Below, in pieces: positions 1-64,000 of a DNA stretch of 64,000 nt. The position numbers and the translations under genes were made by a program. The DNA is from Pratylenchus scribneri (lineage: Eukaryota; Nematoda; Chromadorea; Rhabditida; Pratylenchidae), in the NCBI GenBank assembly GCA_030063045.1, contig JAQSEB010000031.1, positions 1,364,001 through 1,428,000 on the forward strand, given 5' to 3'. The notes beneath the pieces are model-generated. The model saw nothing but the letters and a program-made list of their open reading frames with translations. It searched no databases and was not told the origin of the DNA. How positions within the stretch are numbered: the first letter of the stretch is position 1; each line of letters begins with the position of its first letter.

Positions 1-1796
1 GGAAAATGGAATAAACAAAGAAATGGCAAATATTGCATCCAGTGAACGGAATAAGACAAAGGCCAAAACCAAAATGCGCAATTTGGAGCAGGATTTAAAG
101 GTAAAGAAATATTAAGTGAAGGATATATTCCCAAAATTTGATAGGATATTGAAAGACAAATGGAGGCGGCCACCGAACGAAATTCGAATGCAAAAGATCA
201 AATAAATGAATTGGAGGATTTAATAAATCAACAAAAAATGGAATTGGAAAATGCCAGAGAAACGCTGAATGAATTTTTGCAATCAATCGGAGAGAGAAAT
301 GATGAGGAATTGGAATTGCAAAAAAGGGTGGAGGAATTGCAAAGAGAACAGAAAAAAATGATGTCTGAATTGGCAGCATTAGAAAATAAATTGAAAACAT
401 ATCAAACAAAGGTAAAAATTAATTTAATAATAATTCATTATTAATTTAAATTTTATTAGATATCAAAATTGCGACTTTATAAATTGAAAAAATTGATGCA
501 AACATTGTCGAAGGAAATTCCAACTTTAACTCTGCAAATGGAGAATGAACGAGAAGAGGGAGAAGAAGAAAATGATGAGAACATTTTGGACAATGAAAAT
601 TCACAATTGGTTCAGCGAAAAACATCAAAACAATCCGAAATTGGGAATGATGGGCTGGACAAATTTTTGGAGGATTGTTTTCGGGCAGAGGAGGATCAAA
701 TGCAATTGGATCGAGAATATGTAAAATTTATTAAAAATTGTGAAAACATTTTTTAGAATCCATCACAGAATCAAATGCAAATGGAAATTGATGAAAATGA
801 AGAAGAGGAAGAGGAGGAGGAAAGGATGGAAGTGGATGAAGAAGGTGAAGGGGAAGAAGGAGGAGGAAATAATCAAAGTTTGGCCAATACTTCATCGTCT
901 CGATCCGTGCGAAGACACAATTCATCCAATGTTTCGGCAGCACCAAAACAACCCCCAATGAATTCATATTTACACCAAAAGTGTTTTATTGGTTTGCCAA
1001 AATTGGATGAAGAAAGAATTCGCGAATTCGACATGGACGAATTGGAAAGGGATTTGGAAATATTGGAATCCAAAAGGAAGAAGAATCGAATTAATTTGGC
1101 AATTGTGATTGAATATAATCAAAAGGTAATCAATAAAATAATCAATAAATTAAGTATTTAAATATTATAGTTGAGTCGATATGAACGTGAATTGGGCACT
1201 TTGAACCAAATCAATGAAATGCGCGAACGTCACAGGGAATTCCATGACCGATTGAAGAAGCAAAGATTGTATGAATTCATGGAAGGATTCCAACAAATTG
1301 CCACCCATTTACGGACAACCTATCAAATGATCACAATTCAAGGCGATGTTTCCCTGGAATTGGTCGACTCATTGGACCCATTTTCCGAGGGAATTGCATT
1401 CAATGTTCGACCGCCCAAAAAGTCATGGAAACAAATTACAAATCTCTCGGGCGGGGAAAAGACGCTGGCCTCTCTTTCATTGGTGTTCGGTTTGCATCAT
1501 TATAAGCCAACTCCACTCTACGTAATGGACGAAATTGATGCGGCATTGGATTTTCGCAATGTTTCCATCATTGCCAATTATCTTTTGGTAATGAATTTAT
1601 CCAATAAAATTAATGTAATTTTGCATTTTAGGAACGCACTCGAAATGCCCAATTCATTGTCATTTCGCTGCGCAATCAAATGTATGAAAAGGCGGATCGA
1701 TTGATTGGAATATTCAAAGTGAAAGATTGCACCAAAAATATTTGCGTTGACCACCATTCAACGACAAATAATAACATTACACGGTTTACTGCTTAA
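1..1796 (+). CDS. smc-4: Condensin subunit SMC4, C-terminal part (5' end outside window)
   Basis: SMC4 is one of the two ATPases of condensin, which compacts chromosomes in the nucleus. Six exons are readable: 1-100, 145-411, 460-720, 757-1125, 1171-1587 and 1632-1796, all with GT-AG borders. The first exons encode an E/K/Q-rich coiled coil. Exon 4 adds a very acidic stretch (runs of E) that lies in the distal arm. The last exons form the C-terminal ATPase head, with the ABC signature NLSGGEKTLASLSLVFG, the Walker B/D-loop region YVMDEIDAALDFRN, and the SMC4-like tail NAQFIVISLRNQMYEKADRL. This head matches SMC4 better than SMC2 or the cohesin SMCs. Nematodes also have a dosage-compensation paralogue (DPY-27), which cannot be excluded without the N-terminus. 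The stop is at 1794-1796. Confidence 0.93.
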
Positions 1797-2081
1797 ATTT
1801 TATTCAAAATTGTCCAATTATTTTTAGATTGGCCAAATTGGAAGTGAATGTGAATTGAGATGAGATGATCTTGGACTTGGAAATGAAATGATATTTATGA
1901 ATGATGACATTTTAATTATATCTTTCGTTCATCTAATTTTGCCTTCGATCTCCGATAAATTATTTAAACATTAATTTTATTTTAATTTGAATTGGTTGAT
2001 TATTATCTGTACCAAATATTTATTGAACAAATTGCACAATTTTATTATAATAAAATTTATTCTAATTAAGCAAAAGCAAAT

Positions 2082-4224
2082 ATGGTAAATTCGCAGGCAT
2101 TTATTCAGGCGATCCATAATTTGACTGGGGAAGGTTGGTTTATTTAAATATTAAATTATTTTCTATCTAAATTTTAAAGGAACATCAAAAGAATTGGCCC
2201 AATTTTGCCGAAAATGGTTGGAAGAAAATGGAGACAAATTGTCGGCCGCGGAAGCAGATCGAATGATCAATGTTTTGAGTCCGGGTTCAAATCCATCACA
2301 ATTCACATTGGGAATTGTTTGTGTTTTGAATGCAAAAGTTTGTTTTTAAATCATTTCCAAATTTATTTTTATTTTTTTTCAGTTTTCAAAAGTGAAATCG
2401 GATGCAGATTTGCAAGAATTTATTCCAACTTTGGAGGCAATTTTGGGAGGATTCGATGCAAAACAACTTCATTGGGCACCGGACATTTGTTTGAATATTA
2501 TTTTGGGAAATAAAATAATTTAAAACCAATTTTAGATGACCGATTATTCGAAAATATTGCCCAAATATTGTTGAAAAAGAATAATCCAATTTGGGGAATA
2601 ACCTTGATGGAATCAGCAATTTTGGCCTACACAAATGGAAATCCAAGTCATCTCACCAATTTGCATTCACTGCTATTTTGTATGTTTTTAGAATAAATAT
2701 TAAATTTGTTAATTTTTAGGTCTTTGCCTCAAAGCTCGCTATTTTGACCGTATTTTGCCATTTTTGGAATTGGATGCCGTTGAATTGTTCAAACAATCAA
2801 CAAATTGGAATTTTGGTGGAGGAGGCAGTGGTGGAATAATGGCAAATCAGCCGAATGAATGGGTGACAGACAAAACAAATGGAGTAATTTTTTAAAGTAA
2901 TTAAATTTTAAATAAAAAATATTTAAAGGTTAGTTCCAGTGAGAATTCTTCAAATCAATCGTCGATAACACCAATTCAGCCATCTTCCGCTGGAGGCAGC
3001 ATTACCTCATCGGCTGTTAGTTTTTTTAAAAATGGTAAAATCCATCAAATTATTTTACCTTATTTTTGAATTATTTTAAGCCGTCAACACAATGTCCGGC
3101 TCACTTGGAATGAAATCGGAAGAACCAAAATCAACACAGAGTAAATTATAATTATTTTAATTTTTATTGGTGGTCAATTTAAGCACTCTTCAAAAGGCGC
3201 AATGTTCTCCTTTATTTCTATTACGGCGCAATGATTTATGGAGCATTGGAAAAATGGGAGGATTCCGTCTTTTTCTTGGAACATGCAATTTGCTTGCCGA
3301 TTAAAAAACATTCGGCCATTGTTTTGGAAGCATTGAAGAAATTCTACATAATTTCGCTGATTATTGGACGAAAGAAGCCATTTGAGTAAGTAAAATATTA
3401 AATTAATTATTAAACTAATTTTCCATCATAAATAGTTCTCTTCCCACCTATCGAACTGCGGTTATTCAACGAAGTTTTTTGGCATTGGCCAATGTCTACG
3501 TAAAATTGCCTACTTTAATCCAAAAAGCGCAAGAGAATAAGAAGGATATTGTTGCAATATTGACTGAATATTTGCATGAAAAACAGAACATTTTCGCAAA
3601 GGTATTATTAACATTTACACGTAGTCTAATTTAAATGCAATTTTAGGACCAAAATGTGGGATTGATGAAAGTTTTGATCAATGTTTGTCGAGACAATGCG
3701 GTCAAACGACTTGGAAATGTATAAATTAATTTTGATAATATAATTAATTCATTTTATTAGATTTTCGTTTCCTTGCAACTCAACGATGTTGCCCGAATGG
3801 CCCATTTGCCGAATAATGATGGGACAGTGGAAAATGTGGAACAAATAATTTTGCGCCTTCGCCAAAATGGCCAATTAACCGCCCAAATTGATGGACAAAC
3901 TCAAACTGTGGTTTTTACGGAGAAAATGGATGCCGCTGGCCATAAAGAACCATCGAAAGAGGACATTGACTCGGCAATTGGGGATGTTATTCAATTGGCA
4001 CGCACAATTGGCTCATTCGATGAGGCAATTCGCCTCAATCCAAATTTGTAAGTTTTTTTTGTGGAAATTATTCGAAAAATATTCCCATAATTTTCAGCAT
4101 TGAAAAGAACTATATTCAAAAGGGGAAAGAGAGACAAATGGCAGGCGGAAATGGAGGCGGCGGCACAAATTCGGGTTCAATTTTCCCAGAAGACGAGGGC
4201 TTCTTCTTGACCGGATCACCTTAA
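2082..4224 (+). CDS. csn-3: COP9 signalosome complex subunit 3 (PCI domain)
   Basis: A multi-exon gene starting at ATG 2082 and read through about ten short exons to TAA at 4222-4224. The COP9 signalosome removes NEDD8 from cullins and so controls SCF ubiquitin ligases. The spliced protein has the helical-repeat N-terminal half (for example NPSQFTLGIVCVLNAK), the middle segment YFYYGAMIYGALEKWEDSVF, and the CSN3-like PCI core (FVSLQLNDVARMAHL ... VENVEQIILRLRQNGQLTAQID). It ends in a Gly-rich, acidic tail, as other CSN3 proteins end in a short low-complexity tail. A Ser/Gly/Asn-rich loop near 2820-3010 looks species specific. It lies 286 bp downstream of the SMC4 stop on the same strand, so operon transcription is possible but not shown. 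The identification rests on pattern agreement with the animal CSN3 PCI domain. Confidence 0.85.
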
Positions 4225-4846
4225 ATTGGAAATATATAAAGAAGGAGGAAATAATGCAAAATGATTAAAAGAAGAAGAGACATCATACTCATTACTCAAT
4301 CAATTCAATCTATTTTTTTTGTTTTATTTAAATCATCAACCAGAATTTGATTTTATTTTAATTTAAATAAAATTGATGGCGATAAAAACATATACAATTC
4401 AATAACCATTAAAACCGTTCTTTATTCCTCAAATTCTGCTGCTTTTGAAAACCACTTTTGATCTTAACATATTTTTCTTGAACAAAGGAAATGTTTTAAA
4501 TTCTTTTTTTTACGGTGAGGCGCATCTATCAGAGTTTTGACTCATCACAATCATTTTTATTATGCCTCTTTTTATGGCCATCTTATCACTTTGCAACCAC
4601 ACAATCCATTCATTCATTCTTTTGAATTTGAAAAGAACATTCACCCCCATCCCCATGTTATATTTATGTATATGGTTGGTTCATCGATAAGGAATGAATT
4701 GGTGGCCAACAAATTGGCTTATGATTTTGCCTCTGATGAATGCTTCTGTTGGTGGTGATAAACTGATAAAAAGGGAAGGTCAAATCGTGTCATTGTCATT
4801 TTGCGGATTACCCAAGAAATAATTCCTTTTTGAACAAAATAATTGG
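4225..4846. other. Intergenic, no gene seen
   Basis: AT-rich 3' flank of the signalosome gene and upstream region of the K+ channel gene. The open frame around 4537-4758 has no recognisable domain and I do not support it as a gene. Confidence 0.6.
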
Positions 4847-7800
4847 ATGGGACTCGATACTATTGATGATGAGGAAAAGCCAACAATTGAACAACAAATT
4901 GGCGGAAAACAAAATGATGGCTTCATTTTGGAGGATGAAATTAATGTGAAAAAGCAAGGAAAGGAACAACATTCAAATGACAAATTGAAAAAGGAATTGT
5001 CTGAAGGAATTGGAGATGAGAGGATTCACAATGGAAATACGGGAAAAGGGCCAATGTTTGATTGTGAGAATGAGAAAGAGGAAGAATTGAGTGGACGATT
5101 GAAATCCATGAAGGTAGAAAAGAATTGTCCGGATGAACTTAGAAATTACAATTACAATCGCAATTACAACTTAGAATTTACAATTACAATCGCAATTACA
5201 ACTTAGAATTTACAATTACAATCGCAATTACAACTTAGAATTTACAATTACAATCGCAATTACAACTTAGAATTACAATTACAATCGCAATTACAACTTA
5301 GAATTTACAATTACAATCGCAATTACAACTTAGAATTTACAATTACAATCGCAATTACAACTTAGAATTTACAATTACAATCGCAATTACAACTTAAAAT
5401 TTACAATTACAATCGCAATTATAACTTAGAATTTACAATTACAATCGCAATTACAACTTAGAATTTACAATTACAATCGCAATTACAACTTAGAATTTAC
5501 AATTACAATCGCAATTACAACTTAGAATTTACAATTACAATCGCAATTACAACTTAGAATTTACAATTACAATCGCAATTACAACTTAGATTTTACAATT
5601 ACAATCGCAATTGCATGTCCTTAATTGCAGAGAATCGGCGAATTAATGACAACAATTTCCCCAATGGCATTTGATAAATGCCACTCGAAAGCCAGCGAGC
5701 CGGTAATGATGTTTGGTATGCCAAAATTTCATTTGGAAACATTTGGTGGAATAGAAAAGGGTCAAATTGTGAAAGGAGTGGAACACAAAAATTCAACAAT
5801 TTTCCAACATTTGGCCAGGTTTCTCCACCTCCATTCTTCTCAATTTCAGGCCATCTTCCCTTCCATTAGATTTCACAACAAATTTGGCATTCGCCATTTT
5901 GTGTTGATCGGACTTTTGGCAGTTTATTCAATATTTGGTGGTCTAATGTTTGAGGCAATTGAACGGGAAAATGAAATTCAGAATCTGAAGAAGACCAGCC
6001 ATCTTTTAGATCGTTCAATTTCCATGCTAGCTTTTGTAAGAAAATTTTTAATGAAAATAAAATTGATGAATAGAAAATCAACGACACTTTGAATGCCAAT
6101 GCCACTTTTGAGCAGCATGGACAATTGAAATTATTAATAAAGTGAGTGAGGCACAGGGAGAAGAGAAACAATAAATTATTGGGTTTTTAATCGAGAAAAA
6201 CAAATTCCCTCTTTAATCCCATTTCCCTCCTTCTTTCAATCCAAAATTCATTAATGCTTTTTCCCTTTCATCAGACAATATTATTTGGAAATGTTAAAGG
6301 TAGGGTGACATTTTTGCATATTCTGAATATTCCTTCTCCGTCGTAGATTGAAGACAAATATGTTGGTTCCGTTTTTCATAAATACGAAACGTTGGATATG
6401 AAAAAGGTTCTCAGCTGGTATTTTGGCTCATCCGTCTTCTACGGTTGGTTCCAATATTCATCCATCAATTTCAATTCCCATATCCCATTCTCCCCAGCTA
6501 TGACTCTTTTCACCACCATCGGTTCGTCCTTTAATTATTCCATCACCAGAAGCCATCCCCGATCCCCCCCTCTATTAAAGGATACGGTACAATTGCCTGC
6601 CAAACTCCTTTGGGCAAAATTGTGAGTTTTTCTTCCCTCTTCCATTTGTACATTCCCTTGACAAATAAAAAGGCCTCTATCTTCTATGCTATATTCGGCA
6701 TTCCATTGACTTTGGTTGTGCTCAGCGATTTGGTTCATCCATTTAAAGGAAATCCAATCGAATTTCATTTAGGGTCAATTAATGCTTCGATTCTTCACTT
6801 TCATCTATGAACGGGGAAGCCAAAAATGCAAGTAAATATTTTTTGTTTGAAAAAAAATTCCCCATTATCAAAAAGGAATTGGCTTCGTATTTTTGCCATT
6901 CATATTTTGAAGAGCATAAATCATTCTGAAGATGGCTTCTCAGAATCCAAAAGAACAAAAGATTTGGAAATGTTTAATCAAAGCAATGAATCAATTGAGG
7001 AAAATTATAATCGGCGAATCGTTGCCACTGAATTCCCACTCTTTTTGGCAATAATAATTGTCTCAATTTACTTTTTGTTTGTTTCTTTCCTTGTGAGCAA
7101 TTTTGATTGGGATGAAACCGGCGGAGACAGGAAATTGTCCTTTGGAGATGCATTCTATTTTGCGTTAGTCCATTCCAACCATAATTTACACATTTTTCTG
7201 CCAAAGTTTCTTTTCGATTACGACTATTGGATTGGGTGATGTTATGCCCAACAATTTGCAATATTCCCCCATTTTGGCCGTTGTCTTCCTCTTTGGATTA
7301 GCCCTTCTCAGCGTTGTCAATTCAACCGTAATCCTCCTTCATTGTCCAATATGTAATCCCTCTATTCCATCACTTAGATCTATATGCGAATTCATTGCCT
7401 TTTTATGGAGTTGGTGGACAATTTGGTAATTTCATTTTCCCCAAAAATGTTTGATTTTTGCAGGAAGATTATTTGGAATGTGTAAATCATTGTCAAAATG
7501 ATGGCCAAAAGCAGGGTTATTTTATCTTCAAATCTCTTGGACCCAGCATCCAAGTCCCAAATTGTCCAAAATTCTATTCAAATTCTTCACACAATTTTTC
7601 AGTTATTGGCTTTGGCACTTCCAATTTTCCCAGATGATCAAGAGGATCAAATCGGGGCAATGCTGGAGCCTGAAAACACGAATTTGGGCCGTCGATTCTT
7701 CCCAAATTTTTCATTTCCGAAACACAAATTATCCCGAGCCCACACGATGGGAACATTCGACTCATTTCGACCAACATTGGGCATTCTGAATACGGCACCC

Positions 7801-8337
7801 CCATCTCGAAAGGGTACAGTATTTGGTAGTGAAGGAGGTGTGGACAACAGCAGCTATAGGAAACAGCAGGAAGAGGATTGTCCGAATGGAAGAAGAAGGG
7901 CGGCGACAATTTCCTCTTTAACCGTCCCACCAGCCGGGGAAATGATGGCCAAAATATTGAGATGGGAGGATCAGCAAAGGGGGAATAGAAATTTGAGGAA
8001 AGTGCAAAGAATTTACACGAGAAGAGGTTCATTCAAATGAAAAGAATTGATGGTTGGTTGAATTTCAGGAGGTGAACGACAATTTGGACCAAATTCAATG
8101 GCCAGAAGCAGAATAAATTTGAGGCGAGTCCAAAGTGAACATGTCTCGCCATCAATGTCATCTTCACTCTCGACAATTGTGGAGTTGGGAGAAGCGGAGG
8201 AGGGAGCCGAAAGAAGAAGGCGATATATTTTCGAGAATGCAAGTCCAAGGAGAATGAGGAGGATGATGATGATGAGGAGAAGAGAAGGAAAAGGAGGAAT
8301 GGAAATTGGGAGGGGAACCAGTGAAAGTGGAGATTGA
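4847..8337 (+). CDS. TWK-type two-pore-domain potassium channel
   Basis: A plasma-membrane leak K+ channel of the two-pore family, much expanded in nematodes. The chosen start (4847) opens a long acidic, probably cytosolic N-terminus. The first intron (about 5114-5629) holds a satellite array. TM1 is FVLIGLLAVYSIFGGLMF. After the extracellular loop, correct splicing gives pore 1 TTIGYGTIACQTPLGK, followed by the conserved YAIFGIPLTLVVLSDLGQLM of TM2. A later exon carries TM3 (LFLAIIIVSIYFLFVSFLV). Pore 2 is TTIGLGDVMPNN, formed across an intron at about 7166-7207. TM4 is ILAVVFLFGLALLSVVN. The C-terminal tail after about 7480 is basic and Ser-rich, and its exon borders are uncertain, so the end at 8337 is the least reliable point. 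Both selectivity filters are intact. Assignment to one C. elegans twk gene is not possible by eye. Confidence 0.85.
5138..5614. repeat. Satellite array in K+ channel intron 1 (32-bp unit)
   Basis: About 15 head-to-tail copies of a 32-bp unit containing ACAATTACAATCGCAATTAC followed by AACTTAGAATTT. A few units are 31 bp (GAATTAC for GAATTTAC). The array ends just before the AG acceptor at the end of the intron. The same family recurs at 16.1-17.25 kb and 51.8-52.35 kb. Confidence 0.95.
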
Positions 8338-9623
8338 ATTCAAAATTATATTGCAATTTTAAGCTTTAAATCGTCACATCAGTCAGGGTTTTTTGTTAAC
8401 AATAACAATAAAATTATTTTATATTTCCTCGAGATGTGAGATTAATTGAATTTTTACCAGTTAAATCTTTGGTCTCTCTAGATGGGACTGGCAACTGACT
8501 AATAAATATTAAATTCGCTGGCTTTCATTCCCACATATTCACGGGACCATTCCCCTCCATTAGCCATTTTATTACTAATTCAGATGAAATTTGTAATATT
8601 CATTCATTAATATGTTTCTTCCATCCAATTTCATTGCTTTTCATGTTAGCTTTGTATTCGTAGCTTCTTCCTTCTTCATCCATAATTAATAACGAAGCAA
8701 TGATTAAAACCAGCCATAGCCTTCAATCGAATTCCTTCCCTTTCAACCTTATCTATTATTTCCGCCCATTTGTTAGCTCAAACCAAATGGATGATTTCAT
8801 TCCAACGGCTTTTACACGTCCGTCATTTGTCCCCATTTCAATCATTAGTCACGACTATTTTTATATGGTCCATAGCTCAATGAAGAATCAATTAAACTGG
8901 GAAAATATATTTAAAACCTAAAAAGTGTCCTCTATAAATTTACTTTTTATTTAATTTTGTTCAAATTAAAACATCTTGTAGAAAACTCCAAAGATATTGT
9001 GCTTTTAAGTTGGATTAAGTAAATTTAAAAACCGCCAAATCATTAAAAGCATTTTGATCTTTCACTGAACTATATTGGTAAGGCTAAAATCAATGCCTCT
9101 ATGAATCGTTCCATTACCGTATTTATTCTAAGTCTTGATTTATTTCATGTATGAAATTATAATTATATAATCATGAAAGAAAAGAAAAAAAGAAAGATAA
9201 GATGCGATGTCGCCAATCGCAATCGCCATTCCGCATTCGCATTCGCCATGCACATGCAACGCACGGGCGCGAGCATGGGCAACGGATCTCTTATTTTATT
9301 AACCCCGAAACAAAAACAAAATTTCCTTTATTGACTCAGTAGATTTTTTTGTTATTCAGGGGTTTCAAATTTAGATCTTCTCTTCACTCTTATATTCTCT
9401 GAACTTGAACCGTTTAATCTTCACACTTCAATATCAGTCATAAACTCATAGCAAATTAAATCATTAACGATTTGACAAATTTAAATTAAATCCAACCATC
9501 TAATTCCTATGAAAATTTATTTAATTCTATGCAAATTTATTTATCATCATCTCATCATAACAATATTAGAATTTTTTTATTTTAGAAAATAATTGGGTAA
9601 AACAATAACCATCAGACCGGTAA
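8338..9623. other. Intergenic, no gene seen
   Basis: Spacer between the channel and acyltransferase genes, mostly AT-rich. One local exception at about 9205-9290 is rich in CG, with imperfect repeats of ATCGC/ATTCGC/CATGC. It could be a regulatory island or a decayed repeat. I see no supported coding sequence. Confidence 0.55.
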
Positions 9624-11205
9624 ATGGTTCCCGAATTCGCCGACGAGCACAGAGGTGCGACATTTCATGAAATGAGTCAACGAAGCAATGGACATGGACC
9701 ACCTACAAAAATGCAAAATGAACAAGAAAATGACGACAACGGCAAAACGTTGCTTGATGCACGAAAATGGACTGCTCTTGTGACCGCATTGTTCTTCGGT
9801 TTCATGAATGTTATTGCTGTCCCGATTGCCTGCTTGGGAACTCTGTTCATCTTCCTTTATCCAATCAAATTATTCAGGTTTAATTAAATTATTTCCACAT
9901 TAAATATGAACAATATTATTAAAGCATGCAATTGTTTAATCGGCTTGAACATGAATTATGTCGTTTGGTCAATGATGCATGGGTGTCGGCGGCAAAATAT
10001 TGCGGATTGTCTGGTTAGTTTTGCTATTAAAAAATCAAATATTTAATTAAAAAAAACAATTTTAGTCGTTGAATATGGCGATGACATAAACCAAATTGCC
10101 AATGGTCGTGCGCTCTGTCTGGTCAATCATTTGGGATTAATCGATCATTTCTGCTTGATGACATCATTCCATAATAAAAGGGATTTGGCCGCTAAAGTAA
10201 GATTTCACAAATGAGCAATAAATTTAATTGAATTCCAGTATATGTGGGTGATATTCAATATTTGGAAATGGAATCCAATTGGGGCGATGTGGACGGCACA
10301 TGGGAATTTTTTCGTCCAAGGAAGTGGAATTGGCGAGACAAAACGATTGAAACTCCTGAACCGATTCAAGAAACATTTGGCCGACAATTATTGGGAATAC
10401 GACTATGGATGGGTTGGTTCATTAAATTTTTGGTTTTAATTGATCATTTTATTCAAATTATTTTTGAAGGTGGTGATGTATCCAGAAGGTTTGGAAATAT
10501 GCATATTCGATTAGTCAATTGATAAATTTAAGGTTCTCGCTATTTCCTCGTTGAGAAAGCCGAAAAGGATTTTTGCGAAAAGCAGGGAATTCAACCCTTT
10601 CGACATACAACTCATCCAAGGTAAGTGGAGGTGATTTAAATTAAATTAATTAATTTATTCAGAATTGGGGCAGCACATGCGGTTCTGGAAATTTGTGGCC
10701 CAGGGAATGAAAATCAAAAAAGAATTCACCATCAAAATGCACCAATAGAATATATTGTGGATTGCACACTCGGCTACCACAAGGGAATTGTTCCACATTT
10801 CGGCAAATGTTTGTTCGGTTTATGGCCCTCCGAGGAATCAATGGTGGTCGCGGTCCATTATAAAATTCACAAAGTGGATCCGGAATGGCGCAATGATAGT
10901 GGCAAATTCAAGAAATGGATTTATGAGCAATATAAGAAAAAGGTTCGCAAAAATGCTATAAAAACATTAATTTCATATTTTAGGATGATATTCTGACTCA
11001 CTTCTACAAGACAGGGAAATTTATTAACGAAACGGATAATGAAGGCTCAACTCCGCTCAATGGCAATGGACGCCCAATAATTGTTTCTGATCTCCGATGT
11101 TTCATGGTCAATTTTGTTTGGCTGGCTCTCTTCTATTTCCATTACAATATGTGGCTTCGCCCATGCATCCGACTTCTCATCTACGCTCTCTTCGCCATTA
11201 TATGA
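9624..11205 (+). CDS. Lysophosphatidylglycerol acyltransferase 1-like (PlsC family)
   Basis: An integral membrane acyltransferase of the LPGAT1/LCLAT1 branch, which transfers acyl chains from acyl-CoA to lysophospholipids, usually at the ER. The start at 9624 gives a short polar N-terminus, then the hydrophobic segment ALVTALFFGFMNVIAVPIAC. The catalytic motif is NHLGLIDHF (the NHxxxD-type box). The second block is VVMYPEGSRYFLVEKAEK, the PEG-containing box expected about 80-100 residues later. HTTHPRIGAAHAVLE matches the third block. A C-terminal hydrophobic segment (VWLALFYFHYN) precedes the stop at 11203-11205. The gene has about seven small exons. The YPEGSR form favours LPGAT1 over the 1-acyl-glycerol-phosphate acyltransferases. 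The exact nematode acl orthologue is undecided. Confidence 0.85.
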
Positions 11206-11572
11206 TCAATTCAAAAAAGAACATCATCATCAAACCTCTAATCGATTCAAATCAATGTTTGTCATAAACAAAATGTGTCCCCCCCATTCTTATTATTGAT
11301 ATTGTTTTTCTTTCTTTAACATCTAATTTTTGTAACAAATAATTTTGACCTATCTGCAATCTGGGTATATTCTCTGTCCATTTGTTTTTATATACCCACA
11401 TATAATGTATTTATAAAAATGATAAATATAAATATTAATTTTTTATGTTTTATTTTATTTTGAATATGATTTTAATTCATATTAATATTTATTTATTGAT
11501 TTATTGAATTTCATTAATTATAATTTAAGAAGAATTGATCAGACATTGTGTGCAGCACAAAAATACTCAACA
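11206..11572. other. Spacer between acyltransferase and haspin genes
   Basis: AT-rich, with several AATAAA-like signals near 11410-11440. A TTTAAG site near 11523-11529 could be a trans-splice or 5'UTR acceptor for the next gene. No other feature was seen. Confidence 0.5.
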
Positions 11573-14521
11573 ATGGTGAAGGAAGGAAGAGCGGCAAAAA
11601 AACGAATAACTCGCAATAATAAATGTCGAACCCGTCGAAAAGCCGGCTTGACATATGAAGGGCAAAGCATCAATTATGATGATATCCGAATCAAAGTAAA
11701 TTTTAATACAATAATAATGATAAATTAATTTAAAATTCAGAAAGCATTTGCCTACAATTTTGATCTTTCAAATGAATTTGTTGTTGCGACACCGAAAAAA
11801 CGCAAATTGGAGGCAATTGAGAACAGAGAATCATTGAGCGTTCAAAAGAAGAAAAGGAGGAAGCAGCCAACATCGAAAAAGAAGCAACCTGCCAAAGAAG
11901 AAAATGTTGAAGAAGTTAAACAAATTGAGACAATGGTTTTTGCATTAAAATATTAAATAAATTTAATTTTATATTTTTAGTTTGGTGAAATTGAAGACTT
12001 TGAATTGATGAAAGAGGTGGTTCCTCGGATCAAAGACCAATATGTCATCAGAAGAAAAAGGAAGAGGCCAAAAGTATTAAATGATGAGAAAGATGAACCG
12101 AAATCATCCAACAAATTGGCCATCAGCCCACCTTTGGCCAATGAAATTGTCAATGAGACGGAAGACATCAAAATGGATCTTCAAAATTCAATTGTGGAAG
12201 AAACCGATGAAGAGGAAATTCAAATGCCTTGCAGTAGTGGCCATATTTCGAGGATCAATGAAGAAATTGTTGATGAAACGGAGAATGTCAAAATGCACAT
12301 TCATAGTTCAATCGTGGAAGAAACGGAGCAAATTCAAGTGGCCAAAAACATTTCGATCAATGAGGAAATGGTTGAAGAAACACAAAACATCAAAATGATC
12401 ATTCAAAATTCAATTGTGGAAGAAACAGAGCAAATTCAAGTGCCAAACCAAATTCCAATTATTGATGAAAAGAAGGCGGCTATCAATGTATCCAAAAACA
12501 TTTCGGTCAATGAAGAAATTGTTGAGGAAACTGAGAATGTCAAAATGCATTTTCAAAATTCAATTGTAGAAGAAACAGAACAAATTCAAATTGATAGTGG
12601 CAGCCAAACTTCAACCATCAATGTCAATGAGGAAATTTTTGAAGAAACACTCAAAATGGATCTTCAAAATTCAATTGTGGAAGAAACAGAGCAAATTCAA
12701 GTGCCCAAAAACATTTCGGTCAATGAGGAAATGGTTGAAGAAACGGAGAATGTCAAAATGCATTTTCAAAATTCAATTGTTGAAGAAACCGAGCAAATTC
12801 AAGTGTCAAACCAAATTCCAATTATTGATGAAAAGGAGGCGGCTATCAATGTATCCAAAAACATTTCGATCAATGAGGACATTTTTGAAGAAACACAACA
12901 ATTTCAAATTGATAGTGGCAGCCAAACTTCAACCATCAATGTCAATGAGGAAATTGATACAGGAACAGAACAAATCAAAGTGTCCAAAAGCCACATCTTC
13001 AATGAAGAGGAGGAGGATGATGAGATGGAAGATGACAACAAAATTGGTGAAATTGTTGCAGAAACAGAACAATCCATAGTGCTACAAAAACTACTTGGAT
13101 TATGCGAACAGGAAAATGTGATCAATTGGCAGGAATTTGCGTCTTCAACGTTTGATTTTTTTGAGATTATTTTTGCAATATTTATTCAATTTAGATCGCT
13201 TGAAAATTGCTCGAAATTGGGCGAAGGCACTTACGGCGAAGTATTCAAAATTTCAATTAATGGCGAAGAATGTGCATTGAAGGTTAATTTATAGGCAAAT
13301 AAAGTGCAAAATAATATTAAAAATTAAAGGTAATTCCTTTTGCCGTGACACCGGAAGAATGCAACAAAATAGTCAATGGTGATTATTTGAAGACGCCAAC
13401 CTCAACATATAATGAATTATCGATCACAAGGGAATTATCGAAATTATCGGATGAGGCCCAAACACAGCTGAATGGATTCGTCACCAGCGGTTTCATCCGC
13501 CTAATCCAATGTGCAGTGGTCAAAGGTTATTTTGTGACCATCAATTTATTTATATTAAAATTAATTTTAGGATTTTATCCTGAACCACTACTCAATGCAT
13601 GGGATTCATACCAAATTGAGAAACCATCACTTGCCGAAAATGAACGACCAACGTATCCCACCTAAATAATTTGGCCTTAATTTAATAATAAAATTTTAGT
13701 GAATATGCCACTGAGGAGCAACATTTTCTATTGTTTGCCCTTTCCAATGGTGGAATCGATTTGGAATCCTTCAAAGTTTGAATATTACCACAAATTATTA
13801 TTTAAAAACAAATTAATTTATAGATTCGAAAACAAAAGGAATCATATTCAATTTTTTACCAAATTGCCTATTCATTGGCCATTGCGGAGGAGGCACTCGA
13901 ATTCGAGCACCGCGACCTGCACATTGGAAATGTTCTCATCGATAAATGCGACGAACGCGAAATTATAAAGTTTGAATTTTAATTTTATTTTAATTTTTTA
14001 AAACTTTAAGATACATTTACGATGGGGCGGATGTCAACATAAAGTCTTTCGGGATTCGGGCCTCAATAATCGATTTTACAAATTCGAGGATTCGGAAAGG
14101 TTCATTTCATTTTTATTTGAGTGGCTAATTACAATTTTTAGATGGTTTGGGTGTTTACATCGACCTTTCCGAGGAGGAGGACCTTTTCAAAGGGAGAGGC
14201 GAGGACGAGAAGGATGGCGACTATCAATTCGATATTTACAGATTAATGCGCAATGAAAATTGGTAAGGAATGAACTTATAATAGAATTACAATTTGATAA
14301 ATTTATATTCATTTAGCAACAATTGGGTGCAATTCAATCCGAAAACAAATCTCCTTTGGCTGCATTATCTTTCCAAGAAACTTTTCGATCTTCCCAAATT
14401 GTTCAGAAAACGGCGGGAATCAATTTTGGAAATGTTCAACAAATTACTCAGTGTGGAAAGGGTTCGCGATTTCTTGAACGATGCTCAATTTTTGAAAGAA
14501 TTTGCCGATTACAGGGATTAA
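11573..14521 (+). CDS. hasp-1: Haspin-family serine/threonine kinase with repetitive acidic N-terminus
   Basis: Haspin phosphorylates histone H3 Thr3 in mitosis and meiosis to recruit the chromosomal passenger complex. The N-terminal region is basic (KKRITRNNKCRTRRK), then carries a long acidic repeat block at about 12130-13080. The kinase domain begins near 13195 with LGEGTYGEVFK and the lysine ECALKV, followed by ITRELSKLS. The catalytic loop is HRDLHIGNVLID, formed after splicing near 13900. The metal-binding motif is IIDFTNSRI, which corresponds to the haspin-specific D-Y-T motif in place of DFG. The C-lobe ends with WLHYLSKKLF, then the stop at 14519-14521. ATG 11573 is chosen because an AG acceptor lies just upstream; an in-frame ATG at 11504 is possible. 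Family identity is strong and exon borders approximate. Confidence 0.88.
12130..13080 (+). repeat. Coding repeats (E-T-rich) in haspin N-terminus
   Basis: About seven degenerate repeats of roughly 30-45 residues built around NEE(I/M)VEETEN, VKMHFQNSIVEETEQIQV and INVSKNIS. At the DNA level the copies are near-identical over many 20-60 bp stretches, which indicates recent unequal exchange. The product is a highly acidic, Val/Glu/Thr-rich segment with no known domain. Confidence 0.85.
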
Positions 14522-14624
14522 TAACATTTTTTCTCATCACTGCCTATTTTATTTATGAATGATATTTATTAAAATTGTTGATCTCTTTTCCTTTTTTTGT
14601 GCTAAAATATGATGGTCTTTTTCT

Positions 14625-15035
14625 TTGAATGAATTCACTTATCAATTTATTTTTGGATATTGTAAAGAATTTGGTCGTGCATAAAATTGATAAATTCAAA
14701 AATTATTTCAAAACTATTAGGGAATTTTCTGCTCTATCAAACCATATCTAAACCATTAAAATCTGTTGAGAATGAAGCGAGTTATATGAGTGCGTAAAAA
14801 AATTGGTGGCCTCATTTGAGGGAAAGGGAAGAAAAGAATAGATGGTGTGCCCTCAGGCATTCTTGATGAGCGAACTACTGTTACCGTACTCTCCTTTTCC
14901 TTAATCAAGGAGTGGCATTCACAATGTACCCTAAAGGCATTGTTCTATGATGATCTTTTTTTTTGGGAATTCACTCATCAATTTATTTATGGAAAATTTT
15001 AAAGAATTTGGTCGTGCATAAAATTCTAATCAAAG
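14625..15035. repeat. Direct duplication of about 65 bp
   Basis: The stretch at about 14625-14690 (containing AAAGAATTTGGTCGTGCATA) recurs at about 14968-15032 with a few changes. It lies in the 3' flank of the haspin gene. The intervening 280 bp show no gene. Confidence 0.75.
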
Positions 15036-15248
15036 TGTTATGCTTTCTTTTGGCAAAATATGCAAAGTGCCCCTTCTTTTTGACCGTCTTCCATCATATT
15101 TTGTCCCACTCGCCGCCTTTGCTTTATTGTAGAGGAAAATGGCAACCAAAGAGGCCAAAATGAGGACAAGAAGGATTGCACCAAATAACCAAGCAATTAT
15201 TCCTACAAAATGACAAATTAATGAGGATAGCAGGTGTACCAATGCCAA
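15030..15248 (-). CDS. Small single-pass membrane protein, possibly one exon of a larger gene
   Basis: A 72-residue frame on the minus strand starting MALVHLLSS. It has a strongly hydrophobic span, IIAWLFGAILLVLILASLVAIF, followed by a basic stretch (DGRRSKRRG), which fits a type III or signal-anchored topology by the positive-inside rule. The sense of the frame, the hydrophobic-then-basic order and the exon-like bounds suggest real coding, but no family is recognised and it lacks flanking support. It overlaps one copy of the local duplication at its 3' end. It could be the terminal exon of a minus-strand gene that begins in the 15.3-15.6 kb duplicated segment. Confidence 0.35.
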   Translation of the reverse strand: MALVHLLSSLICHFVGIIAWLFGAILLVLILASLVAIFLYNKAKAASGTKYDGRRSKRRGTLHILPKESITL

Positions 15249-15374
15249 CCACCTCCTTTCGATTCCTTCTCAAAAAATTTGGTCCATTTTTGTTTAGGAA
15301 TTTCCCTGGGCCACAAATTCTCTTCAGGCCATGAAACTATCAATTGTTTAGTTATTAAATTTTAAAAATTATCA

Positions 15375-15600
15375 AAAGGCTTGCTGCTTTTCTCCATGGA
15401 TTCAAATGTATTTGGTTTGGTTGTTGCTGGAAAAACCGATGACAAATCCTCTTCAGGCGATGAAAATATCAATTTTTCAATTACTAAATTTTTAGCAGAA
15501 AAAAGAATGATTTTTTTAAAAAAGCTTACAGCTTTTCTCGGTGGATTCAAATGTAATTGGTTTGGATGTTGCTGGAAAAACCGATGAAAAGGAAAAAATG
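15375..15600. repeat. Tandem duplication (about 150-bp offset)
   Basis: A block of about 70 bp at about 15377-15446 recurs at about 15525-15595. Both contain GGATTCAAATGTA(A/T)TTGGTTT and GTTGCTGGAAAAACCGATGA. On the minus strand both copies read as similar peptides (SSVFPAT.KP.TFES.EKS), so they may be repeated exons of an unrecognised minus-strand gene. Confidence 0.65.
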
Positions 15601-16075
15601 GAACAAAAAAGACAAAAAACGATAGAAATTATGTCGAACATTGATTGAATGTATTCAATTGAAAGAAATGATCAAATTGAGAAGGCCATTGGACCATTTT
15701 AATATGCCAAAAATTATTAGTCATCCATCAAAAACCAATTTCCCAGGAAGAAATTAAATGTGAATTTTTTTTCCATTTTATGTCCTCAAATTGATGGCAC
15801 CAAAACAACATTGCCCCAATCCATTCAAGCATCATCATCAATTCCTTCATTCCTTTCTTCCCTTCTTTACTTTCTTTTTGTCATTTTTGCTGGCCCCAAT
15901 TTTGCCCAATCATCCGCCAATTTCCGCTCAAATTCTCGACCATCCAAATTGCGCAACTCCAATTTTCCCATTTAACGAATCGGGAGGAAGGGGGCACAAA
16001 ATTGGCTGATGAGAGCAGAAAACAATTATAATCCTTCTCGAATGAAACATGATTATAATTTTCCTAGAAAGAAAT
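15601..16075. other. Intergenic, no gene seen
   Basis: AT- and C-rich sequence leading into the satellite array. It holds no supported coding region. Confidence 0.5.
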
Positions 16076-16114
16076 ACAATTACAATCCTTCCGGAATGAA
16101 CTTATAAATTACAA

Positions 16115-17245
16115 TCGCATAGAATTACAATTACAATCGCAATTACAACTTAGAATTTACAATTACAATCGCAATTACAACTTAGAATTACAATTACAAT
16201 CGCAATTACAATTTAGAATTTACAATTACAATCGCAATTACAACTTAGAATTTACAATTACAATCGCAATTACAACTTAGAATTACAATTACAATCGCAA
16301 TTACAATTTAGAATTTACAATTACAATCGCAATTACAACTTAGAATTACAATTACAATCGCAATTACAATTTAGAATTTACAATTTAGAATTTACAATTA
16401 CAATTTAGAATTTACAATTACAATCGCAATTACAATTTAGAATTTACAATTACAATCGCAATTACAACTTAGAATTACAATTACAATCGCAATTACAACT
16501 TAGAATTACAATTACAATCGCAATTACAACTTAGAATTACAATTACAATCGCAATTACAATTTAGAATTTACAATTACAATCGCAATTACAACTTAGAAT
16601 TACAATTACAATCGCAATTACAATTTAGAATTTACAATTTAGAATTTACAATTACAATTTAGAATTTACAATTACAATCGCAATTACAATTTAGAATTTA
16701 CAATTACAATCGCAATTACAACTTAGAATTTACAATTACAATCGCAATTACAACTTAGAATTTACAATTACAATCGCAATTACAACTTAGAATTTACAAT
16801 TACAATCGCAATTACAACTTAGAATTTACAATTACAATCGCAATTACAATTTAGAATTTACAATTACAATCGCAATTACAATTTAGAATTTACAATTACA
16901 ATCGCAATTACAACTTAGAATTTACAATTACAACTTAGAATTTACAATTACAATCGCAATTAGAATTTAGAATTTACAATTACAATCGCAATTACAACTT
17001 AGAATTTACAATTACAATCGCAATTACAATTTAAAATTTACAATTACGATCGCAATTACAACTTAGAATTTACAATTACAATCGCAATTACAATTTAGAA
17101 TTTACAATTACAATCGCAATTACAATTTAGAATTTACAATTACAATCGCAATTACAATTTAGAATTTACAATTACAATCGCAATTACAATTTAGAATTTA
17201 CAATTACAATCGCAATTACAACTTAGAATTACAATTGCAATCCTT
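16115..17245. repeat. Large intergenic satellite array (31/32-bp units)
   Basis: About 1.1 kb of the same satellite as at 5.1-5.6 kb. Here 31- and 32-bp units alternate, and CAATTTAG variants are interspersed with CAACTTAG. There are also short internal collapses (TTTAGAATTTACAATTTAGA). Degenerate units with CCTTCCGGAATGAAC flank both ends (about 16085 and 17240), as if the array expanded inside an older repeat. Confidence 0.95.
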
Positions 17246-17883
17246 CCGGAATGAACATAGAAACCCAATTACAATCCTTTTAAGCTTTCAACTTGAGTCG
17301 ACTCAAATAAACAAAAAATTGTTCTATAAAATATATTCATTCCCCCTTAATTTTGTTTCCTTCCTCCAAATTTACATTTGCCGCCTTTTTTGTCTTTCTG
17401 TTGAATGGAATACATTGCCGGCTGCTCATCCAATTCTCCACAAAATTTCCCCTTCTTCACCAAATCCACCAAGGTCATCCCGGCCGCCGGACACGCTAAT
17501 TGTTGGATGGGGAGGGAATGAGGATGAATGGACTGCCTGGATTGGGGCAAATGGATTGGATTTATTAGGGGGAATAGATGGATCATTGGTGGGGAATTGG
17601 CCATCAATGAATGGATGGATCAAATCGAATTGAATTGTTGATGGCCAAATTGAATAATTGGGAATATTGGATGAACAATTTGGGGGGGATGGATTCACTG
17701 GCGCCATATGGTCAAATGGATGGATGGATTGCCGGGAATGGGGGAAGGGGATTGGATATGGATGTGTTCATGTTCAAGGCCAAAAAGGCAAAGGAAAAAT
17801 TGAATTTTATTATATTTAATTGTGGGGCAAAATAATCGCCATAGTATTTGGGAGGTGTGAATATTTCTTCAAATTAATTCATT
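17246..17883. other. Intergenic, no gene seen
   Basis: G/A-rich and GGATGGA-rich sequence. The open frames here look like low-complexity artefacts. It is the 3' flank of the minus-strand homeobox gene. Confidence 0.5.
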
Positions 17884-20800
17884 TCATTCTATTTTGGCTG
17901 CTTCTTCCATTTTGCACCGTTTCTTCTCAATTTCATCCTCTTCATTCGGTGCTTTTCTCTTCCTTTTTCCTTCTTCTTCATTTTTCATCAAAATTCCCTC
18001 AATTCCAATCAACTTTTGTTCATTTCCATTCTTTTCCTCCTTTCCTTGTTCTTCCTCTTGCCCTTTTTGTTCGGATTGTGTCAATGTTGCCGCAGGGCCA
18101 ATTGTGGTGGGCGGCGCACTTTGAAGAAGGCCAGGCGGAAGAAGACGTTGTCCGCCAAAAAATGGATGCTGTGCAATTTGGCCAAGCCAAGGGGCCCAAA
18201 ATTGAGGATTTGATCGGAGCAGATTTTGAACCTGGATTTGAAGGAATTAATTATGGAAATATAGGGAGGGGAGGACTGACCGCAACCAAATTTTGTTGTT
18301 CCTGGAGGAGATCGATGCCAGCATTGGCCTGCCTTTTCCATTTTGTCCTACAAAAATGTTGCCCAATAATACTCGGTCAATCCCTGGTTTATCCGTCAAT
18401 CCCCTTCAAAATCCAATTTCCTCCCACCTAAACCCCCTTTTGACATGCAATCCCCCCCCCCCCCCTCTCTGTGTCCATTTCGCCACTTTGTCTAATCCTC
18501 TTATTGCCCACATTGGTTGGCATATTATATATGCTTCAATTGCCAAATGGATGCTTGGATGACACGAAAATGAACAAATGAATGGGACAAACCCAAAAGG
18601 AGGATGAATTCGGGTTTACCCCAATTGCTTTCCCCTTCCCTCCTATGCCGCTTTGCTTCTTTTTGGCTATTTCAACGCATAATTGAGTGGATTGACAGTG
18701 ACACCAAAATAACCGCCGATTGAGGCAAAATGGACATAAAATTACGGTAAATTTTGGAAGGGAGGAGGGCAAATCCCAAATTATTGAATGAATGAAATTG
18801 ATTGACTGACCTCCTATTTTGGTACCATGTTTTCACTTGAGTATCACTCAAATTCATCCTTCTGGCCAATTCCATTCGATCCTGCACTGACAAATACCTT
18901 CAAAAGCAAAGTAAATCCAATCAACCAATTGATATTCCATACTTGTGCGTGTCGAACATTGCCTCCAATTCTTGGAGTTGTTTGTCCGTAAAAATTGTCC
19001 TTGCCTTTCTCGCCTTTTTTCCTCCACCTGATCCGCCCGAAACTCCGCTGCTTGCCCCACAATTTCCATTGAAATCTGGTGTTTCCGGTGCCGATGAATT
19101 GGCCGAATGTCGATCGAGGAATGGAGAAGCCGACTGCAAATTGTTGATGGGATGATCGGTGGGCGGCGAATTGGAATTGGAGGCCGACTGGAGGAAACAA
19201 CCGCCGCCGCCAATGGCACCTAAATGAAAGGTGGTTGATTGGAGAGGAATGGCGCCATTTTCCGCCCTTCAATTTAAATTCAAAAAACTACATACTAGTA
19301 GGTATTCTCATTAAAATGAGGATGATATCTTTTAATTTCCATTTTATCGTCCTCAATTCCCCCTCCCCTTCCATTTACGATCATCCATTCCATTGGCATT
19401 TTCATGAATGATATTGTTTCGACCATTTGCCCCACATTTCCCCTAATTGCACATTCCACCGTGCACCTGCCTCCCCCCCCCCCCCCCCAAACTCGGCCAT
19501 CATTTCCACATTTTTTCCTTTCCATTGTTTTGGCATCCATCGGGATTGATTTGAATGAGAGATCGACTGCTGGGAATATGGATGGAATGGAATGGGATAA
19601 TGGCCGATGGATGGATGCCCATTCCCCACCCTCCATCCCTTTCCGGCCCAATGACAAAATTGTGCACCGATTAGGGAATTTGGGGATTGTTTGTTCGCGC
19701 ATAATGGGCCCCCCTTTTGCCCCAAAATGTTGATTTGGTGAAGTGCGCAAAATGGCGGAAATAAATGTGGGCAAAAAGTTGATCAAAAATGGAAGAACTA
19801 ATTGGAGGGAGAGATAGGGAGGGGAGGGGATAAACAAAAAAAAGTAAAATTCACCAATGGATTCGGAATATTTTAAATGAATAAATTATAACATAATTTG
19901 GTAATTAATAAAAATTAAACAATTTATTATTACTTCTTTATAATCCACCCACTCATCCAATTTTTCTTTCCCTGGGGCAATTTGCCTTACTAATCCCCTT
20001 CACCCCATCAATTGTTGTTGGCCCGTTCAAATCCAACATAAATCCATCCATGTCCATGTCCATGCTCAAATCCAAATTCACATTCCATTCAATGCCATTA
20101 AATTAAATCCCCCCTTCTATTCAATTTTCCTCCAATTTCTTCCAAATCCCCCGTTAATTCCCACTCAATTATTTGCCTGGGAATTGGATTAATGGTCGCC
20201 AAATCGGCAAATCCCAAAAGTGCGAATTGGATAGAATGGAATGGGGAAATGAATGGGAGTGAAGACAATTAGCCGGGGGCAAAGAAAGTGGGGGCAATGG
20301 AGGGGGGAGGGGAGGGGAAGGGGATATTTCCGCCAAAATGGGTCAATCTGAATGAATGAATTGTCCCCTTCACTCAAATTGGTCAGCAGCTACCATTTAT
20401 TTTTGTATAAAATGAATTGGTAGTGGGAAGGGGAAGGGGAGGAGGAGAGGAGGGGAATGGATGGTGGGAATACGGTAAGGGAAAACTTTAATGAATTTAA
20501 TTTAGCAATAAATGGAACGGATTGAACATTTGAATCATTTTGGTTGCTTACTTTCTTTCATTACAGTATTCCTTATTCATTCATTTTCCCGATTCCATTT
20601 TCCAATCAGCCATTTCCCCTCCATCTTATTAAATTTTATTCCCCTAAAAATAATGCCTCTAACTTTTATAAGTAATAATAATTTGGGAGGAGAGGGTGCT
20701 GCCACTCAATTTTACCTCGATTGGGACACGCAAAATGAGCCGAAAAGCGGAACCAAAAGAAAGAAGGAGTGAGGGTGGGGGATAAGTGGACAATTAGCAC

Positions 20801-21284
20801 AAAAGCCAATTTTTGATTGCTGATGATTATTTATGCCCCAATCCATCAAAAACGCACCATTCCCATTAGCATTTAGTGCTTCCATCATTGACTTTTCATT
20901 GGCCATTGTGGCCCCAAATGCGCTCATTTGTGCCAAAATTTGCTGAACGGCGAATTGTTGATTGAAAGTGGGCAAAGGGGGAGGAGGTTGATCGAGAAGA
21001 GTATCAATTCGGAATGAAGAATTGGAGGAGGAAGATGGGATTGGCCCCGCTGATGGCGGATTAGTCGACATTGAATGTTCATTTGGCCTATTTAATAATT
21101 TAAATAATAATAATTATGGATAATATTTATTGAGGATGGACCTGTTATTGGGAGAAAATAATTTTTGTGGAATTTGGCCGGCAGCCAACAATGCCAATGC
21201 ATTGGATGGATCACAAAATGCAGCGGTGGCGGCATTCGGCGGGAACATTAGGGCGGCGGCGGCCAAACGAGGGTCGAACATCAT
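17884..21284 (-). CDS. BarH-class homeobox transcription factor (ceh-30/ceh-31 type)
   Basis: A nuclear DNA-binding protein of the Bar family, used in neuronal fate specification. ATG at 21284 starts an Ala-rich N-terminus ([17 protein letters not shown]). The next exon carries SSFRIDTLL, a good match to the Eh1/FIL repressor motif (FxIxxLL). The homeodomain is split by three introns: [22 protein letters not shown], then [20 protein letters not shown], then [11 protein letters not shown], then TKWKRQ (exon near 18345). The signature [12 protein letters not shown] is specific to Bar homeodomains. The next exon gives [15 protein letters not shown], as in other Bar proteins. The C-terminus is K/E-rich (about 17884-18084). 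Splice phases were checked at four junctions and agree. Whether it is the ceh-30 or ceh-31 orthologue is open. Confidence 0.88.
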
Positions 21285-24200
21285 TTTTGGGTGGAGGAAA
21301 TTAATTTGACTTAAATGAAAAGGTTAATTGGGAGATTATTTATTTTTGGGGAATAATCCGGCATAAAATGAGCCAAAAATGAAGGAAAGAGGGAATTTGG
21401 AATTGGCTACTGTCCTCTTCTCCAATTGCAAAATGGGCGATTAGCCCGGAGGGCGGCGGCGGCGACAAATGGGCAGAAGAGTGGAAAATGGGAATGAAGG
21501 GAGGGAATGGGGGCGGGACCAAAATAGGCGATAAATGGAATGGATGGATGGGAAAATGGGCGGGGCATTTGGAGGGAATGGGACTTAATTGGTCTTTGAA
21601 AGGGAGGGAGGGAGGGAGGGGGTGAGGAGTCCCGAGGGAATGAATGAATGAATGAATTCTTCCCTTTACCGTATATTTAGAATGAATTGAGTGAATTCAT
21701 TTTGGCATTTTTGGGAATGAATTTTGTTGAATTTGAATTGAATATTCAATTGAAATGCTTTGAGGCGTAAAAAGTCATCGAAAATGAAGAAAAAAAATGC
21801 AAAATTGGACAATCCAAAATTACGGTGGGGAAAGTTTTTGGAGGATGGCGGAAATTCATGGAAATCAAATTTTTGGGAAGGAATGAAAGAATATTCACTA
21901 ATTTGGATGGAATTGAGTGAATTGGGATTTTGGGTTTGGGGATGATTCCCAGGGAACAAATGGCCCATTGGAAGGCGCCAAGGCCGGCTGCTGATGAATG
22001 AGCTGCTGGGAAAGGAGCCGGAGGGGAAAATGAAGGGAGAACATGGATGAGAGAATGAATTGGCACCTGAAAAATGGAATATAAGGGTAAAGGAAGGATG
22101 GGAATCGGAAGTGCCAATGGACTGCCCTCGGGCATGGGAATGAGCCGAAATATTTGGGAGGAAGTCTGGGATGGATGGAATATTCTTTTGGATTGAATTT
22201 GGCAATGCTACCAATTTGTCCCCCAATTTTGCATCAATTCCCAATGTTTTTGTTGGCCTCTAATTAGCCATCCATCCATCCATCCATTCATTGCCTTGGG
22301 AAGGTCCATTCCATTGAAGGGGGCCAACCAACAATTCAACAATTGGCAAATTGCGTGTCACCAACAAATAATCGGCTGGCATAAAAGAAAATTGAGTGAA
22401 AAGGGAGGAAGATGGATTAACCAATGGGCAAGGGGAATTAATTATATTGAATTGTTGTGAATATATTTTCGGGAATGATTGGTAAAATGTGGGGCATTAA
22501 AATAATAATAAAAAGTGCCAAATATTCCAAAAATGAATTCATCGGCAAAACAATTCCATTCTTTTCTTTTAGGCCCTTTTCCTGGACGGCATGCCCGGTA
22601 ATAAATTAATTTTGACTTGCGCAACAATTGGGCCGCCCGCTGGGCCATCAATGGCCAAAAAGGACTCCTTTTTTGATGGCCTTCAATTGACCCATCCAAT
22701 TCTCATTCCATTCATTCATTCATTCATTTGGTTGATTCGGCGCCTCCTTCTCCAATAATAAAATAAAAAGGTGCGCTTTTTGGCTGCTTCATTGCCTTTC
22801 CTTCTCTTCTGGATGCGTTGAATTGAAAGGTCATTTTGGAAGGCAATTTTGGTTGGTTCCTTCCCTCCCCCCCCCCCTTCCCTCCTTTTCTTTCCTTTAC
22901 CTTTTCCCGACTTGTTGTGGCAAAAGGGTGGTGGAATGCAATTTGCGCTAATTGCTCCCCAAAAGGGCGTTGAGGGCCGATCATTGTTGAGGAAGGGGAG
23001 GGAGGGCTTGCTTGGCGCCGGGAGGGATGGGGGAAATGGAGGAGTTGATTGTGAATTTGGATGGAAAAGGGCCAATTAAATTGGAGGGAATATTGTTGAG
23101 GAATGGAAGGGGGAATAATATAATATGCGCAATGCACAACCATGCAAATTTTGCGGTTGGAAATTCAATTGAACAATTTTATTAATATTTAAAATTACGA
23201 TTTAAAATGATGGATAATTTACAAATTCTTTTGATTGGACAAAATTTGATGAATTCCAATTTTACAATATACAAATGTTGGTTCAATTATAATGTTTGGC
23301 ATATTCATTCATTCATTCGAGTATTATTACCTATTTCTCTCCTACATAGTAATTTGGCCGGTCATCCATCCCAAAATCATCATCCCTAAATCATCATTCA
23401 ATCCCCCCATATCCTCTAAATCCCTTCCATTGTTGTCCAATTTTCCATTCCCACAAAAGCCAATTAGTTCATCCATTGGAGTGTGTGTGATCATCATTGT
23501 GGGCAATGCCCCCCCCCCCCCCCCTCTCCCCTTTATTCCATTATGAATATGCCATTTTGACTTTGTCATTGCTGGCCAAGTTTCCATAGCAATTTTTCTT
23601 TTCATTTTGTGCTGCCTTTCCCAATGGCCAAGTTGGCCACATTCCTTTTCTTTCTTTATTTTTAATCAATTCATTTTATATTCATTGTTGTTTTCCAAAA
23701 TATTCTCTTTTTGGGTGTTTCCTCAAATCTTTTAAATTCTCTTATATTTGTGAACATTTTCCGCCCAACAAATTCAATTCAAATGGAAATGGAGCGAATA
23801 AAAAAAGAATAAAATGACATTGGCCAAACCCATTTAGGCCATTAAAATTTGTGGTTTTTATTTGTTGGTTTGTTATTTTGGATTGGACCCCTCGTCACTC
23901 CCCCACTTTTATCAAAAAGGACAAATGGAAAGAGTTTTGTGGCCATTCTTTTTGGCCATCCCCCCCCCCATTTTATCAAAACAATTGTTTCGGCTGGCAA
24001 TAATTTTAATGTTCCATCATAAAATTCCTCCTCCAATTGTTCATTCCTCATCATCATTTTCAGCCAATTCCCGCGTGATTGACTCATTCTCGCAAAAAGG
24101 CTATCCATTCCTTTGCTCATCCTCCTTTCTTCGCCCTTTTTGACTTGTTCTTCCATTCCAACAATTTTCGTTGCACCGACCAAAAGCCTTGCCTTTTGTT

Positions 24201-25228
24201 TGTTCAATTTTCACTTTTTAACCTTCAATGGCCAAAATTCTCCGCAAATTTCTTCATTTCCTCAAATAAATAATACAAAACAATGATTGATAAGCCAACA
24301 AAAAGGAAAAGCCTTTTGCCCTTCAAACAATGAATTTATTATTTTGTACCCATTGCCCATTGTTGATTAGAATATCGAGGAGAAATTCGTCATTTTTTAA
24401 ATTGAGAGTTAATGACGTGATCGAAGGGAACAACCCCCTTGGCCATTTTTGACTGATTCAATTCCCTCAAATGCTTTTCCCCCAAAAACATTTCACATTT
24501 ACATAGATTCCTTCCTTCCATTCCATTTTTTGGATCGCGTCATTCCCTCAACAAAAAAGCATAAAAATCGCCAAAATTGAATCATTTCCGTGAATTCCTT
24601 TAAAATGGCCAAATAAATTCAACAACAAAAGATCCTCGGAACGAATATTTTCTGCACAATAAAGATTTTTGGCCATTCAATTTCTAATCAATTTTTTTGG
24701 CCTTATCAATTTTCCTTTTGCCCTTTTGAATGAAGACCCACCAAGAGCGCGAGCAAAGAAAGGAGGCCGACAAAATGAAAAAAAGTGAAAGTTGAGGGAA
24801 GGGAGCAGCCGATGAACGGATTGAATGGAGGAGGACATTTCCATCATCCATTCTTTGCTTTGGCCAAATTTCCCCCTTTTCTTTATGGCTTCCTTTCATT
24901 CCCTTCAATTCCCCTTTTCTCTTTCACTTTTCGCCCAATTTTTGCTTTTGTTTGTTTTTTGATTTGCGCGACCACAAATCCATTCCCCTCAACTCCGAAT
25001 TCTTTCATCCTAGACAATTCCCCTCAGCTATGATCAAAATCCACAAAATTTTCGTGCCGATTTTTAATCTTTCCCCATCCGTCGATAAAATGGAATGAAT
25101 AATAGTTTGATTTCAAAGGCAAAATTGCAAAAATTGATTTGATTTTTCGGGGTTATAAGAAGGAATCCATTGACCTCTGTTCCTTTTCATTCATTAAATC
25201 TGTTGTAATTGCACGAAGAATCCACAAA
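21285..25228. other. Long intergenic region, no convincing gene
   Basis: Almost 4 kb, rich in GGAATG/CATTCC words, TGAATGAATGAA and poly-C/poly-G runs (for example 22868-22879 and 23510-23523). Long open frames on the minus strand at about 21666-22244 and 22716-23143 are Pro/Ser/Phe-rich low-complexity translations without domains, so they are not annotated. The region lies upstream of the homeobox gene start and may hold its regulatory DNA. Confidence 0.5.
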
Positions 25229-26862
25229 ATGGCATCGAATATTCGTTTTCCCCTTCCAATTTCAGCATCTCCATTCTTGAATATGGCCCAAATTCTCCCT
25301 TCTTCAGCCATTTCCACCCAATCCCTTTCCCCAAACTCTGCTGCCCCAACTGAATATTGCGTCCTTTTGATGGGAACTTGGCACAAACAACCATTGGTCC
25401 ATTTTCCCCCAATTCCCCTTTAATCCATCATATCTTTTATTCAGTTCCATCAAATGCAAATGGCCGCCAACAAATTCGAGCAGCACATTCAATATGCGGA
25501 CACCTGCTACCTCACATTCCAATTTGGGCCCGAGACAATTGTACTGGAACTGATCGATCCGGGAACGGTATTTTTTGGGGCATATTGGATATGCCCTTCA
25601 TTCCATTCATTTCATTTAGGAACACACGGGTGCCAGGGAAATGTCCATTCGAAAGTTAGCCAATAAAATTTAACATATTAATTAATCCCTATGGCCATTT
25701 TCAGAGCGGATGCCGCCATTCTCTGTTATGCTGCCTATAGCCCAGCTTCATTTCATACGTTGGCCAGCATTGCCGAAGATTTTAAATGTTTGGAGGAAGG
25801 AAGCCAAGTATAAAAATTCCTCTCAAATTAATCATTTCATTTTGTGACCAAATTTAGCCGGCTTCATTGCTTCTTTGCAATGAAGATCAATTGGTTGAAC
25901 ATTCTGAGCCGGATGAGGGCGAAAAAACGGATGGATCTGAGGGATATGGATCTGCATCGAATACTCCACCCGAAGAGGAAATTCCTCCAATGCAAAGTGC
26001 CAGAAGGCATTCAATGCAGAGAATTAGGCTGGAAAGGGACGAAGGCCAATGTCCGGTCACTAGGGAACAGGTAAACAAAATATCAATCCAATTTTACATA
26101 TTTCATTATTAAAAGGGTGAACAATTGGCCCGACAATTTGGCGAAGACTGCGAATTCCGTTCCATCTCATTCTCATCGATTCAACCAAATTTAAATCAAA
26201 TTATTCAACAATTAATTGAACGGGCAAAAAAGCATCGACAGAGCAGAGAAAGGTCAAGGTCCAAATCAAGGACAAATTCGAGGCGTTTATCGCCGATCAT
26301 CCCAATCCTGAGGAGAACTAGCTTGAAGAAATTGTTGGGCCATTCAAAAAATGATGCTCATCGAAAAGAATCATCAGAAATGCCAAACAATTTGGTCGAT
26401 GAAGAAAATGGGCGCAGCAAAAGAAATTCATCAATATTTGGAAATGCCCTCAGGGTGCTGGTCCATCCAAAGGAACGGACGAAATCACAGAACAAAGTGG
26501 CCGCCGTCAATGAAAGTTGGAGGAATAAAAATTACAAAAAATATCCGGCATGATATTCAGATGAAATCACCAAATCTACCTCATCAAATGCCGAAGGGGC
26601 TGAGACAACGCAAAGGACTCCATTTGGTTTGGAGGTGATTCCTCCTTCTAGCGAACCTTGTTCCGAACCATTCGCTTTTGACCCTGTCCGAGTGAATAAT
26701 TTTGTGGGCGAGGAGGAGGGCGAAAGGCATCAAACAAAGAGGGAATCCTTGGCCTTGGCCACAACAAAAACAACACAGCCAACCACAAATCAACAAAAAG
26801 GTGGATTTCGTCTGCGATCAATCAGCACACCAACTAATTCGGCGGCTTGCACCATCCAATGA
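25229..26862 (+). CDS. Ras-like small GTPase fold with lost nucleotide motifs (candidate pseudo-GTPase)
   Basis: Spliced exons give a recognisable Ras superfamily core. It reads EYCVLLMGTWHKQPLFHQM (beta1 and P-loop position), then YLTFQFGPETIVLELIDPGT (beta2-beta3), EHTGAREMSIRKADAAILCY, and finally VTREQGEQLARQFGEDCEF (G5 region). Key residues are missing. The P-loop GxxxxGK(S/T) is replaced by GTWHKQP, the DxxG motif is one residue short (D-P-G), and NKxD reads NEDQ. An acidic Ser-rich insertion sits between the G4 and G5 regions. The C-terminal tail is long and basic (RERSRSKSRTNSRR, TSLKKLLGH), with no CAAX box, ending at 26862. The last intron near 26500-26560 is uncertain. The pattern resembles RGK-like or other atypical Ras proteins. 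A start or exon further upstream is possible. Confidence 0.7.
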
Positions 26863-27252
26863 TTAAATATATTATTGATAATACTTATTTTCCTCATTTT
26901 TTACAAATCGGTGAATAAAATTAAATGCGGAACACTAAACGGATTTATGCGTTTGCCATTCAATTTTAATCATTTTATTCCTTCATATGTCCGATGTTTT
27001 CTTCATTTCCCTCATTTTTGGGCTAATAGTCCTTACGAGTCAATCAAATGGAGGAAATGGATAAAAATGACAAAGAGGAAAAGGCAGCAAATAAATATTC
27101 CTTTGATTTTATTGAAGTTTATTATTCTGATTGTGATTCTTTTTTTGATACAGAAATTAAATTATTCGGTTTATTTCTTTATATGTAAAAATGACCTAAA
27201 TAAAACCAAACATGAAATACATGTTTGGACTCTATACTCTAATATATAATTA
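26863..27252. other. 3' flank of the Ras-like gene
   Basis: AT-rich, with an AATAAA near 27200. No separate gene was seen; the open frame at 26875-27249 is an AT-rich artefact. Confidence 0.45.
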
Positions 27253-27803
27253 GGGCTGGCAAATATAGTGATCAAAAATCGCAAAATAGTTAACTAAAAT
27301 AGTGATACAAAATCGCAAAATAGTGATATAAATAGTGATAAAAACCCAAAATAGTGAAAAAAATTCAAAAAAAGTGACAAAAATTTCGCAAAAAAAATTT
27401 TTTTTGAAGAAAAAATCTTTAAAAAATTTGAGCAAAATGATCAAAATGTGAAATTTTTTGACAAAAAATGGGTTATTGAGAAAAAATTTTTAGACGAAAT
27501 TGATTTAATGGAAAAAAATTTTGATGAAATGGTTCACCAAGAGGGAAAATTTTGATTTTTTGAGAAAATTTTCAGAAAATTTCAAAAATTCCAAAATAGT
27601 GGTAATAGTGACATAAAAAAGCCGAAATAGTGATAAAAATAGTGAAATAGTGACAAAGTGGCAAAATAGTGAAAAAAAGTGAAAAAAGTGAAAATAAAGT
27701 TCAATATTTTGAGCTCAAATCAAGATAAAAATGTTTTTTATTGCGTTTTTATGCATAAATAATGCTAGGAAAAAAATAGTGAAATCACTATATTTGCCAG
27801 CCC
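27253..27803. mobile_element. MITE-like element with 20-bp terminal inverted repeats and TA duplication
   Basis: The left end GGGCTGGCAAATATAGTGAT (27253-27272) is the exact reverse complement of 27784-27803. Both ends are flanked by TA (27251-27252 and 27804-27805), the target duplication used by Tc1/mariner-type elements. The 551-bp interior is AT-rich with many copies of AAAATAGTGA and carries no transposase frame. It is therefore a non-autonomous element. Confidence 0.88.
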
Positions 27804-27805
27804 TA

Positions 27806-27967
27806 GTTGTATGTCTATATTTTCTATTGTATTTGTTCATTGTCTTTTGTTTCTGTATTTCTTGAATAAAATGTAAAAAAAAGAACATTCTTTTTTTTAC
27901 ATTTTATTCAAGAAATACAGAAACAAAAGACAATGAACAAATACAATAGAAAATATAGACATACAAC
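27806..27967. repeat. Perfect 80-bp palindrome with 2-nt spacer
   Basis: 27806-27885 is the exact reverse complement of 27888-27967, with only CA between. Each arm contains TTGAATAAAATGTAAAAAA, a polyadenylation region almost identical to the 3'UTR of the major sperm protein gene at about 30640-30675. It lies at the 3' end of the minus-strand kinase gene and directly abuts the MITE. Confidence 0.95.
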
Positions 27968-28036
27968 ATACAACAATTATTTACAATTTACAAAAATGGA
28001 AAAATATCACAATTTTGAATTGCTGTCTTCTTTCTT

Positions 28037-29601
28037 TTATTTCTTCTCGTCATCTTTGCTGCCCGCCGGTCGAACATCAGCCTTGCCATTGCCGCCATTC
28101 TTTGTTGTTGCTGCTGCTTTGTTGGCCCGCTTCTCCTTGTCGCTTCGAAATTTCTGCAGCAGCTCGGCATTTTCCGGTATGTCGTCAAGCGTATCATCGA
28201 TTGTTTCTTCTCCATCCTTTGCATTGTTGGTTTGCGATGTTGAAGAGAAGATGGAGTCGGCAGTCCTGAGCGAATCCTCATTATCATCGTCATCGGCGCC
28301 TTTCTGAAAAATAAATAAATTAGAAGTTTAAAATTAACTTAAAAATTAAATTTAACCCACCTCACGGACAGCGTGGTGCTTTTTATCATCGTTGGTCGTC
28401 CCATCCAAATTCTCCTCGCTCCTTTCTCGCTCCCATTCGAATGGCTCTTGTGGTTCATTTGCAAGCAGATTCACGCCTCTCGCCAGCAGGTCCTCGTGCA
28501 TCCAGCGTTGGTATTGATCATATTTGGGCTCATCAGCAAATCCAAGGCGACGAAGTGATTGACTGATCCTTTTGAAAGAAGGCGGACAATCCTGTTAAAA
28601 ATGATGTGCAATTTAGTACAATTTAGTATCCGAAAAACAAAACCAACCTTGAACAATTCTCCATCGGTGATTTCCCCCTTCCTCTTTTCCTTCTGCTTCG
28701 TCGGGAGACCGGCCCAGGGCAGTGGTGGAGCGCAAAATTCGACCAGGCAATACTAAAATGTTGGGAGCATTATAAAATTAAAATCAATCCAGCATTCGGA
28801 CTCACCATAACACCCCATAGGTCATCAACTCTGCCTTGATCCGCTCTGTGTGCATTGTATGAGCAATATCGATGTGTGCCGCGAAAATTTACCTAAAATA
28901 AATGGGAAATGTAAAAGAAAACAAAAAATTAAATTTGCAAACCTTTGCCCTCTTTTCTCTCAGCTTCTTCTTTGTTTCATCCGTGTATATGAAGCGAGCA
29001 AGGCCAAAATCGAACAGGTAGATCATCGATGTGCGCTTGTAGCCAGGTGCCATGTTCTGTAAAAATATGAATGATTATTGATTGTAATTAAAATCCGTAT
29101 GAAGACTTACTGCTGGTTTGACGTCCCTGTGTATGAATCCTGCTTTGTGCATTCGTTTGAAGGCGGCCATCAACTGGATTCCAATTTTGAGTGTTGTTTT
29201 ATCGCTGAACTTCCGGCCAACTTGTTGCCTTCTCCAGTCCTCCAGCGGTTTTGTGAGCAGAGTTATGACGAGATAACTGAAATTTGAACAAATTAAATCC
29301 ACCCACAAAATTTATTTTACCCATTGACTTACTTGTATTGCTCCGTTTGTCCTTGGTCGTGGATCGTGCAAAAATACTTCTGGTTCTCGCCATCCGGGAC
29401 TTGCAATTTTTGTAGCACATAGATCTCCATTCTCAACAATTCGTCGAATTTGCTTTTCTGCCGCTCCTCGACCTTCATTGCTGCAAAACGTCGTTGATCC
29501 GCTTTTGATGTGACACTGACGAGGAATACACTGCCAAACGTTCCCTCTCCGAGTTTGCCTTGGATTTCCCACTTGCCGATCGTTCTTTGTCTGTTGAGCA
29601 T
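28037..29601 (-). CDS. CK1/TTBK-like protein kinase
   Basis: A casein kinase 1 superfamily kinase of the kind greatly expanded in nematodes and often sperm specific. ATG at 29601 (MLNRQRTIGKWEIQ) has an AG acceptor just upstream. The glycine loop is GKLGEGTFGSVF and the catalytic lysine is in FAAMKVEE. The catalytic loop is FIHRDVKPANMAPG and the DFG motif is YLFDFGLARF. The CK1-type segment RGTHRYCSYNAH replaces the usual APE region, and VDDLWGVMYCLVEF follows. The C-terminal tail after about 28470 is acidic, then Lys/Asp-rich, ending SKDDEKK at 28037. Six exons with short introns. All catalytic residues are present. It is divergently paired with the major sperm protein gene, which suggests shared spermatogenic expression. 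Confidence 0.9.
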
Positions 29602-30049
29602 TTGCTGAAATTGAAAAATGGTTAAAAATTGTTACAAATGAAAAATGAATCTGACCTGGAATTTGGGTGCCGATTTGGAGCAAGGACTGGATACAAAAGG
29701 GAATGCTGGATTTTGAAGATGGATATGACGGGTTGCTTTGTTGTTATGGATGGGTTGGTTCGTTCGCACATGCCGAACTAAATGATAGACGGGCTTTTAT
29801 ATCTGAAATTTCCTTGTTTTACATTAGAAAAACCCAGCTTCTGTGTACTATACGGAAAAATCGATATGAATATTTCCATACGATAAATCAATACGGTAAT
29901 AAAAATATCATTTTCTCTCGTCTATGTTTGCTCATTTGTTGAAGTATAAAAGCCACTGCCTCGGCATCATTCAGCATCAACCGATCAACCAACAAACGAC
30001 AAGCAAATCAATCTCTTCAAGAAGCAAACAACCAATCTCGACGATCAAC
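29602..30049. promoter_or_regulatory. Shared divergent promoter region, kinase / major sperm protein
   Basis: A 448-bp spacer between two divergent start codons. It contains four GATA cores (29784, 29800 on minus, 29863, 29882). GATA sites drive msp genes in C. elegans, but four cores are near what this base composition would give by chance. The 5'UTR of the sperm gene (about 29960-30049) is rich in CAA repeats. The promoter role is inferred from the arrangement. Confidence 0.5.
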
Positions 30050-30487
30050 ATGGCACAAATTCCACCCGGCGACATTGCGACACAACCAGGACAAAAGGTC
30101 ATCTTCAACGCCCCGTTCGATGACAAGCACACCTACTACATGAAGGTCAGTTAATTTAAAATTAAAATTTCCAAATCAAATAATAAATCCCTTTTCCCAC
30201 AGATCATCAACTCCGGCGGTCACCGCATCGGCTTCGCCTTCAAAACGACCAACCCGCAACGTCTGAACATGGACCCGCCCAATGGAGTGCTTGACCCGAA
30301 GGAATCCATCAACATTGCCATCTCCTGCGATGCCTTCGATTCTGCAACAGAGGCCACCAACAACGACCGCGTCACCGTGGAATGGACCAACACACCGGAG
30401 GGAGCAGCCAAGCAATTCCGTCGCGAATGGTTCCAAGGAGATGGCATGGTCCGCCGCAAGAATCTGCCGATCGAATACAACATGTGA
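30050..30487 (+). CDS. msp: Major sperm protein (MSP)
   Basis: The nematode-specific cytoskeletal protein that polymerises to drive the crawling of amoeboid sperm; it is also released as an oocyte signal. Two exons, 30050-30145 and 30203-30487, encode 126 residues, the family's standard length. It opens [20 protein letters not shown], has the Ig-like fold segments ([33 protein letters not shown]), and ends [12 protein letters not shown]. The reading frame is intact and GC-richer than its surroundings, as expected of a highly expressed gene. The 3'UTR carries TTGAATAAAATG at about 30650. This is the clearest taxonomic marker in the window. Confidence 0.98.
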
Positions 30488-31408
30488 TGCGCCGAAGACA
30501 ACCATAGGATCGATCTCTCCCACGTCCCCATGCCCATTCCAACTCTCTATTCTTGTAATTTGTCATGTCCCCATTCCCTTCCATCCACTATTGTTCTTCC
30601 CCTAATGTCATCATATCTATAATTTGTTCCATATATTATTGTTGTATTTCTTGAATAAAATGTAAAAAAAAAGAATTTTCGGAAATTGTATATTTTTAAG
30701 AATGGAAAGAGTCCTAGGATGGAAAGAGTCCATAAATACAAAATCTGATTTGATTCCATTCCATATGAATTCCATACAAAAATTATGAGGAGAGAGGAGT
30801 CGTTGGATATGTTTTAGAACGGATTTTAAGGGTTTACTAACATGCTGAACCCGAAACATTGATTTTTTGGTTCATTCAATTTCTGTAAATTGATGAAAGA
30901 AACCGGTTTGGATAAAATGCCTTAAATGGGACTTTTTCGGTGAAAATGCTTTAGCACCACACAACTCCCCAACCGAACACCCAAAGTAGAGTTCAAAGAT
31001 CTAGCTAAATTTTTAACACATTGGTTTGGTTCCCGCTGGCTCAAGCCAGAATTTCATTTGGATTCCCATTCTCGTTTAAATCATATTCACCATTTTTCAA
31101 TACAAAAATAATAATTAAACATTTATACTGATTGATCATCAAAATGGATTAATGGCCAAAGGATTTGTGGTATGATGATACCATGGGTGGGGGAAGGGAT
31201 GGGAGGAGGAGTGTCCATGCCACATTATATTTTTTGCTATTATTCATTCAAAATTTGAATTATTTGATGCGAAAATAAAATACAGAAATAAATAAATAAA
31301 TTAGGCGATTAAAGAGAATGTGAAAATAGGATGAGAACATTTTTTGATGGCAATTTGTGAATGAGATTTTGAGATGGATGGCAAAGAATATGTGATTTGG
31401 GGGATGGA
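30488..31408. other. Intergenic, no gene seen
   Basis: 3'UTR and polyadenylation signal of the sperm gene, then AT-rich spacer. A short direct repeat (ATGGAAAGAGTCC, about 30703 and 30719) is present. No other features were seen. Confidence 0.5.
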
Positions 31409-33536
31409 TCATTTTTTGCCCGATCGTTTTGTTGAATTCGCTTTTCGTTTCCTCGTCTTGCTTCCCCGCTTGTTGGTCAAAATGCACACCAAACGCCGTA
31501 AAGCTGTTCCAATTCGTCCATGACTTCCACCGTTGTTGCCAGTTCCGCATGACTTCGTTGGTTGTTGTTCAAAATGTCCACCTCCAATTGGTTCCGGTTG
31601 ATGGCCAATGGAACATTCCATGGAAGAATTGCCGGAGGTGGTTGTGGTAATTTCGGTTGATGGGTTTTGGATCATTTTGAGGCCAGTTCGTTGTTTCATT
31701 GGACTTGTTGATTGGTCACAGACTGAAAATCAAAAATATATTTTGCAAAAATTATTTTGATGACCCGGTTGGTTTTGTTTGGCTTTTAGTTGGTGGAAAC
31801 GAGACCCAGTGGCAATTTTAGGAAGAGTAGCCGATTTTTGCATGTTCACCATAATTGCATGAGAAAACTCAAAATCTTGAGGAAATTCCGAAACTAAAAT
31901 TACCTTAAAATAATAATACCTTGTTGTTTTTGAACATTAAGGTCTCGTTCATTTGGCACATTTAGACCTCGGGCTGCATTTGTGTGCTGCACCCAAGCGG
32001 TTGGATCAATTGGACGAACTGGTTCGGCCGGTGGTGGTCGGAAGAATGTGTGCATTGGTCTGGGAATTTCGCCGCGGGCGCAAGTCAATTTTAATTGGCT
32101 TAACAAGAAAATATTAGTCCAAATTTAATAATTATTATTCACCCTCTATTCTCAACTGCATTTCGGACTGCTTGTGAAAGGATTTTGATTGAATCTTCCG
32201 GTGAATCGTATTCATCCAATGGAATTCCATTGATTTCGAGAAGAATATATCCTGGCTTTATTCGACCATCCAATGCGACTAGACTATCTGCCAAATTTAT
32301 TTTAAAATTATTTTTAATTATTTTTAATTTACTTGGAATGACTTCATGCACCACAATCCCATAAAATGATCGATTCCTCTTCACAACAACGGACATTCCA
32401 AATGGTCGTCGATTGTCCATATTGAAGGTGACCTATTCGATATTAATTTGATATTTTAATTTATTTTCTTGATAACCGTAATCAAATCCAATGCCATTGA
32501 AATTTCGGTGTCCTCAAATGTGCTTGACATAAAAGAAGGTGGCGGAGAGCGTCGATAGCGTTTACGTTTTTCCCTTGTCCACATTGGTTTATTGTTGCCA
32601 TCAAATCGCCGATTTGAGCTCATCATTGGATTATTGTGATGATGATGATGGCCATGGCCACCTCCAACACCATCCATTCCATAATGACGAGTAGCATATT
32701 GACGATGTGGATTTTGCTGAGAAACGCTGGTAAAATCGGTGGTCGTGTATCTAAGAATGGAATATTTGATCGAATAATTAATGAATATTAATACTGACTG
32801 AGAATCTTCATCAGAAAGACTGCTAGCAAAATTGGAATCAGCGAAAAGACGATTTTGACTCTCTTCTGGTTGCTCTGATTAAAAATCAATTCCATCATTA
32901 AATTTATGATGATTCTTTTTAACCTTGGCCGGCGAAAATCATTTTTGATTCAGGATAAAGTGTGGATGTTCTTTTTGTAGTGAGTGGCGCACGAATTTGT
33001 CGATTCTCCTTTGGCTGATATTGATTAACCATTTGTGGCATTATTGGAGCATTCGAAATGAATTCATGGCCTGGATTTTCAGACAGAAGAAAAATTTCAA
33101 AACGACGATTTGCATTAGGCCTTAATGCTTCGAATTCATTGCGAATTTCGGCCTTCACTTCTCTATAAAAATTTAAATATTAAACGATAAACGTCGTAAA
33201 AATATAAAATTACGCATTCAATGCTGAATCCATCACTTTCAAATAATATTTGTAGTTTCGTCTGGTAATGAATTTTTTGAAGTCATTTAGGGTGATTTTT
33301 GATGGCGGAACAGGTATTTCGGTGGAATATGGCATTGCTTGATCGTCTACGAAGTAATATATCTAAAAGAGTAATTATTAATTAATAGTGCCTTTTAAAA
33401 TTACCTTCGTTGTCAATGGCTCTGGTTCAACCTCCATTATTGGGAATTTATTATCAAATTGTTGCAGCGCATCCGTAGGCAAATTATTCTTTAAGCAGCG
33501 AGAAATTTCATTTTCGGAGTTCTCTTTGTCTTCCAT
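31409..33536 (-). CDS. Dishevelled-like Wnt signalling protein lacking a DEP domain
   Basis: Dishevelled transduces Wnt signals from Frizzled through DIX-mediated polymers. ATG at 33536 begins a short acidic leader. The DIX domain follows as IYYFVDDQAMPYSTEIPVPP, KITLNDFKKFITRRNYKYYL and KVMDSALNA. A variable linker includes a His-rich run (HGHHHHHN) and RRSPPPSF. The PDZ domain reads NMDNRRPFGMSVVVKRN, then VALDGRIKPGYILLEING and SIKILSQAVRN. After it comes the diagnostic Dishevelled segment EPVRPIDPTAWVQHT. Where DEP should follow, there is only one exon of Ser/Thr/Gly-rich and then basic sequence (KRGSKTRKRK), stopping at 31409. Splice phases were checked at the last junctions. The closest C. 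elegans genes are dsh-1, dsh-2 and mig-5. Confidence 0.85.
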
Positions 33537-34035
33537 TTTTTTAAAATTAAATAAACACAAATTAAATAATAAATTCTAAAAAAATTCAATTAAAATCTAA
33601 GATAAAATTTTTAAAAAATAAATCGGTTCATTGAGACTTTTCAACCTCCCCATCCCCCTCCAATTTTGGGATGCTTACGCTGCGTTGTGAGTGTGAGCCA
33701 GCCAAAAACCCCCCAAAAGAAGCCAGTCAAAATTCCTGATTTTTAATTAATTTGGCTATTTATTTTATTTTGGATGAATTGTCATATAAAAATAAATAAA
33801 ATTTCTATTTTTTGATGATTTTGTTTTTCTGATTTTATTTTTTTGATCATCTTCATCTTCCTAATTCAACTTTATCAATCAATCGGCTTCTAGAGCTGAA
33901 TGCAGAAGCTGGAATTTTATGATTGCATTAATTGATTATTTTCAATTTTATCAGTGTAATTATTTCAATTCAGCGTTTAGCCTATTATAAAGCCTGATAA
34001 ATTAAAATTTTAAACTAAATCATCATCAATCAAAG
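33537..34035. other. Divergent spacer, Dishevelled-like / proteasome alpha-7
   Basis: About 500 bp of AT-rich sequence between two divergent start codons, presumably containing both promoters. No distinct motif was identified. Confidence 0.45.
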
Positions 34036-34961
34036 ATGGAACGCTATGACAGAGCAATCACAATTTTTTCGCCAGATGGTCGTCTATTCCAAGTTGATTA
34101 TGCGCAAGAAGCCGTGAAAAAGGGTTCAACAGCAGTTGCAGTCAAAGGGAAAGATTGTGTGGTGATAGGCGTTGAAAAGGTTACACAACCAATTAATTCT
34201 ATTTTTCACAAAGAATTTATTTTAGAAATCGGTTCCGATTTTACAAGATGATCGAACCATCCGTAAAATTCACGAATTGGATAACGTAAGTCATATTCTA
34301 TATTGCCCAAAATGAATTATATTCTTTTTAATATTCACAGCACATTATGGCCGCATTTTCCGGTTTGAGTGCTGATGCTCGCGTTCTCATTGACCATGCT
34401 CGACGTGAATGCGAATCCTACAAATTGACACTTGAAGATCCGGTCAAATTGAAACATATTTCTCGTATTGTTGCTGATATCAAACAGGTGTTTAAACAAA
34501 TTATACAATCATTCACTTATTTAAGGAATTCACACAAACGACTGGCCGACGTCCTTTCGGTATTTCTATGCTCATTGGTGGCTTCGACCCAGATGGAACT
34601 CCGCATCTCTTCACGACTGAGCCATCCGGTGTTTATTACGAATTACAAGCTGGTTCCATTGGCCGAAATGAAAGAGTGGTCAAGGAATACCTGGAAAAGC
34701 ATTACAATGATGAGACAATCGCCAATGAGGATAGCACACTGAAATTAATGGTCAAAGCACTTTCACCTGTTGTACAATCTGGTGCACAGAATATGGAAAT
34801 TGCGGTAAATTTTATTTAAATAGATTAATCTCATCAAAAAATTCAAATAGATTATGAAATTGGATGCAAACCGAGAATGTACTCAGAAACTTCTGACCAC
34901 CAACGAAATTGATGATCTGTTGAAACAAATTGAACGAGAACAGCAGATGGAAGTTGCTTAA
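34036..34961 (+). CDS. pas-4: 20S proteasome subunit alpha type-7
   Basis: A structural alpha-ring subunit of the 20S proteasome. It starts [20 protein letters not shown], where the YDRA.T.FSPDGRL.QVEYA pattern is the alpha-subunit signature. Splicing then gives [60 protein letters not shown] and [20 protein letters not shown]. It ends [12 protein letters not shown] at 34961. RPFG and the C-terminal Glu-rich tail fit alpha-7 (PSMA7). Five exons, intact. Confidence 0.95.
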
Positions 34962-35528
34962 ATTCCTGCTGGACCAATAAACTGGATTATTTTATTCGTT
35001 TTTGTTTATTTCCTTCATTGCTTTGCTTGGAATAAATTTATTTATTATTTTTTATGCAAAATTACATTCCATATTCGTAAAATACGAAGTGATAACTGAT
35101 TATATATCAATGAACATTGTTTATCATTATCATAATTCATAAATTATCGGTTCGCCTTCTAAACGGCTAAAACATTGCTTTTTTAAATGAGGGGAGATGA
35201 TGATTGATGATTAAAGTTTAAGTGTAGCTTAGATCAATTACAAAGAAGGGTTTATTTATTAAAGAATAAATAGGGCGAAACAGACAAGGGGGGGGGGAAT
35301 ACTCTTTCCTACGTCAACACTAAAATTCCATGTGCAAAAGAATGGATGGACTTTGAACTTTGTTACCCATTTTACTTCTCGTTCTTTATTTTCCTTGATT
35401 CCATTCACAATATTAGGGAAAAAATAAATAATTGATCAAATTAGGCTAAGGAATAATGTGAAATTAAATATTATAATTTAGAGTTTAAATCGCATTTTGA
35501 ATAAAATATTAATTTCTGCTGGCCGAAA
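34962..35528. other. Intergenic, no gene seen
   Basis: AT-rich spacer with a poly-G run near 35290. No coding evidence was seen. Confidence 0.5.
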
Positions 35529-37190
35529 ATGTTCAGAATTCTTCCAAAATATTTGCAAATAAATAGTCGACAATTCACGACAACGCCCAAGTTGAGAAGC
35601 GGATTTGACATTGGTAAATAATATTCATTAAAAATAACATAAATTAATGAAAAATATTTTTACAGCATTATCAGAGGAGCAAAAACAATTGCAGGATGCT
35701 GTAAAGAAATTCACTCGCGATGAAATAATTCCCAAAGCAAGCCACCATGATCAAACAATGGAATTTCCTTGGGATATTATAAAGAAAGCTCATGCGAATG
35801 GATTCATGAATGTGGACATTCCAACAGAATATGGTTTAATTATTTAAAAATATTCACAAAATCGAATTAAATATTTAAGGTGGACTTGATATGGACTTGG
35901 TCAGTAATGTTTTAATCAGTGAGGCAATTGGTTACGGTTGCACTGGGATGGGCACTGCCATTCTAGGCAATGATTTGGCTGCAACACCACTGATTCTCTG
36001 TGGCAATGATGAAGTCAAGAAAAAATTCTTGACACGTTTAATTGAGGAACCACTTATGGCTGTATAAATTTAAAATATTTTGCTTTTTAATTAATTCTTG
36101 AATTTAGGGTTATTGTGTTACTGAACCAGGGGCTGGCTCTGATGTGGCCGGATTGAAGACAAAAGCAGAGAAAAAGGGAGATGAATGGGTGGTAAGTAAT
36201 TTGAAGATAAATTCATTTTTTAAATATAAATTTAAGATTAATGGTTCAAAAATGTGGATTACAAATGGAGGTGTTGCTAATTGGTTTTTCGTCCTGGCTA
36301 GAACTAATCCAGATCCAAAAATCCCCGCAGGGAAGGTATTCATTAAATATTTTTATCATATAAATTTAATCATTTTAGGCCTTCACAGCATTCGCAGTGG
36401 ATGGAGATACGCCTGGTCTAACGAGAGGAAAGAAAGTATTTCATTATTTTACATCATTTTGGATCAATTTATTTTAAGGAAATAAATTTGGGCCAACGTT
36501 GTTCGGACACAAGAGCCATCAATTTCGAGGATGTCCGAGTACCAAATTCACAAGTGGTTGGTGCACCTGGAGAAGGATTCAAAGTGGCAATGAAAACATT
36601 CGACAAAACGCGGCCAATTGTTGCGGCATTGGCCGTTGGTCTGGCAGCCCGTGCCTTGGATGAAGCCTCAAAATATGCCCTCGAGAGGAAAACATTTGGC
36701 TATCCAATCGCACATGTAATAAATTTATTTAAAAAAATAATTATTTAATCAATTTTGTACAGCATCAAGGTGTTTCATTCATGCTCGCCGATATGGCAAT
36801 GAATTTGGAGCTGTCCAGATTGATGACCTATAAAAGTGCACAAGAGGTTGACCTTGGAAGGCCGGGGGCATATTGGGCTTCAATTGCAAAATGTTTTGCG
36901 GCCGATACAGCCAATCAAGCTGCCACAAATGCAGTCCAAGTATTTAATTCTCAATTTGATGAAGGATTTAAACATTTTATAGATATTTGGTGGAAATGGA
37001 TTCAACACTGAATTTCCTGTGGAAAAATTGATGCGGGATGCAAAAATTTTCCAAATATATGAAGGTTTTTGGCGAAAATCAATTAACTTTATTTAAAAAT
37101 TAATTAGGAACATCACAAATTCAACGTCTCGTCATTTCTCGGCAATTGCTTCAACGGGTGGCTCAAACCGGAACTTCGGCTGTCTTCTAA
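35529..37190 (+). CDS. Medium-chain acyl-CoA dehydrogenase, copy 1
   Basis: A mitochondrial flavoenzyme that catalyses the first step of fatty-acid beta-oxidation. The start at 35529 gives a typical mitochondrial presequence ([20 protein letters not shown]). The mature enzyme has [16 protein letters not shown], the FAD/substrate motif [32 protein letters not shown] and [18 protein letters not shown]. The C-terminal block [20 protein letters not shown] is followed by [18 protein letters not shown], with the catalytic Glu in YEGT. Eight or so exons with very small introns, ending at 37190. The sequence matches the ACADM group (C. elegans acdh-7, -8, -10). It is followed in tandem by a second copy 165 bp downstream. 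Confidence 0.93.
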
Positions 37191-37355
37191 ATATAATATA
37201 AAATAATAATTTTGTATAGAATAAATATGATCAGATAAAGATTTTGAATTTAAATTTTGTTCACAATTTTAAAATGTATAATTTCAATGCGAATATTTAA
37301 ATTACTTTCATTATTTATTTTTCATTTATTTAATTTTATATCAGACCAGAACATT

Positions 37356-39195
37356 ATGCTCCAAAGAAAATTATTGTCAACATTGCAGCCTCGGGGGGCT
37401 TTTCTTGCATTCAAAAGACCGATGAGTTTTGAATTAACAGATCAGTGAGTTCAAAAATAATTAAATAATATTTTAAATTTAATAATTAAAGGCAAAAAGA
37501 AATTCAACAAAGTTCATTAAAATTTGCCAAAGATGTTATTGCGCCCAAGGCCAGTTATTATGATCAAACGATGGAATTTCCTTGGGATATAATCAAACAA
37601 GTTCATTCACTCGGGCTTATGAATCCAATGATACCCGAAAAATATGGTATTATTATTTCTTATAATTAAATTATATTTTTTACAATTTTATGTGGACCTG
37701 GATGTGGAAATATGGAAACAGCATTAATAATTGAGGCCTTGGCTTACGGTTGTTCGGGAATTCAATTGGCAATTATGGGACCATCTCTTGCTCTTGCACC
37801 TCTACTTCTTGCCGGAAATGAAGAACAGAAGAAGAAATATGCCGGAATGTTAGCTGCTGAACCATTAATTGCGGTTTGTTTTAAAATTATAATTTTTTTC
37901 CAATAATTTTGGGAAATTTAGAGTTATTGCGTAACTGAACCAGGTTGCCAGAAATTTAAGATGTTCTGAATAAATGAATCTTTTTCAGGAGCTGGCTCTG
38001 ATGTAAGCGGCGTTAAAACAACAGCCGTTCTAAAAGGTTTAATTCCCAAATTTAATTTTTACTCACTTGATTGATTAATTTTAGGAGACAAATGGGTACT
38101 GAATGGATCAAAAGTAAGCATTCAATTCTATTAATAGCAATTTAATCCTTTAGGCGTGGATTACGGGTGGAGGACATGCTAAATGGTTTTTTGTTTTGGC
38201 AAGGAGTGATCCAGACCCAAAAGCGCCAGCCGGAAAGGGTAAAGAATTTTAAAAAATGATTGATTTTATTTTATATTTAAGCATTCACTGCATTCATTGT
38301 TGATGGGGACACACCGGGAATATCACGTGGAAAGAAGGTTTTAAACAATTCAATAAATAAATATCATTTAATTTGAAAAGGAACTTAACATGGGTCAACG
38401 ATGTTCTGACACTCGAACAATTACATTCGAAGATGTTCAAGTTCCGAAAGAAAATGTCCTTGGCGCACCCGGCATTGGTTTCAAAGTGGCAATGGGCGCA
38501 TTTGATAGTAAATTTTATTAAAAGTAATTTTAAAGTTAAAAATATAAGTTTCGTTAGATTTGAGTTTGGAACAAAAAATCAAGATTTATTCTTTATTCAT
38601 TTATCATCTAATTTTCAGCCACACGACCTGGAGTGGCAGCCGCTGCTGTTGGACTTGCTTGGCGCGCTTTGGATGAAGCATCAAAATATGCTCTCGAAAG
38701 GAAGACTTTTACTGTCCCAATTGCACATGTAAAATTATTATATTTCAATTAATCTCTCTTTTAATTTAGCACCAAGGTGTCTCATTCATGCTGGCAGATA
38801 TGGCAATAAATTTGGAATTGGCACGTCTGATTACTTATAGAGCAGCATTGGATGTTGACAAAGGCGTCAGATCTTCATATTATGCTTCGATTGCAAAATG
38901 TTTTGCTGCTGACACCGCAATGCAAACTACAACAAATGCTGTCCAGGTTATAAATGCGATATAAATATTCGTTAAATTGAAAAATATTATAGATTTTTGG
39001 TGGGAATGGATACAACAGCGAATATCCAGCAGAAAAATTGATGAGAGATGCGAAAATATATCAAATATATGAAGGTTATTTCTATTAAAATTCCTATTTT
39101 AATTTAAATATTAAGGAACTTCGCAAATTCAACGTCTCGTCATTTCTCGACAATTGTTGCAGAAAGTAGCAGATACAGGGTCCGCATCCGATTAG
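37356..39195 (+). CDS. Medium-chain acyl-CoA dehydrogenase, copy 2 (tandem paralogue)
   Basis: A tandem duplicate of the preceding gene in the same orientation. It starts [20 protein letters not shown], a plausible mitochondrial presequence. The catalytic and FAD motifs are kept: [74 protein letters not shown] and [20 protein letters not shown]. It has more introns than copy 1, including one inside the EPG/AGSD motif (about 37947-37987) and one of roughly 110 bp near 38509-38618. Overall divergence is considerable, so the duplication is not recent. The frame is open after splicing, stopping at 39193-39195. Confidence 0.9.
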
Positions 39196-39499
39196 GAAGA
39201 ATAATTAATTGATAATATGATTGTTTATAAATATAATTAAATGTAAAATTCATTTAAATGCATAAAATCTTATTTATACCATTCCAAATTAAATTATTCG
39301 TTTAATATCTGATATGTATTTTTTATAAATTAAAAGTCATGCTATTTATGTTGAATCGAATGTTCATAAATAACACCTCAATAAATAGAATAAAAATTAC
39401 CGGCATTCACGCCGATGTACATAATAGTATCACGAGATTATGCAATTACACGATTGACTAGGACCCAGGATGGACTTGAGATAAAATCGATTTAGCATT
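39196..39499. other. 3' flank of dehydrogenase copy 2
   Basis: AT-rich, about 300 bp. The last nine bases (TTTAGCATT, 39491-39499) are the left member of the candidate target duplication of the element that follows. Confidence 0.5.
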
Positions 39500-41441
39500 A
39501 CGTGGGGCTTAATCGCCTGTCTAAAGGGGCTGAATTTTGAGTCTAATTTTTTTCCTGTCTAAAAGGGCTGAATTTTGAGTCTATTTTTTCTCCTGTCTAA
39601 ATGGGCTGAATTTTGAGTCTAATTTGGCGGGAATTTGAATTTTTCCAATTAATTCCTCTTCTCACTTCTCTCTTTTCAAAGCAAATATGTAAGAACGACT
39701 TTTATCTAATAAATTCATAATTCATATTATTTAGCCCAAATGATTAAATAAAATTTGTTAAAATAAAATAATTTGCAAAAATCAATTAAAAAAATGAAGA
39801 AAAAATAACAAAATAATTGGCAAATATGAATGGAAAATTTAAACAAACAAAAAATAATTTCATCTATCATTTGATTTTAATTTCCTCGTTGCTTTGGTGC
39901 CTTTGGCGGACATCTTCTCTCGGTCTTTCCCTCTTTTGCACCCCTTATACCTCAGTCGATTCTTTAACTCCCGGGGGAAATTGAAGAATTCCTTCATTGA
40001 TCATGGCCATAACTGCTTTTTCAACGATTCCAGCCTAGTAGTTCAGCCAGCGATGCAGATCAATTCCGTTGGATCGAGCTGATCAAGCAAAAACTACTTG
40101 TTCCTTCTAAACAAACCTCTAATGATATCGACATTCTGTTGCGGCGTTTGACTGCCAGTTGCTAGCCTAATCGATGTTGAATTTGGTGAAAACATCAGTG
40201 GAGGCGAGGAGGTGATGCTGAAAACTGTCTCGTTGTTGGTGGTTGTTGTAGAATCACGGGAATGTAAGTCTGCCGGCATTGTTACCATACCAAATTCCCA
40301 TTAGAGGACGTTCCGCCATTAAATGCATCCCCACTTGAGCGTTTCAGTGATGAGTCACCGTGAGTCATCCTATTGCTTTGAACAGCGGCACCGACCGCAC
40401 TCATTGGTTGGATAATGCCAATTATTGGTTGATTTGGTGGTGCACCATCGAGCATCGACAGCAGTAGCAGTGGATGCTGCTTGTTGCCGAAGTTGTTCCG
40501 CATGTTGTTGGTAGGCAGCATTGGCGAATTGTTGCTGATGGGCGGTCAAATAAGCAGCCAATCCTTGAATTTATTTTATAATATTTTAATACTTTCCTTA
40601 TTTAATTTTATTTATTATTATCACTATTCTCAACAAATTTAAAATATGATTTCTGGAGCTTTTATGCAGTTTAAGTCCGCAATTTGTAAAAATAGAGACA
40701 TTTATTGTTAGTCTTTTAAATCTTATACGCTATACCCTATAGCCCCAATCTAAGCCTTAAATTTAATACAGTAAAATTTAAGATCCATCTTTACTTTGCA
40801 AAATTGGGATTTAAACTCTATATAAATTTTGATTGGATGATTTTATAACAATAAAAATTGCAAAACCTTGAGGAATTTGCCCTTGATAATGTTCAAAAGC
40901 ACCATGTTCTGCAATTTGTCGAGCACCCTCCTTTTGATCACTTTTACTTTTTGACCTTGCCATCGTTAGCTCTTCTGCCGTATTGCTTTATTTTCTTAAT
41001 TTTAATTATATTTTAATTAATTTAATTCAATTCAAACCTCGAATAAAACAGCGTTGTTTGGCTCGTCGAAAATTGTCTCATCTAGTCGCGGTTCTTCAAA
41101 ACTATATGAATTATTTTGTGTTGAATTATTTGGTAAATAATCATGCTCATTTAAATTAACTCATCTATAATTTATATTTAAATTAATTATAGATATTATT
41201 ATAGATAAAATATTTATTAGAAATATTTAGATTGGATCAAAGACGATCATGGATATTTGCTTTGAAAAGAGAGAAGTGAGAAGAGGAATTAATTGGAAAA
41301 ATTCAAATTCCCGCCAAATTAGACTCAAAATTCAGCCCCTTTAGACAGGAGAAAAATTAGACTCAAAATTCAGCCCCTTTAGACAGGAAAAAAATTAGAC
41401 TCAAAATTCAGCCCCTTTAGACAGGCAATTAAGCTTTTCCG
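39500..41441. mobile_element. Mutator-like (MULE-type) element with long inverted arms and captured gene fragments
   Basis: The arms at 39507-39688 and 41253-41434 are both 182 bp and nearly identical in inverse orientation. Each contains three direct copies of a unit of about 37-40 bp around CTGTCTAAAGGGGCTGAATT, then a shared 70-bp unique part. The element is flanked by a direct repeat TTTAGCATT (39491-39499 and 41442-41450), nine bases as is typical of Mutator-like elements. No transposase frame is seen. The interior has minus-strand exon-like pieces of a Gln-rich protein (see next entry), so it is non-autonomous. Confidence 0.75.
39880..41110 (-). pseudogene. Gene fragments inside the Mutator-like element
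   Basis: Exon-like segments on the minus strand read DETIFDEPNNAVLFE (near 41080), EELTMARSKSKSDQKEGARQ (near 40950), AAYLTAHQQQFANAAYQQHA (near 40550), and QPIIGIIQPMSAVGAAVQS in another frame (near 40410). The shift between the last two frames, and the mismatched phase at the first junction, suggest decay, though an unannotated intron could explain part of it. The composition (Gln/Ala/Asn-rich, KSKS) is that of a nuclear regulatory protein, but I do not recognise the family. It could instead be an intact host gene flanked by repeats, but the exact arm symmetry argues against that. Confidence 0.45.
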
Positions 41442-42085
41442 TTTAGCATTTTAGCTTAAGAAGGCGTACGGTAAATTAGAACCGATCAAAATAGTTTTTA
41501 AAAATATAATTGGCATTTTATTATAAAAAAAGAATTTTAATCCCATTTTAATTTCTCTAAATCTCTCCTCAATTAAAACACTCTATCGCAACATCGATAT
41601 CGATATTGATCGCGCGGCATCGAATCGATCGCAGAATCTATTTAATGATTTTTGATTATCAATTATTAATTATCATATGTAGTTGATTATTGGGATATAA
41701 TATTAATAAGAATTGCGCATTGCGACAATCCCCATTCCATTTCCACTCCATCCTCAAAAAATGTAGAAGTATAATGTAAAAGATTTAAACCTAAAAAGAC
41801 AATAACATAAGCGGCGACAAGCTCAAAACAAATTTTTTACATAGAAAAGCCTCAAATTTCGAAAATATGTCCATTATCCAATCCAAGTCGATGTTTGACT
41901 TATGTTTTATTCATAGATCCTTGCTAAGTTCTAGCTCTAGATTAAATATAACATGTTTTGGGAAGAGCGCCCCCAAATGACACATCCACCTTCAAGTCTT
42001 ATAATTAATAAAATATTGCCAAAGCGATCATACAAATACAACACCACGATAAACAAAAATAATATAATAAAATTTACAGAAATAT
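41442..42085. other. Intergenic, no gene seen
   Basis: AT-rich except for a short tract at about 41586-41635 that is dense in ATCGAT/CGATCG words (GATATCGATATTGATCGCGC). No coding evidence. Confidence 0.5.
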
Positions 42086-43215
42086 ATGGCGAAGCGCTAT
42101 AAAGAATTTATTTGTGGGTGGAGCGCCGGATGCATTGAAACTTGCATATTATTTCCTCAAACCAAGCTCATTTTCCGCCAAACGCGGTACAACATTGTTG
42201 TACTTGAAGCAATAAAACAGGTTTATTTATAATATATTCTACATTTTCAATAAGTTTTAATTTTCAGCTCAGGAAAGAAGGGATCAGGCATTTGTATCGT
42301 GGTTTACTGCCCCCACTTATCCAAAGAACTACCACCAGATCAATTATGTTTGCTTTGTTAATTTTAATTATTAAAAATATTAAAATTTTAAGGTTCGGCA
42401 CCAATGAAAAATACCAACAATTTTTTCACTGCTCAAAAAAGGGACCGAGTTTTTGTCATTGCCTATGCTCATTTCTAGGTTTTATACATAATTTCATAAA
42501 ATTTGGAAATAATATCATTTTTAGCCGGTGCAACAGAAGCAATTCTGAGTCCATTGGAGCGGATTCAAGCACTACTTCAAACAAGGGAGCACCAAAATCG
42601 GTTCAAAAACACGGGACAAGCGCTCAAAATGATCTACAAACAATACCCATTTAAAGAGTAATTTGTTTAATCAAATTTATTTTTATAAGAATTTTAATTT
42701 TCCAGATTCTACAGGGGTGCAACTATTGTGATAATCCGAAACGGGTATTATTCAAATAAAATTATTAACCAAATTAATGAAAACAATTTTCAGGTGCAGC
42801 AATGTTATGTTCTTTTCATTACGGGAGCCTTTGCGCGAATTTGTGCTCAAATGTTTGCCAAAACAAAATGACACCAGAACGAAGAATGCCATAGCAAATT
42901 TTATCAGTGGAGGATTGTTGGGCGGCTGCATTTCAACGATATTTTTTCCATGCAATGTAATCAAAGCCAGAATGCAAGTAAGATTTTTCACTAATTTAAT
43001 AAAATAATTATATTTTTTTAGTCAATCATTGGCCTTGAATTCTGTTCATTCTGGAGAATATTTGGCAAGATAATGGCAGAACGTGGTGGCTCACTACCGG
43101 CACTTTATCGCGGTGTTCATCTCAATTTTACGCGCTCATTGTTAACTTGGGGATTGACAAATACACTCTATGAATTTTTATTGCGTGAATTTTTCAACGA
43201 GAAGAGTCAATGAAG
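42086..43215 (+). CDS. Mitochondrial carrier, SLC25A51/52-like (NAD+ transporter group)
   Basis: A six-helix inner-membrane carrier. SLC25A51 imports NAD+ into mitochondria in mammals. ATG 42086 gives [20 protein letters not shown]. Splicing then gives [20 protein letters not shown] and [20 protein letters not shown] (second carrier repeat). Next come [40 protein letters not shown] (third repeat) and [20 protein letters not shown]. The PLERIQ and [12 protein letters not shown] segments stand at the carrier signature (PxD/ExxK/RxR) positions. The pattern IETC.LFP and TTT..IMFG is that of SLC25A51/52 rather than other carriers. The stop is at 43213-43215. RPL26 follows 191 bp downstream on the same strand. 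Confidence 0.88.
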
Positions 43216-43406
43216 ATATTACCTTTTTTTGTATTAATTGTTTTTATTTCGTTTGCCATCAATTTTAATATTAAATAAATAATTTATACCTCAATTTATC
43301 AATTCATTTAATTGTTATAAATTTTGCAATTCAATTATTTTAATTATATTTTATTAATTGCATTTTTAATTGTTTAACAGAGAAATCAAAAGAAGATATC
43401 AAAAAA

Positions 43407-43929
43407 ATGAAGCTGAATCCGTATGTTTCTTCATCTGCCCGCAAATCGAGAAAACGCCATTTCAATGCTCCATCGCATATTCGTCGGCGTTTAATGTCGG
43501 CACCACTTTCAAAGGACTTGCGCAACAAACACGGAGTTCGTTCTGTTCCAATTCGGTTAATTTTTTTTGGCTCATTAATTAAAATATAAAACAATTAAGA
43601 CTTGATGATGAAGTCACCGTCACTCGTGGTCATTTCAAAGGGAACGGTGGTCGAGTTATGCGCGTCTATAGGTTTGACCGTTTATTTTATTATTAAATAT
43701 AAATTGATCCAATTCCAGAAAGAAATTTGTCGTCCATATTGACAAAATTACTCGTGAAAAGGCCAATGGAACGACCGTCCATGTTGGAGTGCATGCCTCA
43801 AATGTGGTCGTCACCAAGCTGAAAATGGACAAAGACCGACGCGCCCTTCTCGAACGAAAAGCAGCCGGCCGTACTCGTGTGACCGGAATTTTGAAGGGAA
43901 AACACACAGAAGAAACAATTGATGAATGA
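43407..43929 (+). CDS. rpl-26: 60S ribosomal protein L26 (uL24)
   Basis: A component of the large ribosomal subunit near the exit tunnel. Three exons start [20 protein letters not shown] and continue [40 protein letters not shown] and [20 protein letters not shown] (KOW domain). The gene ends [12 protein letters not shown] at 43929. Length and sequence are typical of animals. An AG site (TTTAACAG) about 25 bp upstream of the ATG could be a trans-splice acceptor. It lies 191 bp after the carrier gene, a distance seen in nematode operons. Confidence 0.97.
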
Positions 43930-44407
43930 TCGAATAAACGATAAAGACGGACATTCATTGTTAAAGATTGTTTGGGTTATTCCCATTTTTAAATTGTTGG
44001 AATATAAATGTTAAAATTAAATTTACTGGAAGGGTTGTGAATTTGGGAATTATAATATATTTCCCCATTTCCATTCCAATCTAAAATCAACTCCCCCAAT
44101 TTCTTTGTGTTTATCGAATTGTCCATCGCTGAGTTATTTGGTGGCCACAATTGTTGCCTCTTTGTATTTTCCTTTCAATGACCATCCAATGAGTCCATTC
44201 TTCCCAACTATACTTGAGCATGATAGTTGGCCAGCAATGAGGTGGCAGACTCTTATCGGCGCAAAAATACCTCATAAAATTCAATCTTTTGTTGAAATAA
44301 ATCAAAACAAATAGAAAAATAGTAGTACTAGAGTGTAGATGTAGAGTCTAATGACCATTTTTGGATTTATTCTTTCAAAAAAGTAATCCTTTAAGATCTA
44401 TGGATTC
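43930..44407. other. Intergenic, no gene seen
   Basis: 3' flank of RPL26 and upstream region of the next secreted-protein gene. Open frames here are artefacts. Confidence 0.5.
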
Positions 44408-47400
44408 ATGATTTCCATCTTTTGGCCACTGATAATTGCCATTTTTCTACATCTAAATTGTGCAGCAGAATCCACGGATCATCGTTGCTTCCCAATACTT
44501 TATGATTCAACCAATTTGACATTGATACTATCCCGTGATGGTTTGGGAAATATTCCACCGGATATTATTGTCAATCAGCCTGATGGTTTTATTCCACACT
44601 CCACACCTATACTCGGAGATACCCACCCTGAAATACATTCTGAAATGTCCAATTTTGTATTCCGCCGATTTAAACGAAGGGCATTGGATCTTAAAACAAA
44701 GGAAATGAAGGAACGACCAAGTTGTAGAAAAAATGCCGGTGCTTATGGGCAAGAGACACCGGGGATGGGAATGAAAGTGGCAACAAAAGTGACTAATACT
44801 CAGGTAAAATAGACAATAATATGGTTCTTGTCAATGGCAATAATGCCTAGGAGCCTTTCCTATTTGTCCTACTGTATCCATAACTTTAGCCTAATCGCCC
44901 TTCACCCTATCAATCAAATTACTCCATTGCCTTTTAAAATTGTGTTCATTCAGCAAGAAGGATTGTAATTGTAATTTTCTAACTTTATTTTGATAGGATT
45001 GTAATTGTGTTTCTGTCGACGCCAATAATGCCTAACTTAAGGCCTTTACTATTCATCCTACTGTACCGCCACTTTTTACCTAATCGCCCCATCAACCTAT
45101 CAATCAAATATTGCCTCAATCTGCCTTTTTAAACCCACCCTTCTTCCTCTCTTAAATATATTTTTACCCTTTTACATTATTATCTAATTTTCCCGCATTA
45201 ATAAAGAATAAGTTAAAGTCAATTCCTCTGATCCCTATCCCTTTCATCGGGCCATTGGTGGGGGGGGGGGGGGTTAGGCCTCTGGCGAAAGCCCAGGGCG
45301 AGAGGCAAGGCCCAGGTCGCGGTCCGAACCACTTTAGCCCTAGATTAGGACTTCTGCTTTTTTAAATATCCTTTTTTTCAGATTGTCCATCCACCATCAC
45401 CAAGGGAAAGGTACAATTAGCAAATTAACAATTCATTGAATGATGAATCTTTTTAAAGAGATTGGGTAATGGTTATGGGGAGAGAACGTGCAGTAGACAA
45501 TGTTTTGGCATGCAGCCTTTCTTATGGAGGTGAATTTATATTTACATTACAATTTTATTCAGTTAAGGCCGTCTTGTTTCAATGGGACATTTCCGGGATC
45601 AGCAGGACAATCGACTGCATTATTATGCAATAATGCATCGATTTTCTGGCCCAGTCTTTCTGAAACCTGAGCCATTATCTTATTCTGAATTGCTCAAAGA
45701 AGCTCAGTAAGTTTTAATTTATTGTTGGAAAATGGATGTTTGTTCTATCTACTAGGGAAAATGAGGAAGTTGATTTGGCATTGAGCCAATTATGTGGCCA
45801 AGATGATGATGGAGATGGCAAAGTTCAATTCAGCACATATTGGGAACGAGTTCCGGGCATCAATTCAAGGGCAAGTTTTTATTTATGCATTGAAAGATAC
45901 AAAATAATTCTGAAGATTTGGTTTCCTGGCTCCCCAGAATCAGACCAACAAAAGGCATTCTTTGAACGTGAAGGATTTCGATTAATCAGTCTTTGCGGGT
46001 ACAGCGTCAGGAATGTAAGTTTAATTGAATGTGGCAATTTGCTCTGAACGAATTCAGAAGACAGCTCGATATGTTGGAATTTGGCAGAAGCCGGTGCTCC
46101 GTTCCGTTCCCTACGAAGCCCATTATGGTGTTAGCCTTTCCGAATGCCTTGAAATAAATGATAGACTCTCAAATAAGTAAAAAACAAATCAAAATCCATA
46201 AATTTTAATTATTTTAAAGAGATTATATTGCTGTCCAATTCCGAGTATTTCGCAATGTGGATGAGGTACAAATCATGTTTTAATAATAATAATATTCATT
46301 TTTAGATTATTTGTTGTGCAATTTGGGAATATTTGCCCGGGCATCGACATTGGATTGAAATTGGCTCAGATTTACGCCAAATGCACAGAAAATTCCAATC
46401 GCCGCATTCTCTTAATGGACAACGGACAATTCAATCCACAATTTTGCCCAGACAAATTTCACATTTCATCAATCCAAGTGATGGTCGTTTGCAATTTGTG
46501 GTCCTCTGGAGTGATGTGCATTCTTTCCGATACCCAAAAGAACCAGAAATATGGGCACAGAATCGCGAGTAAATTTTATTAGTCCTAATTTAGGTTTGTT
46601 TAAGGCGAGAACTGGGACTAGGCTCTCGCCCCGGGTTTTTGCCGAAGAAGGGGATATGGATAAAGGGAAATCCGACTTCAAACTATTTTTATTAATTGCG
46701 CGTAAAAATGTGATAATGTAAATGTAAATGTGAAGGGTAAAAGAACAGTTAGGAGAGGAAAAAGGGTGGGTTTAAAAAGGCAGATTGAGGCAATATTTGA
46801 TTGATAGGGTGACGGGGCAATTAGGCTAAAAAGTAGGGGTACAGTAGGATGAATAGGAAAGGCCCTAAGGCATTATTGGCGTGGACAATAATTTTATCTA
46901 TTTTAAAAGCATTCCAATATCATATTTGGCCGGCACCGAACCTCAATTACAGCCGGATCAATTGAGTTTTGTTGCGAAAAGAGTTGAACGGTAATAATGC
47001 ATCCATTTTTTTCGAAATTAATAAATTTTATTTTTAGTTTTATGAGAGAACTTGACATTCCTGGTTATTCAAAAAAGGGAATATTAATGAATAAAATTAT
47101 TCTTCAGGGCTTTCCGTGGCCATCTCACGCGATGAACAATTGAAATATGCAGCTGGTTAAAATTTAATATTGAATACCGTATTTCCTTTATTAGTTGCCC
47201 TGGGGTCACTATTTTTCAGGGACCCTCCAAATGGGTTTCTATTAGAGGGGGAGGGGCAATAATAGAGGAAATACGGTAACAGTAATTCATCTAATTAAAT
47301 TAGGCTTTGGCTATGGAAATGTGCGGCGCAAACAATTGGTAAATACATAGTTTTAATGAATAAAATCCTTTATTATTAAGGTTACAACCGATAACCAATT

Positions 47401-48717
47401 CAGAGTTGGTTCAGTCTCAAAACCAATCACTGCCGCGGCAATTTTATTGCGTATTTTTGCAAATTTATTTTATAATTGACTTATTTTTATTAGTAATTGA
47501 CAAGGGAAAATTAACATTGGATCAGCGTGTTTTTGGTCCAGGCAATTCCATTTTTGGTTGATTAAAATATTTTCATTCATGATTTGCCTATTTTCCCAAA
47601 AAAGGTGATGAATTTGGAAGAAAAGTTCCCTATGGGAAATGGGTCACCGAAATCACTGTCCGGCATTTACTTGAACATACTTCTGGTAATTCAGATGGAA
47701 TTGAATTATTTTTGTATATTTTTTAAAGGTGGATGGAACAATGTTGATTCGGATCCAGCCTGGTTGATGCCAACCAAAAGTACGCCAGAATTGATTGAAA
47801 AGGTTTTAGCCGAACAAACGTTGATTGTGCGGCCGGGAAAGGCGTGGATTTATTCAAATTTTGGCTATCAACTGCTTGGATATATCATTGAACGAATCAG
47901 TGGACTAAGTTATGAACAATTTGTGAAGAAAAACATTTGGGAAAAGGTTGGGGTCAGAGACATTCAAGTGGCCAGACCAACACTTTCAGAGAAGTCCAGG
48001 TGATTTTTTAAGGGGGGAAATATTCTTCCTATTTATTTTGATCTCTAGCTTTATAGGCGCGAAGTGCTTTATGTCTGTTTTTTGTAAACCAATGAATGAC
48101 ATGACCCCTTCCATTCCATTACAGTATATGGCTGGCGGCAATCGAGTTGGATTCAATCCATATGACCTTTTGCCGGCCGAACGAATTGGTTTTAATTCAT
48201 TCATTCATTCAATGAATCCAATTCATTTTATCTTTTAATAGGCCCCTGGGGAGGATGGATTGCTTCTCCCATTGAATTACTTCGTTTAATGGCATATTTT
48301 GATGGATTTAAGCGGAGGCCAGATTTATTGAGTGATTGGGCAATAAAGGAGTGGGCATTGCCGACGGCAGCATCAAATGATACGTAAATGAAAATAATAC
48401 TGTATCAAAAATAATAATAATTAGTTATGGTCTTGGCTGGTCATTGAATATAATGGGCTTTAATGGATGGCAACATGATGGTAAAAATATTAATATTAAA
48501 TAATATTAATTAATTAATTAAAGGTCGAATGCCTGGTTCAGCATCAATGTTGGTTCGGCTGGACAATGGATTGGAAATGGCCGTTGTTGTTAACAAAGAA
48601 TACAGTGATAGGGACTTTTTCCATGAATTGGGCTATATTCTTCATCATATTGGCAATAATTGTGATTGGTGGAAGAATCCAAGCATTGATTTGTTCGCTG
48701 CTGCCGGAATTATTTAA
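44408..48717 (+). CDS. Secreted BTRD1-repeat plus serine beta-lactamase protein (polyglycine hydrolase-like)
   Basis: About 15 exons. It starts with a clear signal peptide (MISIFWPLIIAIFLHLNCAA). After a linker with a basic site (FRRFKRRALD) comes a region of several repeats resembling the bacterial tandem repeat domain BTRD1: GFRLISLCGYSV...ARYVGIWQKP, DYIAVQFRVF...CCAIWEYLPGH, and GRLQFVVLWSD. From about 46930 there is a class C/PBP-like domain, with FMRELDIPGLSVAISRDEQL, the SxxK motif FRVGSVSKPITAAAIL, LLEHTSG, the YxN motif WIYSNFGYQLLGY and the third motif WQHDGRMPG. All three catalytic boxes are present. Fungal polyglycine hydrolases have the same domain order. Three repeat copies and a MITE lie in introns. 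Exon borders near 48000-48130 are uncertain. Confidence 0.8.
44816..45360. repeat. Two copies of a dispersed MITE-like repeat in one intron
   Basis: A partial copy (about 44838-44965) and a longer copy (about 44996-45360) share AATAATGCCTA, CCTAATCGCCC and CCTATCAATCAAAT in the same order. A poly-G run of about 15 bases (45257-45271) is inside the longer copy. The third copy is inverted at 46580-46890. Confidence 0.85.
46580..46890. repeat. Inverted third copy of the dispersed repeat
   Basis: The reverse complement aligns with 44996-45360 over about 310 bp: ATCAATCAAATATTGCCTCA, CTGCCTTTTTAAACCCACCC, and the CTCGCC/GGGCGAG tract followed by CCTAAT(C/T)TAGG. It lies in a different intron of the same gene, so the two copies bracket five exons in inverted orientation. 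Confidence 0.85.
47177..47276. mobile_element. 100-bp MITE with TA duplication in a beta-lactamase gene intron
   Basis: The left end CCGTATTTCCTTTATTAG and the right end CTATTATTGCC...GGAAATACGG are inverted and nearly matching over about 22 bp (CCGTATTTCC[T/-]CTATTA.TTGCCC). TA flanks both sides (47175-47176, 47277-47278). It is too short to code and would form a hairpin. Confidence 0.85.
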
Positions 48718-49088
48718 TTTTTATTTGATTTAATTGTATTATAATTAATTATTACTTTTTCCCATAATAAATATCAAATATTGTTGTACTTTTTACAAAA
48801 TCCAACCTTCCTTCCATCCAAACGACAATTTTATTCCCTCATTTCCCACAAAACTCATTAGCGTTTTTGCTCAGTTGGCTTCCGTGTCCAAAGTAAAAAT
48901 AGACTGACCAAAACTATGACTTGTTGTCATTTTACTCGGTCGCCGGTCTTTTCCCCACGGCGGATTATTGGGTTTTTAAAATTAGGGTCGCCGAGCTTTT
49001 CCCCAAGGAACATTTGGCCGGAAAAAAAAAGACAAATTTGAGAAGCCGAAAGGGGTAAAATGGCAGGAAATGAGGGTGGCGAAGGAGG
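48718..49088. other. Intergenic, no gene seen
   Basis: The AT-rich 3' flank with AATAAA near 48765, then sequence upstream of the EGF-domain gene. The true 5' exon of that gene may lie here but I cannot identify it. Confidence 0.4.
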
Positions 49089-50444
49089 ATGGATTGGATG
49101 GGCAAGGAAATGTCCCAGAGGGGACACTCAAATGAAGAACCCCTTCACACGACAATAGTCGGCATTCCTCCATTTTGTGCCATCAATGACCATTATATTT
49201 CCCTCCAATTTTATAATAAAATAAATATTAAATGGCCAATCAAAGTGTTCTACAAATCCATTCCGTCGGTGGCGATTTACTCAGCATTGGTGTGTCCTCT
49301 CGTCTTATTTACGGTCAATTTTAATAACAAATTCATTGTATTTTATACTTTTAAAGAAGGCAGTCCATGCGATGCATTCCCATGCTGGAATGGTGGAACA
49401 TGCATTGAATTGCGCCGAAAAAAGACCAAAAATGGACATAAAATGAACACAAATAGTAGCACAATAAATTACATTTGCAAATGTACCCAATATTTTACCG
49501 GGGAACATTGTGGCGAACAAATATTGGTCAGTTGAATGAATTGGAATAGATGGGAGAGTGGTTTACTTATTTTGGTGGGATTATGAATAGATTAAACCTC
49601 TAGTTATTTTTATTGTTTTTCCCAACAAATTTCATTTTAATTTTTCAGCCCAATCCACGAAATTGCCAGGGGAAGATTATTTGCCCTCCGGGCACTTTCT
49701 GTTGGCCAGAATTGTTCGGTGAATGTATCCAATCGAGGAAAGAAATGATGGAAATGGAAGAAAAAGAAAGTAAAATATTCCAAATTATCGATGCCATAAT
49801 ATTCCTCCACCAATTCCTAACAGAGACCAAAAACATCAATTGTCCATTGATTTGCCAAAATGGTGGCATTTGTCTTCGTCTTGGCACGGCCCCTGGCCAT
49901 CTAGAATGTCTATGCCCTTCCAATTTTGCCGGTCCACTTTGTCAATGTTCTAATTTCCCTCCTCAAAATTAATTAAATTCAATAATTTCACATTTTCAGT
50001 CCCATCGACCCTTTCTGCCCCAATTTTGCCTGGTCTAATCCTTTTCTCCCTTTTACTATTCCTTTTGGCCATTCTTCTCATTTTTTGCCATGGATCGGCT
50101 TCATCTGGATTTTTCCTCCAAATGGGCCGAAAAAGGGCAAAAGGCCGAAAAGACAGTCGAAAATGGCCTTTGCTTGAATTGGAAGAAGAAAATGGGGAGG
50201 AAATGGATTGCGGAGATGATTTGGAAATGAGGCAAATTCAAATTGAATGAATCCATTTTAATTATCATTCCAATTTTTCAGGGAATGCCGTCCATCTTCA
50301 TCAACATTCCTTCCATCCAATTCTTGCCAATCATCCATGGCTTTGGCCACTCCATTTTCCCTCAAAAATTCTATTCAAATTCAAAAAGACGAAACATTTG
50401 GATTTGGCCAATTCAAAAATGATTCCAAAATTGTGCACATTTAA
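49089..50444 (+). CDS. Single-pass membrane protein with EGF-like domains
   Basis: The first EGF-like domain is CDAFPCWNGGTCIEL ... YICKCTQYFTGEHC (about 49365-49515). A Cys-rich linker follows (NCQGKIICPPGTFCWPELFG). A second EGF-like domain reads CPLICQNGGICLRL ... LECLCPSNFAGPLC (about 49840-49950). After an intron, the transmembrane helix is LILFSLLLFLLAILLIFC, followed by a basic stop-transfer (RKRAKGRKDSRK) and an acidic cytosolic tail. A final exon ending at 50444 is reached only through a GC-AG intron (50231-50280); otherwise the frame stops at 50250. The 5' end is not resolved, because the frame from 49089 is not convincing as a signal peptide. The domain order suggests a cell-surface receptor or ligand. 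I do not recognise the orthologue. Confidence 0.65.
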
Positions 50445-51320
50445 TATTAAAAAATGCTCAACATTTTCCTCATTTTTATAAATATTATATTTCCAATTAA
50501 TTGGTCCATTTTATTCGATTTTGGCTTCATCATTTCCTTCTCTTTTTTTCAATTCCAAATTGAATATTCCCCGGTTTCCCACCCCTTCCTTTTCCATTGT
50601 TTTATCCAATTTTTCCCTCCATTCGCCCCTTCCATTTTGGCCTCATAATCCGCTAATCAGAAAATCTGCAGCCAGCCTCTTTTGGCCTTCGGCAAAAAAT
50701 GAATGAAAAGAGGGAAAGGGTCGGGTATTGTGTCTGGCCATTCCCACGGTGGCCAAATTTGGGTTTGCCCAAAAAAATGAGGAGGCTTTGGAATGAATGC
50801 CAGAATTGAGAATTTGGGAAATTGAGAAGAGTTTTCGCCGACAAACAAATTGGGCCGAATATTTGCTGGCACCAAAAATGTGAGGAATTAATTGGCCGAA
50901 TACATTCCCTCCCCCACCCCTCAAACACCTTTTTTTTTGTCCGTAAAAAGTTCATTTCTGTTTTTGTTCCAATCAAACAAAACGACCGGCCGCCCTTTTT
51001 GGCCATTTCTCGGATTTCTTCTCCTTTTCCCAAAATTTTCTCGCCTTTCTCCCTCCTCCCCTCCCCTCGGGGGCAGTTTGCATAATTCAATCTCCTTTCC
51101 CCAACCCTTTCCTAACAAAAATAACATTTTGGACGGCGGCTTCGACTCGCGTGGGGCCCTTTCCCCCCTCCTTTCCCGTCAGTTGCACAATTGCCTCGGT
51201 CAGCGTCAATCCAATTTTTGTGCCATTCCCCAAAGCAATCCATTCCTCCCGTTTATTCATTCATTCATTCAATTCTTTCATTTTCATCAATTCATTTTGG
51301 CCGCTTTATCTTTGCGCCAG
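50445..51320. other. Intergenic, no gene seen
   Basis: Pyrimidine-rich stretches and long overlapping open frames on both strands caused by skewed composition. None shows a domain. Presumably upstream of the ligand-gated channel gene. Confidence 0.45.
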
Positions 51321-54300
51321 ATGCCCCCATTTTCCACTTCCTCCTCCACCCTTTGTCTGGCTTCAAAGCTTCTTCTCCTTCTTTTCATGTCCTTTTGGCC
51401 TTGGACCGGAAACCCATCTGCGCATATTCTTGGCGGTAAATTACTCCTTTGGGATTGTTGTCTATCCCAAATTCGATCAAATTCAAGATGAATTCCATCA
51501 ACGCCTTTTGAATGGCCTTTTCCACCACTATGATCGCCGTATTCAGCCAAATGAAGCCCAACATATCCTCCATCCAGTCCGAATCAATGTCACAATTGTT
51601 TTGGGAATTCTTATCGAAATGGTTCCACCCTCCCAATACATTTTAATCATTTTTTTGTGAATTTTCAGCGGGAAAATGAACAAGTGGCAGCTTACGTAAT
51701 TTCGCATACTCAGGTGACCAAAATGAAAAGATTGATGCATTTTTTGATTGTTGGAAAACAATACAATTCTTTTCGGGAAAGAACTTATTTACAATTATTA
51801 TTACAATCGCAATTACAAATTAGAATTACAATTACAATCGCAATTACAACTTAGAATTACAATTACAATCGCAATTACAACTTAGAATTACAATTACAAT
51901 CGCAATTACAACTTAGAATTACAATTACAATTACAACTTAGAATTTACAATTACAATCGCAATTACAACTTAGAATTTACAATTACAATCGCAATTACAA
52001 TTTAGAATTACAATTACAATCGCAATTACAACTTAGAATTTACAATTACAATTACAATTACAACTTAGAATTTACAATTACAATCGCAATTACAACTTAG
52101 AATTTACAATTACAATCGCAATTACAATTACAACTTAGAATTACAATTACAATCGCAATTACAACTTAGAATTTACAATTACAATCGCAATTACAACTTA
52201 GAATTTACAATTACAATCGCAATTACAACTTAGAATTTACAATTACAATCGCAATTACAAATTAGAATTACAATTACAATCGCAATTACAAATTAGAATT
52301 ACAATTACAATCGCAATTACAACTTAGAAATTACAATTACAATCTTAAAATTACAATCACAATTATAAATTTTACAATTACTACAACAACATTAAATTTG
52401 GTAAAGCCAAACATATTCCCCAAAAAAATTTAGCGATGGCGCGACAAAAGATTAACTTGGAATCCGTCACAGCATGGAAATGTGACGGAATTAATTGTGC
52501 CGGCCAAGGCCATTTGGCAACCAAAAATTTTTGTCTATAATTCGATGGACACTAAAGATATGCTTTCCGATGATAAATACGATGCTCGATTGAGGCATAC
52601 CGGCGAAGTGAAGGTATTGTGAATTGGAGGTGGCCAAAATGCTCAATTAATGCGCCCAAAGGTGAATATTCCCCAATATGTGACTTGCACTTGCCGATTG
52701 GGCATCGAATTATTCCCATTTGATACTCAATTTTGTGCTGTCGCATTGGCCTCCCCTTTGTTGACGATCGACGAAATGGAGGTGGGAATGGGAGATGGCC
52801 AAAGGCCAATTCAATTTGCGTGAACTAAATCCCCCCATTTCCACTTTTTTGTGAGAGCATTTTCTCCATTTCCTCTATTCTTTTTTTAATGCCAACTTTA
52901 CGCCCACTCTTCAACTTTTTCTTATTGTTCAAGGACAAATTTGGAAAAAAGGATCAAAGTTCAATTTCAACCACAAAAACAAAACAATTTTTTATGGCCA
53001 TTAATAGATTTAATAATGAATTCATGCCATTTCTTTATTTCTTGTAAATAAAGGGGGCACTATGGATTTATTAATACAAATTAATGTCCAAAAATAATTC
53101 CAAATATGCTAAATTTCAGGTTCATTCCAATCAACCTCCAAATGAAAGTTATTTTGCCGGCAATTCTGAATGGAATTTGATAAATGTTTCCGTTCGGGAT
53201 ATGCATTATTTGGAGGAGGGCGAATATCGTTCCGAGGTCCATCCAAATCCCTCCAAATTATTTTGCCCAATTGGTTTTTAGGTTCATTATGTTTTCCATC
53301 TTCGTCGCCGTCCTATTTTCTATATAATTGTCATTGTCGTCCCAATTTTCCTCATTTCTGCTCTTTCCATTCTTGGAATATTCACCCCTGGCTCAAATGA
53401 TGGGCCCCGGAGTGAAAAGGTGCGCGTTGAGGAACCGGTTGGAATTTTAATGGGGCAAAATTGGGGGCCACGGGAATGGCAGAATTAATTGGGAATTTGA
53501 ATGAATTTGGCATTCCAGGTTTCACTGGGTTTGGGCAGTTTGTTGGCAATGACCGTTTTGTTGGGCATCGTCGCCGGGGTTAGTACCCCCAATTTACATA
53601 CATCCAAATTCATTCTTAATTGAATTAATCCAAAATAGGCTATGCCCAAATCCAATTCAATTCCATTGCTTGGCTATTACATTTTATCGGTCATTTTGTT
53701 ATGTGCCGTCGCCGTGGCCATCTCAATGGCTTTTATGACAGCCTCAAAAAGATATGTGGACAATGCACAAGTGCCAAGCCAATTGACCTACAGAATATCG
53801 TTGGTGCGGCCGAGGCTGAAGAATGCAGCCAGACGAATTGAAAGGGCCGCAGGGGGAGGAGGAAATGGGAGTGAAGGAGGGGGAATGGGCAAGGAAAGAT
53901 TGGGCCGTCGAAAATCATTGGGCGAACAATTGATGGGCATACGGTTCACGGAATTCTATCAAGGTTGGCTCGGATGGGCCAAAAATTTGTGCAAATAATC
54001 AATTCAGAACCAGATCAACCAACGGAGGAAGAGGAGAATTCGAGGGACAAAGTTTGGAAACGGCAAATGAATTATGGAAGCATTGGCGGGGAAGATGAAG
54101 GAGGGCGACAACAAAATGGGACTGCGGGAGTACGGTTGAGGGTGCCGAATGGGGATGTGGAGGGAGGGGCTGGCAGAGGGACAACAGCAATGAGAAGATT
54201 GACCACTGGAGCCGGGTATAAATATTATTGAGAACAATTGAATTTATGAATGAAATTGTAGGGAAACATTGACTGCCGGGGATCGACTCAGTCTGGAACT

Positions 54301-54583
54301 TTCCCTAATTCGATCAATGCTCGCATTTGTGGCCGATTCTCAGCGAATATTCCGAACCAAATTGAAAAGGGAAGAAACGCGCGAGAAGGTGAGAAATTGG
54401 AGAATATTGGGATTCATTCATTCAAAAAATATTAAGATTGAACGAGAATGGGCCCGCGTTTTCATGAAATTGGACTATGTTTGTTTGGCCGTATTCCAAC
54501 TGCTCAATTTGTTCAGTTTGCTCTTTTTCCTCAAATTTGCTTGGGCAGATTCGCCAAGGGAACCGGATCGACCACTCGTTTAA
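51321..54583 (+). CDS. Cys-loop ligand-gated ion channel subunit (nicotinic-like, cation type)
   Basis: A pentameric receptor subunit. ATG 51321 opens a signal peptide (LASKLLLLLFMSFWPW). The ligand domain begins FHQRLLNGLFHHYDRRIQPN. It then has KRLTWNPSQHGNVTELIVPA, IWQPKIFVYNSMD and the Cys-loop CRLGIELFPFDTQFC (13 residues between cysteines). Pre-M1 is HYVFHLRRRPIFYI. M2 is preceded by SEK, and SLGLGSLLAMTVLLGIVAG lines the pore; the Glu before Lys favours cation selectivity. M3 is YYILSVILLCAVAVAISMAF. A Gly/Arg-rich M3-M4 loop follows, and M4 (LDYVCLAVFQLLNLFSLLFF) ends the protein at 54583. Loop C has no vicinal cysteine pair, so it is not a nicotinic alpha subunit. The ligand is unknown; nematode lgc/acr families are the likely home. 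Confidence 0.85.
51790..52350. repeat. Satellite array in the ligand-gated channel intron
   Basis: About 18 units of the same 31/32-bp satellite as at 5.1 and 16.1 kb, in the same orientation, with some shortened units (ACAATTACAATTACAATTAC) and CAAATTAG variants. It lies inside the intron at about 51713-52432, between exons of the ligand-binding domain. Confidence 0.95.
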
Positions 54584-54851
54584 TCAATTTTATTATTTAT
54601 TTTGTACATGGCCACCTCATTTTTAATTAATAACTAATTCCCTTCATTGAAGGAACCAATAAAAATTGCACATTATCAAAATAATTCACCTAAATATATT
54701 ATTTTCTCATTTTTCAATATGTTTATCGCACAATATTGCATCATAATTCTGTGCTTCTGATCTGGAGAAGGCAACGAAATTTGTACAAATACATTTAAAA
54801 GTAAAAAAACAATCAAAAGGGCAGTTTTGGGGAGGAAAATGGGATCATCCA

Positions 54852-57648
54852 TCACCAAACTGCACATCTCCTCTCTGGGTTCAATTTGGCGCCGGCTGGA
54901 CAATGAAAAGCCTTGGCAAATTCTGGTTGATTCACAACAACACCATTCACTCGATATCGATACGGCGAATGTGGATCAGTTAGAATTTGTCGAATCAATG
55001 TTTCTGGTTTTGTATGGCCGCACCTTATTAGATTTAAATGAATATAATTGAGAAATATTAAATGCTTTTCCTTACCATGTTTGCGCATAACTTATGAAGA
55101 ATAATTGTTCATTGTCGTATCGCTCAAAACCGGGCAGTCGCTTTTCCTCTCGGCCCAATTTCCGTAAATAGGCTCGATAGGCGGCCAATGCCTGTTTTAT
55201 TCCCCCATTATCGGCTATATTTTCCCCTTGGGTGAGAATGCCATTCACCCGCAAATTCGTGTCTGGCACTTCGAATGAGGAATATTGGTCAATTATGCAT
55301 TTCTGCAAATTAATTAATTAATTCCTCATTTTTAATTCCAATCCACTTGCCTTCCTTTCGATGAATCTATTTTGGGTGCTTGGATCCCACCAATCCTTCA
55401 AATTGCCGATTCCATCAAATTGTGCCCCCTGGTCATCGAATCCATGTGTGATTTCATGTCCAATCACCGCCCCAATTCCACCGTAATTGACCGCTTTTGG
55501 GAATGATTGATCAAAGAAAGGTGCCTGCAAAATTGCCGCGGGGAATGCTAAAATTGAAGGAATAATATATTTTGGCAATTTTAAACGAACTAATTGCATT
55601 TTTGACGCCAGAATAGAATGCATTCACGACGGCACTGCTTGTGCCGAATTCCTCTCTGTCCACCTCCTCAATCAATCGACGGAATGCTTTTTTCTGTGCC
55701 CAAATGCTGGCTTTTTCAACTTGTAATGCATAATGGTCCGTTGAATCCAATGTGAAATTTTCATAATATTCGTCCAATTTCGTGTCGTTGTAGAGGAAAT
55801 CGGGGAATCCAATTAAACTTAACATTTGTTCAGCTAAAAATAACCAAAAATTGTTCAATTCTTCAATCAAATCCACCTTTTTCCAATGCCGTTTCCTTTG
55901 TTCCTTTGTCCATCCAATCATTCAATCCCAACATTTCCCTAAATGACATTCTCAAATCTTCGATCATTTCCAGTGCCGCCGCCTTGCTCGACCGATCGAA
56001 ATGTTTTCTCACGTACATTGCCCCGCTCGCATAACTCATTCTGGTCGATGCGGCCGATGAACAATCTTTCCATCGGGGACTTTTTGCCTTTTTGCCGAGA
56101 AAATCGCGCAAAAATTCCTGTTGAATGTCATCGTATCGTTCATCCAATTGGAAGGACCAGGCTGAGGCATATCTCCAAAACACATAATTGGCCACAATTC
56201 TTTTGTCTGTTCGCCGTAAAAGGTCAGAAAGTCGATCGAAGAATTCGGGCTCGGCCAAAATGACCTCGGGATCGGAGGCCAAATAATCGCGCATATCCTC
56301 TGGGACAAGCCATTGGAAATAAATGGTCCAATTCATCAATGGGAATATTCCATTCATGTCAGAAAGGCGGCGAACATTGTACCTGAATGAATGATTAAAT
56401 AATAATGAATGAATGGAAATATTCAATTGAACGAACATTTTTGTGTAATTTCTCCTTTCCTCATCCGGTACCAATATTTGGGCGAATTCCTTCTCAAACT
56501 GGACAATTTCGTCCACCTCCTTTCCAATTTCCTCCTTCGATCGTGCCAATCCAGCATCGGCCGCAAATGAATGAATCTAAAATAGAATGAAATTAATTTA
56601 AATGTCAATGTCAATATCCCTTATCCCACCTTTTGTTTCATATAATTTGCGTATGCCTTCATCTGTTTTCCATGCCTTGTTTCATTCAAATAATAATCCC
56701 TTGCTCCGGACCCCAATCCCAATCCGCCCTGGTCAAAATTCAATAATCTTCGGCTAACATTCTTTTGGTCCAATGAAACATAAACATCAATAAAAACGTC
56801 GATTGCCCTGGATTGGCCAACATCCACCAACAATTTGGTCAAATCGAAATTATCCGAATGCCATTTTGTGCGATGAATTATTGGCCAAAATCCGTATTCC
56901 TCAATTCGGTTCAACAATTCCGAACTTTTTCGTGCATTCAAATCCTGCACATCCATACAACCTTTGTACAATGATTTCAATTGATTTATGGCACGAGAGG
57001 AGGAGGGCTCCGGGTCTTCGAATAATTCTATAAAAATTAATTTATGTTTTGTTTTGACTAATTTGATTTGGATTTACCCCTCATTTCATTGTTCACTTTT
57101 TCGCGCAATTCACTAAAATGACCGTAGGAAGTGAGATCATCTGGGATGGGATTATTTGCTACCCATTTGCCGCAGGCAAACTCAAAAAAATCTACAAAAA
57201 TGAAATATAAATCATTTTTTGGGTATAATTCACCTTCGCATGGATCGACCCTCTCATCAACGGATTGCCGAAAAAGGGCGGCAGCCCTTTGGAATCCGGG
57301 GCCGGCGTCCACTTCGATGATTTGATTTTCAAGTCGATTTTCCTCTTGAATTGGTGGTAATGGATCGTGAAGGGAAAGCATTGGATGGGCCATCATTGGA
57401 GGGGGGTGGGGCAATAAATGGCGATTGGATGGGATGGATGAGGAAAAATTGGCATTCAAATGGAGGGGAGAGGGTGGTCGAGAAGCGGATTGGCCCTTTT
57501 CATCTGGAGGAGAACATTAATTGAATGGAAAATGAATTGTAAAAACCATTTTGGGCAGCCGGCATTGAACGCATTGAGGGAAGGCAGGTGGCAACGGGGC
57601 CTCCAAGCAAGAAAAGTGCCGTGGAAAGAAGCAAAGCAGAAGGAGACA
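54852..57648 (-). CDS. Secreted M13 metallopeptidase (neprilysin family)
   Basis: A zinc peptidase that cleaves small peptides at hydrophobic residues. ATG at 57648 gives a cleavable signal peptide (MSPSALLLSTALFLLGGPVA), so it is secreted rather than membrane anchored. A Pro-rich linker leads to the M13 N-domain (DERVDPCEDFFEFACGKWVA). The catalytic part has VNAFYSGVKN, AFPAAILQAPFFD and GAVIGHEITHGFDDQGAQFD (HExxH zinc site). GENIADNGGIKQALAAYRAY gives the ExxxD third zinc ligand. The tail HCPAGAKLNPERRCAVW carries the conserved C-terminal CxxW. Ten or so exons. All catalytic residues are intact. Nematodes have many nep genes and the orthologue is not assigned. Confidence 0.92.
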
Positions 57649-59593
57649 TTTTTTTGGAAAAATGTTGAAAATGTTTTGAATGGAATAAGTTTGAGTGAAT
57701 TTGAATTGTGCACACTGAAAATGGACAAATGAAGTCAAATTCTCAATGGAGGGGTGGGAGGACACTTCCCCAATGGCATATCCCCATTTCCATTTCCCCC
57801 AATTTATTTATTTGAATGCGGAATTGCGTTGTTCCTTTTGGCCCATTTCCTTCCTTCCTTCCTCAAAGAACAATGGTCGTCGAAACCAAAAGATGGCGAT
57901 GAGGCCAAATGCCAAATGAAAGGGCAAAAATGGAAGAGGAAAAGTCATTCATTCATCGGAGGAAATCAGCCACAATCATCATTTTTTGGGGACTGAATGG
58001 GCCCTCGAAAAAGTTTATCCAATTTATTGCCCCAATCAAAGGGGCAAAAACGAATCTAATTTGAGCAAAGAAAACCGGTAGACCGAAATGAAAGGTGAAC
58101 GATGAATTTTCGGAAAAAGGGGGCCAAAGACTGTGGGAAATATGCACTTTGATGAAGGATTTTGGGTGGAGGGGACAAAAATAATGGCAAAAGATTAATC
58201 AAATTAGGCCCATTTTGAGGAGGAGACCAGTGAAAATAACAAAAAAAATTTGTTTTTTTTTTTGGGAAATGGACAAAAAAATGTTAGTTAGAAATAATGA
58301 AAATTTGGGCGACGAAGCTTTTAAATGAATTTTGGGTTGGAAAATGGACACAAAGGGACAAAAGAAAAGAATGGAAGAGTTTTTGGCCAAAATAAGTAAG
58401 CCGCCGAAATCGGATCATCTATTCAGAGAGAAGGAGGAATGGAATGGACCAAGAAAATAAATGAATGAAGGTGGACTTTGGGAAGAATGGGAAAAATAGG
58501 CGGAACGGAAATGAATGGAAGAATAATTAATTATTAATTGGATGGGAAGAAATAAACCGATTTGGCGCATTCCCCCACCCAATTTATGAGATTGATTGAT
58601 CGACTGCCCTATTCCCGAATTAATATTCAATTGAAATTGGATTGAGCTCATCATTTTGCCCTTTGATTGATTAATTATTCCTCCAATTTTTGGTCAATTT
58701 TAATTTTGTAATTTTTCGTCTATTTTTATCATTCCAATTCATTAATAATTTTGGGTTTTGGGAACAGTTTAGAGTTCGTGCGCGGTGTAAAAAAAGGGGG
58801 GAATAAAGGATGGATGAATGAATGGATGGGATCGATCAATCCTACCCAAAACTCCTTCATTCTTTCTCGATTTAAGTCGATTTGCGCATTGAGTTGGTTT
58901 TGGGCGCCATGTGGAGGAAGGAAATGAATGGATTTTGGGTGGAGGATCCAGTTTATTTTTAATATATAAAATTGAACGTGGATGAACGAAGAATGAACGC
59001 AAAATGGGGGAATAAATTGCGCAATTCCAGCAGAGGAATGGACAATTGGAGAATGGGCAAAAAATAAATGAATGATCTGGTTTGGTTTGGATTGGTTTAA
59101 GCAGGGGCAATGGATATTAGAAAAGGGAGAAGGGATGGACATGGATTTGGATGGATTTGGATTGAATGGAAGGGAGGGGGGGGGATATGGTCCGGGTTTT
59201 GGATTAGCTCATTCCGGGTTTTTGACTGGCTCTTGATTCTCGTAAATATGGAAGGGGAAAAGAGGAATTGTCGCCGATCGAATTTCATTTCCCTCCCTTT
59301 GAATATCCCCTGGAGGGTTGTGGGCGGCCATTGACGCAGAAGGGACATTTTGGTGATGAGGAAGGTGATCAGGGAAAGGGGGGATAAGGGGACATTTGGC
59401 GACGAAAAGGAATGTGCCGAATTATTTTGTCCAAAGAGAGGAATTCATCAACAGCAGCAGAGATCACCCTGCTGGAATGATTTTGGCTATTTTTGGAACA
59501 AACAAATATTTAGTAAAAAATAATAATATTTAAGCATTGAATATTGGCCATATAATTTATTGCACAAATTTAATTGGAAAAATTCATCAAAAT
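57649..59593. other. Intergenic, no convincing gene
   Basis: Nearly 2 kb upstream of the neprilysin gene and downstream of the carboxypeptidase fragment. The minus-strand open frames at 58729-59142 and 59097-59348 are Pro/Ser/His-rich low-complexity reads. Possible regulatory DNA; nothing specific was seen. Confidence 0.5.
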
Positions 59594-60299
59594 TTAAAGG
59601 AAAGGTTTGAGCGTATTTGTGGCACAAAGGACTGAATATTGGACGACGGTGAGCTGAAGGGCCAATTGTCTACCTAATTCCATTCTTTTGCCAGCATCCC
59701 CCTCCTTGGCCAATTCAGTTATCTTAAATTGAATTTTGATTATTCCTTTAATATTTATTTTCCCCACCTTTTGCCCAACGGCGGCCATCACCGATGCGGA
59801 ATAAGTGTCATCATCGGAAAGGGAGAAAAGGACATGCCGCTTTTCTGGCTCCTTTTCTGCCAGTCCCATTGCCGGATTAATGAAGCATTGGTCAATTTTA
59901 CGGAGTCGTCGATTCCCAAATTCAGGTCCACCCGAAATGGCCAAATGAAGGTCGAAATTGTGGGATTGTTGGAGGAAAAGTTTGGATTGCTTTTCCAAAT
60001 TGGACATTTGTTGGAGGGCAGCCGCCATTTCGGCCGGATATTTTGAATGTAATTCAATGATGGATTCCTTTGTTTGGCCCAAATAATCGATGAGAAGTTT
60101 TTGTGCAAAAATTGTGGCATTTATTGGAAGAAGGGGCGAATCGGCAAATGACCGGGCCAATTCGGCCCAATATTGGCCAACAGCTTTGTGCACCTTTAAA
60201 TAAATGAATAAATACAAAATAATAATTAAATTACAGCCAAATTGTCATGATCGAATAAATGTTCATTGACAAATGGGATTTCATATCGGGAATGGTAGC
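59594..60299 (-). pseudogene. Glutamate carboxypeptidase II-like (NAALADase/FOLH1) gene, 3' end only
   Basis: Only the C-terminal, transferrin-receptor-like dimerisation domain is present. The upstream exon (to about 60297) reads CYHSRYEIPFVNEHLFDHDN, matching the YHS..E motif after the active site in this family. Then come HKAVGQYWAELARSFADSPL, ECFINP-type CFINPAMGLAEKEPEKRHVL and a final exon ending TNTLKPFL at 59594. Two short introns are spliced out. Directly upstream of CYHS, in frame, is a stop codon, and no splice acceptor lies between it and the hairpin at 60304. The catalytic zinc-binding domain is absent from the window. I conclude the gene is interrupted here by insertion, rearrangement or misassembly. 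Confidence 0.75.
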
Positions 60300-60303
60300 A
60301 GCA

Positions 60304-60346
60304 TTAAGCCTCATTTGACTGCACTATGCAGTCAAATGAGACTTAA
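60304..60346. repeat. Hairpin at the junction of the broken gene and the accessory block
   Basis: CTCATTTGACTGCA (60310-60323) pairs perfectly with 60327-60340 across a CTA loop. Outside it, TTAAG and CTTAA pair again after one mismatch, giving 19-20 base pairs over 43 bp. It sits exactly between the truncated carboxypeptidase exon and the accessory gene cluster. Confidence 0.9.
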
Positions 60347-60374
60347 GAATTTAAAATAAATCTTTAAGCATTTA

Positions 60375-60896
60375 TCAAATTGATCGAAAAATGTCTACAA
60401 TATTATAAATTGGAGTACATATTAAACAATTATTATTAAATGATTTAAAACAATCTATATGTAAAGTATGTGCCATGGAGTTATTACATAACATTAATTC
60501 TTTATTATTATATATTCCCCGATTGAAACAAATGCAGCAGAATGCTTCTTCATTTTTATTTGGTCTATCCCAATACCAACCCAAATTACATAATATATCA
60601 TATCGCCGCCATTTATAATTAACTGCTCCCCAGAAATGGCTCCGTTCCTTTAATAGTTTTCTCATTTTTTGTGCCAATACAATAACTTGATCTTTTCGTT
60701 TATTTTTAACTATACGTAATAATTTAGCATTGGGAATTGATAAAGCCTTAGAAGATAATAATGGGCCTTCTTTAGGGTGATCTAAAAAATTAAATGTTTC
60801 TGCCCAATCTATATCAAATTTTTCTTTATAAGGTATAAAATGAGCAATCTCTGCGATTAATTCATTTGGTAATCTAATAGGCATAACTAAATTCAA
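60375..60896 (-). CDS. F-box-like plus C-terminal RING-like protein, paralogue A
   Basis: An intronless frame of about 170 residues. It can start at 60896 or at the inner ATG 60884; the latter has TTTAG only two bases upstream and is preferred. The N-terminus, RLPNELIAEIAHFIPYKEKF, has the look of an F-box helix (LPxELxxEIxxxIP). The middle is Lys/Arg/Leu-rich (RKLLKERSHFWGAVNYKWRR). The C-terminus has a Cys/His cluster (CCICFNRG ... LCNNSMAHTLHIDCF ... CLIC), consistent with a variant RING finger. Paralogue B at 61797-62285 shares the whole layout at roughly 55-60% identity by eye. No known family is recognised. It is next to a SKP1 gene, the partner of F-box proteins. Confidence 0.7.
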   Translation of the reverse strand: MNLVMPIRLPNELIAEIAHFIPYKEKFDIDWAETFNFLDHPKEGPLLSSKALSIPNAKLLRIVKNKRKDQVIVLAQKMRKLLKERSHFWGAVNYKWRRYDILCNLGWYWDRPNKNEEAFCCICFNRGIYNNKELMLCNNSMAHTLHIDCFKSFNNNCLICTPIYNIVDIFRSI

Positions 60897-60983
60897 ATTA
60901 AAACAGTTTGATTATAGAAGAAATATTTTAAAGAATTAACTTTTAATAAATTAAAAGAAAAATTTTATTCAAAATTTTAATAA

Positions 60984-61685
60984 TTAATGATTAATTCCAA
61001 ATTCGAGTCGGATGGCATCCTTTTCTTCTTCTGTAATGTCCTATAGCTTTATATTTAAATTAATTATTTATAATATTCTTACATCAGGAAGGGACAACAT
61101 TTGCCGTATTTCTTCAGGTGATTTGTTCATGATTTGTCGAGCACATTCTTGGGCACCTGAAATAAAATGTATTATTTATTGAGAAAATCGAAAAAAACAA
61201 TAAAAGTAGAGTGAAGAGATATCGAGGAAATTTGCTGCCGAATAGTATTCCTTAAGAGTTTCAAAATTAACATCAAAAAAGTTTCGTTCCCAATCCGTTA
61301 GGGCGAACCAAACACGCTGAAAAATTTATTAATTTCATTTTAAATTTATACCTCTGTGGTGATAGGATCCTCTTTGATCACAGGATCCGGTTTATCATTA
61401 TGTTGATCCAACCATTCGACGACTTTTTCAAAGCAGATTTTTGAGATGCCATTCAAAGGAAAAATAAATGGTTTCTCGGTAATTTTGCAATGATCAAATG
61501 TCTCTTCCAAACTCAAATTACTTTTCCACATATTCTTAAATGTTTTGGATTTCATCATCAAATGCCATGGCACCTGAATTAATAGTGAAAATATTATTTT
61601 TATTTTGTTATACTTCGACAATTTCGCCTTCACTAGTACGACATTTAATTTTGCCTTCAAATTGTTCGCTAATGTTATTTACCAT
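60984..61685 (-). CDS. skr: SKP1-like SCF ubiquitin ligase adaptor
   Basis: SKP1 links F-box proteins to cullin 1. Five exons are readable. They give IKCRTSEGEIVEVPWHLMMK (BTB/POZ-like N-terminus), FPLNGISKICFEKVVEWLDQ with HNDKPDP, and DWERNFFDVNFETLKEYYSA with ANFLDISSLY. The tail is CARQIMNKSPEEIRQMLSLP with DDITEEEKDAIRLEFGINH, stopping at 60984. The fold-defining blocks are all kept. The usual final ENxWCEE, which contacts the F-box, is replaced by EFGINH. The internal block that normally reads VPLPNV is IFPLNG. Nematodes have expanded skr families. It is the only gene in this cluster with clear introns plus a strong cellular homologue, and it stands between the two F-box-like genes, 100 bp from one and 112 bp from the other. 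Confidence 0.85.
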
Positions 61686-61796
61686 TATATAAACTTAAGG
61701 ATAATTTTTAATTATTAAATGTTAAAGATATTTATAAAAGTAACTATTCATTAGTATGAATGGAATTAAAAATAAAATTTTATTCAATTTTACAAA

Positions 61797-62285
61797 TTAA
61801 TGTTGATCATAAAGAGGACTGCAAATTAAACAATGAGGAAAAGATTTAAGACAATTTTTATGTTGTGTATGTGCTTTTGTTTTATTACATATTACCAATT
61901 CATTAGGATCATAAATGCCCCACTCAAAACAAATACTGCAGAGTGTTATTTCGTTTTTCGCTGGCAATGAAAAATACCATCCTAATTCACATAATAAATA
62001 ATATCGATGTCTTGTGTTGTCAAACGCCTGGCGAAATTTCATTTTTCCACTTAATAATTTTCTCATTTCTTCAGCTAATTCTATACATTTATTATATCGC
62101 TTCTCTTTTACTTTGCGTAGCAGTTTAGCATTTGGAATCGATAAGCCAGTTGACGATAATAAAGGTCCCTCTTTTGGGTGGTCTAGATAATCATAGAATT
62201 CCTCTCCATGCTCCTCATATTTAGATTTATAAGGAATAAATTTTGCCAATTCCGCGATTAATTCATTTGGAAGTATTTTTGACAT
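61797..62285 (-). CDS. F-box-like plus C-terminal RING-like protein, paralogue B
   Basis: An intronless frame of 162 residues starting MSKILPNELIAELAKFIPYK. ATTTTAG ends two bases before the ATG, as for paralogue A. The C-terminal cluster reads CSICFEWGIYDPNELVIC, then HTQHKNC and CLIC, giving the spacing C-x2-C-x11-C-x5-H-x2-H-x2-C-x6-C-x2-C as I read it. This fits a RING-variant more than a classical RING. The conserved middle (DHPKEGPLLSST.LSIPNAKL) is shared with paralogue A. Function is inferred only: F-box-like adaptor with possible E3 or zinc-binding activity. An AATAAA signal lies just after the stop. Confidence 0.7.
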   Translation of the reverse strand: MSKILPNELIAELAKFIPYKSKYEEHGEEFYDYLDHPKEGPLLSSTGLSIPNAKLLRKVKEKRYNKCIELAEEMRKLLSGKMKFRQAFDNTRHRYYLLCELGWYFSLPAKNEITLCSICFEWGIYDPNELVICNKTKAHTQHKNCLKSFPHCLICSPLYDQH

Positions 62286-62400
62286 AACTAAAATCTAATT
62301 AAAATCAATTTTTAAAATGATTAAATATATTTAAGAAATAACTTTAGAAGTAAATAAAAAAATGATAAAAAATTTTATTCAAAAATATTATGAATTGAAA

Positions 62401-62643
62401 TTAATTGTTAATATTTTTCGTTTTGAGGACACGGGGGCAATTGCAAATGGCTGGTGGAACACATGAACATGGAGGTTGTTGATAAGTGTTTAGAACAATT
62501 TCTCTATTTTCGTTATTAATCGCCTGGAGTCCAACCGGATTGATTAAATAGCGACCGTTTTCTGTAGTATCTATCCTAAATCCTTGAAACGGTTGAGGAT
62601 TATTTGGATTTGGGTTTGAAGAATTTTGTCCATTGTTACTCAT
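62401..62643 (-). CDS. Small Asn/Pro-rich protein of the accessory cluster
   Basis: An 80-residue intronless frame with an Asn/Pro/Gln-rich N-terminus (NNGQNSSNPNPNNPQPFQGF) and a Cys-rich turn (CSCVPPAICNCPR). ATTTTTAG lies a few bases before the ATG and AATAAA just after the stop, as in its neighbours. The middle (GRYLINPVGLQAINNE) has no family I recognise. Support comes from the operon-like signals and spacing (116 bp to the next gene, 110 bp to the previous). Confidence 0.55.
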   Translation of the reverse strand: MSNNGQNSSNPNPNNPQPFQGFRIDTTENGRYLINPVGLQAINNENREIVLNTYQQPPCSCVPPAICNCPRVLKTKNINN

Positions 62644-62752
62644 TGTAACTAAAAATAAAAAGCAAAAATTTTTTGAATATCAATAAGATATAATTTGATA
62701 AAAACAAATATGAAAATTTAAAAGGAAAAAAATTTAATTTTATTATAAAAAT

Positions 62753-63356
62753 TTAATTTAGATTTAATATGTGTTTTTCTTTCCCATCCAAAATAAAGAC
62801 TTGGTCTTCCATGAATTTATGTGCTTGTTTTGTAACATAAAGTTGATCAGGAGTTTGGCCAGTTAATTTATCAATTGCTTCTTTTGGTAGATTAAATAAC
62901 TATAAATTAATTATTCAAATTATTCAAATTAATAAATCTAACGGAAGTTTTGTTTTGAGCATTCCAATCTATCGCCTTACTCCGCTTTTCAAATTCATCA
63001 ACATCATTTAATATTTTTTCCGCAGCACTTGAAATTGAATTAGTAGGAGACATACTCTTTTGATGATAAATATTAGAATTATTCCAAGCACTATTTGGAG
63101 AATTGTAAGAATTATCCCAATTATTGTCAGGAGAATTGCTAATTTGACTATTGCTGCTTTCTCCGACTGTTGAAGAATTTATGTATCTTTTGAAAGAATT
63201 TGGGTCATCTCCCTTGAATTTTACAACTGAAACTTAAATAATAAAGTTTAAATAAAAATTAATACTTGTATATCCATCAAAATTTTTTTTATCAAACAAT
63301 GAAGATTTAGTTTTTTCTTTCAGATAAAATGATTTGTTTTGTCCTGAATTGAACAT
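62753..63356 (-). CDS. Ser/Asn-rich protein of the accessory cluster
   Basis: A three-exon gene read from ATG 63356, which is preceded directly by TTTTAG. The first exon gives MFNSGQNKSFYLKEKTKSSL. The middle is Ser/Asn/Asp-rich and probably disordered (SSNSQISNSPDNNWDNSYNS). A short conserved-looking motif region, SAAEKILNDVDEFEKRSKAI, follows. The last exon reads LFNLPKEAIDKLTGQTPDQL and ends KEKHILNLN. No domain is recognised. It is the first gene of the minus-strand series and divergent from the plus-strand zinc-protein genes, with about 97 bp between starts. Confidence 0.55.
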
Positions 63357-63453
63357 CTAAAATATTTGCTATATAAATAGAAACTTATAAAATATTATTA
63401 TGAAAAATAATCATTAATAATTCTGATAAATAAAGATTAAAATTTTATTCGTA

Positions 63454-63648
63454 ATGTGTGATTTAAAATGTTGCAATTTTTGTCTTTGCCATTATATAAA
63501 CTGTAAATATTGCAATAAGAAAGGATTAATGCATTTCAATTACTATAAAAATGAAGTCAAATGTCCAAAATGTGGCGGGCCTATGCGATCAGATTTAGGC
63601 AACCGGAATCAGGGCTATATAAAGCAAAATTATATTCATGAATCATGA
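63454..63648 (+). CDS. Small Cys-rich (zinc-binding-like) protein 1
   Basis: A 64-residue intronless frame. Cysteines form pairs as in zinc knuckles: CDLKCCNFCLCHYINCKYC, then KCPKCGGPM. It shares CCNFC.CHY..C..C and KCPKC with the next gene, so the two are paralogues. No family is recognised; treble-clef or RING-like binding is inferred from spacing. ATG follows AAAATTTTATTC closely. Confidence 0.6.
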   Translation: MCDLKCCNFCLCHYINCKYCNKKGLMHFNYYKNEVKCPKCGGPMRSDLGNRNQGYIKQNYIHES

Positions 63649-63658
63649 TTAATTTGCA

Positions 63659-63841
63659 ATGGAAAATTGCAATCATTCTATTAAGTGTTGTAATTTCTGC
63701 CCTTGTCATTATCATTACTGTTCAAAATGTAAGAAAATGCTTCAGCATTTTGCAATTTTATCGACATTTGAAAATTTGGATGACTATATAAAATGTCCAA
63801 AATGTTTTGATTATATATTGATTAAAAATAAAAATGTTTAA
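63659..63841 (+). CDS. Small Cys-rich (zinc-binding-like) protein 2
   Basis: A 60-residue intronless frame (NHSIKCCNFCPCHYHYCSKC ... DYIKCPKCFDYI), paralogous to the preceding gene and 10 bp after its stop. Its last 8 bp (63834-63841) overlap the start of the ATPase gene in another frame, an arrangement unusual for nematode nuclear genes and common in DNA viruses and virus-like elements. Confidence 0.6.
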   Translation: MENCNHSIKCCNFCPCHYHYCSKCKKMLQHFAILSTFENLDDYIKCPKCFDYILIKNKNV

Positions 63842-64000
63842 CTCACCATTTACTTTAATTTTATGTGGCGCCACGGGTAGTGGTAAAACAAAATGGCTCC
63901 TAAAATTTTTGAATCATACTGAAGAATTGATAAATCCTCCTCCAGTAAAAATATTATATTGTTATGGTGAAATGAATGAATCTATAATAACTTTAAAAAA
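63834..64000 (+). CDS. P-loop ATPase, N-terminal part (runs off the window)
   Basis: ATG 63834 starts a frame that is still open at the window end. The first 20 residues include FTLILCGATGSGKTKWLLKF, a clear Walker A (GATGSGKT), followed by ILYCYGEMNES. The combination of a very N-terminal Walker A with a downstream hydrophobic-Tyr-Gly-Glu block resembles packaging-type or A32/FtsK-like ATPases of Polinton-like and viral elements, as far as I recall. This is an inference from about 55 residues. Other AAA/P-loop NTPases remain possible. Confidence 0.6.
   Translation, partial: MFNSPFTLILCGATGSGKTKWLLKFLNHTEELINPPPVKILYCYGEMNESIITLK

Follow-up and report, generated by a model that had tools for sequence, protein, structure and literature searches.

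The SKP1 gene at the right end of the analysed window is part of a virus-like transposon of the Maverick/Polinton type; near the left end of this element it lies between two paralogous genes, here called A and B. The window is a 64,000-nt stretch of Pratylenchus scribneri contig JAQSEB010000031.1 (positions 1,364,001 to 1,428,000, forward strand). The three genes are Maverick cargo and probably form an SCF-type ubiquitin-ligase adaptor module, which would redirect host degradation.

The Maverick/Polinton Element

When the contig is extended to the right, the element spans 26,202 bp, from window position 60297 to C31:1450498 (L011:3498). Hallmarks of Mavericks/Polintons are terminal inverted repeats (TIRs) beginning with AG, 6-bp target-site duplications (TSDs), an rve integrase and a type-B DNA polymerase. 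Further hallmarks are an A32-like packaging ATPase, an adenovirus-type protease and a double-jelly-roll major capsid protein (MCP). The TIRs of the element start with AG, and the TSD is 6 bp long (Table 1). Two homologous sites lack the insertion, and at each of these empty sites the two flank matches overlap by 6 bp. The insertion splits a coding exon of a host gene (Table 1). Nine elements of ~26.2 kb with both ends are seen in the TIR search, and the left end recurs at eight unrelated sites.

The integrase contains rve (E = 2.8e-09) and Chromo (E = 2.4e-06) domains, both past the Pfam cut-off. The type-B DNA polymerase is matched in two pieces (DNA_pol_B_2, E = 1.8e-11 and 1.7e-07), and an adenain-like protease is present (Peptidase_C5, E = 4.2e-06). 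The capsid-like gene, L009:6619-8046, is assigned as MCP from its position and size. It has no match in Pfam or PHROGs, only a chance-level match in NCBIfam, and no match among IMG/VR viral contigs; some of its 70 database relatives are named from Heterodera, Meloidogyne, Globodera and Ditylenchus.

The initial annotation, made from the window alone, proposed a mobile or viral element and pointed to the right for integrase, DNA polymerase B, capsid and protease genes. All of them are found there, the capsid as a capsid-like gene only, and together with the packaging ATPase, the TIR/TSD ends and the empty sites they show that the proposal is right. Ordinary host synteny as the flank, which would have spoken against it, is ruled out by the empty sites. 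Also as described before, two Cys-rich mini-proteins and a P-loop ATPase are encoded on the strand opposite to the cassette; the ATPase extends past the window.

Table 1. Features at the right end of the window and their basis.
Feature	Position	Strand	Basis or remark
3' end portion of a host gene; dimerisation domain like that of transferrin receptor, slightly below cut-off	59594..60290	-	5' part beyond the element, in L011
TSD, AATGGT	60291..60296; second copy L011:3499-3504	.	6-bp overlap of flank matches, two empty sites
Left part of Maverick/Polinton element	60297..64000	.	TIR and TSD; same left end elsewhere
Left TIR, AGCAGCATTAAGCC...	60297..60386	+	Near-perfect hairpin inside, 60304-60346
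Gene A, F-box-like N-terminus and RING-like C-terminus, 169 aa	60378..60884 (stop codon excluded)	-	
SKP1 gene, five exons, 180 aa	60984..61685	-	Splicing, Pfam, PDB match
SKP1 exons	61685-61614, 61573-61352, 61316-61199, 61156-61083, 61040-60984	-	Introns 35-42 bp, GT-AG
Gene B, paralogue of A, 162 aa	61797..62285 (61800-62285 without stop codon)	-	
ORF80, function unassigned	62401..62643	-	Retained in sister elements
Putative multi-exon gene of element, limits approximate	62756..63356	-	Read from sequence
Cys-rich mini-protein 1	63454..63648	+	ORF
Cys-rich mini-protein 2	63659..63841	+	ORF
A32-like packaging ATPase, start only	63834..64000; complete as L009:834-1448	+	Pox_A32, E = 2.3e-07

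Origin and Selection of SKP1

The element SKP1 matches Skp1 (E = 6.9e-12, 45.5 bits; cut-off 22.3) and Skp1_POZ (E = 9.7e-05, 22.9 bits; cut-off 21.9) in Pfam, and human SKP1 in PDB (E = 7.6e-19). The earlier reading of a SKP1 gene flanked by two paralogous genes is confirmed. The spacers, given before as about 100 bp, are 99 bp between A and SKP1 and 111 bp between SKP1 and B.

All four intron positions of the element SKP1 are also present in the host SKP1-like locus L033; of the eight host SKP1-like loci compared, only L025 and L033 have matches long enough to show the fourth position. Introns of canonical SKP1 are placed elsewhere, judged from the breaks between matches. In the tree, from which L037 was dropped beforehand as only its first half was found, the element SKP1 groups with the SKP1-like sequences in a single clade (100/100) that excludes canonical SKP1. 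Within it, the monophyly of the element sequences is weak (67/74), and the C82 sequence is a long branch. The element SKP1 and the divergent SKP1-like genes of this nematode have a common origin, introns included. These genes are likely the source of the element SKP1, which was most likely acquired through capture of host DNA, a direction that we infer. Direct descent from canonical SKP1 is disfavoured by the differing gene splits and the tree.

SKP1 has no internal stops in eight spliced copies (those of C40, C78 and C200 were left out of splicing), and dN/dS in the 28 pairs is 0.16-0.42, with p from 0.17 for the closest pair to 2.4e-14. The C-terminal part (138-180) is the best-kept portion in seven of eight comparisons. 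The aligned donor place is GC, not GT, for introns 1 and 2 of C1 and C221 and intron 2 of C82; these may be GC-AG introns or alignment slips. The SKP1 reading of C82 starts ahead of an ATG, without a stop. As for B, dN/dS is 0.16-0.44 over 10 pairs, and stops are absent from 11 B-type matches. Purifying selection maintains both SKP1 and B. For gene A, the C31-C4 dN/dS of 1.42 is meaningless and is left out: the C4 copy has an in-frame stop, which is dropped in the alignment so that the codons shift in the calculation. With dN/dS of 0.02 for the MCP, the core genes are far more conserved than the cargo, so relaxed constraint could explain part of the cargo divergence.

Paralogues A and B

The proteins of A and B are 56-57% identical, and, as the initial annotation described, both contain LPNELIAE at the N-terminus and a Cys/His cluster at the C-terminus. 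The sequence TTTAG-TT-ATG is read right before the start codon of both genes, and AATAAA motifs are read in the spacers.

Neither A nor B matches the F-box profile. The paralogue in the C82 cassette (L052:2812-3234) covers nearly the entire profile: the full-length protein gives E = 0.0052, and its first 51 residues reach E = 6.6e-4 and 19.9 bits, below the cut-off of 20.5. An F-box at any level is seen in 1/18, 1/10 and 2/10 of the N-terminal pieces and family members scanned, always below the cut-off. A genome-wide F-box search, with scores for 150 of 164 candidates, gave 59 places, and none of these is a member of the paralogue family. The label "F-box-like", not F-box, is used here because the curated cut-off is not reached. 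When two AF2 models of the paralogues (mean pLDDT 66.7 and 75.9, middling confidence) were compared with PDB by Foldseek and VIA-align, no structure matched clearly, and the absence of F-box proteins from these lists does not count against an F-box. The PDB search with a 51-residue paralogue N-terminus returned nothing; the protein search with B, and then with its alignment, returned 4 and 8 relatives, none named by function.

The identity between A and B is uneven: 15/20 in residues 1-20 and 17/20 in residues 41-60, against 9/20 in residues 21-40 and 24/52 in residues 61-112. This is expected if both proteins dock on one SKP1 while their targets differ. An F-box-like nature of the N-terminus is suggested, not proven, by these data. 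The idea that the element carries its own SCF-type adaptor stands for SKP1, by sequence; for the F-box it is backed by the sub-threshold match of the C82 paralogue and by the way in which A and B are conserved, and the structure models, of middling confidence, did not show an F-box fold.

The C-terminus fits a RING-H2-like ligand pattern. The C82 paralogue contains the strict C3H2C3 spacing; A and B miss it and fit a relaxed one (C-x5-H). Only 0-1 of 20,000 shuffles per protein attain the pattern. RING profiles do not reach the curated cut-off (best Sina_RING, 17.7 bits vs 29.3; E = 0.004 for the C-terminus of L052:2812-3234), and the RING/PHD profile and structure matches are weak.

Distribution of the Cassette

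Eight copies of the B-SKP1-A cassette are present, each at a different, unrelated insertion site and each directly following the left end that these elements have in common. SKP1 is accompanied by B-type paralogues at three more loci, C1, C221 and C82, and the core gene order is verified at C1 and C82. As the TIR search found no ends for these three elements, the C1 and C82 cassettes are assigned by gene order, and that of C221 by a nearby capsid gene only. C55 has A only.

Co-location was counted within 20 kb for the full set of 54 paralogue matches, which merge into 38 loci, for 88 capsid loci, with fragments of the same locus joined, and for 56 SKP1-like places, hand-picked from 138 matches with canonical SKP1 and some weak places omitted. 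Near the capsid group of this element, a paralogue of the B type (75% or more identity to B) is found at 11 of 11 SKP1 loci, always with less than 3 kb between SKP1 and the paralogue, and at none of the 11 paralogue loci that lack SKP1 within 20 kb. Due to this distribution, B looks like the dedicated partner of SKP1. Of the 32 capsid loci in this group, 10 lack a paralogue within 20 kb; of all 38 paralogue loci, 16 have no capsid gene nearby. Together with the 11 SKP1-less paralogue loci, these numbers indicate an optional module with separable parts. One SKP1-like place, on C87, is within 20 kb of another capsid group with no paralogue adjoining, and another, C37:749982, is just beyond 20 kb from a capsid locus of this group.

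Possible Functions of the Cassette

In the predicted adaptor module, A and B would dock on the element SKP1 via their N-terminal F-box-like segments, and SKP1 would bridge them to a host cullin. The RING-like C-terminus would recruit E2 or the target. The resulting element-controlled SCF-type ligase would remove proteins with which the host acts against the element; the most plausible candidates are factors of genome defence or antiviral defence. It can be speculated, tentatively, that the captured SKP1 of a divergent host family, with relatives active in SCF ligases of nematodes, and dedicated F-box-RING fusion receptors form a self-supplied SCF, with receptor and RING in one polypeptide, to destroy or disarm such host proteins.

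The paralogues might instead be stand-alone RING-type ubiquitin ligases or zinc-binding regulators, with SKP1 as a separate cargo gene, a decoy in competition with the SKP1-like proteins of the host, to which A and B are not bound. The RING-H2-like pattern, the weak RING/PHD profile and structure matches, the 11 SKP1-less paralogue loci near this capsid group and the lack of an F-box match in A and B would all fit, but the close, always B-type pairing at 11/11 SKP1 loci, the sub-cut-off F-box match in the C82 paralogue and the location of the common part of A and B in the F-box halves make this unlikely.

Another idea is an addiction or toxin-antidote module that keeps the element in the population, the F-box-like proteins degrading a linked poison like the KSS antidotes of Caenorhabditis. 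Nematode F-box-like antidotes are fast-evolving, have an F-box without sequence conservation and bind several SKR proteins (PMC12680543), and one toxin is derived from a Maverick-associated protease family (PMC12941216). No toxin-like gene is identified in the cassette, although some small ORFs of the element are unexplained, and this idea is rather improbable.

That the cassette is functionless host DNA, acquired passively, is very improbable and is rejected on the selection evidence: the shared origin with host genes, the stop in the C4 copy of A and the A-only C55 would suit it, but SKP1 and B are free of stops, SKP1 is constrained, and the cassette is retained at eight insertion sites. An ordinary host gene cluster beside the element, conceivable given the many SKP1-like genes in the genome, is refuted by the empty sites and by the position of the cassette between TIR ends with a TSD.

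Comparison with Known Systems

Poxvirus ankyrin/F-box proteins exploit host SCF machinery via host SKP1. P0 of poleroviruses, an F-box-like protein of plant viruses, is similar in the viral use of host SCF and different in that host SKP1 is used. The chlorovirus PBCV-1 encodes a viral Skp1, A039L, and F-box-like ankyrin proteins, A682L and A607R (PMC7019647). It resembles the present case as a DNA virus coding for Skp1 plus F-box-like partners, which here are predicted ones. It belongs to an unrelated virus group with algal hosts, and its partners contain ankyrin repeats and carry their motif at the C-terminus, whereas in the Maverick cassette the putative partners are small, the motif is N-terminal and the tail RING-like, the genes are adjacent, and the SKP1 introns are common to host genes.

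Host genes on Mavericks of nematodes have been described (PMC10680173), and their named cargo includes wosp proteases and krma kinases (Widen et al. 2023, via PMC10680173 and PMC12941216). Those Mavericks likewise contain integrase, polymerase B and capsid genes with host-derived cargo, but the cargo there is wosp/krma, while here it is SKP1 with F-box-like/RING-like paralogues. KSS antidotes are fast-evolving nematode F-box-like proteins that act via the SKR family (PMC12680543). They resemble the cassette in the use of SKP1-related proteins, which is predicted for A and B, and in an F-box or F-box-like segment hard to recognise by sequence; unlike the cassette, they belong to toxin-antidote genes of the host genome and are not Maverick-borne with their own SKP1.

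The earlier statement that no system of this composition is described is too strong in principle, given PBCV-1 (PMC7019647) and Mavericks with host genes (PMC10680173). Since viral Skp1 with partners and host-gene Mavericks are both known, the Maverick SKP1 cassette is a variant of a known theme. Among listed papers that link Maverick/Polinton elements to Skp1, F-box, cargo or ubiquitin ligase, from a literature set with few subscription journals, no title or abstract shown describes this exact composition, and term searches in PMC11071308 and PMC12062965 gave no mention of SKP1 on a Maverick.

The cassette turns the general idea of host genes on virus-like transposons into a testable module of three small adjacent genes, with many copies, clear selection and known partners to test. 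If the adaptor prediction is true, Mavericks arm themselves with ubiquitin adaptors of the host and are tied to the nematode F-box/SKR arms race, and a second, independent case of virus-encoded Skp1 with partners stands beside the chloroviruses. A Maverick-borne SKP1 also bears on the reason for the strong expansion of nematode SKP1-like families; SKP1-like genes are numerous in the P. scribneri genome.

Structure of the Element and Its Insertion Site

The SKP1-containing gene cluster at the right end of the window, which spans C31:1364001-1428000, had been proposed in the initial annotation to be part of a mobile or viral element, with viral genes to be sought to the right. Such genes are present. 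The 30 kb to the right contain an A32-like ATPase, an rve integrase with a chromodomain, an adenovirus-type protease, a long putative minor-capsid gene and a 476-aa capsid-like gene (MCP) on the plus strand, and a type-B DNA polymerase in pieces on the minus strand. The two capsid genes are named by place and size. Relatives of the capsid-like gene with a named organism are from plant-parasitic nematodes (Heterodera, Meloidogyne, Globodera and Ditylenchus). The inverted ends of this Maverick/Polinton element begin AGCAGCATTAAGCC, and AATGGT flanks both sides.

Coordinates of the element on contig C31 and of related features (L009-L011, stretches to the right of the window; L052, locus on C82)
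Feature	Position	Strand	Remarks
Element	window 60297 to L011:3498		26,202 bp; inverted ends, flanking AATGGT
Hairpin	window 60304-60346		near-perfect, 20 bp, within terminal inverted repeat
Capsid-like gene (MCP)	L009:6619-8046	plus	476 aa
ORFs with signal-like start	L009:9456 to L010:358	minus	single hydrophobic stretch near end
Right-arm ORFs	L011:2-445 and L010:9398 to L011:1717		MA3-like and LSPIPE ORFs
Split host gene, left flank	window 59594-60296		C-terminal part
Split host gene, right flank	L011:3499-6455		N-terminal and middle parts
M13-like host gene pieces	window about 54852-57459	minus	HEITH motif
C82 paralogue	L052:2812-3234
C4 gene A	C4:3383287-3383757		broken by a stop

Nine elements with both ends are found genome-wide, on C31, C40, C20, C78, C200, C160, C15, C4 and C55, and they are 26.07 to 26.30 kb long. 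The first 84 bases, adjoining gene A, are identical in eight of the nine (100%; 99% in C4), and the DNA outside the left end is unrelated among those eight.

The C31 element splits a host gene within a coding exon. The left flank corresponds to a TFR-dimer-like C-terminus (E = 2.6e-05; 24.6 bits, below the cut-off of 27.1), and the host gene is presumably that of a NAALADase/glutamate-carboxypeptidase-II-like protein. The exon is open when the flanks are joined with one AATGGT; with the element, there is a stop at the junction. Two homologous element-free places are on C59 (95–97% identical) and C8 (94–95%), where the host-gene copies are uninterrupted and the two flank matches overlap by exactly 6 bp. 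These empty sites indicate that the cassette sits inside a mobile element and that the C31 insertion is missing from two close host-gene copies. The ends, the AATGGT duplication, the eight unrelated left-end sites and the two empty sites bear out the proposal of a mobile element.

Several minor features accompany these. In the right arm, one ORF weakly matches the MA3 domain (E = 6.4e-4, below the cut-off) and two ORFs have a similar LSPIPE start; these are perhaps further host-derived cargo. The ORFs with a signal-like start have no significant Pfam match in the profile search; a Maverick membrane protein would fit their location and appearance. The host gene pieces left of the insertion read like an M13 (neprilysin-type) peptidase.

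SKP1 and the Flanking Paralogues

SKP1, on the minus strand, consists of five exons and four introns of 35–42 bp. In the profile search, both Skp1 domains of its 180-aa product score above their curated cut-offs, and the product matches human SKP1 with E = 7.6e-19. It is flanked by genes A and B, which are 72–73% identical in DNA over two long blocks and 56–57% in protein, confirming the original reading of SKP1 between two paralogous genes.

The paralogues had also been described as F-box-like at the N-terminus and RING-like at the C-terminus. Both descriptions survive as resemblances, not as profile-level assignments. Across the 25 rows of the family alignment, 5 columns are invariant and 13 nearly so; eight of these are Cys/His in the C-terminal cluster. 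The strict RING-H2 spacing is seen in the C82 paralogue; A and B depart from it but fit once C-x5-H is allowed. All matches of the family to RING, PHD and F-box profiles are below the curated cut-offs. The strongest, between the F-box and residues 1–51 of the C82 paralogue, covers nearly the whole profile at 19.9 bits (cut-off 20.5). A and B have no F-box profile match, and weak matches to the first half of the profile come from two others among the ten N-terminal pieces. Between A and B, the two would-be F-box stretches agree at 15/20 and 17/20 residues, against 9/20 in the loop between these stretches and 24/52 in the middle region. In the AF2 models (mean pLDDT 66.7 and 75.9), a helix at the N-terminus is accompanied by a long helix and a small end resembling a zinc finger; comparison of the models with the PDB was uninformative. 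The nematode protein KSS-1, which binds SKR-1, is described as having an F-box-like domain without sequence conservation, found by structure and likewise hard to see in sequence (PMC12680543). Considering this precedent, the missing Pfam F-box match is weak counter-evidence.

Distribution in the Genome

Across the searched genome (227 Mb, 276 contigs), the B-SKP1-A cassette is found in C31, C40, C15, C160, C20, C78, C200 and C4. In C1, C221 and C82, SKP1 is accompanied by a B-type paralogue (at least 75% identical to B) and by more distant paralogues (one in C1 and C221, two in C82); gene A was not found there within reach of the searches, nor were the element ends. The core gene order is the same in C1, C82 and C55 over the 8 kb checked, with the ATPase match of C1 in two overlapping pieces. 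The C55 element has only A from the cassette.

A capsid locus lies within 20 kb of 22 of the 38 paralogue loci, always of one capsid group, and 16 are near none. In this group, 10 of 32 capsid loci have no paralogue within 20 kb. Among the 56 SKP1-like places listed, 11 are near this group and one (C87) is near another. The B-type paralogue is present at all 11 loci with SKP1, versus none of the 11 paralogue-bearing loci near this group without SKP1. The elements with a paralogue only suggest that the paralogues can use host SKP1-like proteins too, and that SKP1 was added in one lineage as a dedicated partner.

The paralogue loci more than 20 kb from capsid genes are on C45, C48, C155, C41 (two), C60, C87, C159, C110, C107, C101, C59, C37:1445885, C150, C189 and C15:1577049. 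These sixteen may be host genes, source genes or element remains. Capsid-like loci number at least 88 genome-wide, in about four identity groups (87–100%, 56–58%, 50–51% and 41–44%), and the Maverick content of this genome is very rich.

Origin and Possible Role of the Element SKP1

Within 1.5 kb of the host SKP1-like loci L026 and L032-L041, none of 17 other element proteins has a match. In L033, all four gene-split positions are the same as in the element SKP1, and in the other host SKP1-like loci looked at they are the same wherever the match covers them. The host loci have a second intron of several hundred bases, versus 35 in the element gene. Canonical SKP1 is split elsewhere, judging from breaks between matches. 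A tree of 28 rows groups the element sequences with the SKP1-like ones in a single clade (100/100) that excludes canonical and human SKP1. The element SKP1 shares a common origin with the host SKP1-like genes. Because the clade of element rows alone is weak (67/74), the transfer can only be inferred to have run from host to element. The retained introns suggest that SKP1 was captured as DNA, not via cDNA.

Divergent SKP1-like genes are strongly expanded in this genome; several form pairs with 5–7 kb between them, and most are distant from capsid genes. SKP1-related genes are reported to number 20 in C. elegans and 23 in C. tropicalis (PMC12680543).

Most likely, after capture of SKP1 from the host genome, B and A would dock onto the element SKP1, which would bridge them to a host cullin and lead to removal of a target protein. 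The RING-like tail might confer ligase activity on the receptor itself, or serve as the substrate-binding part. Chloroviruses are described as encoding a viral Skp1 and F-box-like partners (PMC7019647), and nematode Mavericks as carrying host-derived cargo (PMC10680173). For the present combination on an animal Maverick, no prior description was found in the literature searched.

Selection on the Cassette

The dN/dS of SKP1 is 0.16–0.42 among eight copies (28 pairs); p ranges between 0.17 (the closest pair) and 2.4e-14. The ratio is 0.16–0.44 for B (10 pairs) and 0.21–0.41 for A (three pairs, with the broken C4 copy excluded). The C4 copies of B and SKP1 have no internal stops. The values are 0.02 for MCP (first 213 codons), 0.05–0.08 for the integrase and 0.05–0.07 for the ATPase, and those of the minor-capsid-like gene (0.16–0.19) approach the cargo. 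By these ratios, purifying selection acts on the cassette genes; the cargo is kept, yet its proteins evolve faster than those of most particle and integration genes. The dS of gene A between C31 and C55, 0.25, is below that of the core genes compared (0.32–0.58), and this one comparison hints that cargo has been swapped between elements.
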